A DNA stretch of 64,000 nucleotides from Sporopachydermia quercuum. Taxonomy: Eukaryota; Ascomycota; Sporopachydermiomycetes; Sporopachydermiales; Sporopachydermiaceae. The position numbers and the translations under genes are program-made. How positions within the stretch are numbered: position 1 is the stretch's first letter; each line of letters starts with the position of its first letter. The stretch spans positions 868,346-932,345 of the forward strand of contig BCGN01000004.1 in NCBI GenBank assembly GCA_001599295.1, given 5' to 3'. The notes under the pieces are model-generated. The model saw nothing but the letters and a program-made list of their open reading frames with translations, had not been told where the DNA came from and did not search any database. Shown here piece after piece: positions 1 through 64,000 of the stretch.

Positions 1-290
1 AGATTAAATACACCAAATAGTAATGAATCACAAATTCGTCTGTTCTCATATATATAATTAATAAAGAGATGAAGTAAAGCGAAAGAGTATTATAGCCAAA
101 ATAAATAGGACATACCGACGATAAAATAACAAGCGCCATAGGTAAAACACAGAGTCCCAGTAATAATACAACCTTTGGTCAATTAGGTATTCCAATCCCT
201 CAACTCCTGCAAGAATAATAAAAGTATTCATCTAATACCGTACAAACAATAAAAAAAAATTTGAAGAACAAACGAGGATGCAGCAATCGC
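1..290. other. Noncoding left edge
   Basis: AT-rich sequence downstream of the EDC1-like gene. I see no coding region, tRNA or repeat in it. It probably holds the 3' untranslated region and terminator of that minus-strand gene. Confidence 0.5.
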
Positions 291-1055
291 CTAACCAAGA
301 TTCAATAATTTCTTCAAATCTTGAGCAATCATGTCGTTAGTTTTCTTACCTTCAGTCAATTGATAAGGTGACCTACTGTTTTCCTGATTTTTCAAATCAT
401 TTGGTTGCTCATATTGATTCTCATTACTTTTTCCAATGTGTAACAACTCTTTCAATTCGTTCTTTATTGTCGAATTACTACCAGGCTTTGATCTTTCTAA
501 ATTCGCGGTGGAAGAACTCTCATCGTTCAAATAGAAAATCTTTTTCTCAGGTGTTGAGTTACTGGAAGATTGTCTCATTGACTGAGGTTTGGGAAGTTGC
601 TTAGGTGCTGGTGAAGAATAGAACGATGATCCAGCATAAGATAATGATGTTGTTGAAGATGAGGGAAACACAGATGCAGAAGAATAATTATGAGGTAAAT
701 TTGAAGCACTGCTTCCATTATTGGCACCTACACCAGGAATTTCCGGATATCTAGCTGCTTGCAAGCTATTTTGAACTCTAGGTTGAGAACCAACAGAGGA
801 TGATGATGATGATGAGCCTCTCTGATTAGGATTTGGTCTATTAGACTTTTTTGAAGGTTTCTTTCCATTTAAGGATTGTGCCGATTGATTGGATTGTTTT
901 TGAAGGTTGATATTGCTGTTTGAATGTGTTCTTAGCTTGTTTGACGGGTTAAAAGACCCCGACTGCTTACGAGCTGTATGGGATCCTTTGTCATTCGTTC
1001 CATTTGAGCTTTTAGCTGATTTGCCCTGATTGGGCTTCTTATTTGATTGTTCCAT
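291..1055 (-). CDS. Edc1/Edc2/PNRC-like mRNA decapping activator
   Basis: A 254-residue, low-complexity, Ser/Asn/Gln-rich protein starting at an ATG at 1055. The recognisable part is a short motif at residues 140-160 (YAGSSF, then SPAP, then LPKP). It matches the proline-rich activation motif by which yeast Edc1/Edc2 and animal PNRC proteins bind Dcp1 and stimulate Dcp2, so the inferred role is enhancement of cytoplasmic mRNA decapping. A poly-Ser run lies at residues 81-87. Two related leucine motifs end the protein: LKELL at 201-205 and LKKLL at 247-251, the second only three residues from the C terminus, as in animal PNRC2. The rest looks disordered and gives no other domain. It is divergent from PEX12. 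Assignment rests on short motifs and is good but not certain. Confidence 0.7.
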   Translation of the reverse strand: MEQSNKKPNQGKSAKSSNGTNDKGSHTARKQSGSFNPSNKLRTHSNSNINLQKQSNQSAQSLNGKKPSKKSNRPNPNQRGSSSSSSSVGSQPRVQNSLQAARYPEIPGVGANNGSSASNLPHNYSSASVFPSSSTTSLSYAGSSFYSSPAPKQLPKPQSMRQSSSNSTPEKKIFYLNDESSSTANLERSKPGSNSTIKNELKELLHIGKSNENQYEQPNDLKNQENSRSPYQLTEGKKTNDMIAQDLKKLLNLG

Positions 1056-2193
1056 GCGTGAAAGCTATCTGAGGTATTAGTTCTCTTCTTGATAGTAGCA
1101 TTTCCTGTAAGTGATTCCTTAATAGATGAATCGAACTCTCTGTTCTTCTCTGAAAGGTGGGGAAAGATAGAATGAAATTAAAATACAAGTTTACACCTTT
1201 CTTCCAAATTTCCAAACCGGCTCTATCGAAACACCAGAACAAAAAGATGATGAAGAATAAAAAATTGATCGACTTTACTTTTTTAATTCTTACTTTTTTG
1301 CCATTCAGCGCTAAACTAAGCTATTTAGACGAGCTTCCAGGTTGGTTAGTAGACCTGTGGATGAAATGGAATGTTCTTTNATACTAATACCAATGTTGTT
1401 CTCTTTCTTTATATTTTCTCTTGATACACTTTTCTATGCTGTCACTTGATTTCATACAGATAGAAAAATAAATAGTCCTTCTGACGTACGATCAAAATCG
1501 GTTATCAACGGACTAATTAATTAAATTTTGTAGTACTTCGTTGGCAATACTAGATGTCATGTCTCTATCTCTTTCTTATCACTACAGAAAAGAAGGTACT
1601 GGATGGGTAACTAACTGATTAAATAAGGAGTTCAAGTTCTAAACGGCAAAGTTTGTTCCTGTGAATGACGGGACAGGACATGCATAGAGCTGCGCACATG
1701 ACGAGCAAACAGAACAGAACAAAGCCTACCCGGCACNAGCTAGGACACAGTAATGTCATGGCATTTATGAATAAAACCAGATGTGACAATTGATAAATGA
1801 TTACGTCATAATAAAGCTGTCAAGTCTCAATTTCGCCTCGGCTTGATGCTCGAAAATTGTAAAGCATGGGAAAGGAAGTAAAGCTGATATCATAGATAAA
1901 CCTTCAGCCAGCAAGCCGTGAAGGATTCTACGAAAAATTTAATAAATTTACCATGAAATTATTATTATTAAATTTGGAATTGAAATGTAAAACGAGTGTT
2001 TTATTTTGAACAATATCTGGTCTAGGAAGTTAAGGAAAGGTAGAATGAATATTGGTAGATATCATCAGGCTTGTGCTAGTTGGTAAATATCTGTTCGTAT
2101 CACATAAGCTTACTTGAGAACAAACTGTTGAGGTTTGAAGCTGCAGCGAATTGGTCAACCGGAAGTCAAATTATAATATCTTTGTTTGCAACA
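1056..2193. promoter_or_regulatory. Divergent intergenic region, EDC1-like / PEX12
   Basis: About 1.1 kb between two divergent genes, so it should hold both promoters. I see no tRNA or repeat. Short reading frames here (for example 1157-1387) begin with non-ATG codons and look random. An in-frame extension of PEX12 back to 2080 would need a TTG start and adds nothing conserved. Single Ns lie at 1380 and 1737. Confidence 0.5.
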
Positions 2194-3531
2194 ATGGACT
2201 ACTATTCTTCTTTGAATGCCAATACGTTGGATTTGAACATCCCAACCCTATTTGAACTGATATCAGCTGAACAATTGAACAGCCTTTTGTCACCATCAAT
2301 CAGATTCATCGTTGTTCACTATGCTCAAAGAAACCCACGGTATTTACTAAAACTGGTCAATAAGTTTGATGAAATTTACGTTCTATTATTCGGCCTAGTG
2401 GAATATTATCATCTGAAGAAATTCAATGCTACATTCACTGAAAAGTTTTATGGTTTGAAAAGATCAAGTCAACTTTCAGTTGAAAGTCATAGAAGAGTCA
2501 GTTCTAATCCAGCTACTGATAACATTTTAAACCAAGAATCAAAACTCTCATACAAGAAGCAAGTGTTGGGATCCCTATTGACAACCTGTGCCCTACCTTA
2601 TATTAATGAAAAGCTGTCCACTTATTACGATATTATTCATTCTAAGAGTCTAGTTGTACCTATTGAGAGATCAACTGCAATAACACTGGATGATGAGAAT
2701 GCTAGTAAAACTGAGAAAATAAGGGCTAGATTGAGGATTCTGTTTTATAGAGTTTTTCCAACGATTAAAGCATTATTATCTTGGACAAATCTTTTACTAC
2801 AAATATTATATTTATTCAATAAGACCTCTTTCCATTCTTTAGAGTATGGTATTTTGAATATTCGACCAACGAGAATAATACAAGAAGTCAACTCAAATGA
2901 AGATGAAAATGAAGGAAAGAGAAAAGTCAGAGAAACATTTGCAAANTTGTTATCTCTACCTGTTCATCAATATATGAACCGTCCTCAATCGCCTATTGAA
3001 ACATTCAAGTACTTTTTACTGGATCGTGTCATTCTTCCTGTACATACAGGCTCATTGTCAGTGCTATCATATATTTTCCCTGCCGCAATCTTCTCACTCA
3101 AATTCCTAGAATGGTGGTATTCTTCGGAGTTTTCTTCAACACTGAGTAAAAATGCCAGAAACACTCTTGATACAGTGTTACCTGTTCCTCCAGTGGTCAA
3201 GTCAGAAGAGACGGTGGAACATAATAACTTGGAGACAGATAGAGTTAATGAATCGGTTGATTCTACCGATTCTGACAATTCCAAATCCCAACAATCAAAG
3301 TGTCATAAAACCATATCCAGCGATATTTGCAGGATATGTGCTAATGAAATAACAAACCCAGCTATAATAGAAACAGGATACGTATTCTGCTATCCTTGCA
3401 TTCATAATTTTCTCACTGAAGGTAAATCTTCTGGAAGATGTCCTGTTACTGGTCAAAGATTATTAGGATGTAAATATAATGAGTTAAAACAATCATGGGA
3501 AGTTTCAGGGCTAAGACGTTTAATGGTATAA
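2194..3531 (+). CDS. PEX12: Peroxin-12, RING subunit of the peroxisomal ubiquitin ligase
   Basis: A 445-residue protein. The ATG at 2194 gives MDYYSSL, the usual Pex12 N terminus. Residues 1-90 carry the family signature (FELISAEQLNSLLSPSIRF, then HYAQRNPRYLL and FYGLKR). Hydrophobic segments follow, fitting a protein embedded in the peroxisomal membrane. The C terminus holds the RING-like domain with C379, C382, C399, C402 and C416, the last in a CPVTG context typical of Pex12. With Pex2 and Pex10 it forms the export ubiquitin ligase that modifies the import receptor Pex5. One N (2946) falls in the third position of a codon. No intron is needed. I am confident in the family. Confidence 0.95.
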   Translation: MDYYSSLNANTLDLNIPTLFELISAEQLNSLLSPSIRFIVVHYAQRNPRYLLKLVNKFDEIYVLLFGLVEYYHLKKFNATFTEKFYGLKRSSQLSVESHRRVSSNPATDNILNQESKLSYKKQVLGSLLTTCALPYINEKLSTYYDIIHSKSLVVPIERSTAITLDDENASKTEKIRARLRILFYRVFPTIKALLSWTNLLLQILYLFNKTSFHSLEYGILNIRPTRIIQEVNSNEDENEGKRKVRETFAXLLSLPVHQYMNRPQSPIETFKYFLLDRVILPVHTGSLSVLSYIFPAAIFSLKFLEWWYSSEFSSTLSKNARNTLDTVLPVPPVVKSEETVEHNNLETDRVNESVDSTDSDNSKSQQSKCHKTISSDICRICANEITNPAIIETGYVFCYPCIHNFLTEGKSSGRCPVTGQRLLGCKYNELKQSWEVSGLRRLMV

Positions 3532-3788
3532 TTAGAAAGAAATTCCACACATACTGAATATAGCAATAAAAGCATTAATTAGTTTTTGTATGTGTAAACC
3601 TGATGTGAGCTAATATAGAATGTGGAACATCATTAATGGATATATTTGTATTTATAATGACTTTATATTATATATACTTGATCTAAAACTAAAGTTGTGA
3701 AGAAAGTCAACTCCATATGCAAAAGAACAAAAAAAGAGCACGCCGTAATTTCATCGGAAGGAATAATTGGTTGCACCAGAAACATAAT

Positions 3789-5567
3789 TTAAGCAGTAAT
3801 TCTTTCATCTGAATTTCTAGCTTTTGCTTCATCGATTACTCTTTGCCAGTTTACAGAAAATAGATAAATAGTTTGAGAAATTCCAACGATCATTAATGCA
3901 ATACCCATGCCAAACCATAAACCAGCTAATCCCCAGTTTAGATGGAACGCTGCAAAGAACGCTACTGGAAGTCCAATAACATAATATGTGATTAGATTAA
4001 CAACTCCTCCAAATCTTTGAGCTCCAATACCTCTTAAACACCCACCAGATACTGCTGCAAGAGTATCAAACATTTGGATACAAGCAATAAGCGGGAAAAC
4101 ACCAGAAACCAAGGATATAACACCGTCATCATTTGAAAACAATTTTGCAATTCCATTACGACAAGTAATAAAAACAACAGAATTAACAAATGCCACTAAC
4201 ATTGATGAGGCAAGAGTTATCTTCATAGCCAGCTTAGCAGGGTCTTCCAAAGTTGCTCCTACAAAATTTGCAATTCTCGTTGAACCAGCGATGGAAAGTG
4301 CAAATGGCATTTGGTACGCTAAGGACGCCGTCGTCGATATAACACTTTGAGCTGCTAAGACAGTAGTTCCAAATTTAGATGAAGCTAAGGTCATGATTTC
4401 AAACGCTAAAAATTCCGCCATCACNGTAACTACACCAGGAATAGCCAACTTCAAAAGTGGTCCCCAATGGGAAAAACTGCTTTCAATTTGCAGCCCATTC
4501 CAACATTTCCGGCCATCTACGAAAACCACATAGACCCATAGAAGTATTGCCATTAACCAATAACTAAAGGTCAATGCTAAAGGAGCACCGGCAAATCCAA
4601 GACCAAAAGATGTGTTCCAGACAAGTGTCAAACTGAGTATTATATTTACGGGAGCACATAGTAGAAGAATATAAGTACCAGCATGAAAAATCCCCTGTGC
4701 TTGAACAAATCTTTTTCCAGTTTCAAAGAAAATATAACCTGGCCCTCCAAAGACTATTACTCTTAAATACTGAGTTGCTAAAGTTACAAGATACTCATCA
4801 GTGATTATCAAGGATAGTATTGGTGCAGCGTTCCACCATATGATACAAACCGGTACATATGCAGTTAGAATTAGCGCTGAACCTCTTTGGAAATACATTC
4901 CTACAGAATGGGGTTTGTTAGCACCATATGCTTGAGAGCAAAGGGTATCTAGTGCTGTAGCCATACCTTGGATCATTGAAAAACCGGTGATATTCGCAGT
5001 CATTGTTGCTAGAGATACAGCAGCTAATTCTGTCTTGCCTAAATGACCCACAGCAAAAACTGATGTTACTGACATCGAGTACTGTAATAGGAAAGTGAGG
5101 ATTAATGGGAGCGAGGATTTGGCTAGCGTGTATAATTCCCGACTAGAAGAAGAATGTATCTTCCCTTCGGCAATTGCTGTTTCCCAAACATCAGAAGTTG
5201 CAGAAACCTCATTTGCTAGCTCCACAATTGAGATTTTCCTATGTGCCGCTTGATCTGGTGATAACATTCTAGAAACGATCCCGTTGTCTAGAAGGAGTTC
5301 TTCTTGTTCATGCAACAGCTCTTCTGCATCTTCTGCTGGTACGATGTGATATGAACCTGGTGTTCGATTGACATTAGGTGAGAGTAATGGCGCTCCTTCT
5401 CCTAATTCCGACGATGACGGTGATTTGGTAAATATATCAGGTAAAACAAGTCCAGCTCTTCCTACCGAACCAATCACGACAGATCCTCTTCTAGTAGTTG
5501 ATTTGAATCCCTTCGCATTTGGAACATCAAACGTCCCGGCAGCTTGGTCTTGAGAAGAATTAGTCAT
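3789..5567 (-). CDS. MATE-family multidrug/toxin efflux transporter (Erc1-like)
   Basis: A 592-residue polytopic protein. Residues 1-150 form a hydrophilic, acidic, Ser/Pro-containing cytoplasmic tail. From about residue 150 to 580 there are roughly twelve hydrophobic segments in the two-lobed MATE arrangement. Family signatures include the first repeat around GHLGKTELAAVSLATM, TALDTLCSQAYGA, and the second-half segments around FGTTVLAAQSVI and GCLRGIGAQ. MatE proteins exchange cations for organic solutes; yeast Erc1 confers ethionine resistance, probably at the vacuole. The substrate here is unknown. The gene converges on PEX12 (257 bp between stops) and is divergent from the NRAMP gene. One N (4425) lies in the coding region. 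The start is the ATG at 5567. Confidence 0.9.
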   Translation of the reverse strand: MTNSSQDQAAGTFDVPNAKGFKSTTRRGSVVIGSVGRAGLVLPDIFTKSPSSSELGEGAPLLSPNVNRTPGSYHIVPAEDAEELLHEQEELLLDNGIVSRMLSPDQAAHRKISIVELANEVSATSDVWETAIAEGKIHSSSSRELYTLAKSSLPLILTFLLQYSMSVTSVFAVGHLGKTELAAVSLATMTANITGFSMIQGMATALDTLCSQAYGANKPHSVGMYFQRGSALILTAYVPVCIIWWNAAPILSLIITDEYLVTLATQYLRVIVFGGPGYIFFETGKRFVQAQGIFHAGTYILLLCAPVNIILSLTLVWNTSFGLGFAGAPLALTFSYWLMAILLWVYVVFVDGRKCWNGLQIESSFSHWGPLLKLAIPGVVXVMAEFLAFEIMTLASSKFGTTVLAAQSVISTTASLAYQMPFALSIAGSTRIANFVGATLEDPAKLAMKITLASSMLVAFVNSVVFITCRNGIAKLFSNDDGVISLVSGVFPLIACIQMFDTLAAVSGGCLRGIGAQRFGGVVNLITYYVIGLPVAFFAAFHLNWGLAGLWFGMGIALMIVGISQTIYLFSVNWQRVIDEAKARNSDERITA

Positions 5568-7481
5568 TCTAAGTCTTCACTTAAGTTTATGCTCTGAATG
5601 TTCGCACGAGCCTATAGAAAACACTCCAATCCGATTTAACAAGTGAATTTCTACCAAAAATATTAATTAGTTCAATTGTTGATGTTCGTGAGCTGGTGTT
5701 ATTTACTTTCCTTGAGAATGATAAGGAAAAAATGGTAACCCAGAGAATAAGATAAGGTTTCAGGTAGGTGAAAAAAAGGTTTTGATTAAGGTTGTCGTGA
5801 TATCTACTCGGATAAATTTCAGCATATAAAGAAACATTTGGATTCTTTGATTTTAATTTAGTGAGAGCGCCAAGCTAGTTAACTAATCATAAAATTAGGC
5901 CCACAGATTTAGATAAAAAAAATAAGAAGTGCTTAATTACTTATCGTGAGAAATAGAGCACAGTATTATGTTGATTACAAGATGAAGGAGAAAATTACGG
6001 CTTCCAGCAAGTTAAAGTTCAAAGATTAGAACTGTGTTTAAATATCACGTAATCTTCAACTCACATCTAAATGGGATAACCAGAATTTAGCTTTCAATCA
6101 GTCAAGAGACTTTCATGCATTAGCTGATAGTTGCCTGTCATTTAAATAAATAGAGGAAGTTTACTCAGCTATATTGAGCGGCCGTTTCCTTTGTTAGATT
6201 TAATGATCTGAAGTCCTTTGATGATAAGGTTTTCAAGTAATAAAAAGCTTTGATAGGCATGAAGGAGAGTTAATATTCAAATTGCCATAGCTGTATGGCA
6301 ATTCTGTACGGAGATGGATTCCATGGATTGACATCAGTGAACTAGTCTTCTCCTTGAAGCAGAACTTTGGAACATAACTCCCGTGAAGAGACCAAGTCGA
6401 CCAAGTCGAACGAAATATTAATTCGTTTCATCGATACTTATCNGACTCAAAATTGGTCAACCATTCCATTTATTGCATCAACTTGTACCAGTTGTTTGAT
6501 TATTTGTCTGCAACTATTTCCCCGCCATTTCGGAATAACCAGGAATAAAAGTCACATGATATCATCCCTGTTTCCGGACCTCGAAAACAACAGCTACATA
6601 TATGTTATAAGAGGAAACCCCTTACAAGCTGATGATGTAAGTAAATAGAGACGTTTACAGTCCTATAATGCATTTTCCTTCTATCATATATTCTCCTTCT
6701 CATACATCACACATTATAACTTCTGTTCACTATTATGTGAAGGGTATTCATCTCCCATAGAATCAGTTCGTTCCGCCTTCCCTACTTTCTACGAAGTTCT
6801 CTCAATCAAGTAATTCATCTCACATCAACCCCCTTTCTGCTTGGTACAACACGTATGAAAGGTTAAAGAAAGGAAAAAATAGATAATAATAAAAAAAAAT
6901 AAACAATTTCAAGTAAAACTAAACATCAAGCAAATTCTTATAGTCTCGAAGGTAAATAAATAAAAAATTAGTTTACTTGACGTGTGGAACTGAAGCTTTG
7001 ATTCTTTCTTGGTGATAAATTTGAGACAACTGGTTATATTCAAAGGAGCAATTGGTGTCTGTGAATGTTCACATCAGAATGTCCCTATGAGTATTTTCAG
7101 TATATTATAAGTTTTGTGTTCAGCTTCTACTTGCTTTATGAATTGAAAGAGATATTCTGTGTTGTTTTTTGTCCTTCATTGTTTGTCGAGCAACGTATTT
7201 AGGAAAAAGGAAAATAAGTGTCAAGATAACTAATACAGATCGTGATTTGTCACTTCTAGCAAAACGACCAGCAGTTCACATCGAAAGAATTCATCGAAAG
7301 AAAACACGATAGCATACACACGACAGCTTTGTTACGACTATTTCCAATAACATTNCCCAATTGGAGAAATAGCGGCTGAATTAATTACATTCCATAAAGT
7401 CCACGAGCTCTAATTTCCTTGAAGTTATTTTTACTTCATTCAGATTTTTTCTATCTAGTGTTTACATACACTGATTATGAA
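5568..7481. promoter_or_regulatory. Long divergent intergenic region, MATE / NRAMP
   Basis: About 1.9 kb with no supportable gene. A perfect tandem pair of a 9-nt unit (accaagtcg) lies at 6391-6408. The 93-codon frame at 6367-6648 begins at TTG, holds an N and looks random. The length and AT-rich texture suggest long leaders or large promoters for two transporter genes. Single Ns lie at 6443 and 7355. Confidence 0.5.
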
Positions 7482-9365
7482 ATGAATTTTTATGTCCCCG
7501 ACCCAGAAGATAAGGCCTCTACTTCCGTGAGACCATTGGTTTCATCTTCCAAACAAAAAATTGGATCTAAAGGACCAAAACCGTTGGAAGGGTTGGATTC
7601 TCGACCATCTTTTTCACCACAGAATGATGAATTTCATGAGTATGACACTGGGATAGACTCCCCGCCAGCCTACACGGCATCGTCTACACAATCAGAATCC
7701 CCTGTCAACAACTTCCCTTCTAGTAACATCAATATTCAAAGTATACCAAACGGCACCATAGAACCAAGCATGAGACGGAAGCTATCTGGATGGATAGCCC
7801 ACAACCCCTTATCTAAGAAGTTCTCTGACTCAACATTAGGGAAGGTGTTGATAAAATACATCAGATTTATAGGACCAGGTATTATGGTTTCAGTAGCTTA
7901 TATGGATCCTGGAAATTACTCTACGGCCGTTTCTGCTGGAGCATCATACCAATATCATTTGCTATTTGCTATATTTCTTTCTAATATATTTGCTGCATTT
8001 CTACAATCGTTATGCACCAAATTGGGAGCTGTTACTGGGTTAGATCTGGCTCGGAACTGTCGCGAGCATTTGCCTACATGGCTAAATATTTTTATATATA
8101 TTCTAGCAGAGATTTCTATCATTGCTACAGACCTAGCAGAAGTAGTAGGAACAGCTATTGCATTGAACATTTTATTTAACATTCCTTTATTCTTAGGTGT
8201 GGTCTTGACAATTATTGACGTTCTTATTGTTTTAATGGCATATAGACCTAATGGACCTATGAAGATAGTGAGACTATTTGAAAATATTGTTGCATTTTTT
8301 GTGGTCTTGACAGTGGTGTGCTTTTCAGTGGAGATTGCTAGCATTTCAAGTGACTTAAATGCTCAGGAGGTGTTTGCAGGATTCTTACCTTCAAAATACG
8401 TCGTGGAGAAAGATGGACTTTACTTATCCCTAGCAATCTTAGGGGCAACTGTTATGCCTCATTCACTTTATTTAGGATCTGGTCTAGTTCAACCACGCTT
8501 AAAAGAGTTTGATAAAGAACATGGTCATAGAACGGAAGAAGAATGTAACGAAGAAGGATATAAACCTACTATTCATTCCATCAAGTATGCTATGAATTAT
8601 TCTATCGTTGAAGTAATTATATCTCTCTTTACAGTTGCATTATTTGTGAATTCTGCCATTTTGATAGTTGCGGGTGCTACCCTATACGATGTTGATGGAG
8701 ATGGCGACCAAGAAAAAACCGACTTGGGCGCAGACTTGTATTCAATTTACAAAATGCTGTCTATACATTTAGGACAATCCGCAGGTATAATATTCGCCTT
8801 AGCGTTGTTGTTTTCTGGACAGTCTGCTGGAATTGTGTGTACACTTGCAGGTCAAATGGTTTCAGAAGGATTCTTGAACTGGACTCTTAGTCCATGGTTG
8901 AGAAGAATTATCACGAGAGCTATAGCAATTATTCCCTGTTTGGGACTGGCACTTATTTCCGGGAGCGATGAAGAAGCACGCGACTGGCTCGCAGGTGCAT
9001 TAAATGGATCACAAGTAGTATTATCTCTTTTATTACCCGTTGTTTCTGCACCAATTGTTTTTTTCACTTGTAATAAGAAAATTATGCGAGTGGAAGAATC
9101 ATACTCCCAGATAGGACAAACTGGGCTGGAAGATTTCGAGAATAACGATTTGACAGGAACAGATCAGAATGTCATGCTGCAAGACTGGCCGAATGATAAT
9201 GGTGATACTGAGGATGATCACCAATTGGCCAATGGCGATACCGAACAAATGGGACCTCGCTTTAAAGATATGAGTAATGGGCCTCTTGTAAGAGTGTGCT
9301 CATTTGCCATCTGGGGATTCATATCTGCATTAAATTTATTTTTAATTTTTTCTATGATGTTTTAA
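7482..9365 (+). CDS. NRAMP-family divalent metal transporter (Smf-like)
   Basis: A 627-residue proton-coupled Mn2+/Fe2+ transporter of the NRAMP family. I start it at the ATG at 7482; the frame runs 63 nt further upstream but only to a TTG. The hydrophilic N tail (about 120 residues) contains a PPAY motif at residues 61-64. The transport core has the metal-binding DPGN at 142-145 in TM1 and MPH at 325-327 in TM6. A region very like yeast Smf1/Smf2 runs through the LCTKLGAVTGLDLARNCREH stretch. An acidic loop (DVDGDGDQEKTD) lies between later helices. Whether it is the plasma-membrane (Smf1), vesicular (Smf2) or vacuolar (Smf3) type cannot be told here. The long N tail argues against Smf3. Confidence 0.93.
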   Translation: MNFYVPDPEDKASTSVRPLVSSSKQKIGSKGPKPLEGLDSRPSFSPQNDEFHEYDTGIDSPPAYTASSTQSESPVNNFPSSNINIQSIPNGTIEPSMRRKLSGWIAHNPLSKKFSDSTLGKVLIKYIRFIGPGIMVSVAYMDPGNYSTAVSAGASYQYHLLFAIFLSNIFAAFLQSLCTKLGAVTGLDLARNCREHLPTWLNIFIYILAEISIIATDLAEVVGTAIALNILFNIPLFLGVVLTIIDVLIVLMAYRPNGPMKIVRLFENIVAFFVVLTVVCFSVEIASISSDLNAQEVFAGFLPSKYVVEKDGLYLSLAILGATVMPHSLYLGSGLVQPRLKEFDKEHGHRTEEECNEEGYKPTIHSIKYAMNYSIVEVIISLFTVALFVNSAILIVAGATLYDVDGDGDQEKTDLGADLYSIYKMLSIHLGQSAGIIFALALLFSGQSAGIVCTLAGQMVSEGFLNWTLSPWLRRIITRAIAIIPCLGLALISGSDEEARDWLAGALNGSQVVLSLLLPVVSAPIVFFTCNKKIMRVEESYSQIGQTGLEDFENNDLTGTDQNVMLQDWPNDNGDTEDDHQLANGDTEQMGPRFKDMSNGPLVRVCSFAIWGFISALNLFLIFSMMF

Positions 9366-10034
9366 TTAGTTGCATAGGTAGAATAGAACATTAGANTATA
9401 GATTCTGTTGTATTTTGTATATTTACACCAGTTTATTTTGCGTTCGAATTGATGTGCTCCATCAGTCAACAAAGACATAACAAGCCATAATATTCACAGT
9501 TATACAATCGAATAAGTGCATGATGGTTAAGAAATTTCTTTCGGAAGTTGTGTAAAATTAAATAATCTTCATTTAAATGCCCAATTATTTATTTTCACAT
9601 TACCTTCCAAATGGTTTGAATCAGATACTCTTGGTAAAGTTTGGAAGCCATGCACTTCTTATGCAGTTTATCTGCATCTTAAGATTTCAGTTTATCTTTC
9701 CCTCACTATGTACATGTCACTTTCTAATTTGAATGCCGGATTTAAAGCCAATCTTCCTTCGGCAGCGAAGTGATTGTCTGATGTGTGGTGAGCTGCGACA
9801 GAACGTTCTTTTACCTGCCCAGAAGGTGTTTGTTACAAGTGGAATTTCGAGTAGTTGCTGCGAATTATTTTCCAGTTGACAGATTTCAATATTATTTTCG
9901 GTTTTCAATAAACATATAGCTGGAAAATTAATATTCAGTAGAACAATTGATTTGTTAGTTGGACTAGGGAATAGATTGAGGAAAGGATCAGTGTAGAGTG
10001 AAGATACGTGTTAGATTAGCAACAAGTGACAAAC
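9366..10034. promoter_or_regulatory. Intergenic region upstream of SEC14
   Basis: 669 bp between the NRAMP stop and the SEC14 start codon, two genes in the same direction. It should hold the NRAMP 3' end and the SEC14 promoter. The small minus-strand frame at 9717-9908 has no recognisable features. One N lies at 9396. Confidence 0.5.
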
Positions 10035-11182
10035 ATGTCTAAAGAATATACGGTAAGTAATTTATTCTACTATGGATATGAAAGCGGATCGAGCCGAATA
10101 ATCTGAAATTGAATAATAGATAACTAATATAATATTAATTTTAGGAAGAAGAATGGCTGTAAGTTAATACTGGTAATGTTTATTAGATTCAAACTAATTG
10201 ATCGATGTAGGATTGGCAGATAAATTGATGGCCTACTAGGAGTTGGTGTCAGGCAGAATNACTTAATTACTAACGATCATTGTCAAGTGCATCATTCCCT
10301 CAGCAATGCCCTCCAGGAACACCTGAAGGATTTCCAGGTAATTTAACTCCTGAGCAGGAACAAAAGGTCATAATTCTGCGAAATTCCTTGAAAGGAGAAG
10401 GATACAGCAAAAGATTGGATGATGGTACCTTATTGAGATTCCTTAGAGCTCGTAAATTCGATGTAGCAAAAGCAAAGGAAATGTTCATCAATTGTGAAAA
10501 ATGGAGAAAAGAGTTTGGAACAGATACTATTCTGGAAGATTTCAAATATGTTGAGAAACCAAAGGTTGCCAAATATTATCCTCAATATTACCATAAGATT
10601 GATAAAGATGGTCGTCCTGTGTATGTCGAGGAATTAGGTAAAGTGAATATTCCTGAGATGTATAAATTGACAACACAAGAAAGGATGTTAAAGAATCTTG
10701 TTTGGGAATACGAAGCCTTTGTCAAATATAGGTTACCAGCATGCTCTCGGAAAATGAATTATTTGGTAGAAACTTCTTGTACTATCATGGATTTGAAGGG
10801 AATTTCGCTTTCTCAAATTTCTCAAGTACTCAGTTATGTTAGAGAGGCTTCAAACATTGGACAGAACTATTATCCTGAAAGAATGGGTAAATTTTATATG
10901 ATCAATGCTCCTTTTGGATTTGCCACTGCTTTCAAGATCTTCAAGCCATTCCTTGATCCTGTTACTGTATCTAAGATCTTCATCCTTGGGTCATCTTATA
11001 AGACAGAATTATTAAAACAAATCCCTGCTGAAAATTTACCTCCACGATTTGGGGGTAAGAGTGATGTAGAAGGAGATGAAATTTATCTGGCTGATGTGGG
11101 TCCATGGAGAGATCCCCAATATGTTGGAATCGAAGGTGAAGCCCCTCATGTTTATCCATTAGATTCTGTTTCTTCTTCTTAA
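10035..11182 (+). CDS. SEC14: Phosphatidylinositol/phosphatidylcholine transfer protein Sec14 (three exons)
   Basis: My model has exons at 10035-10052, 10145-10158 (14 nt) and 10288-11182, giving 308 residues (yeast Sec14: 304). It begins [20 protein letters not shown], which aligns with the yeast Sec14 N terminus (FLESYPQNCPP). The CRAL-TRIO domain is nearly complete: [21 protein letters not shown] (phosphatidylcholine contacts), YPERMGKFY with the conserved Glu, and [12 protein letters not shown] with the conserved Lys for phosphatidylinositol. The protein exchanges PI and PC and supports PI4P-dependent Golgi secretion. Introns: 10053-10144 (GTAAGT donor) and 10159-10287 (GTAAGT donor, TACTAAC at 10268-10274, AAG acceptor). 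An alternative acceptor at 10303 would join exon 1 directly in frame. Confidence 0.93.
10145..10158 (+). other. SEC14: 14-nt microexon of SEC14
   Basis: Flanked by an upstream TTTTAG acceptor and a downstream GTAAGT donor. It encodes EEEW plus two bases of a Leu codon. Including it gives [14 protein letters not shown], matching the Sec14 family N terminus, and restores the phase between exon 1 and the 10288 acceptor. Confidence 0.75.
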
Positions 11183-14128
11183 GACTTCAACTGGAATACC
11201 GTATTTCAACTAGTGACTAGGGAATTTCAGCAATATATATTCTTAAATTCTGTGTACATGTGTGTACTTGTACTATTATGACATGAGTGTAGTGTGATAC
11301 TATTGCAAAAGTGATAGAATTAATTATTATCGGAGTCAAGATTCATTGTTACTTTCACGGGAAATCAATCATTTACAACTCTCAACCAACTGGATAGTAA
11401 TACATCTCTGAACCTGTGATATATAGANAATCAAAAATTTCGTTCGATTATGTACGCAGATAACTAAGACCTCATCGCATACTACCAGATTGTGTTCTTT
11501 CTTTTTATATCTTTAAACTTTTTTTTTGCTGTATCCCTTATTTTTTCCTTGTTTTTCATCATCTTATTGACCTTACTCTTCTTTCTCGGAATCCCCGGCT
11601 GTTAGTAAATACTATAGTTTCAAACAGCCTTGCTGGGTCTAAATGAAGGCTATGTTGATATCAAAGTTTTATGCAAATCCCTTACATATAGCTTTAGTCA
11701 AACAAATCTAAATGACAAGAAAAGAAACAANTATCGTATCCATGATAAAACCAATAAAAGACATAAAAGAGAGACTACTGATTCACATACATAAAATCAA
11801 TTCAGTAAAAGGGAGCAAAATCGCAATGAATCATTTCCGTATACACGTAGCTGAGAAAAGACATACAAAGAGAAATGCTTGTAAGATGCTCATGTTTATG
11901 GGATGTATAGATAGGTACTCATCTGGTAATATTCCGTTAATAGAAACTCAATAGTTTGAGCCTCATACTGAAAATTCCCTTTCTGAAGAGTTTTGTTTGA
12001 ACAAAATTGATCAAACGTTGGTATCTCTTTCAAAGCAATTAAGAGTGTCAGTTCGTTTCCTTGCTTTACGCATTCAACGTTAATTATATATAGCTTTGCC
12101 TACTGTTTACAATTCAAACTGTTATTCACTTTCGATTAGGATCCTATATTGATTGATTACCACTAATAGTAATAAAATTATTACTGTCATACTTCAGAAC
12201 TCTTTGGACTATGTTTTCCTCCGGTTTTAAGTCAATTGAATTCAAAACTGAAGCCAACTAGTTTCATTAGAGATTATCAATTGATTTTTTATACCTTATG
12301 TTGTTCCCTTCAACCCTACCTAAGGCGGGTGTTCCGCCTTACCTCTTGTATACATAAAATAAATCCTGCGAACATGAGTTAAAATGAGAAACTCGCATCA
12401 CGACATCAAGAAATGAAGAATCCAAGATCAATTTCTGCTTATAAACGATAATAAACATCATTATGTAAAATCAAATAGTTTTTACTCGTTCTTTCGATGT
12501 AAAGAAACTAAAGATCTCTCAATACCAAAAATGGAAATACTAGATTTTCAAGAATATCATATCCTATTAATGAATGTTTCACTGCATCATCCAGTTTGAT
12601 TCAACATATGGAAATAGCAAAAGACCAAAAAATCTTAATTATTTACATAATTGATACATTCTTTGACATTATCAATAACCCAGTTATGTATTATAACTTT
12701 TAGGGAGTTTAAGAACTAAAACATTTCATGAGTTTAAACCGTCGGCAATAATTAGATTATCACATTCCGATTGTTCGCGATTATTCAATGATACTGTTGA
12801 CGCATATTTCTGCATGAAATCATCATTAACTTTGTTCTTTTTCTTTTTCTTTTTCTTCTTCGATATTTCTGTTATTCCAATGATTCGTATTAACGGTTAA
12901 TCAGTGATATATTTTGGATAGTATGAAGAAAGATTTGATTTGTTGTGTTCATGTTTGATGATAATCCATAATGTTGATTGTTCTATTAATAAATACTTCG
13001 AATATTCATCAACAACTAGTAAACCAAAACTTTATTCACTTTTTTATGTCTCTACACACCAAGTGATGCTTTGCAGTGTTGAACCTTAATTGACTCAATA
13101 GCATTCATCAAAATTGTTTTCTTGCCGAGTTTAACAAACAGATTGTAGATTCTGTATCAAAACTTTTCAAAGATTTGACCGTATTAATAAATTAAAATAC
13201 ACATATATATTTGATATTGAAAACTTTTAACAACTAATTGAACAAAGTTCGATTAAAACGCGAAGATTTTATTACGTTCTCTAACCAATACGATTAAGCT
13301 CTCATCTAACCAACCATTAATTTCATTTAATAGGTATACTTAATGCATTATCATGCATAATCTCGGAGTTANTTTGAATTTTTGCCCGCCAAATGAACCC
13401 AAAGTATATCCTTTAGATCAGTCTAAATCGCATGTTGAGACTTAATTCCAGGCAAAATTGTCAGATAGTACTTACTTTCCTCAAAACTGTCCCTAGTTAA
13501 CAATTAGTGGAAATGTACGAAAGATCCAACCACAGAGCTTGTCCCGCCTAAAATCCTTCTGTGATTTGTTTCCACATATTGAATTGTAATGAAAACAAAT
13601 ACTCTTTCTTTCAGTTTGTTAACAGAGCAAATCATTCTATTGATACATCTATTGAGTCCTGGTAAGACAAGTCTACTAATAACATTGTGTTGTTTTTCTT
13701 GTTCATGAAGACTGTGCTGAATCAGCAGACAACCGAGTCTTCCAAGCTAGAAAGAAACCAAGAAAAACTTTCTGAACATCAACCATATGTAGGTTTTATG
13801 AAGACTTGATCAACAAATATTTAATGGAAACAAGAATTAGATATCCGCGAAGATTTCATTGACTACAGTATAGCAAGGAACTGTTCAATTGACAACTTTC
13901 ATTCTTTATATTGTCTTACTGTTTGGCTGCCAAGAAATCCAAACCGTCAGATAGTTGAACAACTTTTTAGCGGTTTTATTCAGAGGAAGTATACACTCAC
14001 AATATTGAAAAGTTGGAAGTTTTAATGACAGGGCAAGAAATTACAACTGTGATTTGTACTCCTATTATTCTTAATTGAAGGAGATAAGAGGAATCTGGTA
14101 TTCTAGTTCAATTGATAGTATTTTAAAT
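11183..14128. other. 2.9 kb gene-free region before the SVL3-like gene
   Basis: No supportable gene on either strand; the 80-codon frame at 11712-11954 contains an N and looks random. It holds a GC-rich 21-nt palindrome at 12321-12341 and a pyrimidine tract of repeated CTTTTT units at about 12836-12860. The rest is AT-rich. Probably the SEC14 3' end plus a large upstream region of the SVL3-like gene. Single Ns lie at 11428, 11731 and 13372. Confidence 0.5.
12321..12341. promoter_or_regulatory. Perfect inverted repeat with a CGG-N5-CCG core
   Basis: TAAGGCGG and CCGCCTTA form perfect 8-bp arms around a 5-nt spacer. CGG/CCG half-sites in inverted order are what fungal Zn2Cys6 regulators commonly bind. 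It stands out as GC-rich within AT-rich noncoding DNA, about 1.8 kb before the SVL3-like start. It could instead be a short RNA hairpin. Function is inferred only from the pattern. Confidence 0.35.
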
Positions 14129-16770
14129 ATGGCTCGATCAACAAACGTCCTTTCTCGTAAGTAGTTTTCTTCTCCTTACCTGACATCAATTAGCACTTCA
14201 GCATTTATATATATTAACGTCCAATGACAATACTAACAAGCTGTGATTTAGTCGGTACCAATCCTGGTGTTGGATTTCTTGCTTGGCAATTGAACTTCTC
14301 TGATGCTGTTGATTTAACAATTATGAATAATTCTGTTGTTGATCAAAATGGCTCACAATGGTCGACACCTTTAGGAAATTATCGGTTCAATCCTGTTAAT
14401 AAATTCAACACAACCGAGGAAATAGTAAAACAAGGTAAAATATATGATGTAATACTAATTTCGATATCTTCTCTTCAGGACATCAAAAAGATATGTGATA
14501 CCCTGGGTTTGATCATTTCAAGCTGTTTCGGAGGAAACTCATATATTGTTATCGAATCAACGTGTTGTATTCGAATTGAGAGTCTGTTTGAGCACGCTTT
14601 TCCAAGTATTCCAATAATATCGATTCTTCTTGATGGTGATATAAGAAGAATTCACAATCAAAGATTTGACTATTTTCAAAAGTCCACAACAATAAACTTA
14701 TACGTGGGATCAACGTCTTTAAGTAACTCTTCTACCTCACAATTGAAAGCTCNAATCGAAGGTTCAATAAACAACTTCCGACAAGTTCTACAAATTGCAT
14801 GCCCTAAGTTTCCTGTTACAAGTTTCAATAATTCTATCGAATTTTTGGAGGTACAATGGAAACTAGCAACCCCAGTGATTGTTTTCCAGTTCCTTTCCAT
14901 TTTCTTTGAATGTCCAAACCCAACTGATCTTTTGAATCTGATTTTGGCGAAACCACTCATATCAGGTCTTATTATAGAACTACTGGATCTATCCAAAGCA
15001 ATGGGATGTCAAACAAGCAATGCAGTGAACTATGAAAAACAGATCAGCAGTGAGTTTCTTTCCATGTCGTCACAAAATTCCAGCAAGTCATCGCAATTAC
15101 CAATTTACCTCGATACAAANATGAGCTTTTACAACTTTTACCATCAATACCCAATCAATGTAGACACTATTTTATTGCAACCGATTTTACTAGCTGATGA
15201 CTATGGACAAAAAACGCCTTACCTTGAGTTTTTATATGCAGTTATCTCGCACTATGTCAATATGAACACAAGTCAAAATAAATCAATTCTTTTTATACGG
15301 AAGCCGCTTCCCTTTTCTACGGGTCCGTCTTCTTTTGGGTATAAAGAACCGAATTCGAAAACAATGCCCAATAGCAACCTGGAANCGTTTACTGATAGTG
15401 GCTCAGCAACACCAGATTTAAAAGAGTTGGCAGAATTCACTGAGTATGGGAACTCTTTTGATAACGCTATAGGATCGCCGTCATACAAAAGTAACTCGTC
15501 TACATCTTCATCGTCGGATCCTCAACAAATTCAATCAGGTAGTACTATTAAACCTGGAAACTTTAATAAACTGAATTCTGGTTCTGGTTCTTCACTTTCG
15601 TTTCACCCCTCATCGAGATTAGAGAAAGAAGCAGAACTCCTAAGAAGAGAAGAGCTGATTTATGCAAAGGAAATTGAACTTGGACTTCGTAAAGTCCCTG
15701 GAGGGCAGACATCAGCAAACTCAGCACAGCCTGTAAATAACTTGGGAGTTCAATCCGATCTACCATTTGTCCCACCCCCTTCTTTGAACGGAATGAATGG
15801 CCATTATTCTAGGCCCTCATCAGCTTCTTCACTATCATTATCAATGTCAGGGTACATCAATGGGTTACCTCAATCTTCAAGACAAAGGAACACGAAACCT
15901 CCAACTGGATATAGAAAGTCAAGGCAAGAATCAAGAGCAACTTTAATACTTGATGAAGATATGGATGTGGATCATAGTGAACCAATGGCTCCTCTTCCTT
16001 CTCAAACAGTTGACAATATTGACATGATGAGTGTAACTCAAAGACGATCTCGTCGAACCATATCCTCAAAGTCGAGATCATATTCAGATCTATTAGCCCT
16101 AGGTCCTGGAGGTCCAGGATTGAGTACACCATCATCGCCTACTTCTGTTAATCAATCTAGATCAAAATTCCCTGGCCAATCTTCTTTGTCAGAGTTTCCT
16201 TATACAGGTCAATTTGGGACAGCCGGTGTTAGACATGGGTCATACTCGAGCGGAATACGATCTCCAAATCAAGTCAATAGACCGTTAGATCCAATATACT
16301 ATGTTCCTCCGACTCCAAAAGCGAACTATGGCCCCAAAGTATCACCAAGATTGAAACAAAGGGAGTTTACCCGAAGCAATACTCTCAATATGTCCAACAG
16401 TAATGGTTCTCTGAACAATATTGCTAATAATAACTTCTCGAATTCATACGGGACTCCCTCCAATGGAACGAATACAAAAATTGGAGCTCCGTCTTTTCCT
16501 TCAGGTAACAGAGGAAATAGCTCAAATGATACGGTTCAAGAGCAAAGACGTGTCATTAATTTGGATAGTAAAACAGCTCCAGATAATGATACTACACACA
16601 ATACAATGAGAAACGATAGAGATTCTGCCGCCATGATGAATAAATCCAATAGTAAGGTTTCTTTGACCTCGCAATCAACAGCAGGTATGAACGGTCAAAA
16701 AGAGACAAGTACCAAAAGTGGTAGGGGGTTCTTTGGATTTCGTAGAAAGAAAAGTAAGAACAAGAAATAA
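14129..16770 (+). CDS. SVL3: Svl3/Pam1-like protein with N-terminal ketopantoate-reductase-like fold
   Basis: My model has exon 1 at 14129-14156 and exon 2 at 14252-16770, 848 residues. The intron has a GTAAGT donor, TACTAAC at 14231-14237 and a TTTAG acceptor at 14251. Splicing gives MARSTNVLSLGTNPGVGFLA, which resembles the start of yeast Svl3 and Pam1. An unspliced ATG at 14224 lies in frame but its first codons contain the branch site, so it is probably not the start. Residues 1 to about 260 look like a Rossmann-type ApbA/PanE-related domain. From about residue 360 on the protein is Ser/Asn/Pro-rich and likely disordered. It ends in a polybasic tail (FRRKKSKNKK) that could contact membrane lipid. 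Svl3 and Pam1 localise to sites of polarised growth; the function is poorly known. Confidence 0.7.
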
Positions 16771-17267
16771 CGCCAGAAATCTGCTTTTAAGTATAGTATA
16801 GAATAATGAAATCCTAATTTATTAATCAAGTTCCTCTTTATTTTTTCGCTCCGTAAGTCATGAATGTTTCACTTTAAATCACGATCTGTCCTTTATATAA
16901 AACTCTGTTGTGTGATACAACGTTTATTGCCTTTCTCAGTCATAAATCTATACTTTCATGCTATAGAACTTATTTCATCAGACTTGATGATCATTAGACA
17001 AATCAGTTAGTGTATGCCTTTTAACGATTATGTAATCATAAAAGGTGTTGATATTTTCGTGATTGAAATTACTCAAGCTTCTCAGTACATCTTGTCACTA
17101 ACCCACAAAGGCAAAATGTCGACAGAAAATAGGAAGTGATTGAAAAATATGAAAATNACAAACTCTGACCCCACCTTATATCTGAGGAAGGCCAAACGAT
17201 CGAATATGAGGTATTGGTAATTTTNAAATATTCAGACCTTGAAATAATAAATTAATAACACGACAAA
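16771..17267. promoter_or_regulatory. Intergenic region upstream of EGD1
   Basis: About 500 bp between genes in the same direction. It should contain the 3' end of the SVL3-like gene and the EGD1 promoter. I recognise no specific element. Single Ns lie at 17157 and 17225. Confidence 0.45.
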
Positions 17268-17922
17268 ATGGTTGTTGATACTGAAAAACTTGCCCGATTA
17301 CAAAAGGCTGCTGCCGCTGCTAGAATTGGTATGTAATGAGATTTTAGGAAGCGATGTGATTGGGAGTAATTGGCAGACATTAATATATATCATGAATTAT
17401 ATTTATACTAACAAACAATAAAACAGGGTATGGAAGAATTGAAGACGATTATTTATGAACCAATTTTTGAATTTTGAATCAAATTACTAACTTTGAAACA
17501 GTGGTAAGGGTACACCAAGAAGAACCGTTAGAAAAGCCGGCCAAGGAAATGCTGTCGATGACAAGAAGTTACAAGCCACTTTGAGAAAGTTGAATGCTCA
17601 AAACATCCCTGATATTCAAGAGGCCAATTTCTTCCAAGACAACGGAAAAGTTATTCATTTCGACAGAGTTGCTGTGCAAGGAGCTGTTACCAGTAACACC
17701 TATGGTTTCTACGGTAAGGGTGAAGAAAAGGATATTGCTGAACTTGTACCTGGTATTTTGACTCAATTAGGATCTGAATCTCTTGATGCTTTAAGAGTTT
17801 TGGCCGAACAAATGCAAGCTCAACAAGCCGCTGCTGGTGCCACTGGTGAAACCAAGGAAGCCGGTGATGAAGAAATCCCTGAACTTGTTGAAGGTGAAAC
17901 CTTCGAAGACAATGTCGAGTAA
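17268..17922 (+). CDS. EGD1: Nascent polypeptide-associated complex beta subunit (BTF3/NACb)
   Basis: A 160-residue protein (yeast Egd1: 157). It heterodimerises with NAC-alpha and binds emerging chains at the ribosome exit tunnel. Exon 1 (17268-17328) encodes MVVDTEKLARLQKAAAAARI plus one G. The last exon (17502-17922) begins with T then GGTAAGGGT. The conserved ribosome-binding motif RIGGKGTPRR, followed by RRTVRKAG, is only produced if one extra G is supplied. A single G at 17427 lies between two complete introns, 17329-17426 (GTATGT, TACTAAC at 17406, CAG) and 17428-17501 (GTATGG, TACTAAC at 17485, CAG). The NAC domain then runs KVIHFDRVAVQ to LVPGILTQLG, and the tail ends IPELVEGETFEDNVE as in the family. 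The protein identity is certain; the one-base exon is the unusual part. Confidence 0.93.
17329..17426 (+). other. EGD1: EGD1 intron 1
   Basis: 98 nt, donor GTATGT, branch TACTAAC at 17406-17412, acceptor AAACAG ending at 17426. Splicing it alone brings exon 1 next to GGTATGG, creating the full donor of the next intron after one G. Confidence 0.8.
17427..17427 (+). other. EGD1: Single-nucleotide exon of EGD1 (inferred)
   Basis: The only G left between the CAG acceptor at 17426 and the GTATGG donor at 17428. It completes the Gly codon GGT together with one base from each neighbouring exon, restoring RIGGKG. Confidence 0.65.
17428..17501 (+). other. EGD1: EGD1 intron 2
   Basis: 74 nt, donor GTATGG, branch TACTAAC at 17485-17491, acceptor AAACAG ending at 17501, ten bases after the branch site. 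Confidence 0.8.
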
Positions 17923-19449
17923 ACAGTTTGTATATGATTTGGCTTAACAGCTGAAGTAGTTAACGCGATTTATGCTCATTCATGAAATTTGACTGTAGAG
18001 ATAGTTACAATGGTATCTTAATTATTCAAGAGTTGGTTTGGCTATTGAACAACCTGAATTATGAACTTGGAATCGGATTGTTATCTTGTTGATGGTGTAA
18101 TGGAACACTGAAGTATATTATTTTTTTTAGTAATGTGAGATTTTAGAGTAAACCGAATAACCATATACTTGTCTANCAATTTGATCTATTGTTTGATTCA
18201 AACAAATCAAGCTGATGATAATAATAATATATACCCATTCACTCTCCAAAAACGACCTGATACAAGTCTCATGCTTTATTTCAATCAACCTACGAAACCC
18301 TACCCCAAACCTTCTTTTCTGGTCCTGTTTTTAAAATGATATCTAATGCTTTATTGTACTACTTCACAAATCTATCCATAGTTTTCGAAGCATCACATTA
18401 CGATTTTAGAGAATCATTTATTCGCTATCTGCGCGCTAATAATTTGGATCCGAGCAAAGTAGCACTGCACCAATAAATATTGACTACCTAGCAAACTAAC
18501 TCACTTGTTCGTAAACAGGACGGAAGTTTTTACACAACCGAAGAAGTAGGACAATTGAATCAGTTATGTAACTGAAATGATGTAGTAAGTTCAACTGTTA
18601 AGTGGAACGAACATCCATGAAATCATCATGAAATCACTAATATATAAATAACCCTGACAGTTGAGTTATCTTTGAAGTAGCAGCCTGTTTAGGTTCATTA
18701 ATTCTTTTCAAGAGATCGTAATTCTGACAGGAGTTACGAAAATAGGTTTGTCTCAGAAATTTAGAATCAAACAACATAGTCGGCATCCTTTTCAAAATTT
18801 TGATTGTTCTAGAAACCAGAATCAGGAATATCAAATCCGTATTCCAAAAGATGAAACCATTCCTCAATGAGGAAATAGCCCTATATACTGACCTCTTTAT
18901 TGTGAGGTAGTAGCTATTTTTATGCTTTTCTCCATCTTCCCCTATCTTATTGAGAAGGGATTGATGTAAGAGAGTCAATTGCTTCTGAAAAAATTAAACT
19001 TCTTTTTTTTTGTTAGAAGGAAATTTCACGAAAAAAGACTTTAACTCTGCTTTTGCAGCTCTTGATAATATGAACTATAACTTTTAAGATGTAACTTTAA
19101 CCTTCTTAATAAGAAGAACCAATTTAAGTTATTCGTACACAATGGATTAACTTCCATCATATGGTGTCTCGTATTAATCAAAAGTATATAAGATCTCCAT
19201 GCTTTACCTCAACCATCTAGTTTGTTGTTTGGTAGGGCTTGTTGGAAATAACCAGCTTTAAACGCATTGTATTTCTAGGTCACTTATCTAGATATCTATC
19301 ATCTACAAGAAAGAAATGCAAGGGAAATTTACCTTTGTGACGATAGTATATTGCGGAGAAATCAATTCTAGACCAAGCGGATTAGTAGTACTGTTTGCCC
19401 TATAGGAAACAACAGGTTATCATTAAAAAGAAATAGAAAATTATAAAAG
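17923..19449. other. Intergenic region upstream of GAD1
   Basis: About 1.5 kb with no supportable gene. The 113-codon minus-strand frame at 18637-18978 has no recognisable domain and looks random. A TATATAAG at 19185-19192 could be the GAD1 TATA element, although it lies about 260 bp before the start codon. One N lies at 18176. Confidence 0.45.
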
Positions 19450-21302
19450 ATGGTTCTTCACAAGCACATCGATACCGAAGCATTGGAAATACGCCTGTTG
19501 GGAGGTTCTCAAAGGAAGAAGAATGTATTGGGAAATCCTGTTTCTCCTAATGACTACAGGCCATTGAAGAGAAACATCTCATCAGGAGGTTTAGCTAATG
19601 ACATCAAGGATCATTATGTTTCCAGATACTCTTCTAGAGTTTTGATTCCTAAGTAGTAAGTGTAGCATTGACAGGTGTACGTTTTTATTAGCTTTTGATT
19701 TCTAACGTTAACATTCTGATAGTGCCATTCCTGAAACTGGTATCAAGCCTGAAAGTAAGTAACTTGATATTTTACATATATAGTCTATAGCCTGAAAGAA
19801 AGAAGTACTAACAAATATTTATAATAGACGCCTACCAATTAGTACATGATGAATTATCTTTGGACGGAAACCCAAGTTTGAATTTAGCTTCTTTTGTCAA
19901 CACTTTTGTTTCTCCTGAAGCAGAAAAGTTAGCTAGAGAAAGTTTGGTAAAGAACTTGGCTGATAATGATGAGTATCCAGCAATGTTAGACATTCATCAA
20001 AGATGTGTTTCCATTATTGCTAATCTATGGAATGCTCCTTCTACACTTTCTGCTATTGGAACTGCTACCACTGGTTCCAGTGAAGCAATCATGCTTGGTG
20101 GTTTAGCTATGAAGAGAAGATGGGAAGCCAAGCGCAAAGCTGATGGGAAGCCAACTGATAAGCCTAATATCATTATGGCAAGTTGTGTTCAAGTTGCTTT
20201 GGAAAAGTTTGCCAGGTATTTTGACGTCGAATGCAGATTGGTTCCTATCAGTAAAGAATCTAATCATTGTCTTGATATTTCGAAGGTTGAAGCATTAGTA
20301 GATGAGAACACTATTGGTGTTTTTGCTATTATGGGTACAACTTATACAGGTCATTATGAACCTGTTGAAGAATTGTCCAAACTCCTTGATAAGATTCAGG
20401 AGAAAACTGGTTTTGATATTCCTATTCATGTTGATGGTGCGTCTGGTGGTTTCGTGGCCCCATTCTGTAGACCTGATTTGAAATGGGATTTCAGAGTTCC
20501 AAGAGTGTTCAGTATTAACACCTCAGGTCATAAATTTGGTTTAACTTCTGCTGGGTGTGGTTGGATTATCTGGAGAAGTAGAGATTTATTGCCTGATAAT
20601 TTAGTTTTCCAACTACGTTATCTTGGGGGTGTTGAAGAGAGTTATACCCTCAATTTCTCTCGTCCTGGTCACCCCATTATTTTGCAATACTACAATTTGA
20701 TTCATTTGGGTAGAGAGGGTTACGCAAGACTTCACGGTAATTCCTTGAAAAATGCTAGGTTACTCAGTGCATTCTTGGAAGAAACTGGTTACTTCGAATG
20801 TTTAAGTGTTATTCATCGTAAGCAGGGCCAAATGCATTTCGATGCTGATATCAAACCTACAATGGGACGAGACCATTCATTCTATAATCCCGGTTTACCT
20901 GTTGTTGCCTTCAAGTTCAGCGAAGCTTTCTCTGAAGTTTATCCTGAGATTCCTCAAGCTGCTCTTGCTTCTTTGTTGAGAAACAGAGGATTTATTGTTC
21001 CTAACTATCCTCTTTCTCCAAATGAAGATCAAATCGAAATTCTCCGTGTTGTAGTTAAGATCAATTTGACATTGGATATGTTGGATAAGCTGATGACTGA
21101 TATCGTTGAATGTACTGAATTATTGGTTGCTGCAGCTACTGCTGCAAGAAGGGTGACCACGTCTGAAGAAGGCAGAGCAACGGTTCATTCCGCTTTGGAA
21201 GCTTTGGTCAATTCTACTCCTACTCCTATCCTAGAAGACGAAGAAGAAGGAACAGAACAACCGGAAGTAGAAACTAAAACTGGGTACAGGGGTACTTGTT
21301 AA
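19450..21302 (+). CDS. GAD1: Glutamate decarboxylase (three exons)
   Basis: Exons at 19450-19655, 19723-19754 and 19828-21302 give 570 residues (yeast Gad1: 585). The intron phases join cleanly to read RVLIPKYAIPETGIKPENAY, as expected for the family. This PLP enzyme converts glutamate to GABA and CO2, consuming a proton, and feeds the GABA shunt; in yeast it supports oxidative-stress tolerance. PLP-fold signatures: TATTGSSEAIMLGG, VDGASGG at about residue 281, and the Schiff-base Lys at about 315 in NTSGHKFG. The extra C-terminal tail is acidic and ends in GTC. Intron donors are both GTAAGT; the second intron has a TACTAAC branch site. Confidence 0.95.
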
Positions 21303-21516
21303 AAGTAATGACGATGCTAATTTATTCATTGTTTCATTGGTTTAATTTTATTTCCGTTTATATGTAAATATTATTAGTTCAAGTAAACAACAACACAGAT
21401 AGCGCACCATTATAAAATTCTTTTGTTTAACTATACAGACCTTATTCACCTTAAATATAATTCATCATTTGAATGTAAATTGATATTTCTTTGACCGTTT
21501 TGACAATAGACTCGCT

Positions 21517-22107
21517 TCATGTTAAAACTGTTGTGGCAGTGGCACTAACATTAGATTGAGGTGTTTCCTCAACAGATTCTATTTTCTCTTTAACATCAAC
21601 ACCGCTCAAAACGTATTGTGCAGCTAGTGGTATCATGATGCGGATAATATTCGAATCTGCGATATCATCAACTTCCTCCTTATTCTTAATTTCTTTCGTC
21701 ATCACTTCATGCTCCGCAAATCCCAATGCCAGTTCAGAATCATCTAGAAACTCCTCGAAATCATACTCCATACCTTGTAACACTGCAAACTTGATAAAAG
21801 ATTCTGAATGAATAATCTTTTTCTCTTCCAATTGGTCCAATAAAGGAAATATGCTTTCTCTTCTTCGTCGCTCGAGAACAAGGATTTCATAGAGCCGATC
21901 ATGCATCATTGATGAGTATGTTGGTAAAGAAGAGCCAGTTAATGAATTTCCATGCGCAACTTTTTCCCTGACATCTTTCACACCTTTGAACATATGTATA
22001 TTGTAATCTAACTGATAATCATATACTTTGCTCAAAGCTTCTCTAGCCTCATCAGTAAGATTATCGAGAGATACCTGGGACAACTTAGAGACGTCAATTC
22101 TTTCCAT
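21517..22107 (-). CDS. Unrecognised 196-residue acidic helical protein
   Basis: I do not recognise this protein. It starts at an ATG at 22107 and converges on GAD1. It looks largely alpha-helical: a heptad-rich stretch around LYEILVLERRRRESIFPLLDQL, then an acidic segment (YDFEEFLDDSELALGF) and a C-terminal tail rich in Glu, Ser and Thr. There is no signal peptide, membrane segment or metal-binding pattern. The length, ATG start, absence of low complexity and position in a gene-sized slot suggest a genuine fast-evolving gene, perhaps a small subunit of a larger complex. That last point is speculation. Confidence 0.7.
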   Translation of the reverse strand: MERIDVSKLSQVSLDNLTDEAREALSKVYDYQLDYNIHMFKGVKDVREKVAHGNSLTGSSLPTYSSMMHDRLYEILVLERRRRESIFPLLDQLEEKKIIHSESFIKFAVLQGMEYDFEEFLDDSELALGFAEHEVMTKEIKNKEEVDDIADSNIIRIMIPLAAQYVLSGVDVKEKIESVEETPQSNVSATATTVLT

Positions 22108-22787
22108 CTTGAATGTATTAATTGTTAATATATATAATGACAGAAAACCAATTCAGTTTCGCTAGGTTGACTCAAGAAGCAAGATACATGGGATCCAGAA
22201 AGCCCGAAACAACTAAAATGTAAAGTGGTCAACTTGTCATCAGTCTAGTGTCAATCAATCAGTTCTAGGTCTTAGACAAGCTGCAACTCAATTGAATTCT
22301 CATAATGGTTTCCAATTCAAACGAGATGTGGCCTCCTAAGATGTTTTTAAGTTTAACATTCTAATGTCAACCTGCATGTCTCACTTTATAATAAAGTTTA
22401 CGACAATACAAGGTCAAGCTTAAACATAATGCCTAAACGTTATTCTCATTCTTATTAAATGATTACATAATCATTTAAACTCTTTGGAAGTATTTCGGAA
22501 AAGATACGAAATAACTACGGACCGAGATAGAGACCTTCTAGTTTTTCACTGTCCGATGGAGAAAAACTAGAATGAGTTTCTCGAATCAAGAATTATGCGA
22601 TTATCAGGTATATCGAGCATTCTGTTTCGAATTGATTTTAGAACTCACATAATCAGAGAGTAGTTAAGCCATAAGAGTAGCTTGTACTGGTATTAAGCTC
22701 ATTATTTGTAAGAGTCCTTTGTTTCGATTCCCATGGGGTTCTGACTTGGATTCAACTCTTAACTCGAATCTCAAAATCAAATCACCA
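22108..22787. promoter_or_regulatory. Divergent intergenic region, unknown protein / ISM1
   Basis: 680 bp that should hold both promoters. The ISM1 frame extends back to 22719 but only to a TTG codon. No other element recognised. Confidence 0.45.
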
Positions 22788-25700
22788 ATGAGTGTTATGC
22801 TCAAACGATCTTATAGATCGGTTGGTGTGGAATCTCTGACTAGCTGTAAATGCTTCAACAATCTATTGGGATACTCGTACAATTGTTCATTATATTCAAC
22901 TAAGGCTTCAAATGACAAAGNTGATCCTCATCAATATGCTCACACGCTGATCTTACCAGAAACAAGTTTCAGCAACCGATCTGATCCCGAAGCTAATAAG
23001 AAATATTTGAAAGACATTTCAGAGGATCTCTATAATTGGCAACAGAAAACTTTGGGCGATAAAGAGCTGTTCATTCTTCATGATGGCCCACCATATGCCA
23101 ATGCAAACCTTCATTTGGGTCATGCTTTGAACAAGATCTTAAAAGATATCATCAATAGATTCAAGCTTCTTGATGGTAAGCAGGTGAATTACGTTCCAGG
23201 ATGGGATTGCCATGGGCTTCCTATTGAATTAAAAGCTCTAGAAGCTATTGCAAAAGGTGATGATCCTTCAATTACATTATCAGGGCCTCGTATTCGGTCA
23301 ATTGCTCGTGAGCACGCTCAGCACGCAGTTGATGCTCAAATGAAAGCATTTAAATCATGGGCTGTTATGGGAGATTGGCAGAATGCATATAAAACCTTTA
23401 CTACTGATTATGAGGTCAGACAGCTCAAAGTTTTTCTTACTATGATGAGTCGTGGATTAATTTCCAGGAAACGTAAACCAGTTTATTGGGGATGTGAAAC
23501 GCATACAGCTCTTGCTGAAGGTGAATTAGAATATAATCCTAAACATAGATCTGTTGCTGCTCATATTATGTTCCCTGCAGTTGAAGTCTCTTCTGAGTTG
23601 GAAGAGGCGATTGAATCTCAAGGTGGTGAAACTTCCAAAGATATAATCAAGAACTTGAAGTTCCTTATTTGGACTACCACTCCTTGGACTCTTGTTGCTA
23701 ATAAAGCTATAGCTATCAACAGACATATCAACTATTCTATACTAAGCACTAAAGAAAATGGCTATGTTGTGTGTGCAGAATCATTAGTGAGTGCTTTACG
23801 CAATCAATCAGAATTCAAAGATAAACCAGATGAGTTGTTGGAAGTAGTCTCTCAAATACCTGGTTCAGCTTTGGTTAAGTCATATTATCATAATCCTCTA
23901 TTGGATGATGATTCGAAATTTCCTGTGCTTGCAGGTTCTCATGTTAGTGATACTGGTGGTACAGGTTTAGTTCATACAGCCCCAGGACATGGTCACGATG
24001 ATTATCTATTGGCATTGAAAACAGGCTTAGAAATTTATTCTCCGGTAGATCAATTTGGTCAATATTCTTCAGAACTACCGGCCAACCTTCAATTCTTACA
24101 AGGTTTGAAAGTTTTAGCTGAAGGGCAAAAACAGTTGATTCCATTATTGGTTGAAAAGAAAATGGTGTTAAAATTACAGAGAAATTATCTACATTCTTAT
24201 CCCTATGATTGGCGTTCAAAGAAACCAATTATTATTAGATCAACACCTCAATGGTTCGCTGATATTGGAAATATTAAACAAACAGCGTCTGATTCATTAG
24301 ATGACGTTAAATTTTTCCCAGAAGCAGGAAAAACAAGATTGTCATCTTTCATCAAAGATAGATCTGAATGGTGTATTTCTCGTCAGAGATACTGGGGTGT
24401 TCCTATTCCTGCTCTTTATCGTAAGGATACCAATGAACCGTTGCTATCNGAAGAATCCGTTGCGCATATAATCAGGCAAATTGAGAAATTTAGTACCGAT
24501 GCTTGGTTTGAACCAGAAGATGATGTTTCTCGATGGTTGCCGCCAGATCTAGCATCTCAGGGGACATCCTTCTATAAAGGAACTGAAACAATGGACGTAT
24601 GGTTTGATAGTGGTACCAGTTGGACAATGATTAAAGAAAAATCGTTTGCTAATAGAAAGCAGAATGCCCCAATTGCAGATGTGTATTTGGAAGGTTCTGA
24701 TCAACATAGAGGTTGGTTTCAGTCGTCATTACTTACTAAAATTGCTACCAGTGATCCTGATACTGATGCAAAGGCACCTTTTGGTACTGTTATAACTCAT
24801 GGTTTTACACTTGATGAGAAGGGAAGAAAAATGTCTAAATCTTTAGGAAATGTAATTGTTCCAGACTCAATTATCTTTGGTGAGAAAAACAAATTCAAGC
24901 CTCTAGGTGTTGACGGTTTACGCCTTTGGGTGGCTTATTCCGACTACACCGGAGATGTAACNGTTGGTAAAGGAGTTTTAGATAATGTAAGAGGTACTCT
25001 ACAAAAGCTTAGAGTTACTTTTAGATATATATTGGGTCTTTTGCGTGATTACGACAACGTGGAGGTTCCCTACAATGAATTGCCTCCGTTAGAAAGATAT
25101 GTTCTGTCGAAGCTAACAGAATTCAACAGATCCATTTATAGTCACTATACACAGTATAATTACAACAGAATCATTCAAGAACTCAACAAACATATGAATA
25201 CTGAGCTTTCAGCTACATATTTTGCTATCATTAAGGATAGCGTTTATGCTGATGGACTTTCTTCGCATAAAAGGAGATCAATCCAAACAGTTCTGAAACA
25301 GGTTTTCCAAGTTTATGTTAAGAACCTCGCACCTATTGTGCCTTTGATTACTCAGGACGCTTGGACACATGCACCGGATTTCATCAGAAAGGGTGCGAAG
25401 ACGGTTTATGAGACTGGTTGGCAATCAATCCCAGACCAGTATGTTGATAAGGAACTCGTTGATAAGTTTGAGAAGATCTGGAAACTAAAAGCTGAAGTTC
25501 AGCTGCTTATGGAGAAAGCTAGAAAACAGGATAAGTATGTAGTGTGACGATTTTTATGGAAGTAATGATACCAGAGAAGGAACCAATGTTGATGGAAGGA
25601 GCATTGAATGTTGAATTGTATGAAGAATATTAACAAATTTATTATTTTAGACGCGTTGGGAGCTCGTTAGAGTGTGATGTTATTATCCAAACAGCTGATG

Positions 25701-26148
25701 ACTCAGCTATAGGAAAACTATTGATTGCTCATGGTAAGTTCACTATATTAAGATCTCTTTTGGTTTTCCTCTTGTTGTACGAGATATAATGATTGAAGGA
25801 CAGGCATTTGTATATTCATGCAAGCATCCCAGGAATCTGAAATTATGGCAACTGTATNCAGTTTATAATTGCTGTTCATATAAGTTGTTTCTTCTATCGT
25901 TCATTACTAACAAACAATTAGCTGCTGACATAGCTGATTATTTCATTTGCTCTAGTGTTTCATTAAAACCGGAAGAAAAAGATTTTGATTGGAGCTATCA
26001 AAATTCTGTCGTCATTGGCAATGATATTTGTGAAGTCAAAGTTGTTCCAGCATCTCATCATAAATGTCCTCGTTGCTGGAAATACACAGCAGAAACTGAA
26101 AATGACTTATGCAATAGGTGTGAAGATGTTGTCAAATCATTAGTTTGA
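22788..26148 (+). CDS. ISM1: Mitochondrial isoleucyl-tRNA synthetase (three exons)
   Basis: Exons at 22788-25534, 25651-25733 and 25922-26148 give 1018 residues (yeast Ism1: 1002). A second in-frame ATG lies at 22797. The N terminus is rich in Arg, Ser and Lys with few acids, like a mitochondrial presequence. It is a class Ia synthetase: HLGH at 109-112, the CP1 editing domain ([10 protein letters not shown]), the [11 protein letters not shown] region, and KMSKS at 681-685. The spliced C terminus reads [11 protein letters not shown] and ends with the CPRCW and CNRC zinc-binding pairs, as in bacterial-type IleRS. Intron 1 has a GTATGT donor and TATTAAC branch site; intron 2 has GTAAGT and TACTAAC. 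Without splicing the zinc domain would be lost. Single Ns lie at 22921, 24450 and 24962. Confidence 0.95.
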
Positions 26149-26316
26149 TATTGATTGATACAGTTTTCATTAGATTATGATCCTTAGTGACCATATCTAA
26201 TCTTGTACATAACTGATTGTAAATAGAAGAAATATAGATATATAATGCGACAAAGAAAAAGATACTATGATATATACATATTTAATTTCAAATGATATCC
26301 AAGAACTATACACTAA

Positions 26317-27218
26317 CTAAATTTTCTTGTCATCATCTCCAAGATTGATCCTTCTGATTGGTTTACGTTTAACTGATTGTTGTAGGTCAGCATTGATTTC
26401 ACCTCTGTTTGGGCTCCCGCCTTTGATCAGACTTGCAATAGATTTTAACCCCCTGAACGAAGGAGCAATGAAAACGCGTGCAAACCAAGGCATTAGGGTT
26501 ATCGATATAAACAATCTAAGGGGAAAGGCAGCCTGAAATGTGAGAAGTTAGTTTTGTTCTTGTTCATTTGCTTTGGAGTACTATACCTCTGATAACAAGT
26601 ACTATTTGAGAATGAGCCTAATAACAATACTTACCTTAACAATGGCATACGAAGCAGCACCTGTTAAAACAAGCTTGCTTTTATCTTCTACGCCAGCTTC
26701 CCAACCAAATTGTTGCATCTAAATTTATTTGAAAGCAAAGAGTTAGTCACAATTTTTCTTCTTGTTGAATATGCAGAGCCGCAATATATCGTATTATAAC
26801 AAACACTATCAATACTTACAATACTATCGATAAAAGTAGAGCCTTTTTCAATGAGAAAAGCAGGAATATCCATCGGCATTCCTCCAATTTTATAGAATGT
26901 GTACCATAAACCAATGAATGGTATTATAGCTGTAGATTCATGCAATACTAGAAAAGCCGTAGTGTGCTCTAAAGGTGCATTGGAAAATTTAGAAGCATAA
27001 GATCTCATAAATTTAGGCAACATGTTAGTCGCTCGTTTAGAATATCTAGCTGCTCTTTCATCGACTGGTCTATTCTCACTTCTATTTGATTGCTGTCTTA
27101 TACTATGAACTAAGATCCCTGATCTTAGTCTGGGTACATTCAAAGCACCAATTGGGCTTGCAACATGATAGCCCAACGGTCTTAAACCATTCCTTGAAAA
27201 ATGAAAACTACTTAGCAT
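26317..27218 (-). CDS. DUF1279/FAM210-like mitochondrial membrane protein (three exons)
   Basis: Exons, in minus-strand order, at 27218-26820, 26718-26635 and 26532-26317 give 232 residues. Both introns are phase 0 with GTAAGT donors. The start is the ATG at 27218; the frame extends nine bases further only to a TTG. The Arg/Ser-rich first 70 residues look like a mitochondrial presequence. The core runs EHTTAFLVLHESTAIIPF, then IGLWYTFYKIGG and, after splicing, a segment with TGAASYAIVKAAFPLRLF, giving two hydrophobic regions. This resembles the DUF1279 family that includes yeast Mrx11 and Nat2 and animal FAM210 proteins, implicated in mitochondrial translation. The family call is by eye. It shares a divergent promoter with SSN3. 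Confidence 0.6.
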
Positions 27219-27809
27219 TTTGCTCAATATAACAGCTTGACTGATAATTATTTGTTATGTTTGACCTTAGCGCTTCCCTCTATAAATCAAATAGCTATCA
27301 GAGTTGGTTCTAATCAGCCTGGATCAAAGCGATATACTCATCAACCTATAGTATTATCAGATATATGATTGAACATCAGCTATCAGTTGATACAAGCTCA
27401 AACTTTTAATCAGATCAACCAAACCATTCAATCTGTTAAATATCCTGGAGTTTCTAAAAAGTCTTCCGAAGCTGAATTATCATTCAGTTTCTTTATTCAA
27501 AGTATCATTAATTGAAGAAAGTTCCTTCTTTACATCATAGCAAAAGGCGGAATCTATACAACGTTTGTTCGGAGACTTTATTGCACTACTTTAATATCGT
27601 TTCCGTAATTATGCTTTGATCTCAAATTGGTTATCTTAAATGTGAATGGATTGTATCGGCTGAATTCCTACTAGATGCTTTGATTTAGTATTTGATCTAT
27701 CGTATGTCTCAGACGGAAGAGATCCTTTTTCAATGTCATACATAAGCTTGAGAGTTACAGAAGCTGTAAACAAGTTAGTCTGAGTGATTGATCAGTAAAC
27801 ATACTTGAG
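27219..27809. promoter_or_regulatory. Divergent intergenic region, DUF1279 gene / SSN3
   Basis: 591 bp that should hold both promoters. I recognise no specific element or RNA gene. Confidence 0.45.
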
Positions 27810-29568
27810 ATGATTGCTGGTAGCAATACATTCAGTATAGAGCCTTACAGGACTCGAAAAGATAGAAGTAGAGTATCAGTCCTAGATAAATATGAGATTC
27901 TGGGTTATATTGCAGCAGGAACTTATGGAAGGTATGGTTGTATTGACAGTCAAACATGACTGGAAAAATTCCATAAATTAAAGAGAATTGGAGAAATTTA
28001 CTAACTGATTGTTCTTCCACCTAGAGTGTATAAAGCTAAGTCAAGGGACAAGTATGCAACCAGTATTACGAACAATGAACAGTGGTTGCACTTTGAGTTG
28101 AAACCATCTGCATAGAATTCGAAAATCGAAGTCCAGCTGTCAGACTAACAAATGTTAAATAGAAACAACAAAGCGTTATATGCTATCAAAAAATTCAAAG
28201 GAGATAAAGAAGGAGAGATTCTTCACTATACTGGCATCTCTCAGTCAGCATGTAGAGAGATGGCTGTATGTATTACAATACTACAATTTGTTATTACAGT
28301 AAATCCCTGAGAAGAGGGAACAATCTTGTTACAAATTTTTGAAACTAACAGAGTATTAATCAACAACTAGTTATGTAGAGAGCTAGATCATAGAAACATA
28401 ACAAAGCTAGTGGAGAATATACTAGAGAATAAATGCATTTACATGGTTTTTGAGTTTGCAGAACATGATTTACTGGTATGTTGAATTGTTCAGTTACTCT
28501 AGTTGGGAGGCTATTGAGAAATAATTCGAGGATCTTTTTTTCCTTCAGTTTCCGGAGATATTGTTGTATTAACTATCTATAGCAAATTATTCATTTTCAT
28601 TCACATCCTGATAGGAAACCGATTCCTGGTTCTATATTCAAATCAATAATATGGCAAATATTAAACGGGGTCTCATACCTTCATCAAAACTGGATATTCC
28701 ATCGCGATTTGAAGCCTGCTAATATTATGGTAACAAATGACGGAGTGGTGAAAATTGGAGATTTGGGTCTAGCACGGTTATTCAGTTCACCTTTACAATC
28801 TTTATACTCTGGTGACAAAGTAGTAGTGACAATTTGGTATAGAGCACCTGAACTATTACTTGGAGGTCATCATTATACGCCAGCTATTGATTTATGGGCA
28901 GTTGGATGTATATTGGCTGAATTACTTGCTCTAAGACCTATATTCAAAGGTGAGGAAGCTAAGCTCGACAACAAAAAAAACGATCCATTTCAAAGGAATC
29001 AAATGCAGAAAATTGTTGAGATTCTTGGAATGCCCAATAAATCAGTATGGCCAAGCTTACCTAGATATCCAGAGTTTCATAATTTACAAACTTTGAAGGC
29101 TTATCCCTATAGTTTGGAAACATGGTTTAAATCCGTTGGTGGTAGAAATCAGAATAAGTATAATTTGCTTTCTGCTCTACTGACATATGATCCGACTAAA
29201 CGGATTACTGCTGCCGATGCTTTGCTTCATCCATATTTTAGAGAGGACTCACCTGTTACAGATAAGTAAGTTATTTCAGTATTTAAGTTCCCTGAAGCTA
29301 TGATCAGAAATTTTCTCAACATCTATGTTGTATTATTGTCGATTGATTGACTGATTGATTGAAAGCTGAAGGATCACCTTATTTGTATTTGATTTCTAAG
29401 TCTGTGTAACTAACATGTTTTACTTGAAGTGTTTTTGAGGGTCAGAAGTACGAATATCCAGCAAGAAGGATATCCAATGAAGATAACAATATAATATCAT
29501 CGGTTTCAGGAACAAAACGGTCGAGCAACATAGACGATTCTTTTCGCTTGAGGAAAAAGGTCAAGTAG
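27810..29568 (+). CDS. SSN3: Mediator CDK8-module cyclin-dependent kinase (six exons)
   Basis: Exons at 27810-27931, 28025-28051 (27 nt), 28163-28265, 28371-28475, 28583-29265 and 29430-29568 give 392 residues. All phases join. The product is CDK8/Srb10: glycine loop AAGTYGRVYKA, catalytic Lys in YAIKKF (about residue 59), the CDK8-specific SACREMALCREL helix at about 78-89, FHRDLKPAN with HRD at 159-161, DLG at 179-181 (CDK8 has DMG), and the long [18 protein letters not shown] and [10 protein letters not shown] stretches. The tail reads [15 protein letters not shown], as in CDK8. With cyclin C it phosphorylates RNA polymerase II and transcription factors. Most donors are GTATGN; intron 5 uses an AAG acceptor. 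Confidence 0.93.
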
Positions 29569-30624
29569 AAATGACCACTGATATTTTGTGCATATTTCAA
29601 ATCTAAACACAGCTATGGGGCATGATTCTATCGAGACTACATTTCGTAATGTTGGAAGGCGGAAACAGACCTGAGAAAATGATAATTGAAAGGAATAATT
29701 TTAACAGTTTGAGAGAATGAGAGGATGTGTTACTACTCCCCCTAATATCCTTAGGATTCAGCCTCTAGTTCTTTCATATAGTCATTTAGTACTAGTAGCC
29801 AATAGAATCTCACTACTGGCTTACCTTATGCTCTTTCCGCCACCAGTCAACGAACGAACTCAAATAATTTGAATAAAGTAATTCCTACAACTGTCTTAAA
29901 CAATACATATTTTACTAGCTATAATTTCTCTTAATATTCTTTCCTTCTTTCAAATTCACTTGCTTGTCTATCATATGTTCTTCCCTTCCCATCAATTCAT
30001 GTCTCATGTCCCATTCCTTTTACTTGTCCTGTCTCTGTTCCTGTCCCATTTCCCATACACACATCCAAACTTGAAAATCCGTACAGTGTATATTAGTTTC
30101 ATAGCCCGAAGACTTTTTATTTCATAATATTAATTATCTTTCGTGATTAGTTGTTGATCTATTTTCAATGCTGCTGAGTTTATATAGGATTAATATCAAC
30201 GTATCTTTTTTCTTTCCCTTGCAACAGAATTCTTGACTGAATAAGTTTAGTGAATGCAAGTAGCACGGTAATTCCCATAAGTTGAATTAGTTTCTCTCTC
30301 ATTTGAATTTTGAGTCGCAAGTTCACTGATTGACTGATTGTTCGATTCTGCTTTATATATATATCTTAACTGAGCTCAACAAACTCGTCTATCCTGTGAG
30401 GTTGCTATGAAATCAATGAAATCAGGAGTATCTGAGTAAAGGCTTAAATCAGCTAAGAAAAGGTAGAAAACAGGAGAAAGATCTCGATAAGATAATAGAA
30501 AAGATATGGAAACAGATAGAAAGACTTATGGTATTGTCAGTAAGTTTCGTCCTTATGAAGGTTCGTCAGAGTGAAAGGCTAGAAAAGAGAAGTAAAAGAA
30601 ACCAGAAGACGATAGTGGTGTAAT
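29569..30624. other. Intergenic region upstream of SUV3
   Basis: About 1.05 kb between genes in the same direction. It includes a C/T-rich stretch at about 29936-30060 on the plus strand. No coding region or RNA gene seen. A GTAAGT-like site at about 30539 has no obvious partner acceptor with a branch site, so I do not model a 5' intron. Confidence 0.45.
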
Positions 30625-32967
30625 ATGTTCGTTGCAAAACAAAGCTGTGAAACAGCATTTTGCGCAAGACAAAATGTTGCTATTCCGAGGCATCTCATTA
30701 ATAGGAGATATTTGAGCTTTACGTTTTCTAGAAATGGTAGTTTTTCTTCGATGAGAGATATTTTTCGTAATACTACGTCGAATAAAAGAAAACGTTTATC
30801 TCAGGAAATCAATAATGAATGGGCAACTAAAAATGCATCTCATATACTAAAGATTAGTAAACCACAAGGCAAAAGCGTAAATGGCAACCTTTATCATTCA
30901 AATCAAGAATACCTTGATAAGACATTGAAGGCAGCCTTCATAAGACTTAGTACCTCTTCCATTTTCACATCAGATAAGTACTTATCCGTTATCAGAGGAT
31001 TCACTATTACAAGAGAAGATATGTTAGACTGTCGAAAATTCTTTCGACAAAAAATTATCCACCAACTTAAGCAAGAAAACGATTTGTGTTCTGTCCTCGA
31101 AGATGTATACTTGAACCCTCCACAATCAATGGTTGGGAAAATGTTCTTTTTGGCTTGCAATGGTAAAACTCCAGAGAGTATTAAAAAAGCTTTCAATCTT
31201 AACACCACAGAAGATGAGGAAGATTTCATTCTAGAACGATCATTTATAGAATTTTTAGCTTCAACATTAGCAAAGAAACAAGCAATGAAGCCATCTTTAT
31301 TAGATATCACACATCCAGCTGAATGGTTCCCAGAAGCAAGGAAAATGAATAGAAAAATATACATGCATGTTGGACCAACTAATAGTGGAAAAACATATAA
31401 TGCCTTACAGAAATTGAAAAATTCATCAAGTGGGGTTTATGCTGGTCCTTTGAGACTTTTGGCAAGAGAAATTTATGATAGATTTCATTCACAAAATGTG
31501 AGATGTAATTTAGTCACTGGAGAAGAAATGATTGATGATTTAGATCAATTTGGTAATAGAGCAAAACTTTCTAGTTGCACGGTAGAAATGGTGGATCTTG
31601 ATACGCCAATAGACGTGGCAGTTATCGATGAGATTCAGATGATTGATAGTAGAGACAGAGGTTCAGCCTGGACAACCTCCTTCTTAGGAGTCCAGGCAAA
31701 AGAGGTTCATTTATGTGGAGAAGAAAGTACAGTACCTCTTATTACCAAGATCGCTGAAGGTTTAGGAGAAGAAGTAGAAGTTATAAGATATCAACGGTTG
31801 GGTGAATTGAGGGCTGAGAAAACTGCAATCAACGATGATGTGGAGCAATTACAAGAGGGAGATTGTGTCATCGCTTTCTCTAAGAGAAAGATTTTTATGT
31901 TGAAGAAATTAATTGAAAGTCGTTTGAAACTTCCTTGCAGTGTTATTTACGGATCTTTACCTCCAGAGTCAAGGGCTTTACAAGCATATAAATTCAATTC
32001 TGGTAAGAACAAGATCCTTATTGCTTCTGATGCAGTAGGTATGGGTTTGAATTTGAATATCAGGCGAATTGTCTTTAGCGATCATGTTAAATATGATGGA
32101 AAAAGTAACGTGGAGATTTCTGTCTCGCAAGCAAAACAAATTGCTGGACGAGCAGGTAGATTCAGTGTGGCACCAACTGGTGACAGAATGGGCTCCGCTT
32201 CAAAGGGTCAGGCAAAGGTAGGGTTGGTCACAGGTTTTACTGATAAGGTTCTAGGATTTGTTTCTCGATGTTTAGATCATCCTATTGCTCCTTTAACCAG
32301 AGCGGCTTTGTTGCCTCAGGATAGAGTTTTAGTTGACTACACTTTAGATTTGGCTGAGAATGACTCAATCATTAAAGTGCTGAATAACATCAAAGCTAAA
32401 GTAAAACCATCAACTTTATACCATTTGATTGACTTAAAAGATAGAGAAGAGTTAGCAAAGTCACTTACTGAAGTTCAAGATCTTATATTGCCGGAGCAAG
32501 TAAGAGTAATGACAGCTCCAGTTAAAGTTGATAGACTCAGTGATAGTAGAGAATTTTTCCTGAAATTATGTTCATCTCTTGCTAATTCAGAGACAGTTTC
32601 ATTACTTGATATTAATCATCCAGACATGACAAAGTTAACTCATTCTCGGCCTTACAACAGAGATATTTTATTGAAGTTTGAAGATTTGCATAAGTGCATA
32701 TGCTTGTTTCTATGGCTGACTTACAGATACCCAACTACATTTATTGATAGAGAAGGAGCGACAGATTTGAAACATTTATGTGAAAAATGCATTAATGAAG
32801 CAATAGAAGATGCAGGTATTACAATTTTCAAATCTTTCGATAAGCCAAGACGCTCTTCCAAAGCGAAGCATAAAAAGGGCAATCGCGGAACGATGTTTCC
32901 ACAAAATGGACAAGCACCTTATTATCCCAATAATAAACCACGGGACAATCATATACACTCAACCTGA
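30625..32967 (+). CDS. SUV3: Mitochondrial ATP-dependent RNA helicase Suv3
   Basis: A 780-residue DExH/Ski2-like helicase (yeast Suv3: 737), ATG at 30625, no intron. The first 45 residues are basic and Ser/Phe-rich, like a mitochondrial presequence. Helicase motifs: I GPTNSGKT at 250-257, Ia around GPLRLLAREI, II DEIQ at 335-338, then SDAVGMGLNLNIRR, and VI QIAGRAGR at 505-512. The C-terminal Suv3 domain includes CLDHPIAPLTRAALLPQDR. The basic tail (SSKAKHKKGNRGT) is family-variable. With the Dss1 exonuclease it forms the mitochondrial degradosome that unwinds and degrades RNA, including excised introns. Confidence 0.95.
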   Translation: MFVAKQSCETAFCARQNVAIPRHLINRRYLSFTFSRNGSFSSMRDIFRNTTSNKRKRLSQEINNEWATKNASHILKISKPQGKSVNGNLYHSNQEYLDKTLKAAFIRLSTSSIFTSDKYLSVIRGFTITREDMLDCRKFFRQKIIHQLKQENDLCSVLEDVYLNPPQSMVGKMFFLACNGKTPESIKKAFNLNTTEDEEDFILERSFIEFLASTLAKKQAMKPSLLDITHPAEWFPEARKMNRKIYMHVGPTNSGKTYNALQKLKNSSSGVYAGPLRLLAREIYDRFHSQNVRCNLVTGEEMIDDLDQFGNRAKLSSCTVEMVDLDTPIDVAVIDEIQMIDSRDRGSAWTTSFLGVQAKEVHLCGEESTVPLITKIAEGLGEEVEVIRYQRLGELRAEKTAINDDVEQLQEGDCVIAFSKRKIFMLKKLIESRLKLPCSVIYGSLPPESRALQAYKFNSGKNKILIASDAVGMGLNLNIRRIVFSDHVKYDGKSNVEISVSQAKQIAGRAGRFSVAPTGDRMGSASKGQAKVGLVTGFTDKVLGFVSRCLDHPIAPLTRAALLPQDRVLVDYTLDLAENDSIIKVLNNIKAKVKPSTLYHLIDLKDREELAKSLTEVQDLILPEQVRVMTAPVKVDRLSDSREFFLKLCSSLANSETVSLLDINHPDMTKLTHSRPYNRDILLKFEDLHKCICLFLWLTYRYPTTFIDREGATDLKHLCEKCINEAIEDAGITIFKSFDKPRRSSKAKHKKGNRGTMFPQNGQAPYYPNNKPRDNHIHST

Positions 32968-33293
32968 GGGGGCATTCAAAGCATTTTAATGTGTTCAGTT
33001 GATGACTTTTCCTTCAATTACCTCTGGTTCTTATATTACATTCATTATGAAATCTGATGGGTCTTCATCAATATCAACTTCGGAAATATATATCAAAATC
33101 TGCTTTCTGAACTGATAATATATTTACCATTGTATCTCTTGAAGTGTATTGATTGACTTAGATTCAGATGTGTCATCGCATGCTTTGACATTTACTTGTA
33201 AATAAATACTTTAATAAATCATTCAAATGCTATGGATGATCATGTATGTGTGTAGCCTTGAGAAAGTTTCTGATCATCTGTGGTCGAGCCAGT
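32968..33293. other. Convergent 3' intergenic region
   Basis: 326 bp between the stops of SUV3 and the gluconokinase gene. AT-rich, consistent with two overlapping 3' end regions. Nothing else seen. Confidence 0.4.
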
Positions 33294-34017
33294 TCATATC
33301 TTCACTGTCGGGAATAATATTCGTACTGCTTTGCTTGCTATAATGTCTGGTGAAGCAGATTCGGAATCAACAAATAACACATCACCACCATTCTCTAATA
33401 GTTCCTCATTGACAGGCTTCTCCAATGCTTCAAACTGACTCTTCAACATTGCTGGTTTCATATAATGACCTGCCCTAGCTAGTAGTCTATCAACCAGAAC
33501 TTTTTCGTCTGCATATAAAAATAGAAACACAAGTTTAACTGATACATTGACTTTTTTGTTGAATGCGCCCAAATGTGATCTCAAGTGGTCTCTGTATTTC
33601 CTCTTCAAGGCTGAACAGGAAACAACAGCTATTGTAGAAGTATTAGATAGTTCTACTGCAGATGAAGCTGATGTATTAATAACACTTGTTAACCAATGCC
33701 ACCTATCTTCATCTTGTAGAGGAATATTATTAGCCATCTTCAGGATGTTCTAATCTTAGAGTTAAAATCAAGTTCATAGAGATTAGACTGTAATTGGACA
33801 AAAAAAAATTCAACTTCAAAATCGATGGTTCCCGTTAAAACAACAGAATTGCTTACATTCTGGTCATTTGCCATCTTATACTTACTTCAGGAGGATGTAG
33901 TTTATCACCTTCAATGAATGGGGCACCAAGAATTGCAGCAACTTTTTCCCCTATTGTTGTCTTCCCTGTCCCTGCTGTTCCTCCTACTATTATTACTGTA
34001 TTACCGCCATTTGTCAT
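33294..34017 (-). CDS. Gluconokinase (two exons)
   Basis: Exons, in minus-strand order, at 34017-33886 and 33749-33294 give 195 residues (yeast YDR248C: 193). Exon 1 carries the P-loop GTAGTGKTT at residues 13-21 and ends KLHPPE; exon 2 resumes NILKMANNIPLQDEDRWHWL. Together they recreate the gluconokinase signature with the substrate-binding Asp-Arg. The intron (33750-33885) has a GTAAGT donor. The second half has the conserved SALKRKYRDHLR and a LARAGHYMKPAMLKSQFEAL lid. The enzyme phosphorylates gluconate to 6-phosphogluconate for the pentose phosphate pathway. An ATG at 33737 inside exon 2 could mislead gene callers into dropping the P-loop. Confidence 0.9.
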
Positions 34018-34373
34018 CCTGTATAAATATATATTATTTCAATGCCACTTCTGTTCGTAATCTTAACTTTCTATATCACTACCTTTTCAATACTCTTCAC
34101 CATGTATTTTATTCATTCTCTTATAGGATGTTTAATCGAACCTGTCAATTGTACTTACTTCCAATCATCAACAGGACCAAAATCTATCACCATCTATCAC
34201 ATATCCCTAGCAAGCTAACAAAACAACCACAAATCTAATCATTGAGATACTTTTCTCTATATTTATTCATCTTTTTCAGTTCTCTCAATTGTCAGACGTA
34301 AATATACTTGATCCCTCAATCCTTTTCACAACACCATGTATTCATCCGAAAGTTTATCCGAAGAACCCTTTGT

Positions 34374-34418
34374 GTGGGGTGTGCCCCCACGTAGTTTGAA
34401 AAAAAAAACTACCCCCAC
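34374..34418. promoter_or_regulatory. Cluster of three CCCCAC/GTGGGG boxes with nested inverted repeats
   Basis: GTGGGG at 34374-34379 and CCCCAC at 34385-34390 form a perfect 6-bp inverted repeat with a 5-nt gap. GTAGTTT at 34391-34397 pairs with AAACTAC at 34406-34412 across an A-run, followed by a third box (CCCCAC at 34413-34418). GC-rich boxes of this type are bound by C2H2 zinc-finger regulators such as Mig1-class repressors. The regulator is inferred, not shown. Confidence 0.4.
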
Positions 34419-34714
34419 AGATTGAACGAAAAATTACAATGCTTCGGTGGGCTAATATATGAAAATCTGGAGAACGATGGAAAAGACGGGAATAGCATAA
34501 AATATGAATTATATATAGAGAGAAATCCTTAATAGAAACGTTTCAACTGTTTAAATTGAAGACGTTGTGTGATTTTGGATGTTAATTTGACATGTGTAAA
34601 TGTTNGAGGATAAGTTGAATTAGGTGATTTGCCAGCTTCAGGGGTATGAGGAGATAGGACAAAGCAGGATTGATAGTTGAATTGAAATGAGATGAAAAGC
34701 TTTTTATAGACCGA

Positions 34715-34722
34715 TATAAAAG
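34715..34722 (+). promoter_or_regulatory. TATA-like element of the GOR1-like gene
   Basis: TATAAAAG 43 bp before the start codon. The close spacing implies a short leader if it is the functional TATA box; a second AT-rich match (ATATATAAAATA) lies just downstream. Confidence 0.35.
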
Positions 34723-34764
34723 AAAAACATATATAAAATAGTTTGAAGGATAAATCTGGGAAAA

Positions 34765-35772
34765 ATGACTAAGACACGGCCCGTTGCATTGTTAATTGGA
34801 GAAGTGAACTATGCTGGAGAAGAATGGAAAGCACTACAGGATATTGCAGATTTGAAGCATATTAGTGGTGGTACTCGGAAGAGTATTCTACAAGATTTCA
34901 AATCAGGCAAATATAACGATGTTATTGTAATTTATCGTACGTTTGAATCGGGCGCATTCACAGGAAGATTTGATGACGAGCTGATTGCATGCTTACCTTC
35001 ATCTCTTAAATATATCTGTCATAATGGTGCAGGATATGATCAAATTGATATTCCAATATGTACCAAAAGAGATATCAAAGTATCACACACACCACAAGCG
35101 GTTGATAATGGTACCGCCAATATTGCTATAAAGCTTATGTTATTAGCACTGAGAAGAGCGTGGAAGCCAATGGTATCTGTTCGCGAAGGTAAATGGAGAG
35201 ATGGTATGGATTACGGACATGATCCTGAAGGTAAGACGCTTGGTATCATTGGTATGGGTGGTATTGGTAGTGCTTTTGCCAGAAGAGCTAAGGCGTTTGA
35301 CATGAATATTATTTATTGTAATCGAAACGAAATTGCTTCCGAATTGAATACCGTGGATGCTAAGTATGTCACATTTGATGAACTTATTGAACAAAGTGAC
35401 ATTATTAGTCTCCACGTTCCTTTGAATGACGAAACTCGACATCTCATCTCTAGAGCCGTTTTGGCGAGAACCAAGAAAGGTGTTATCATTATCAACACTG
35501 CTAGAGGTCCTATAATAGATGAAGAGGCATTAGCCGAATATTTAGAGTCTGGCCATGTCTACAGTGCCGGTTTAGATGTATTTGAATTCGAACCAAAGAT
35601 AAATCAAAAGTTACTCAATAACCCTAATACTATATTGTTCCCTCATATTGGTACGTTAACATACGAAAGTCAACATGCAATGGAATCTTTAGTCATCAAG
35701 AACGTACGATCTGCTCTCACATCTGGTTCATTGCTAACTCAAGTTCCTGAACAGCGAAACGTCAAGCTCTAA
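34765..35772 (+). CDS. GOR1: D-2-hydroxyacid dehydrogenase, glyoxylate/hydroxypyruvate reductase type
   Basis: A 335-residue NAD(P)-dependent D-isomer-specific 2-hydroxyacid dehydrogenase, ATG at 34765, no intron. The Rossmann motif GMGGIG is at 163-168. Catalytic residues are in place: R247 in TARGPII, E276 in DVFEFEP and H294 in FPHIGTLT. The substrate-binding half includes CHNGAGYDQIDI, as in yeast Gor1, which reduces glyoxylate. Paralogues in the family reduce hydroxypyruvate or other 2-ketoacids, so the exact substrate is open. The protein ends in VKL, a weak variant of a peroxisomal targeting tripeptide. Confidence 0.85.
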   Translation: MTKTRPVALLIGEVNYAGEEWKALQDIADLKHISGGTRKSILQDFKSGKYNDVIVIYRTFESGAFTGRFDDELIACLPSSLKYICHNGAGYDQIDIPICTKRDIKVSHTPQAVDNGTANIAIKLMLLALRRAWKPMVSVREGKWRDGMDYGHDPEGKTLGIIGMGGIGSAFARRAKAFDMNIIYCNRNEIASELNTVDAKYVTFDELIEQSDIISLHVPLNDETRHLISRAVLARTKKGVIIINTARGPIIDEEALAEYLESGHVYSAGLDVFEFEPKINQKLLNNPNTILFPHIGTLTYESQHAMESLVIKNVRSALTSGSLLTQVPEQRNVKL

Positions 35773-36886
35773 TTATAAGTCAACACCCCCAAACTCTTTT
35801 TCTCTCTCCTACGTGTATAATGATAATCAATGCCGCATTCATAAATAAAATATTGTAGCCTGTATTCTTAGTTGTAGAACAATATAGGATCATACATATG
35901 AACAAACAAGTTATTTGATGAGATAGATAACAGTTTGTTCCAAATCCGGATGAAAAGCTCTTGATCACGTAATTAATAATGAGTGCTCTCTGAACAATAA
36001 AAAGCCCAACAAAACAATAGGGAACTGATATAAAGTTGGGTTGAACGGTTTGAGTTAGTAATGAACATAGTACATAACTCAGTTAGTTGGTAACCGTTTT
36101 CACGGGCAAATGCAGACAATATCAAACAAAAATGTCTGAAATAAAGAGGTTAATATGTCATAATATTGATAAAAATCTGAGAGTAATTCTCAGATTGTCA
36201 ACTAAAAGAATGCATTCTTTTGCGAAGGTCTGATTCCTCGGTTAATTTGAAATGTGGGGACAGAGTGTTAGGGTACATCCCGTTTCGTCTCTTGAGGTTT
36301 CCATAAAAGGGTCTCGTGGTTAAGATATATCATTAACAAAAAAAATGTGGAGATTATAGATACTATATAATACGAATGTATAACGCTGTGATCGGACAAA
36401 CAAAATTTAGTGGCTATATATTTCAAAAACAATTACACTGCTTTAATGAGTGAATAGTTTTTCTGCTTTCTTGCTTCGCTTAACCGCTTAAAACTGTTCT
36501 TGTCATTACTAATCCTAAGGAGTTTCTTTTCAGGCCCTTATTTAGAACTGATTTTGTACATAGCCACTTACTCTGAAGACCCCTTGAAGACCCTAGTTAG
36601 TCGCGAGAATTGATATGTGTCGTGTCGAGGAACTACTGCGAATAATTGTTGACTCTTTATCCTTTAAAAGGTACAACGCACCTTGTTGATAACGAAGCAA
36701 GAAGATTAGTAACATAGAAATGCTAATATAGAAATTATATATATATGATATTTAACAATATAAGTAACATTGAGTAGATTTTCTTTACTACAGTTATTAT
36801 AAGTATAAGAAGAAGCTAAAACGCTGGCAGATAATAAGTTTCTTGACCTTGCATTATCAATTCATCTGACAAATTATACTTACAAG
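35773..36886. promoter_or_regulatory. Intergenic region upstream of ERG10
   Basis: About 1.1 kb. A TATATATATAT run at about 36736-36746, some 140 bp before the ERG10 start, is a plausible TATA region. I looked for the Upc2-type sterol element TCGTATA and did not find an exact copy. No coding region seen. Confidence 0.45.
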
Positions 36887-38086
<1,200 letters not shown>

Positions 38087-39152
38087 TTACTAGTGCCTTA
38101 CACTGCAATCTCACAACGTTTTCCTGCCAAAGAAACAAAGAATAGTCGCATGGCTAATAAAACCATTAAACAATAATAATACTAATACTAAAATATATAT
38201 AATCTATTCTATGGTAAACTTGAGCGTAAAGCCTCTGAGTAGTTCTCCTGATCCATTTCTGCCATTCAGGGAATCAGTACTGCTTAAATATATAGCTTTT
38301 GAGGCTAAAGATGTAAATTGAGTGCATTGCCTTTACGATATTATAATTCCGATGTCCTTTATGAAAGCTTATATCTGCATCTAATCCTATCGTTTTCTTG
38401 TTCATACAGAATTCTAGATTCATATATCAATTTTGCTTATCCACTCAGTGGTTGATTATCCTTCAGGACTATTAGTGTTTTGGTTGTAGGTATTGAGGTT
38501 TTTCCGAAACTTTATTCTCAAGTGATGGATCTTGATACGCATTCAAGGTGTGAAACGAAAGGTTCTAGTATTCAATGAGTATCTACAAATGTGAAACGGT
38601 TCTTTTATGCTATTTAAAAGTGAAAACCGGCTTAGGCGTAATGAAACAACCGATTATAAATAATTATGCAGTTACAATTGCTTTCTCCCTAGTATCGTTC
38701 GGATTGTATATGGGTTACGTACAGTTAGAGTCTCAATCTCATATCTTCTATCCTGTTCGTCAGCTTGTATATTCAATTATATACGACTCATATTAGTGAT
38801 CTGATATTAATACCAAGTAGATTAACCGTTTGAAAAGTATTATTGTAAGCTATAATAGAAATATTTGGAAGCCAAATTCTTTTATTTCTGTTATACCCTT
38901 ATTATTAAAGTTCAAAGAGATAATGCACCTATATGCACAATCAAAGCACCAAACACATCGTTGTGAAATTTTTGTTAAGAAAAGCATTGACTCATCAAAC
39001 TATTTTTCACATTGGTGTTCCAAACAACAATCAAGACATTTTTTATTATCTTTCTAGAAACTATTACAGCGGGTGCGACATAAAATTGAAAGATTTCAAC
39101 TTTCATTTATATAGGTTATCCTGTGATTACTTATTGTTCCACTTGAATCATC
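38087..39152. other. Intergenic region between ERG10 and the DAHP synthase gene
   Basis: About 1.07 kb. It contains one ATG-initiated small frame with a membrane segment (38575-38796), listed separately. Overlapping frames at 38830-39181 look random. Should hold the ERG10 3' end and the DAHP synthase promoter. Confidence 0.4.
38575..38796 (+). CDS. Possible small single-pass membrane protein
   Basis: A 73-codon frame from an ATG at 38575, with a second ATG at 38641 giving 51 residues. It contains one convincing hydrophobic segment (YAVTIAFSLVSFGLYMGYV) preceded by a Lys and followed by a polar, aromatic tail. The size and layout would suit a small mitochondrial inner-membrane subunit, but I recognise no family. 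It could be a chance frame in the intergenic region. Confidence 0.25.
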   Translation: MSIYKCETVLLCYLKVKTGLGVMKQPIINNYAVTIAFSLVSFGLYMGYVQLESQSHIFYPVRQLVYSIIYDSY

Positions 39153-40658
39153 ATGAGTCTGCCCAAAGTCACTATTCATGATCCTACACCATTGGTTGCC
39201 TCAAAAGGTGCCAAGTCTGCTGCAAAACTTCGTTCAAAATCAAGTGAACAAGAGGCCTTAAAAAACAGTATCGAAACATTCAGACAGGATCAATGGACAC
39301 CAACTTCTTGGCAAGCAAAGCCTATAAAACAGGATGTTTTGTACGATGATGAGGAGGAAGTTGAAAGGGCATTGAAAAAGTTGGAATCATTACCTCCCTT
39401 AGTTCATCCAAAGGAGATCAATAGTTTGAAACAAAAGCTGAAGATGGCTGCCGAAGGTAAGGCATTTGTTTTACAAGGTGGTGACTGCGCTGAGTTATTT
39501 GATTATTGCAATCAAGATAAAATTGAAGGTAAATTGAAAGTTTTACTGCAAATGTCACTAGTATTGATTTGGGCTATGAAACTTCCGGTTGTAAGAATTG
39601 GTCGTATTGCCGGTCAGTACGCTAAACCAAGGAGTCAATTAACCGAAATTGTGAACGGAGTTGAAATTCCTTCCTTCCGTGGAGATAATGTAAACGGCTT
39701 TGATATAAATGAAAGAAGACCTGACCCTGAACGACTGGTTAAAGCTTATTTCCACTCTGCGGCGACATTGAATTTCATTCGAAGTAGTTTGAGTAATGGG
39801 TTTGCTGATTTAAAAGATCCTGTTGAATGGGATTTAAGTCATGTTAAGAACAGCTCTACAAAGAAGAGGTATGAAGATGTTGTGAAAAGTTTAAGTGAAT
39901 GTTTACAGTTCATGACAACTATTGGAGTCGATAATAACTCAGCTGAATTTTCAACAGTTGATTTCTTCACAAGTCATGAGGCGTTGTTGTTGGAATATGA
40001 ACAAAGTTTAACTAGAAAGCTAAAGGATCCACAGGACGGCACTTTCAAATGGTTCAATACCTCTGCACACTTTATTTGGATTGGTGATCGAACAAGGCAA
40101 CTTGATTGTTCTCATGTTGAGTTTTTCAGAGGTGTTCAAAATCCTATTGGAGTTAAGGTTGGTCCATCTATGAAAGATGAGGAGTTATGTGATTTGTTGG
40201 ACATTGTTGATCCAAATTTCGAAATTGGAAGAGTCACATTGATTACACGTTACGGTGCCAATAAGGTTGAAGAGTACTTACCAGGTCATATTCAAGCTGT
40301 TAAGAAAACAAAACATAAAATCGTATGGATATGCGATCCTTGCCATGGTAATACAAAGAAGTCACCTAATACTCAATTGAAGACACGTTATTTCGAAGAT
40401 ATAATCACTGAATTGTCAAAATGTTTAACAATCCATAGAGAAAATGGTAATAAGTTGAACGGCGTACATTTGGAGCTAACTGGTGATTCAGTTACTGAAT
40501 GTATTGGTGGAACAGAAGAATTGGAGGATGATGATTTAAGTGTAAGGTATGAAACATATTGTGATCCTCGATTAAATGATACACAATCTTTAGATGCAGC
40601 ATTCCTCATAGCAGATTATTTCCGTGGTGGTGATTTAATGAAAGAGATTGAAAATTAA
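39153..40658 (+). CDS. Class II DAHP synthase (3-deoxy-D-arabino-heptulosonate 7-phosphate synthase)
   Basis: A 501-residue enzyme, ATG at 39153, no intron. It condenses phosphoenolpyruvate and erythrose 4-phosphate in the first step of the shikimate (aromatic amino acid) pathway. It is the plant/bacterial-like class II type: WTPTSWQAKPIKQ near the N terminus, LQGGDCAE at 107-114 with the metal-binding C112, RIGRIAGQYAKPRS at 148-161, and WICDPCHGNT and GVHLELTGDSVTEC later. The yeast enzymes Aro3 and Aro4 are class I and unrelated at the sequence level. Class II enzymes are known from filamentous ascomycetes such as Neurospora. Codon use looks like the neighbours, giving no sign of recent transfer. 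Confidence 0.93.
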   Translation: MSLPKVTIHDPTPLVASKGAKSAAKLRSKSSEQEALKNSIETFRQDQWTPTSWQAKPIKQDVLYDDEEEVERALKKLESLPPLVHPKEINSLKQKLKMAAEGKAFVLQGGDCAELFDYCNQDKIEGKLKVLLQMSLVLIWAMKLPVVRIGRIAGQYAKPRSQLTEIVNGVEIPSFRGDNVNGFDINERRPDPERLVKAYFHSAATLNFIRSSLSNGFADLKDPVEWDLSHVKNSSTKKRYEDVVKSLSECLQFMTTIGVDNNSAEFSTVDFFTSHEALLLEYEQSLTRKLKDPQDGTFKWFNTSAHFIWIGDRTRQLDCSHVEFFRGVQNPIGVKVGPSMKDEELCDLLDIVDPNFEIGRVTLITRYGANKVEEYLPGHIQAVKKTKHKIVWICDPCHGNTKKSPNTQLKTRYFEDIITELSKCLTIHRENGNKLNGVHLELTGDSVTECIGGTEELEDDDLSVRYETYCDPRLNDTQSLDAAFLIADYFRGGDLMKEIEN

Positions 40659-41506
40659 AATCACAGAAAATTAGTGTAATGGTATCAACCATTACATTTG
40701 TATTTTGTAGCTGTCCATAGCCTGCAATGTTTATCTATCTAGGTATCAAAAACTTTATGATCATCTACCACTCTCTAAGCAATAGTATGATAATTTTCTA
40801 TTCAATGTACGATTAGATAGAGTCTCTCACTAGCTCCCTTTTAGCATATATATAATTGGTGCTCAATGAGATAATTTTGATCCCACAATAATCCCATTGT
40901 CGCAACTTTGTAGCCCTCTAACAGATTCCCCGTTCCAACTATAGATCACAACAACGGCTATGAAACGAAAAAAGAAGAAAGAGAAGGCGGGAAATCTAAA
41001 AATAAATCCACTGAAATAGTGCAGTTTCTAAAAGGTAATGGGATTCAATCAAAACTGCCCTTCAATTTGGTGCAAAAATGATTTGAACTCACTCATGTTT
41101 ACATCAAATGGAAGGGTGGTGAGATCATTTTTATTTGATGTAGCCAATGTACCAATAATACAACTACCGCCAATCGTTGATGTATCCCAACAGCAAATAA
41201 TTCTGTTAGAGATCACGTGTAATCTTCAATATGTCCCTACCCCGCAAAACAAACATCGAACAGTCACGGGACTTGATATCAGCTGCTTCCTTCAAGAGAA
41301 ATTGGGATTTCACTTTGCACTCGTAATGTGCTTCTTAATTACGCGCACACTTTGTCTCTTTTGCCTTCCCCTGAGTTGCAAACCAACTTTGGCGATAAAG
41401 CTTTATAGTTGAATTTGTGTACTCCAAACATATTCAACTGAANATTAACTGATCTAGCTGACCATTTGACTGATTCACCTGTTATTTACGATTAATTACC
41501 TTTGTA
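40659..41506. other. Intergenic region upstream of the DsbA-like gene
   Basis: 848 bp. A 124-codon ATG frame at 41038-41412 is Cys-rich with no recognisable fold and probably random. Should hold the DAHP synthase 3' end and the next promoter. One N at 41443. Confidence 0.4.
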
Positions 41507-42112
41507 ATGGCTCTTCCCCCTAAACACGCAGGCCATAGGATAGGCTCTCCAGAAGGACAAGCTGTTGAGTTGTATTTAGACTACAATTGCCCTTACAGTA
41601 AGAAGATATTTATCAAGTTACTTGATGAATATATTCCATTTTTCAACAAGAAATATCCTGATCAATTTCAGTTTATTTTCAGACAAGTTCCTCAACCATG
41701 GCACCCTCAAAGCACTCTTTTACATGAAGCAGCATTAGCTGTTGAAAGACTTGACCCTATCAAATTTTGGGCCTACTCAGAACTTTTATTTGACGCTCAA
41801 GAAGACTTTTTTGACTCTGCTACATATAGAGAAACAAGAGAAGACGGTTACAAGAGATTGGCTAAACTTGCAGGTCGGCTTGGATTGGATAGTGAAGAAG
41901 TTTTAAAGCTTTTAGCCATCGATACATCAAAAGTGAATAATAGTGGTAACGCTGTTAATAATGATTTGAAACCTTTGATTAGATTTGCTCGTCAGAATGG
42001 TATCCATGTTACACCTACAGTAGCCATCAATGGAATTATTGTTCCATCAATCGAATCATCATCAGATTTAAATGATTGGCTTGAAGTTTTAGATCCTTTA
42101 GCTAAACAGTGA
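41507..42112 (+). CDS. DsbA-like thioredoxin-fold protein
   Basis: A 201-residue protein, ATG at 41507, no intron. The N-terminal beta-strand (VELYLDYNCPYSKK) places the thioredoxin-fold active site at C28-P-Y-S31, a single-cysteine version of CxxC. A helical insertion follows and the cis-proline loop is HVTPTVAING. This is the layout of DsbA/2-hydroxychromene-isomerase-type proteins. There is no signal peptide, so it is probably cytosolic rather than secretory. With one active-site Cys it may act in glutathione-linked or isomerase-type chemistry rather than forming disulfides. I know similar uncharacterised fungal proteins; the substrate is unknown. Confidence 0.8.
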   Translation: MALPPKHAGHRIGSPEGQAVELYLDYNCPYSKKIFIKLLDEYIPFFNKKYPDQFQFIFRQVPQPWHPQSTLLHEAALAVERLDPIKFWAYSELLFDAQEDFFDSATYRETREDGYKRLAKLAGRLGLDSEEVLKLLAIDTSKVNNSGNAVNNDLKPLIRFARQNGIHVTPTVAINGIIVPSIESSSDLNDWLEVLDPLAKQ

Positions 42113-42547
42113 GTTCGTTAGTTAATTCTTCGGTTAAGTAACCATTAACTAACGACGCATTCAGTAACCTTCTCTTCTATATTAGTTAACGATCTATTAG
42201 TTGATTCTTTAAATAGTTAGTAGTATCATGGTAATACTATTTTGAATCTACGTACCTAAGAATCTAGCTATTCCTCCATGTCTTTTCCCTGTATCATGCT
42301 TTCATTCTAGTTTCTACTGTGCATACTGACATAGCTTTTTTTTTTTAATTGATCTGTAGTCGAGTCATTTTATTAGTATTTCCTACCTATTGTTACACTG
42401 GAAGTTTTATATCCATTTCTAATGGCGATCTGTAGATCGCATTCTTTGATTGTTCATCAGTAGTGAAACCAATCAATCAAGTCTCATGGTAATCATGCCT
42501 GTATTTTCATCCAGAATAATTACCATCATTAACATTCGACGTTCCTG
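42113..42547. other. Convergent 3' intergenic region
   Basis: 435 bp between the stops of the DsbA-like and kinase genes. AT-rich with a T/A run near 42340. No gene seen. Confidence 0.4.
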
Positions 42548-43945
42548 TTATATGTTTGCTACGTTAACATTCAGCTTGCGAGCAGCTAATTCCTCGACTG
42601 TTAGAGAGCTGGCAACTGATATGCAAGATGAACAATTAGAATATCTGCTANCATTCATTGCCTCTATCCCAGGATAAATATTTCTTCTATTATTATATTC
42701 CCCTCCATTATACTGATAATTTGCTGAATCTTTTGGAGCTGAATGTTGTGATGAAGCGGAAAATGCTTGATCCGACTCGTCGGAATCATCTTCAAGGTAG
42801 TCATCAGAGCTATCTTCAGAATCACGACGCGGCTGTGTATATCTATCGTCTTCGTTATTCTCTGGTGGTTCGGGTGCACTGCTTGTTGTTATAGGTTTTG
42901 CATCACTTAATGGTCCTGAAACTGTGAACGAAGCACATTGTAATACTCTTTCTCTTAACTGCAGAAGAGATGTTCTTTTGAATGGACTCCGCACAAAACA
43001 AGTATTCAAAATATCATTAAGCTCTCGGGATACTGGAAGAATTTTCTGTAACAAAGAAGGATTTCTGACATACTCTCTATAAGTGTCATCAGCAAATACA
43101 GCTTTCATCCATGGATTTCTTGTACACGTCAAATTCACCAATATTACTCCTAACGACCAAACGTCTCCGGCAGCAGTAGGATACATCACACTATTATTAC
43201 TTGGATTTTCCGTGCCAGAGGTTTTTCTTTCCATATTAATAAGTCTTTCTGGTGCCATATAATAGGATGAGCCACAGCAAACATTTTCTGACACTACTGG
43301 TTCCGACATTGCCAAGCCAAAATCAGCTAGTGCTACTTTAGCTCCACCATTAGCAACCAAAATGTTTTCTGGCTTAATGTCACAATGAAATACTCCTCTT
43401 GAATGACAGTACCCAACTGCATCCAAGAGTTGACAATAAACTGATTTTATTAACAAAGGATCTGAAGAATAGACATGNTCCTGCGTTATTGCTCCAAATA
43501 AATCACCATCTTCATAGTAGTCCATTATTACAAAAAGTCCTAATGGACAATCAAATACACCATGAATCGTCACAATATTAGGATGTTCGTGAACTTTTAA
43601 ATGCAATGCAATTTCCTTCACAATATTACTAGATGATGCGTATGCCATTATTGTCTCTGCAGACACAAGTTGAGCTTGAATATTATTTCCTTTAATAAAT
43701 GATTTGAATGGTGCAAATGCATTTTGTCCGTTCATATTTCCATTCCCAGAGCCTCCTCCAATATTCGCCGTTAAATTCGATAAATCTCTATTAGATGCTA
43801 ATGCTCTCTTTCGAGGAATCACTTTAACGGCAAACGAATTTTGCGTTACTGCGTCTGATGCTTTATATACAATTCCATATGCTCCTTTGCCTACCTGACC
43901 AGTAAATAAGAACCGATCGGTTAATGTGTAGCCTATTAGTGACAT
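42548..43945 (-). CDS. Sks1/Vhs1/Ran1-type serine/threonine protein kinase
   Basis: A 465-residue kinase; the ATG at 43945 gives MSLIGYTLTDRF, and the frame extends nine bases further only to a TTG. Kinase landmarks: glycine loop GKGAYG at 19-24, Lys in FAVKVIP at 41, HCDIKPEN at 187-194 (Cys in place of the usual Arg of HRD, a hallmark of the Sks1/Vhs1 group), DFG at 208-210, and APERL. A Gly/Asn-rich insertion lies between the catalytic Lys and the alpha-C helix. The C-terminal 120 residues are acidic and Ser-rich, likely disordered. Yeast relatives act in glucose-starvation adaptation (Sks1) and cell-cycle progression (Vhs1); fission yeast Ran1 restrains meiosis. The exact orthologue is not decidable here. 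Ns at 42651 and 43478. Confidence 0.88.
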   Translation of the reverse strand: MSLIGYTLTDRFLFTGQVGKGAYGIVYKASDAVTQNSFAVKVIPRKRALASNRDLSNLTANIGGGSGNGNMNGQNAFAPFKSFIKGNNIQAQLVSAETIMAYASSSNIVKEIALHLKVHEHPNIVTIHGVFDCPLGLFVIMDYYEDGDLFGAITQXHVYSSDPLLIKSVYCQLLDAVGYCHSRGVFHCDIKPENILVANGGAKVALADFGLAMSEPVVSENVCCGSSYYMAPERLINMERKTSGTENPSNNSVMYPTAAGDVWSLGVILVNLTCTRNPWMKAVFADDTYREYVRNPSLLQKILPVSRELNDILNTCFVRSPFKRTSLLQLRERVLQCASFTVSGPLSDAKPITTSSAPEPPENNEDDRYTQPRRDSEDSSDDYLEDDSDESDQAFSASSQHSAPKDSANYQYNGGEYNNRRNIYPGIEAMNXSRYSNCSSCISVASSLTVEELAARKLNVNVANI

Positions 43946-46900
43946 GATATGCAACTATTGAAGATGGTGATGCAAAACCAAAGTAATCGTTGATAGCTGC
44001 GTGAAATAAGTTTGATGTTCCGTTTCGATTGCCAACAAAACCTTGCAAGGCAATCTGAGTAAGCTTTCTTTCGTAGGAGTCAAAGTTCTCCAACCCTTCT
44101 TAACAAAACCAATAAAGACTGTACAAGCACTGAAGCACTTGAGTTGTAAGGAATACACCATAAAAACCTTTTAATCAAAAACTAGACAAAATAAAAATAA
44201 TAAAAGCAAAATAAAACGAAATCAGTAACTGTATTTTTGCTTTTTCAGACCTCCGACTTTTTGTATTGTCTTCTTCTCAGATACATAATCATTTACACCT
44301 TTTTAGTGTTCGTTATCTCTTAGGTTGATCGTAAATCTGAGCTCTGCCTGAGGTATTATTCATATTTTTTTTTTTTCTTCCTCTTCACTTTCTTGCTTTT
44401 TGATTTCTTTCGTGCACTTTTGGAGTTTCCACTGTTCTTCTGATATCACCATTTGATGATGCTAATGAATCATACAGTAGCTTTCTGACAACAACTACCA
44501 CTAAGTTCGCTATTTGCACTGTGTCTCGTTGTCTTATTTTTATCTCAGCCTCTTCTTCTATTAGACATAAGCTTAATCATAAACAATTTGTCTTTATTAG
44601 ACGAAGCAATACTGGTTGAAATGAGCCCTGTAAAGCAAAATTTCTCTGAATTCTCTGTAACGAATTTGAAGAATTAAGTCTCCTTAATAATTATCACCTT
44701 CTGTTCCCATAGTTTTCCCACCATTATATAATAGATTACAAGTAGTTTTTTCCCTTATACTGTCTTGTCTTTTCATTGAGAGAAAATTATGTATATATAC
44801 GGTGATTATTATTTACGTATAGTTACCTATGCAATAACATAACTTTAATTAAGATCTATGCATGACTTGCATGTTAAGGTTAGATGAGTCCATATAGCTG
44901 TTTTTGATTGGATTGACTTCATATTTTCATATTGTGATGTTTATTTAGTAGGATCGAAGGGAAGAGAATAGGTATGACTTAAATTTAGGCTTGGTCGTGT
45001 TTTCCAAAAATTATTCTTAATCTTGTTATAAAGAAGCAAAATACGAGTAAAGCTGATATTGATATGGAATTTCTGATTCATGTTCGTGAGATATCACTAG
45101 TAATCGTAGACTCAACTTGGGGGTGAGGAAATGGCAACGCGACTTCGCCTGTATTTAGAATTGTAGTGTAATTTGATCAAATATTTCTGATCAACATGAC
45201 GATCCATTCATTATATGAAGAATTCTTCAAAACTTCTAAAAATTCTTCGATTATTTTCTCTTTTGGAATTTACTAATCGTCTATAGTAATTTTTTGGCAA
45301 TTTCTATCAATGGAACTTGCAACTACAACTTCATTTTTAGAGTTATGCATTAACATGTAGTCTCATGTATGTTTTATGCACTTGTGTGTGCCGAGTCCCA
45401 TCAACTTTATTTCTGATTAAGTGACAATAATATACTTTCTATCAAACATGATGCGGTGAATCCCAGTAATTCAGTTAAATTCTTTATATTTTAGCCAGCA
45501 TCAAGGATATTGTATTCAATCTGGCTGCTGTTGTTTAGTAAGTATATTCAGCGTTTTATCTTGTATGTCATAGATGATAGACATATGAACTCAAGTCATG
45601 TTTCGAATTGTCTTAATAAACGTCGAAAATCTACTCTTTTGGCACTGTTGCAGGTGCCTTGCAGAATCGGATCATTCTGAGCTTCCCTATCAAGGAAGAA
45701 AAGAGTAAAAGATGCATCAAATGGGGAATAAAACTAGCCAAGCCAATGCATGATGAACTGACAGGTGGTGAACAGAAACACTGAGCACTGGCGGATGGAG
45801 TAGGTATTTAACGAGAGCACCACTACTTGCTAGGCATAATAAGTAACGAATATATGTCACCGAAGGTAGATTCATGAGATAGTATCTATCGGTTTATGCT
45901 TCTTATCAACATACGTATCTGTATATAATCAAGTAAATAGTGGTTTTGTATGATGGATATATATATCTATGCTAGTACAATTCCTCGTTTCAATAGAAAA
46001 TAATTCTGTGATGCAGTATCTTAAGAGTTAGATCACTACGCGGCCAAAACGGTAACAAAACCAATATCAAAATGAAAATAGCCAATCGAAAGTTTTGACA
46101 TCGGTAAAAAGAAAAAAAGATTTGAAATAAAAAAGTATCTCATATAACAAATCAGTTCATTTATTATCCCTTCGGCTATGTCAAACGTTTAACTAAATAG
46201 AGTATGTTTTCTTTCCTTAAATCTCATTGAAACCTATGGTACGATTCTTGGGACCTGGTTCTATTTTATTTATTCTCGGTCAGATCAATTCCAAAAGTAG
46301 TAATACCTTCCCCTTGAAAGATTATAATCATAATCAAATGTCTGACTCCACATTACAATACTTTTTCGGTATTTAAAAACTTTTAGGCTCCAGTGTGCTT
46401 GATTTTTAGCAGAAAATCAGATTACGAAGAAGCCGGATAAGCCATGCAAAAAGTGAGCGAGTTTGTCACGAAGCCTAAGAAGATAATCGTATTAAAACCA
46501 CATTACTTACTATTGTTGATACCATATGCATGGTTATGCGTCTAATATGCACCTATCAAATGATTATAGAGAGACTTCCCTAGCACGCAATGGTTAGAAT
46601 TTTGACTAGCTATCTAAACAAAAATTTAACCCGAGGGTGCAAGAAATGATATATACACCGTTCACAGAGGCAGTAATGGAGTTTTTAGGCAATTGGTCCT
46701 TCTTTTCAACTTGGTGGGTACTCTTCTCTTCTCTAGTACTACAGCTGTTCCTCTTAATTCCCAACGATAAGTAATCGTCAACGATTTAGGTTTACGATCA
46801 TAAAGCAATATGAATAGAGTATTTCCTTATTAGACACTAGATGAACTCTATGTTAAACCTTAAATGGGACACTTTGAGTCTTTATACAGACTTCCTCAAT

Positions 46901-48097
46901 ACTTTTCAGAAGGGATCATTGGGAAACAATTCTTTATGACGCATGTTGCAACTGGAATAACTAGTAAATCACGGAGTGTTGGGTCTTACAGGAAGAGAAG
47001 AGAACCAAAAAAAGAGCAACTCTTGTTATACTATAAGTCAATTTTATTTTATTGAAATAACCACTTTGGTACGACAAGTTGTCATATGCACCTAAAGTTG
47101 TACTCAAAGGAATCCTCCGACTCGTCATGTGAAATCATGGCAAACCGATCCGTCGACTAGGAGATTTTCTGCATAGGTTTAAATCTCGGGACCAATTCTT
47201 CTGACGGTCCAGCAGTTTATCTTGAGGAAGGTTCCCGATGTTGACTATATATGGTACTGATTCTAATTTACCGTTCCAGCTGGCACCGAGAATCCAGAAT
47301 GAAAGCTAGTTATTATGACAATACAACAATTTGATGGCCTCTGTTCATTGAGTAAATACAAAAACTATACACATACGCAATACCATTGTCAGTTGTTGAA
47401 TCGGGTTTCACAGCTCTTTTAAACTCCTTCCCATTCTCNATATAGAGGATACATTTTCTCAGGAACATTTCACGAACGCTTCTATTTTGGAGCTGAAACC
47501 TAATTTCTAAAAATTCTAGTATCCATATAATAATCGAGCATACCCACCATAGAATTTCAAAATAAATTGGTCCTTTGATTGATGATCGATATCTCAATCA
47601 TTTCTAATTGTCGATTCATTCTTTGTAGTAATATTTCCTAGAACTATTCGTTATTAAGTGTTGCCTTTTTAGGCAGGTGGTTTCCACTATTTTCTTTTAA
47701 AGAGCTTCCCCATGTTTTTCTAATTAAATGCTTACATCATCCTTTATTCTCCACTCCATTCTTACCACATATACAACAAGCGATAAACTTACATTAGTAA
47801 CTTTTATCCAACATATATCGTGTACATCATCCTCATCATCGATTATACTAGTAAACAAGTCACACAAACCAACTGTGGCAATAACTTATAATTGGTTGAT
47901 TTGTTCTGAAAAGGTGTTGCCTCTACTAGAAGTATTATAATTTATGGTTTGGAATCAGAAATAAGTAAGATTAAGTGTTATCTTCATTTTCGTCCTCAGA
48001 GGCGTACATCACATCCCCTATCCCAAAGTTGTGTTAATCACTGGGTACCTAAAGCATTATTCATCAACTATTCATCATAAATTCAACGCAGATAACA
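43946..48097. other. 4.15 kb gene desert between kinase and derlin genes
   Basis: A divergent intergenic region with no supportable protein gene. Frames at 46864-47055 and 47313-47597 show no domain. Within it I note a poly-T run at about 44365, a locally GC-richer stretch at 45640-45800 with two short hairpins, and a 32-codon hydrophobic frame at 46676-46774. I looked for tRNA A/B boxes and for U1/U5/U6 signatures and found none. It could be large regulatory DNA, contain a noncoding RNA, or have a chromosomal function. One N lies at 47440. Confidence 0.5.
46676..46774 (+). CDS. Possible 32-residue hydrophobic micropeptide
   Basis: A short ATG frame in the gene desert encoding a peptide with one hydrophobic, Trp-rich helix (WSFFSTWWVLFSSLVLQLF) and a polar NDK end. 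It has the shape of a membrane micropeptide, but frames of this size arise by chance, and I recognise no relative. Confidence 0.15.
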   Translation: MEFLGNWSFFSTWWVLFSSLVLQLFLLIPNDK

Positions 48098-49015
48098 ATG
48101 TCAGAATTAATTCAGTATGTTAGATGGTAATTTTACATTCTTTTAAATATGTTAAGTTGATTTAATGAATACTAACAACAATATAGATTGGTAAACCAGA
48201 TACCTCCAGTGACTCGGTCAATTGTTCTGGGGTCTTTGTTGATTACAGCTCTAAATGCAACAACTGTTGTACCATCATCAACTTTTATTAACTATTGGCC
48301 ATGGACATTCGGAAGATATCATTTATGGAGACCTATTACTGCCTTCTTAGTCCCTGTGGGGCAACCAATGCAGTGTTTGATGGAGATTTATATGTGTTAC
48401 AGTTACTCTCGTGGCATTGAAACAGGAAAGTTTTCTAACATCACAGCAAATTATGCATATTATCTATTGATTATTGGAGTTTTGATTTCAGCACAATCAT
48501 ATTTCACGAATGCTCTATCTTTCTTCTCGCCGATGTTATCGGCCCTAACATACACATGGGCACAAGATAATTTAGATACTCAAGTAATGTTTTACTTCAT
48601 TCAATTCAAAGCACGACATTTGTCATTTGTTGTCTTGGGGTTCAGATTATTAATTGAAGGTTCATCTGCATTATTCATCGCCGCTAGTGGAATGGCTGCG
48701 GCATACATTTACAAAGTACTAGATGAAGGTGGTATTGATCCTGATGATTGGTCAGTATTGGGTAAATTTATCCCAACAAGATTCACTAAACAAAATACCA
48801 GACGATGGATCTCTACTCCAAGATGGTTGCGATCATTATTTCCAAGTGGATCAGCTGGAAGATCTGTAGGAGCAGGAGGCAAAGGAGTTGAAAAGCGATC
48901 ATTTGGTACTGTATATAATCCACCTGAAGAGAGACGATCACAGGCCACGTCATCAGGAATAGCAAGTCATTTTACTAGTAGTAGATGGGGTAGAGGGCAT
49001 AGATTAGGTGATTAG
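48098..49015 (+). CDS. Derlin, ER-associated degradation rhomboid pseudoprotease (two exons)
   Basis: Exon 1 (48098-48114) encodes MSELI plus two bases; exon 2 (48187-49015) completes MSELIQLVNQIPPVTRSIVL, a typical derlin start. The intron has a GTATGT donor and an ATACTAAC branch site. The total is 281 residues. The Der1 domain has about six hydrophobic segments (NYWPWTFGRYHLWRPITAF, then the ER-lumen and membrane helices). It lacks a rhomboid catalytic Ser-His pair, as derlins do. The C terminus ends WGRGHRLGD, an SHP box by which derlins recruit Cdc48/p97, so it is closer to Dfm1 and Derlin-1 than to yeast Der1. It acts in retrotranslocation of misfolded ER proteins. Confidence 0.92.
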
Positions 49016-52000
49016 ATCTGGCGATAATAATATTAATAATATTAATAATAGTAATAACAGTAATAGTAAATAATACGCTTTAAGTTATTGTGTCAATAGT
49101 TTTCCATTTGCTATTTCGTATATTGTAGATACATAATGACATACTGGCCCCTCCTAGGAATATATCTTCAGTAAGTTGAAGACAATCCAAATAAAATTGT
49201 TACATAACTACAAAAAAGTACATCATAAAAATAGGATAAGCTCATTGAAAAAGACGTACGTACTAACTACTCAATCCAATCAATAGCAAAACTTTCCAGT
49301 CCTTTCTGTTATCTCATTTTGTCTAAAACGTCTTGAATATATTTAACATGTCTCAACTAGTGGAGTACGAACTGAATCTCCTGCAGTAAAATACAAAGCA
49401 TATAAACAAATATTCTTGTATGCAAAGCACAAAGGAACAATTTTCTTCTTATCTTGTGAAGATCAAAGTTATTGGTAGAACTTGATTTGTGCTTCTAATT
49501 TCGGTACGCCAACTGCTACTNAGATACCTTAAGAACGTAGATAATCAGAATTTTGGCTGTAAGCTGAAGCAAACATAATATCAGTATCAGCTCCCTTACC
49601 ACCTTGGTTTCTATTATGCTATCAACTACATCATCAGTCTTGAAGTAAACAGATGTATAAACATTCGCCATTGCCTTTCCTATCAATGTCAGTGCGAGAG
49701 GCAATTACACGAATTTTTAATACCTTTATGCATTGAAAACTCATAGTACCTTAACTATCATCGGCACCAGTTACTTCTGAGTTAGCTCAGGTTTCTCTTC
49801 TGCTGTAAGAAATCCTTATAAACTGTAACATCTCTACATAGAATTAGAAAGATTCGACATTCTATTTAATCACAGTACCAGGGATAGTGCATATGAATTT
49901 TACTTGAACGTACTGTTTCCAAGAGTCATTGATAAATAATCTATCAAGAAAAAGAGTTATTACAGTAAACTCCAATATCAGGTTCAGACAAGTATGACAG
50001 CTACAAGATCTTGAAATGCGAAAGACACCGGTTTTGCTACCAATAGTGCAAGCAATAACACTAAAATCTTTGCATGTTCGACAGAATCATGGCTCTTCAT
50101 TACTGGTTACTTTCTCTTGCGTTCGAACCTCTCAATAACCTTGCGTAAAAAGATCACCAGACGCAGTGATACAAAGTAATACGTCATTATCCTTCGTTTT
50201 AGACCCAGTAGTCTTTCAGTATTTTTCAAATAACTGCTCTCTGGGTTTTACGAATGTTTCAGAATGATTGCTTATACTCTTTATTTCTTAGGGGGAACAA
50301 TGAAGTCTCTGCTTTAGTTTCTCATTAAAGTGCAAGCCGATTTTAATTCCTCAACATTGACTTTTTGAGTTTTAATAATATATAATCCCCTATTTTATGG
50401 AGCTCTCTACCATTACTAGCCTTACTGCCCTTTCTATACTTCTAGTTAGTTCGGTGATTTGAAGCCGAATGAAGGGCTATTGGAACCCATACTCGCTATA
50501 CATGAATAAAGCAGAACTTGCAAGTGTATTGTCTACTCTTGTTGCTAAATTTCGAACGAGGTATCTATTCCCTTCAGTCCTTTACTCCTTGGATTTTGGA
50601 TTCTTCAGTTTGCACATTTTCCCAGATATTGCGCTACCCTGAAAGTTAGAGTGCTCTCCCAAGCCACGACTCTACCTTTTTGTCATTTCTCTCGGTAAGC
50701 GTACTTTGATTCGATATCAAATAAAATGCAAAAAACCATTGTGATTATAACATGACTGAAAATGAAATGGAAATTGGTATACCTAATTGAAAATACAAAC
50801 AATAATGATCATTCGGTTGACAATTAGGGATCAATCAGAGCAGTTTGCAAATATTGCAATATAAGCCCCAATGATTGAGTAGTATATATGGGGAATTGAG
50901 TTAAAAGATCGAGTGGAATATTACTTAATAAATAGTTCTTCTCATAAATATCAGGTTTTTTTCAATTTCCTTGAGCGGGATGGGATGGGAAGGTATTGTA
51001 ATTACAATTGAGAACAGAAAAACGTAGAGATTAAGTTAGGTTTTGACAGGTTATATAAAATATTTAAGGTTACGAGAGTATTGTTTCTTTAAATCCTTGA
51101 TTTCTAGAGCCAAAGATGAATTACCTACGAACAGATTCTCGCGACAAAAATTCGAGCTGAATACGTTTGGGGTATTACCAGTATGATGGAAACTCATAGA
51201 AATGGCCTTGTGGTAAAAAAGATAAAACCGAATGAATGCTCCCTAGTGGTTTTTTTTGACTCATCAAAGGCGAAACCGGTTGTACTCTCCTGATCACCAA
51301 GAGATAACAAAACGCCTAGCCTTAGCTGTTGTTGTACGAGTATGATGGTCTCGGTCTACTGGTGTCGTGTGACATTTGAAACCTAATAATACAATAATTA
51401 TCTAAGTTTTGATGGATTGTTTTTGCTATAGCGCAGTAATAACAGGAGCTCGTTTCATAACCCTTTTCTTTTTGATTTGGTAAGCTACTCGGAAGAAATA
51501 CCCGTTCCAACAATAACCAAATAACTATTAATATGGATGAAAATTTCTTATCCTTTGAAAATTACCTCGGATTCTGCGTAGTTTCATTGTCTACTCAACA
51601 AAGAAAATTGAATTTAATGATTGTTTCTGGAACAGTGTTTAGAAGAGAGATTTACGATGTTATTGCTAATTGTAGTGAAACTAGGTAAAGTTCAACCTAA
51701 ATATTATCTTTGAAATATTTCATTATATTCAAGTGGCAAGAGAGCGTCAAATTACTAACTACTGCATGGAAGATCTTTTATTTTTTTCATTCTGGAACAA
51801 TAACAATACAAAGCTACTATTTAAGACCAAGGAAATTGGGACCCATAAAGCTTCTGATCTATCTAATCGATGATAAAACCATTTCGGAAGTAATATGTGT
51901 GCAGTGATAGAGGGTGTCAGCTTTATTCTTTGAGAAACGACGCTAAAGACAGAAAGTGAAAGAACATTAAAAGACAGTTTATCGTTTTTCTAAACATTTT

Positions 52001-53131
52001 GAGATTTAACTCAAATCTTCTCAGATTGAAAAGTGGAATATATGAATATACGTTTACTTACCAATTCACTAACACTTACGTGGTGATAAGAAAAATATAA
52101 ATAAAATAAATCAATGGAAATTTAGATATTGACTAATAATTCTATGTTCAACAAAAAATTGCCAGAAGCCTGTCATCAAATGCTATTTCAGATTGAACGT
52201 TGTAATGATAACCATATTGCCGATTATACGTGTTGTATCTTTACAATTTTTTTTTTGGAAAGCAATTCTACAAAATAAATATATTGATAACTAGTTTTTT
52301 TCTGTTAGAGAAATTGATTATATTAATCTGTTCTTACAATTTTAATTGATTCTACTCTTTCTTCAAAGTAGTATAACTCACTGCATATGATGAGAAATTC
52401 TTACCTATCGGAGGATCCTAACTTCGTTTTCTTAATCTATGGTTATATTCTTTATTCACTATCGAAAAAGAGCACATGTGTGCGAATTTATAGGATATAA
52501 AGAGAACTTGCAGAGGCAAAGAAAGCAGTATACCTGACAGAATTTTGCTGCTAAGGAATTAAAGCAACCTAATCTATCAACTTGCTTGGAGAACAACCTT
52601 TTTTGGACCCAGTCAATCCAACGATAGCTACTTGTCTTTCGGAGTTCAAGAAATTACTATAATGCAAAAGCGAAAAGCACTAAACGCTCTAAAATGCTCC
52701 TTATTTTTTTTTTTTTTAATTTTTTTTTCAACTTCTCAATGAATATTTTTTATTGGTGGTATTTTCTTACTTCTTGACTTCTAAAAACAACCAACCTCTG
52801 TCTGATACACTAATTTTTCAAGTTCAGCTTTTATTCTCAGTTTCAAAATAAACTTTGAAACTCTAAAGTACTACCGAACCTAAAGTTCAGAGTGAAATAT
52901 GCAAAAATATGCAGACTACGAAAGGAGTTTCAATGTTCAAACTATTCAAAAAACTAGTAGATTTGATTGATAGTATGCGAAGACTACAGGATGAAGTACT
53001 CCCATTCTTTCAGTGATTCTTTCAAGCTAAGTACGGATATTGTCTGACATCTAGGATATTGCAAAGTAATGAAAGAGGTTTACTGACTGCCTAGATGAGA
53101 TCATTCATAAACCAATTTCTAGCTTGTGAAA
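49016..53131. other. 4.1 kb gene desert between derlin and QRI7 genes
   Basis: No supportable gene on either strand. An AAT-type trinucleotide repeat at about 49028-49072 directly follows the derlin stop. T-runs lie at 52243-52255 and 52704-52728. Small frames at 51322-51513 and 51710-51907 look random. A B-box-like GGTTCGAAC on the minus strand near 50120 does not fold into a T arm. One N at 49521. Confidence 0.5.
49028..49072. repeat. AAT/AGT-type trinucleotide repeat
   Basis: An imperfect run of AAT units with interspersed AGT and ACA variants, about 45 nt, beginning a dozen bases after the derlin stop codon and therefore probably in its 3' untranslated region. Confidence 0.7.
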
Positions 53132-54649
53132 ATGTTAAGATGCGTTAGGACTTACAAGCGGAACAATCGCATATTCCCCGGCTGTCTCAAACGATATTAC
53201 AGAGTTTTGAGTATTGAATCATCTTGCGATGATTCATGCGTTGCATTAATTGAAAAACTTGACTCTGTTGTTAAATTGGAAACTCATGTGAAGCGAACAT
53301 TATATTCGGTAGCTACAAATGGTATAGTACCTACCAAAGCATTTACTCATCATCAATCACATCTACCTCGAATACTGAACACCGTGATCAAACAACATGG
53401 ATTGAAAAGAGGTGTACCAGAAATAGTATGCTCAACTAGAGGACCAGGAATGGTTGGAAGTCTTTCATCTGGTATTGACTTAGGTAAAGGTTTGTCATTG
53501 TCATGGCAAGTGCCATTTATCGGTGTTCATCATATGCTAGGTCATTTACTCATTGCCCGATACGAAGCAGCTATCAATAAGACAACAATTCCAGAATTCC
53601 CATTTTTGACGTTACTAGCAAGTGGTGGACATACATTGCTGGTACTTTCACACTCCGTGTTTCAGCATGAAATCCTAGGAGAAAGCGTCGATATAGCACT
53701 AGGCGATGCCATTGACCGATGTACTGCACTGTTGGGAATACAGGGAAATGTATTAGGAAAAAGATTGGAGCAGATTTCTACTGAGTTTGCTGGGCAGTTT
53801 ATTGATTCAAATGGAAACTATAAGTCACCGGCACAGACCTATCAGCATGCTCGAAGAATAATAGACCTTGATTTACCACTTCCTATGTCAAATCATGCTG
53901 ATAGAGTTGATGTTGGATCATTCTCTTTTTCTGCATTTAAGACAGCTCTAGCCAAAGGAGTGTGTTCAAGATTCCCCCAATTCAAAGACGAAGGTGCGTC
54001 AATAATACCTCAGGAGTTTATTCCTGCTATGGCTTATCAACTTCAGTATCGATTCTTCGAACATGTTGTTACTAAAACAGAAGTGATGATTCAACTCAAT
54101 AAAGAAAAGCTTCCCCAAAACACTGCAGTTCCTTTTATTGTATCAGGTGGCTGTGCCTCAAATGCTTTTTTTCGTACTTTCTTGAAAGATATCTCGGGGA
54201 TGGATTTGAATAAGATAGATAAACAGGCTCAGCGAAGGAAATTAAAGCAATTGAAGAAAAAAGGAATCACCGACCTGTCTGAGCAATCTCCTAATCNTAC
54301 AAAAGAAATTCCAACTGTAGAGCAACATTTTGAGTTTTTTTTCCCTTCAATTGAGCTTTGCACTGATAATGCAGTTATGATAGGATGGGCTGGAATCGAA
54401 TTATATGAAATGTACAAATGGTTTGATAAGTTACCTGATAATATACAGAGCGAGATATTCTCAGCTTTCGAAGAAAGAGGGTCAAAATTAGATGTGAAAG
54501 ACTTGAGACTAGTGACTGATATATCTGTATTACCTGTACGAAAATGGCCATTAAATGCCATAAGTGAGATGAATGGCTGGAAGGTTTTGAATATAGTAGA
54601 TGGAACAGAAGTAGAATTACCAGTAATTAAAAATTTAACAAATGCCTAG
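53132..54649 (+). CDS. QRI7: Mitochondrial tRNA N6-threonylcarbamoyladenosine synthase subunit Qri7
   Basis: A 505-residue Kae1/TsaD-family protein; I start it at the ATG at 53132. The N terminus (MLRCVRTYKRNNRIF, then KRYYRVL) is basic and presequence-like. The ASKHA-type fold begins VLSIESSCDDSCVAL. GVHHMLGH at 131-138 carries the two metal-binding His residues. Later motifs are ASGGHT, LGDAIDRC and VSGGCASNAFFR. A basic insertion (RRKLKQLKKKG) precedes the final DNAVMIGWAG motif, which carries a metal ligand. It adds the threonylcarbamoyl group to A37 of ANN-decoding mitochondrial tRNAs. One N lies at 54297. Confidence 0.93.
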   Translation: MLRCVRTYKRNNRIFPGCLKRYYRVLSIESSCDDSCVALIEKLDSVVKLETHVKRTLYSVATNGIVPTKAFTHHQSHLPRILNTVIKQHGLKRGVPEIVCSTRGPGMVGSLSSGIDLGKGLSLSWQVPFIGVHHMLGHLLIARYEAAINKTTIPEFPFLTLLASGGHTLLVLSHSVFQHEILGESVDIALGDAIDRCTALLGIQGNVLGKRLEQISTEFAGQFIDSNGNYKSPAQTYQHARRIIDLDLPLPMSNHADRVDVGSFSFSAFKTALAKGVCSRFPQFKDEGASIIPQEFIPAMAYQLQYRFFEHVVTKTEVMIQLNKEKLPQNTAVPFIVSGGCASNAFFRTFLKDISGMDLNKIDKQAQRRKLKQLKKKGITDLSEQSPNXTKEIPTVEQHFEFFFPSIELCTDNAVMIGWAGIELYEMYKWFDKLPDNIQSEIFSAFEERGSKLDVKDLRLVTDISVLPVRKWPLNAISEMNGWKVLNIVDGTEVELPVIKNLTNA

Positions 54650-54797
54650 TGGATTTTACTTATTCTTCTTGTACATAGAAAATAACTAATAATAAATAGA
54701 ATTTCACATTATATATTGTTTGCTAGATTCATCCATACATAATTCATTCATATACCTGCCCCCATAACTACTCACACTGAAAAAAAAATGATGCTAA

Positions 54798-56033
54798 TTA
54801 AGAATCCTCTGTCGTGCTTCTATGCTGTAGAAAAGGTTTCTTAATTTTGTATTTATCGATGGCCCATTGCCAAACCTTGTAATTAAACCGGGAAATGACA
54901 TGATTGATTTTTAGACGATTTCTCTCAGCAATAGCAGCGTCGTATTCGGGTGTTCCTTTCTCAGGTAGTTTTGGTAAAATATATAACACAGGTACCGTTG
55001 AGCCAAATGGTCGATTTGGGTTGTCTTTGTCTCTGCTATCATGAGCTAGATCTAGACCTAGCAACCCTTGATGAAACAAGAAACTAGTATAGAATAAATT
55101 TTCCACTGATTGCGAGAAACTGTGAGGATTGATAAAATATTCGAAAAAACACATCCTACTATTGGAACTAACCTTTGGTAACTTCTTTCTAGTGTATTTA
55201 TAAATATGCTGAGACATTCTTAAAGTATTATTCTTACTTTTCTTCAATATTTCATTTTCACCTTCCGTATCTTCCAAGCTAATAGCTGAAGCAGATGTTG
55301 CTTCACCAATAGCTTCAACAACTCTTCGTTTTCTAACAATTTTTGTTTTCTTTTCAATTGCCAATGGACCCACCAAGAAGTCACTTACTGGCGCCCTTAA
55401 CGATGTTTCATAAAGCAAAAGACCGGCTTTACTCCAATTTACATTTTCAGAGATTTCTTCTATCACATTATTTGCAGGTTTATTGAATTCGTCATTCAAC
55501 CTATCAAAATCTTCTATTGCTTGGTAATTCTCATTTATCGTGTTTGGATCTGGCCCAAATGTATCCTGAATATAATCTTGTATCATAAACTTTCTTATTG
55601 AATCAACAAAAACGTCAGTATCTAGTAATGCTGAATCAGAGCTCAGTTTTGTCGTTCGCACTTTTGCTTCCGCTTGATCAGAGATAATGGCAATTGCTTT
55701 CGTGTCAAGAACACCAACGGTGGTCATTTCAGTACTAACATGTTTGAAAAGGTTGTTAGCATTGCATAACCAATCTCGAACTCCCTTTGAAGTTTCTTGC
55801 CTTAGAATAGCTGACCGATCATTTATAGATTTCAAGATTAGCTCCCGATAATCATTCGTGAGAATTTGCCCTTTTACATCCTCTGGAACTCCTTCAAGAT
55901 CATCCAAATTATTTCCCTCTTGTGATTCATTCAAAACTACTACATCGTCCAATTCATTTGCATCTGATCCACCCTCAATCCTAGGCTCTTTACGGGCGCG
56001 TTTCCGTGTTCTAGATTCCGATTGATATGCCAT
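54798..56033 (-). CDS. NSE4: Smc5/6 complex kleisin subunit Nse4
   Basis: A 411-residue protein (yeast Nse4: 402), ATG at 56033, no intron. The N terminus is basic (RTRKRARKEPR) and could be a nuclear signal. Then comes the Nse4 N-terminal helical region (DYRELILKSINDRSAILRQ) that binds the Smc6 neck and Nse3. The C-terminal winged-helix domain has the family signature RMCFFEYFINPHSFSQSVEN followed by LFYTSFLFHQG. It bridges the Smc5 and Smc6 heads in a complex needed for recombinational repair and resolution of chromosome junctions. It converges on QRI7 and is divergent from MLH1. Confidence 0.92.
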   Translation of the reverse strand: MAYQSESRTRKRARKEPRIEGGSDANELDDVVVLNESQEGNNLDDLEGVPEDVKGQILTNDYRELILKSINDRSAILRQETSKGVRDWLCNANNLFKHVSTEMTTVGVLDTKAIAIISDQAEAKVRTTKLSSDSALLDTDVFVDSIRKFMIQDYIQDTFGPDPNTINENYQAIEDFDRLNDEFNKPANNVIEEISENVNWSKAGLLLYETSLRAPVSDFLVGPLAIEKKTKIVRKRRVVEAIGEATSASAISLEDTEGENEILKKSKNNTLRMSQHIYKYTRKKLPKVSSNSRMCFFEYFINPHSFSQSVENLFYTSFLFHQGLLGLDLAHDSRDKDNPNRPFGSTVPVLYILPKLPEKGTPEYDAAIAERNRLKINHVISRFNYKVWQWAIDKYKIKKPFLQHRSTTEDS

Positions 56034-56476
56034 TTTTCAAAACAGTTTCCTTTTGGACTCAAAAAGCTTCTCTTATTCTTGACTAGCTACCAAAATAAAT
56101 CAGAGTAACTACTTTACATATAGGCCTATGAGCCAGTAGTATGATGATCTCCAGTTCGTATCAGCAATCATTGTAGACTTTAAATTCATTCTGTTATCCT
56201 GATACAAAAATGTGCCTTTTGATCCCATTCGGAAACACATAATACCAGATGACGGATTACCTCATCCAAAACTCATAAATTTTTTTCTGAAACGAGACGT
56301 GAAGTGACCTTTTCATTATTAGTTTGATAGTAACTTATCTGTGTATATTCTTGTATGTTACTGTTACCACCAGCGTTAAGTTGAAGACCAAAATGAATCA
56401 AATGAATCATATAGTAGAACGGAAATGGATTATTTTCAGTTGAGTACAATATTTTGGAAAGTTGGAAAATGCCGCA
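56034..56476. promoter_or_regulatory. Divergent promoter region, NSE4 / MLH1
   Basis: 443 bp shared by two DNA-repair genes. I looked for an MCB element (ACGCGT) that would suggest G1/S control and found none. No other element recognised. Confidence 0.45.
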
Positions 56477-58785
56477 ATGCTGGATAATGTTGAAACAATT
56501 CCACGGATAAAGGCAAGTGCTGTTAGGCTAAGAGAAGTGATAGTTTGACAGGTTGATGATTATACTTCTGGCAAACAATTACACTTTTTATTTTCAGTTT
56601 TTTTCCAAATGGCTGTCTAAGTTATAACTCTGATACTAACTATGTATGAATTTCGAAATAGCCGTTAGATCCATCTGTTGTTAATAAAATAGCTGCTGGT
56701 GAAATTATTATTGGGCCATCCAATGCCTTGAAAGAATTACTGGAGAATAGTATTGATGCAAGTGCTACAAGTATAGATGTGTTAGTTAAGGATGGAGGAA
56801 TAAAATTACTCCAAATATCAGATAATGGCTCAGGCATCAGCAAGGATGATTTAAATATTCTTTGCCGAAGATTCACAACGTCGAAGCTGGCGAAATTTGA
56901 GGATTTGGAGGAATTAGCAACTTACGGCTTTCGAGGAGAAGCTCTGGCTTCTATATCTCATGTAGCACATCTATCCGTTGTCACTAAGATAGCCAAATCA
57001 CCATGCGCTTGGAAAGCTACATATAAAGATGGAGAGTTGTATCCCAGTGAACCAAAACCTGTTGCAGGCAAAACAGGAACCCAGATATCTGTTGAAGATT
57101 TATTTTATGATGTTCCAGCTCGTCAAAGAGTTCTAAGGTCTTCTTCAGAAGAGTTCTCAAAAATTCTTAGAGTTGTAGGATGTTATGCAATTCATTGTTT
57201 AGGAGTTTCGTTTTCAGTTAAAAAGCAAGGAGAAACATTTCCTTCTTTGGTTATATCGAAACCTGACTTATCTGTGGAAGAGCGAATTAGGTCAGTGTTC
57301 GGGTCAGATATTGCAAATCATTTATTGAAAATCTCTGTACCTGAATACAGCGAACTGGGTCTTAAATCTGCCAATGGGTTTATAACAGACGGAAATTTTC
57401 GTGCAAAAAGAAACGTACCGCCGGTTTTCTTCATCAATGGAAGACTGGTTAATTGCGATCCTTTGAAGAAAGCCTTGATGCAAGCGTGTTCAGCATTTCT
57501 ACCAAAAGGCTCCCAAGCATTTATATATCTTGCCTTAGAACTAGATCCAACTGGTGTTGATGTGAACGTTCATCCTACCAAAAAAGAAGTAAGATTTCTA
57601 CATGAAGAGGAGATAGTATCTCAAATTATTGATAAAGTATATGAAATCTTGAGTAGTGTCGATTCATCAAGGGTATTTCCTATGCGTCAAATTGCCCTGC
57701 CAAATTTAAAGAGGAAGACAGAGGACGAACAATCTAATAATCTTGCTCCAAAGCAAAGAAAGCTTTATGAATACCGAATGGTCAGAACAGATGCTCGCCA
57801 AATGACTATTACATCGCTTTTGGAGTCTCAATCATATCCCAATTCTCAGAATACACTTAAGAGAGACGAAATTGAAGAAGAAGATACTACTATTATTCCA
57901 GGCGAGTCTGAAAATCAGGAGGGAGAAGAAGAAGAGGAACAAGAAGATACTACCAATGATGAAGTTGAGGTTCTGGAATTAAACTTACAGCCAAAGCCAA
58001 CAAATTTACTGTCAGTCAAGCAACTGCGTGAATCAGTAACTACTGAAACAAGTGAAGACCTTTTAGATATCGTATCTTCAACGACATTTGTTGGAATTGC
58101 AGATTTTGATAGAAGGCTATTACTTTTACAACATAAAGTTCGTCTATTATTATGTGATTACGCAGCTTTTTTCTTTGAGCTGTTCTATCAGATTTCGCTA
58201 TCAGATTTCAATATGTTTGGCAGTTTTCAATTTTCTGAGCCATTATCAGTTAGAAACCTGTTAAAAGTGGCTTTTGATACTTGTGAACCCAATAATAATA
58301 ATGCAGAGCAACAAATTACTATTATTATACAAAAGTTAGCTGAAATGAGTCCGATGCTACAAGAATACTTTTCATTAAAATTTGACTCAGAATTGTCATC
58401 TGAAAAAGATATTAGTATTCACGGCATTCCCCTTTTAACAACAAAGTATATACCAACAATGGCTAAATTGCCTTTACTCCTATATAATCTTTCTCCCAAA
58501 TTAATAGATTGGGACACAGAAAAATCATGCTTGGAAGCTATTTGCAGGCAAATAGCAGAATTCTATGTACCAGAAGCGATTTCAGATGATGTTATCTCTG
58601 AGAAGGACCAGGAAGATGAAGAAGGCGAACAGGAGAGGAACCGGAAAGAGTTTTTAGCTGATTGTATTGAACATATTTTGTTTCCTTTAATGAAGAAAAG
58701 GCTGTTGCCGTCAATCAGACTTGAATCTTGTTTGACAGAATTAGCAGACCTTCCTGGGTTATACAAAGTGTTTGAGAGATGTTAA
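56477..58785 (+). CDS. MLH1: DNA mismatch repair protein Mlh1 (two exons, GC-AG intron)
   Basis: Exon 1 (56477-56512) encodes MLDNVETIPRIK; exon 2 (56662-58785) continues PLDPSVVNKIAAGEI, giving 719 residues (yeast Mlh1: 769). GHKL ATPase motifs follow: ELLENSIDA with the Mg-binding Asn at about 41, DNGSG at 66-70 and GFRGEAL at 101-107. The linker at about 360-430 is acidic. The C terminus ends FERC, the invariant Mlh1 terminus that completes the partner Pms1 endonuclease site. The intron (56513-56661) has TACTAAC at 56634-56640 and a TAG acceptor, but its donor is GCAAGT after AAG. Mlh1 couples MutS mismatch recognition to strand incision. Confidence 0.95.
56513..56661 (+). other. MLH1: GC-AG intron of MLH1
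   Basis: 149 nt. The donor context AAG/GCAAGT is the standard donor with T changed to C at position 2. Branch site TACTAAC at 56634-56640. No GT donor nearby keeps the RIK-PLDP peptide in frame. Confidence 0.75.
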
Positions 58786-59188
58786 AGATATGAATGAGAA
58801 ATAAAAGAGGACTGATATTTTTCAGACTTTAACCGTCTGATTACACATTATAGTAATCACGAACTCCATAGCAATTACGTGATAATGAAAGTACATTATA
58901 TTATAGAGGCTGAAAAAATGCATTCCAGCAGCTATATGACTTATCATCGAAAATCTTCCACTAAATGCTTCCTATCATTATCATTCTAAAGTGTTTCATC
59001 CAGCAAGATATACAAAATGTATCTTCAATTACTATTACTTTTGTTTCTGTCATATCTGCTTCAATTATTTTCAATTATTTACTCTACTTTCTTATGTCTC
59101 CATTTTTTGCTTATGCTCTCAACTATTTTTCTTTCTTGAGCATATGCTTCATCGAACAGTTTCATAAAACTTGCCAAAGACCACAGCT
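58786..59188. other. Convergent 3' intergenic region
   Basis: 403 bp between the stops of MLH1 and the DGAT1-type gene. AT-rich; the small frame at 58965-59222 is random-looking. Confidence 0.4.
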
Positions 59189-60949
59189 TTATCTTTCATA
59201 TTTAACATTCCATGCAAAATAATATAACAACACACCAAAAGGTTGTCCCAAGAAGAAACTTAACCAAAAGATGCAATTGCCAATTTGTGTTTGAACACCT
59301 CTCGTTTTCTCCAAGTTTGACGTGATACTTATCAAAGGTACTTGCAATATCATACATAGAAAGGCTATTCCCAATATGTTATGAGTAGGAATACCAACCA
59401 ATATTTCATGCAAAAATGCTGATACGACAAAAGTGATTGTAGAAGCACCTACCGAGGAAAAGCTCTTTTTTCGCAAAGGCATAAAAATATGATGTCTAAA
59501 GTAATTAGTTACCGGTTTATTCCAGAGCCTCCAATATGCTTCCACAGAACCAGAATTCCACCAATCTTGGTAAAAATCCCGATCCGCAAACTTCATTAGC
59601 TCAGCTAATAAATTAAGAAATGACTGAAAAACTAAAACAAAGCCTAGAAGCCAAACAATCATCGAAACAGTGGCCAGCTTCATTAACCTCTCGGCTATTC
59701 CGATGAAATCTAACTGTTTAAATTTGATCAATGAATTCTCTAACGTTGGTACAGCATATTGCAGTGTAATAAACCAGATAGCCATCGTTAAAACAATGAT
59801 CTCGACGATGCATTGAAGTACAAACTTGAAATGAATCTTGTCTCGTCTTGGATAAACAGGCTGGTATACCAGAGTTGGAGCCCACCAAAAGTATATCAGA
59901 TTGGGCAGAGAAATGTTTTTCGGGTACGCCTGAGATCTATACAAACCTGGTAATGTTGGTAAATCAGGATCTTGAACATACATATCTCTTAGATCTCGGT
60001 TCGTTAATGCGTATGATGCAACTTTCATGCAAAGGATTACTGAATGGAATTCACATAAAGTACCGACAAAAGGGTGTTGAATAACAAAATATACCACAAA
60101 TGATGTGTACAATAAAGAGGCCAGACAATTAATGCCATGAAGTATAAGTATGATTTGCCAAAGATGTTTTTCAGATTTTGGTGATGCAGTTGAAGCNCGA
60201 AATCGAAGAGCTGCCCTTTCAATGAGATATGCAATGAATAGATGCATTGGAATAGCAACATAAAGGATCAAACCAACTTCCAGATCTTTCTTGGAGATAG
60301 TAAAGTTGGAAAGTGGTGATGTAATTCCATACTTCATATAATTTTCCACAATTAATCTGAGATTACCCATTATAAACATAATCATTATCAAGTTTCGAAA
60401 ACCAGCTCCCGACACATTCTGTGCATTAGGCGGCACAGATAAATTGGTCGTGAGACCCCGGGCGTCTTGAGTATTTTTTCTTCTCTCATTTGCTTTTGGG
60501 AACTGATTTTCGTGAAATGTTTTGAGTTCTTCAGAATTATTGTCTCCATTTGCCTTTGCTTTCTGTTCATCTAGATCCTCATCATCTGATACCATGTTCG
60601 TTTGCCTACGAGAAAATCGTAGCCACGATCGATACCTTAGATATCTAGTCATTAAACTGTCAATAGATTGACGATGTACTGGAACAACATGTGGTGATAA
60701 TGTATGATATCTCAGCTTTGAATCTTGTCGTTTGAGCTGATTCGATTGTGCTTTTTTACCAGTTATATTTAGAGCTTTAGTCAAGTTTGACTGTTCCTCA
60801 ACTTTCTTCTTCTCGATAACCTTATTGATGCTATCATCATGATTTATTTTGCTGGTATCACCAGTCGTACTACGGCCATTGACAATTGGATGCCGTTGCC
60901 TAAGCCCTGGATCGATAATTGTTTCTTTTTCATTTGTTAATAGACTCAT
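59189..60949 (-). CDS. DGAT1-type acyl-CoA:diacylglycerol acyltransferase (MBOAT family)
   Basis: A 586-residue polytopic ER enzyme, ATG at 60949, no intron. About 180 N-terminal residues are hydrophilic and basic. About eight or nine membrane segments follow. MBOAT landmarks: FYQDWWN at 459-465, the following WNKPVTNYFRHHIFMPL, and the catalytic His in SAFLHEILVG (H514, then Glu). The SAFxHE form and WxxWNxPV context resemble DGAT1 more than the sterol acyltransferases Are1/Are2; Yarrowia has such a DGAT1 (Dga2). It would make triacylglycerol for lipid droplets. A sterol acyltransferase remains the alternative. One N lies at 60197. Confidence 0.85.
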   Translation of the reverse strand: MSLLTNEKETIIDPGLRQRHPIVNGRSTTGDTSKINHDDSINKVIEKKKVEEQSNLTKALNITGKKAQSNQLKRQDSKLRYHTLSPHVVPVHRQSIDSLMTRYLRYRSWLRFSRRQTNMVSDDEDLDEQKAKANGDNNSEELKTFHENQFPKANERRKNTQDARGLTTNLSVPPNAQNVSGAGFRNLIMIMFIMGNLRLIVENYMKYGITSPLSNFTISKKDLEVGLILYVAIPMHLFIAYLIERAALRFXASTASPKSEKHLWQIILILHGINCLASLLYTSFVVYFVIQHPFVGTLCEFHSVILCMKVASYALTNRDLRDMYVQDPDLPTLPGLYRSQAYPKNISLPNLIYFWWAPTLVYQPVYPRRDKIHFKFVLQCIVEIIVLTMAIWFITLQYAVPTLENSLIKFKQLDFIGIAERLMKLATVSMIVWLLGFVLVFQSFLNLLAELMKFADRDFYQDWWNSGSVEAYWRLWNKPVTNYFRHHIFMPLRKKSFSSVGASTITFVVSAFLHEILVGIPTHNILGIAFLCMILQVPLISITSNLEKTRGVQTQIGNCIFWLSFFLGQPFGVLLYYFAWNVKYER

Positions 60950-62306
60950 ATTCTACTTTCTGTTATGACAATACAATTAAGGCAAAACAAAACCTTCAGT
61001 TATTCAGTGTATCTTCAAGGTTTCCCAGCTTCTTCTCAATTTTCTGTTATACTATCTTCCTACTTGCTCTCTTCTTGCTTTCTCTTTTCCTTCACGTTTC
61101 CTTTCCTTTCCCCTCGCTTCTTTGATCTTATTTACTGCTTGCTTCTTCTGTTGGGGGAAGAATAACGTAAAAAGAACTGAGGGTAAACAGTGTCTTTTCC
61201 AAAACGTTACTCAAATCCCAAGTCAACGGAAACTCAAGGAAACAAATAACTTACTACGGCTTCTTCATCAATTGAATTCAATTAGAAAATTGATAAAATT
61301 TAATGATATTAATCTGCATTTCTCACATACATTAATTGAAACCAACAATCACATAGAAACAAGACCTCTTCATGATTTTTGATGTGTTCGATTTATTTAC
61401 ATTACATAACCACAGGTAATAATACAATACCATTTAATTATTCCCTCTCATGAAAGTTAAATGCCCGTATCAACTAGGGAACCCAATTTTCGTCTATAAA
61501 GTGGAGATTGTACTAATTTTCACATGCAAAGTTTGGGTTTAGCCCAATGGAGAAAAGTGGGGAAAATATATGTATAATACAAATGACAGATGATCACATG
61601 AATCAAATGAAGTTCAATTGAAGTTTCCAAACGGATAAAGAAGAGGTGGGAAAAATAAGAAAGGAAAGAAGCAGTGAAGGAAGAAAGGATACATAATAAT
61701 CTTACTTTTATGTTATTATTCTCGGTTGATAATGGTTATCGAATAACGTGTATGAATAGTAATGAAGACGATGTAATTAGAAAGAAAAAATGCTAAAATA
61801 ACAGGTATTCAGTTGAATCAAATAGTTGGAGAATTCTCTTATGATTGTTGGACCAGTGAGATAGTCATTGGTTATTAGGTATGAAGAAGAGAAGGATCAT
61901 TAGAAAAAATGATCAAAAGACAATGAGCTATTTAGATCAAGTTATAATCAGACATTGTTGGTTAGTTTATTGAATAAACAACACTAATGTCAATAAAATG
62001 GTGATCTACTCATCATTTAAACAACCTTAAGATAATTAAATTGAATTGATAGTAAAAGAATGCACTACTACCTTCAATCAAATGTGACGACTATCATCTA
62101 ATTCTAACTCGTCTATGTACGCAACGTTCTCATTTAATTAGTAATTTTTTTTCCTTCTTTTTCTTCCTCTATCTCTTTCTTGTAAGATAATTATTGCTAT
62201 TAATTCGTTGTCATGTGCCTTCATACTACATTTCCAGTCTCTTTATGACCAGTCTTCCTTTTTCTTTTCCTTCCTATTAGACAATCCTTCATCCATTGCA
62301 TGCAAA
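60950..62306. promoter_or_regulatory. Intergenic region between the carrier and DGAT1-type genes
   Basis: About 1.36 kb between two minus-strand genes; it should hold the carrier 3' end and the DGAT1-type promoter. The stretch at about 61000-61150 is C/T-rich on the plus strand. Frames at 60919-61382 are open because of that composition and show no domain. Confidence 0.45.
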
Positions 62307-63500
62307 TCAGAACTCGCTATCCTCAGGAAACCAAACGTCTAAATGAGATAATGAAATTTGATAAAGTAACAACATTATCGAGCTCTGCACAGATGTCCAA
62401 ACAAAACGAGGCACAACCCCGGAAAATAAACCACGAATCCCTTCCGTTTTATATATCAGACCCAAGCCTTTTGATACACTTGAGGTTCCAATATGTACAG
62501 GCGATTGACCACCAGTGCTTGGGACATGAAAATGATTCGATCCCCCTGTATGTAGACCTTTAGTTCCTGTTGTTTTAGAACTTGGTGGAGTACTTGTTCG
62601 GTAACTTCCACTTCTAGAGGTAAATCCAGATGGTGTCTTCTTCAAAGGCTTCTGAGTTTGAATTCTTGTTTTTATTACATCTAATGGTGTTGTTATAACT
62701 CCTGCTAATCCACCAGCAGCTGCACCAGTTAATAATTCCGCTATTACTGTTAATTCAAAATCACCATATAACTCACTGCCAACACCCGGGTGTTTTGGTT
62801 GAACAAACGATGATACAGCAAAAGCCGCTTGACGAAATCTCTCATAAAATGTAAATTGTAATGCAGAAAATGGTAGATCTCGTACTAATGTAGCTTTATA
62901 TCCATAGAAGAAAGTTTGCCAACCCTCTTTCATAATAATATCACGTATGGCATTAACAGTCCCATTATAATTATAGCCAGATGCAAAAAATTCATTGTTA
63001 TATTTTCCTTGAAGTTGCAACCTTGTTTTGAGGACTTCTGACGGAACATAAACAATACTTGAAGCCAAGTCACCAAAAAATCCAGCTGTGAAATGCGTGA
63101 CTGTTTCATTGACACCCCACCTATCAATTAATAACCTTTTTAATGCTTCATATGTACCAAAGAATATTGAAGTTCCTGGAAAACTACCTAGCATAGCTGC
63201 TCCGTAACCACCATATAAACCCTTCCGTAGCCCTTCTTCTCTGAATATTGTTCTGTATGCTGATACCATGTTTCGATACTTTGGAATATATGGTGCCCCT
63301 TGTTGACGAGTCTTCACTGTGTCTAAGGAATGCATGCTCGAATCCCCAACAGCTCCTCCTAGCCCACCGGCTAAGACACAATGGATTATAGGACTACTAT
63401 TATATGATGGATCATGCTCATTGTTATTTGCTTTTCTGTTTTTCGACTCCCGGCTTGAAGTTGTGATGACTGACACAGTAGCCAGACTGTCCTCAGCCAT
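62307..63500 (-). CDS. Mitochondrial carrier family protein (Mme1-like)
   Basis: A 397-residue member of the SLC25 family, ATG at 63500, no intron. Three repeats carry the carrier signature: SLDTVKTRQ (a variant with Ser for Pro in repeat 1), [10 protein letters not shown] and [10 protein letters not shown], each followed by the usual aromatic/Gly helix. A Ser/Thr/Gly-rich insertion of about 60 residues (around [13 protein letters not shown]) sits in the third repeat. The sequence resembles yeast Mme1 (YMR166C), an inner-membrane magnesium exporter, and its plant/animal SAM-carrier-like relatives. The substrate cannot be settled here. Confidence 0.87.
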
Positions 63501-64000
63501 TATTCTGTAGCAAATTCAAAATGAATTTATAGGTAATTGAAATTGATTTGAACAAAGTAGAATGAATTATACAATCATTTGCTCAAAAAAAAAAGGCTCT
63601 AAGGAAACAAGCTCATGCAAAACGCTTACAATAAATCATCCAACCATAAACGCAATTGACTCCAAGTGTTATTCAATCGAAAGTATCGCTCTTGTTTTGA
63701 ATGGCAAAAATTCACGGTAGTGATTGATCTAATCACTTTTCTTTCTTCTTTATTCACCTGTTCCTTTTGTCCCAGTATTCTCTTTTCTTCTCTTTAATTT
63801 TTTTACTACTGTGATGTAACTTGAATGCAGAATACCTTTTCTAGTCCTTCATTTGTCCTTACTGACGAACTGCAATGACGTGTACTAAATCTTTATAACT
63901 CTTCACTTCAACTTCTAGTTTCCGTTGGTAACAAATGATTCAAATATACTATCACCGGAAAACTAATCAGTTTTTTTCCATCAGCTCCAAGATCGAATAC
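63501..64000. promoter_or_regulatory. Right edge, upstream of the carrier gene
   Basis: 500 bp with the probable promoter of the minus-strand carrier gene. A short A-run lies near 63586. No other feature seen. Confidence 0.4.

Follow-up and report, generated by a model that had tools for sequence, protein, structure and literature searches.

A candidate one-nucleotide exon in the EGD1 gene of Sporopachydermia quercuum and a second case in a beta-tubulin paralogue

Can a single nucleotide stand as an exon between two introns of a yeast gene? The question is raised by EGD1, which encodes NAC-beta, a chaperone protein associated with the ribosome, and which occupies positions 17268-17922 on the plus strand of the window (the whole stretch of 64,000 nucleotides analyzed here), with its ATG at 17268. 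Exon 1 stops in phase 1 and the last exon resumes in phase 2, and translation confirms the original prediction that the frame is shifted when 17329-17501 is removed as a single intron. As had also been predicted, the interval is made up of two complete introns of 98 and 74 nt, each with its own donor, TACTAAC, and AG, with exactly one base, G17427, between them. The features of the locus are as follows.

17268 to 17328, plus strand: EGD1 exon 1, 61 nt; ends in ...AGA ATT G, phase 1, the first G of a glycine codon (from sequence and translation)
17329 to 17426, plus strand: EGD1 intron 1, 98 nt; begins with the donor GTATGT (17329-17334) and ends in ...AAAACAG, the last base of the acceptor CAG being 17426
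17406 to 17412, plus strand: branch site TACTAAC of intron 1, 14 nt before the intron end
17427, plus strand: candidate one-nucleotide exon G, standing second in the glycine codon G|G|T; no other frame-keeping mini-exon was found between the fixed outer sites
17428 to 17501, plus strand: EGD1 intron 2, 74 nt; begins with the donor GTATGG and ends in ...GAAACAG, the last base of the acceptor CAG being 17501
17485 to 17491, plus strand: branch site TACTAAC of intron 2, 10 nt before the intron end
17502 to 17922, plus strand: EGD1 last exon; starts with T, the third base of the split glycine codon (phase 2); NAC domain; stop TAA

The split glycine codon of EGD1

The exons joined with G17427 encode a protein of 160 amino acids that starts MVVDTEKLARLQKAAAAARIGGKGTPRR and has no internal stop. 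Its assignment to NAC-beta (EGD1/BTF3) is based on an RIGGKG segment followed by a NAC domain; the Pfam NAC match has an E value of 1.1e-19, and PDB chains named BTF3 match at 1.2e-32. The best database match comes from the filamentous fungus Myriangium (57%); that of Geotrichum candidum stands at 56%. When G17427 is omitted, or when either intron is retained, a stop is met after 22 to 47 residues.

The split codon falls within the sequence RIGGKGTPRR, and the proposal that the G restores a conserved RIGGKG is borne out by the homologues. In a scripted alignment of the best 120 of 779 homologues, the first of the two glycines that flank the junction is kept in 119/120 and the second in 120/120. 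A text search of these best 120 of 779 found RIGGKG exactly in 99 and RTGGKG or RVGGKG in a further 5, the remaining 16 having no form that was looked for.

Alternative ways of splicing the interval were enumerated. With donor 17329 and acceptor 17501 fixed, we listed every mini-exon lying between an AG and a GT that leaves introns of about 40 nt or more and keeps the frame to the true stop; exactly one was found, and it is G17427. Single GT-AG introns near the same sites gave eight open solutions, with RIGGKG kept in none. The only serious single-intron solution is one absent from the original prediction, in which an overlapping donor at 17333 (GTAT^GTAATG, inside GTATGTAATG) is joined to the acceptor at 17501. 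This reading stays open to the correct EGD1 stop and gives RIGIGKG, with one inserted isoleucine; it keeps the frame but not the motif, for the insertion would fall inside a nearly invariant segment of NAC-beta, and the conserved frame needs G17427. Judged from its sequence, EGD1 would have two ordinary U2-type introns separated by the candidate one-nucleotide exon G17427, and we place the probability of this reading at roughly 0.9.

A second split glycine codon in a beta-tubulin paralogue

The one-base exon reading of EGD1 is strengthened by the existence of a second case in the same genome. It is found at the 5' end of a divergent beta-tubulin paralogue (L004 on contig C1, G000:C1; also in L040) that is 61% identical over residues 50-421 to the presumed main beta-tubulin of this genome. 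In the coordinates of L004, its features are as follows.

1356 to 1392: exon 1; ends in GCA G, phase 1
1393 to 1524: intron 1, 132 nt; GTATGT, TACTAAC, TTAG
1525: candidate one-base exon G, within the codon of Gly13 (GCA-G|G|A-AAT), phase 1 to phase 2
1526 to 1784: intron 2, 259 nt; GTATGT, CACTAAC, CTAG; followed by A AAT CAA

When the G is included, the paralogue reads MREIISVQCGQAGNQVATAFW, which rebuilds QAGNQ and is gap-free at the junction against its best PDB match, beta-tubulin 5w3f_B; when it is left out, the sequence reaches a stop after 22 residues. Both donors are perfect GTATGT, and the case is free of the weakness that GTATGG brings to EGD1. The site was found via a splice-pattern search, and hence its splice signals are not independent evidence, whereas the frame mismatch is. 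With the outer sites fixed, enumeration yielded 21 frame-keeping mini-exons; among these, the G alone has CTAAC within 45 nt upstream, and it alone keeps QAGNQ. Of the open single-intron solutions, which number 14, none keeps QAGNQ. An automatic intron finder proposed a single intron with the same outer donor and acceptor, translated from a later, out-of-frame ATG; this model was rejected, as five residues would take the place of the conserved first 13, MREIISVQCGQAG, although it still stands as a contrary reading.

The two genes together bear on both ways of explaining the interval with one intron. A donor shifted by +4 is available in any GTATGT, the last two bases of which are GT, and is thus a general rival; in the tubulin paralogue the shift gives QAGINQ, which is also in frame. 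The shifted donors, GTAATG and GTGATT, lack a G at donor position 5, and each would face competition from a perfect GTATGT located 4 nt upstream; the gap-free alignment of the tubulin has no place for the extra residue, and the inner intron structures would become a coincidence in both genes. We consider splicing from the shifted donor highly improbable.

The other explanation, already raised in the original prediction, is a base lost from a GGG in the assembly, such that exon 1 truly ends in GGG and a single intron spans the interval. The EGD1 frame would equally be restored by one more G at 17328-17329, and the assembly of the window is imperfect, containing 30 scattered single Ns. None of these, however, lies within the split interval (the nearest are at 17157, 17225, and 18176), and an assembly error would leave the inner TACTAAC..AAACAG|G|GTATG unexplained. 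The tubulin paralogue would moreover have to be missing one base as well, in the same sort of position and with the same inner structure, and this account has now become very unlikely. As an observation on the assembly itself, isolated single Ns recur about every 2 kb, at 30 positions of the window (such as 17157 and 17225), and are possibly masked heterozygous sites.

Splice signals and short exons across the genome

The genome searched comprises 16.4 Mb in 12 contigs, and the window has a G+C content of 35.7%. The pattern TACTAACN{3,25}AGN{0,5}GTATG occurs genome-wide at 31 places, compared with 31 in the reversed control; 30 of the 31 were tested, one on C11 being left out. Versions of the pattern restricted to a single base are rarer than their controls (5 versus 20, 9 versus 20, and 21 versus 36), and since the controls yield more matches than the genome itself, one-base exons form no large class by the pattern CTAACN{2,28}YAG(N)GTAWG. 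The juxtaposition of acceptor and donor is itself unenriched; what sets the EGD1 site apart is its position within an interval that breaks the frame, which the site restores.

All 30 listed CTAACN{2,28}YAG(N)GTAWG places (9 + 21) were submitted to a codon model, as micro-exon versus ordinary exon. The tubulin paralogue (103.0 versus 3.5) and EGD1 (67.0 versus 10.6) alone among the 30 are far better as micro-exons; L062 also favors the micro-exon model, but its score is meaningless (2.3 versus -6.3). Only 3/30 places could be scored as micro-exons at all, the other 27 having no micro-exon score and 14/30 having neither score. The test requires an ATG-open frame upstream and, neither of them farther than 500 nt away, a donor of a listed type and a second branch site. 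Because it has these blind spots and covered the listed donor classes only, the two cases are a lower bound.

The second donor of EGD1 is its weak point. Whereas GTATGT..TACTAAC..YAG is strongly enriched in the genome (153 versus 18 in the reversed control, some introns being counted twice on account of two acceptors), GTATGG..TACTAAC..YAG is not clearly enriched genome-wide (14 versus 11 in the control), and GTATGG is the donor of 0/26 introns predicted by the codon model in 229 kb. GTATGG is thus rare at best as a donor in this genome, which weakens the case.

Other very short exons seem to be used in the genome. The presumed main beta-tubulin gene, with several introns near its start, has a 14-nt exon in the segment that encodes GAAFW, flanked by two of these introns (L052 909-922, by eye). 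On the minus strand of L017, in what we take to be a Rho-type GTPase gene, a 19-nt exon (TGGCCAAGAAGAGTATGAA) completes the AGQEEYE motif, also by eye.

Several further candidates for one-base exons were set aside. L017 has its 19-nt exon instead (by eye); L043 is ordinary and L022 has an ordinary exon, both by eye; L005 fits an ordinary intron; and L048, the gene for EF-1alpha, is ordinary, with an exon that starts GGTAAG. The nearest proteins of usual length to this EF-1alpha are those of Geotrichum galactomycetum, Ambrosiozyma monospora, and Lipomyces orientalis, at 94%. Together with the TACTAAC branch sites, these proteins suggest a budding yeast of an early-diverging lineage or one of its near relatives. 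On the minus strand of L013, two closely spaced TACTAAC sites with GTATGT donors were seen within a short gene, the start of which may read MSSQFFNKAKNFVFSKDFVK.

The origin of the intron pairs was also considered. The 173-nt EGD1 interval is single-copy in the genome, and the idea of a mobile introner was set aside. Introns 1 and 2 of EGD1 align with a similarity score of 35, reached by 11/300 shuffles, and the tubulin pair with a score of 28, reached by 50/300; the scores of the four cross-gene intron pairs were reached by 7, 43, 13, and 14 of 300 shuffles. Similarity within a gene is no greater than that between genes, and an origin of either pair by duplication is not claimed.

Splicing order, known one-base exons, and significance

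The original prediction left the choice between a one-base exon and a nested, stwintron-like arrangement. Under the one-base exon reading, each intron would be defined across itself by its own donor, TACTAAC, and AG, and recognition of the exon would be unnecessary. Because the AG|G|GT common to both introns could not serve the two at once, they would have to be removed one after the other. The order cannot be read from sequence; we think that intron 1 of EGD1 is somewhat more often the first to leave, because transcription completes it first and its donor is the better of the two. Its removal would bring exon 1 plus the G directly before GTATGG, after which intron 2 would leave and RIGGKG would be restored. 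Pairing of donor 1 with acceptor 2, that is, skipping of the G, would be a dead end: in both EGD1 and the tubulin paralogue, the skipped form has an early stop, and such forms would be expected to feed nonsense-mediated decay. Both the splicing of EGD1 via the one-base exon and its order are inferences of ours.

Stwintrons, which are known in the yeast genus Lipomyces and in filamentous fungi, consist of two abutting U2 units that are excised in consecutive reactions, with a proposed origin from one longer intron (PMC7138796). In the EGD1 interval, likewise, one U2 intron unit adjoins another, with consecutive removal proposed. In a stwintron, however, the inner intron splits the donor (or the branch site or acceptor) of the outer one, two steps clear the entire interval, and nothing is left between the parts (PMC7138796), whereas both EGD1 donors are intact in the unspliced sequence and one needed coding base is retained. 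Net loss of 17329-17501, which joins 17328 to 17502, breaks the EGD1 frame. The chance that the interval is a stwintron is therefore practically negligible, and of the two arrangements first considered the one-base exon, with its second case in tubulin, is the best reading. The ratchet points of recursive splicing in flies are another relative, as an acceptor adjoins a donor and removal is stepwise (PMC8605326), as proposed for EGD1; a ratchet point leaves nothing in the mRNA, whereas the one-base exon reading of EGD1 keeps one base.

The exon junction complex blocks donors near fresh junctions (PMC6224609). A gene for Mago nashi, a core component of this complex, is present in the genome (L079 and L080, G000:C5:1228261-1228845) as two separate parts, which suggests an intervening intron, and loss of the complex as a simple enabling condition was rejected on this ground. 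To our knowledge, Saccharomyces lacks Mago nashi. Because the complex blocks nearby donors and the Mago nashi gene has been kept, the reverse splicing order and a weak exon junction complex are live alternatives. The UPF3 family was not found in the genome, nor was it found in 14/14 control genomes, and its absence from the search results is hence no evidence.

That one-base exons are very rarely reported, as the original prediction had it, holds insofar as the known list is very short; they have nonetheless been published in plants and in Fusarium, and EGD1 and the tubulin paralogue would add to this rare known kind. The closest parallel is the single-nucleotide exon of CYP621A in Fusarium, described in 20 orthologues (the paper's discussion counts 24 genes) with RNA reads from two species (PMC12940212). 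It shares with EGD1 the AG|G|GT context, the single G, the passage from phase 1 to phase 2, the position as the middle base of a conserved glycine codon, and the fungal, spliceosomal setting (PMC12940212); it differs in gene and lineage and in being documented by RNA reads, whereas the EGD1 exon is predicted from DNA. In plants, one-base exons have been described in APC11 of Arabidopsis (PMC4674806) and, as 1-nt microexons of APC11 and VPS55, across land plants (PMC8831610), with backing from RT-PCR and RNA-seq (PMC4674806, PMC8831610). As in EGD1, one base lies between two full introns and was missed by standard annotation, and for APC11, too, intron definition and stepwise removal were proposed; according to the authors, a purine or a pyrimidine made no difference in APC11 (PMC4674806, PMC8831610), whereas EGD1 and the tubulin paralogue both use G. 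A one-base exon has also been described in the mitochondrial cox1 of placozoans (PMC5436844). Among the titles and abstract openings found for open-licence papers on one-base exons, stwintrons, EGD1 introns, and Saccharomycotina microexons, none describes a one-base exon in a budding-yeast nuclear gene. Work on splicing in Yarrowia (PMC2911113) and on how stwintrons are gained and lost (PMC5639578) proved not to concern one-base exons.

EGD1 and the tubulin paralogue would then look like the first one-base exons of a budding-yeast-like organism, two of them in one genome, and genes of this class are likely to be mis-framed by automatic annotation. A broader reading, which is speculative and which we doubt more than we credit, is that one-base exons are recurrent and overlooked in this yeast lineage, originate again and again at glycine codons divided as G|G|N, sit in housekeeping genes, and may double as on/off control of the supply of NAC-beta and tubulin. 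Recurrence at G|G|N codons would follow because G suits both acceptor and donor, and a control point could arise because skipping yields an early stop. The two cases would bring the question of how the spliceosome handles one-base exons within reach of laboratory yeast, to which such small genes can be transferred.
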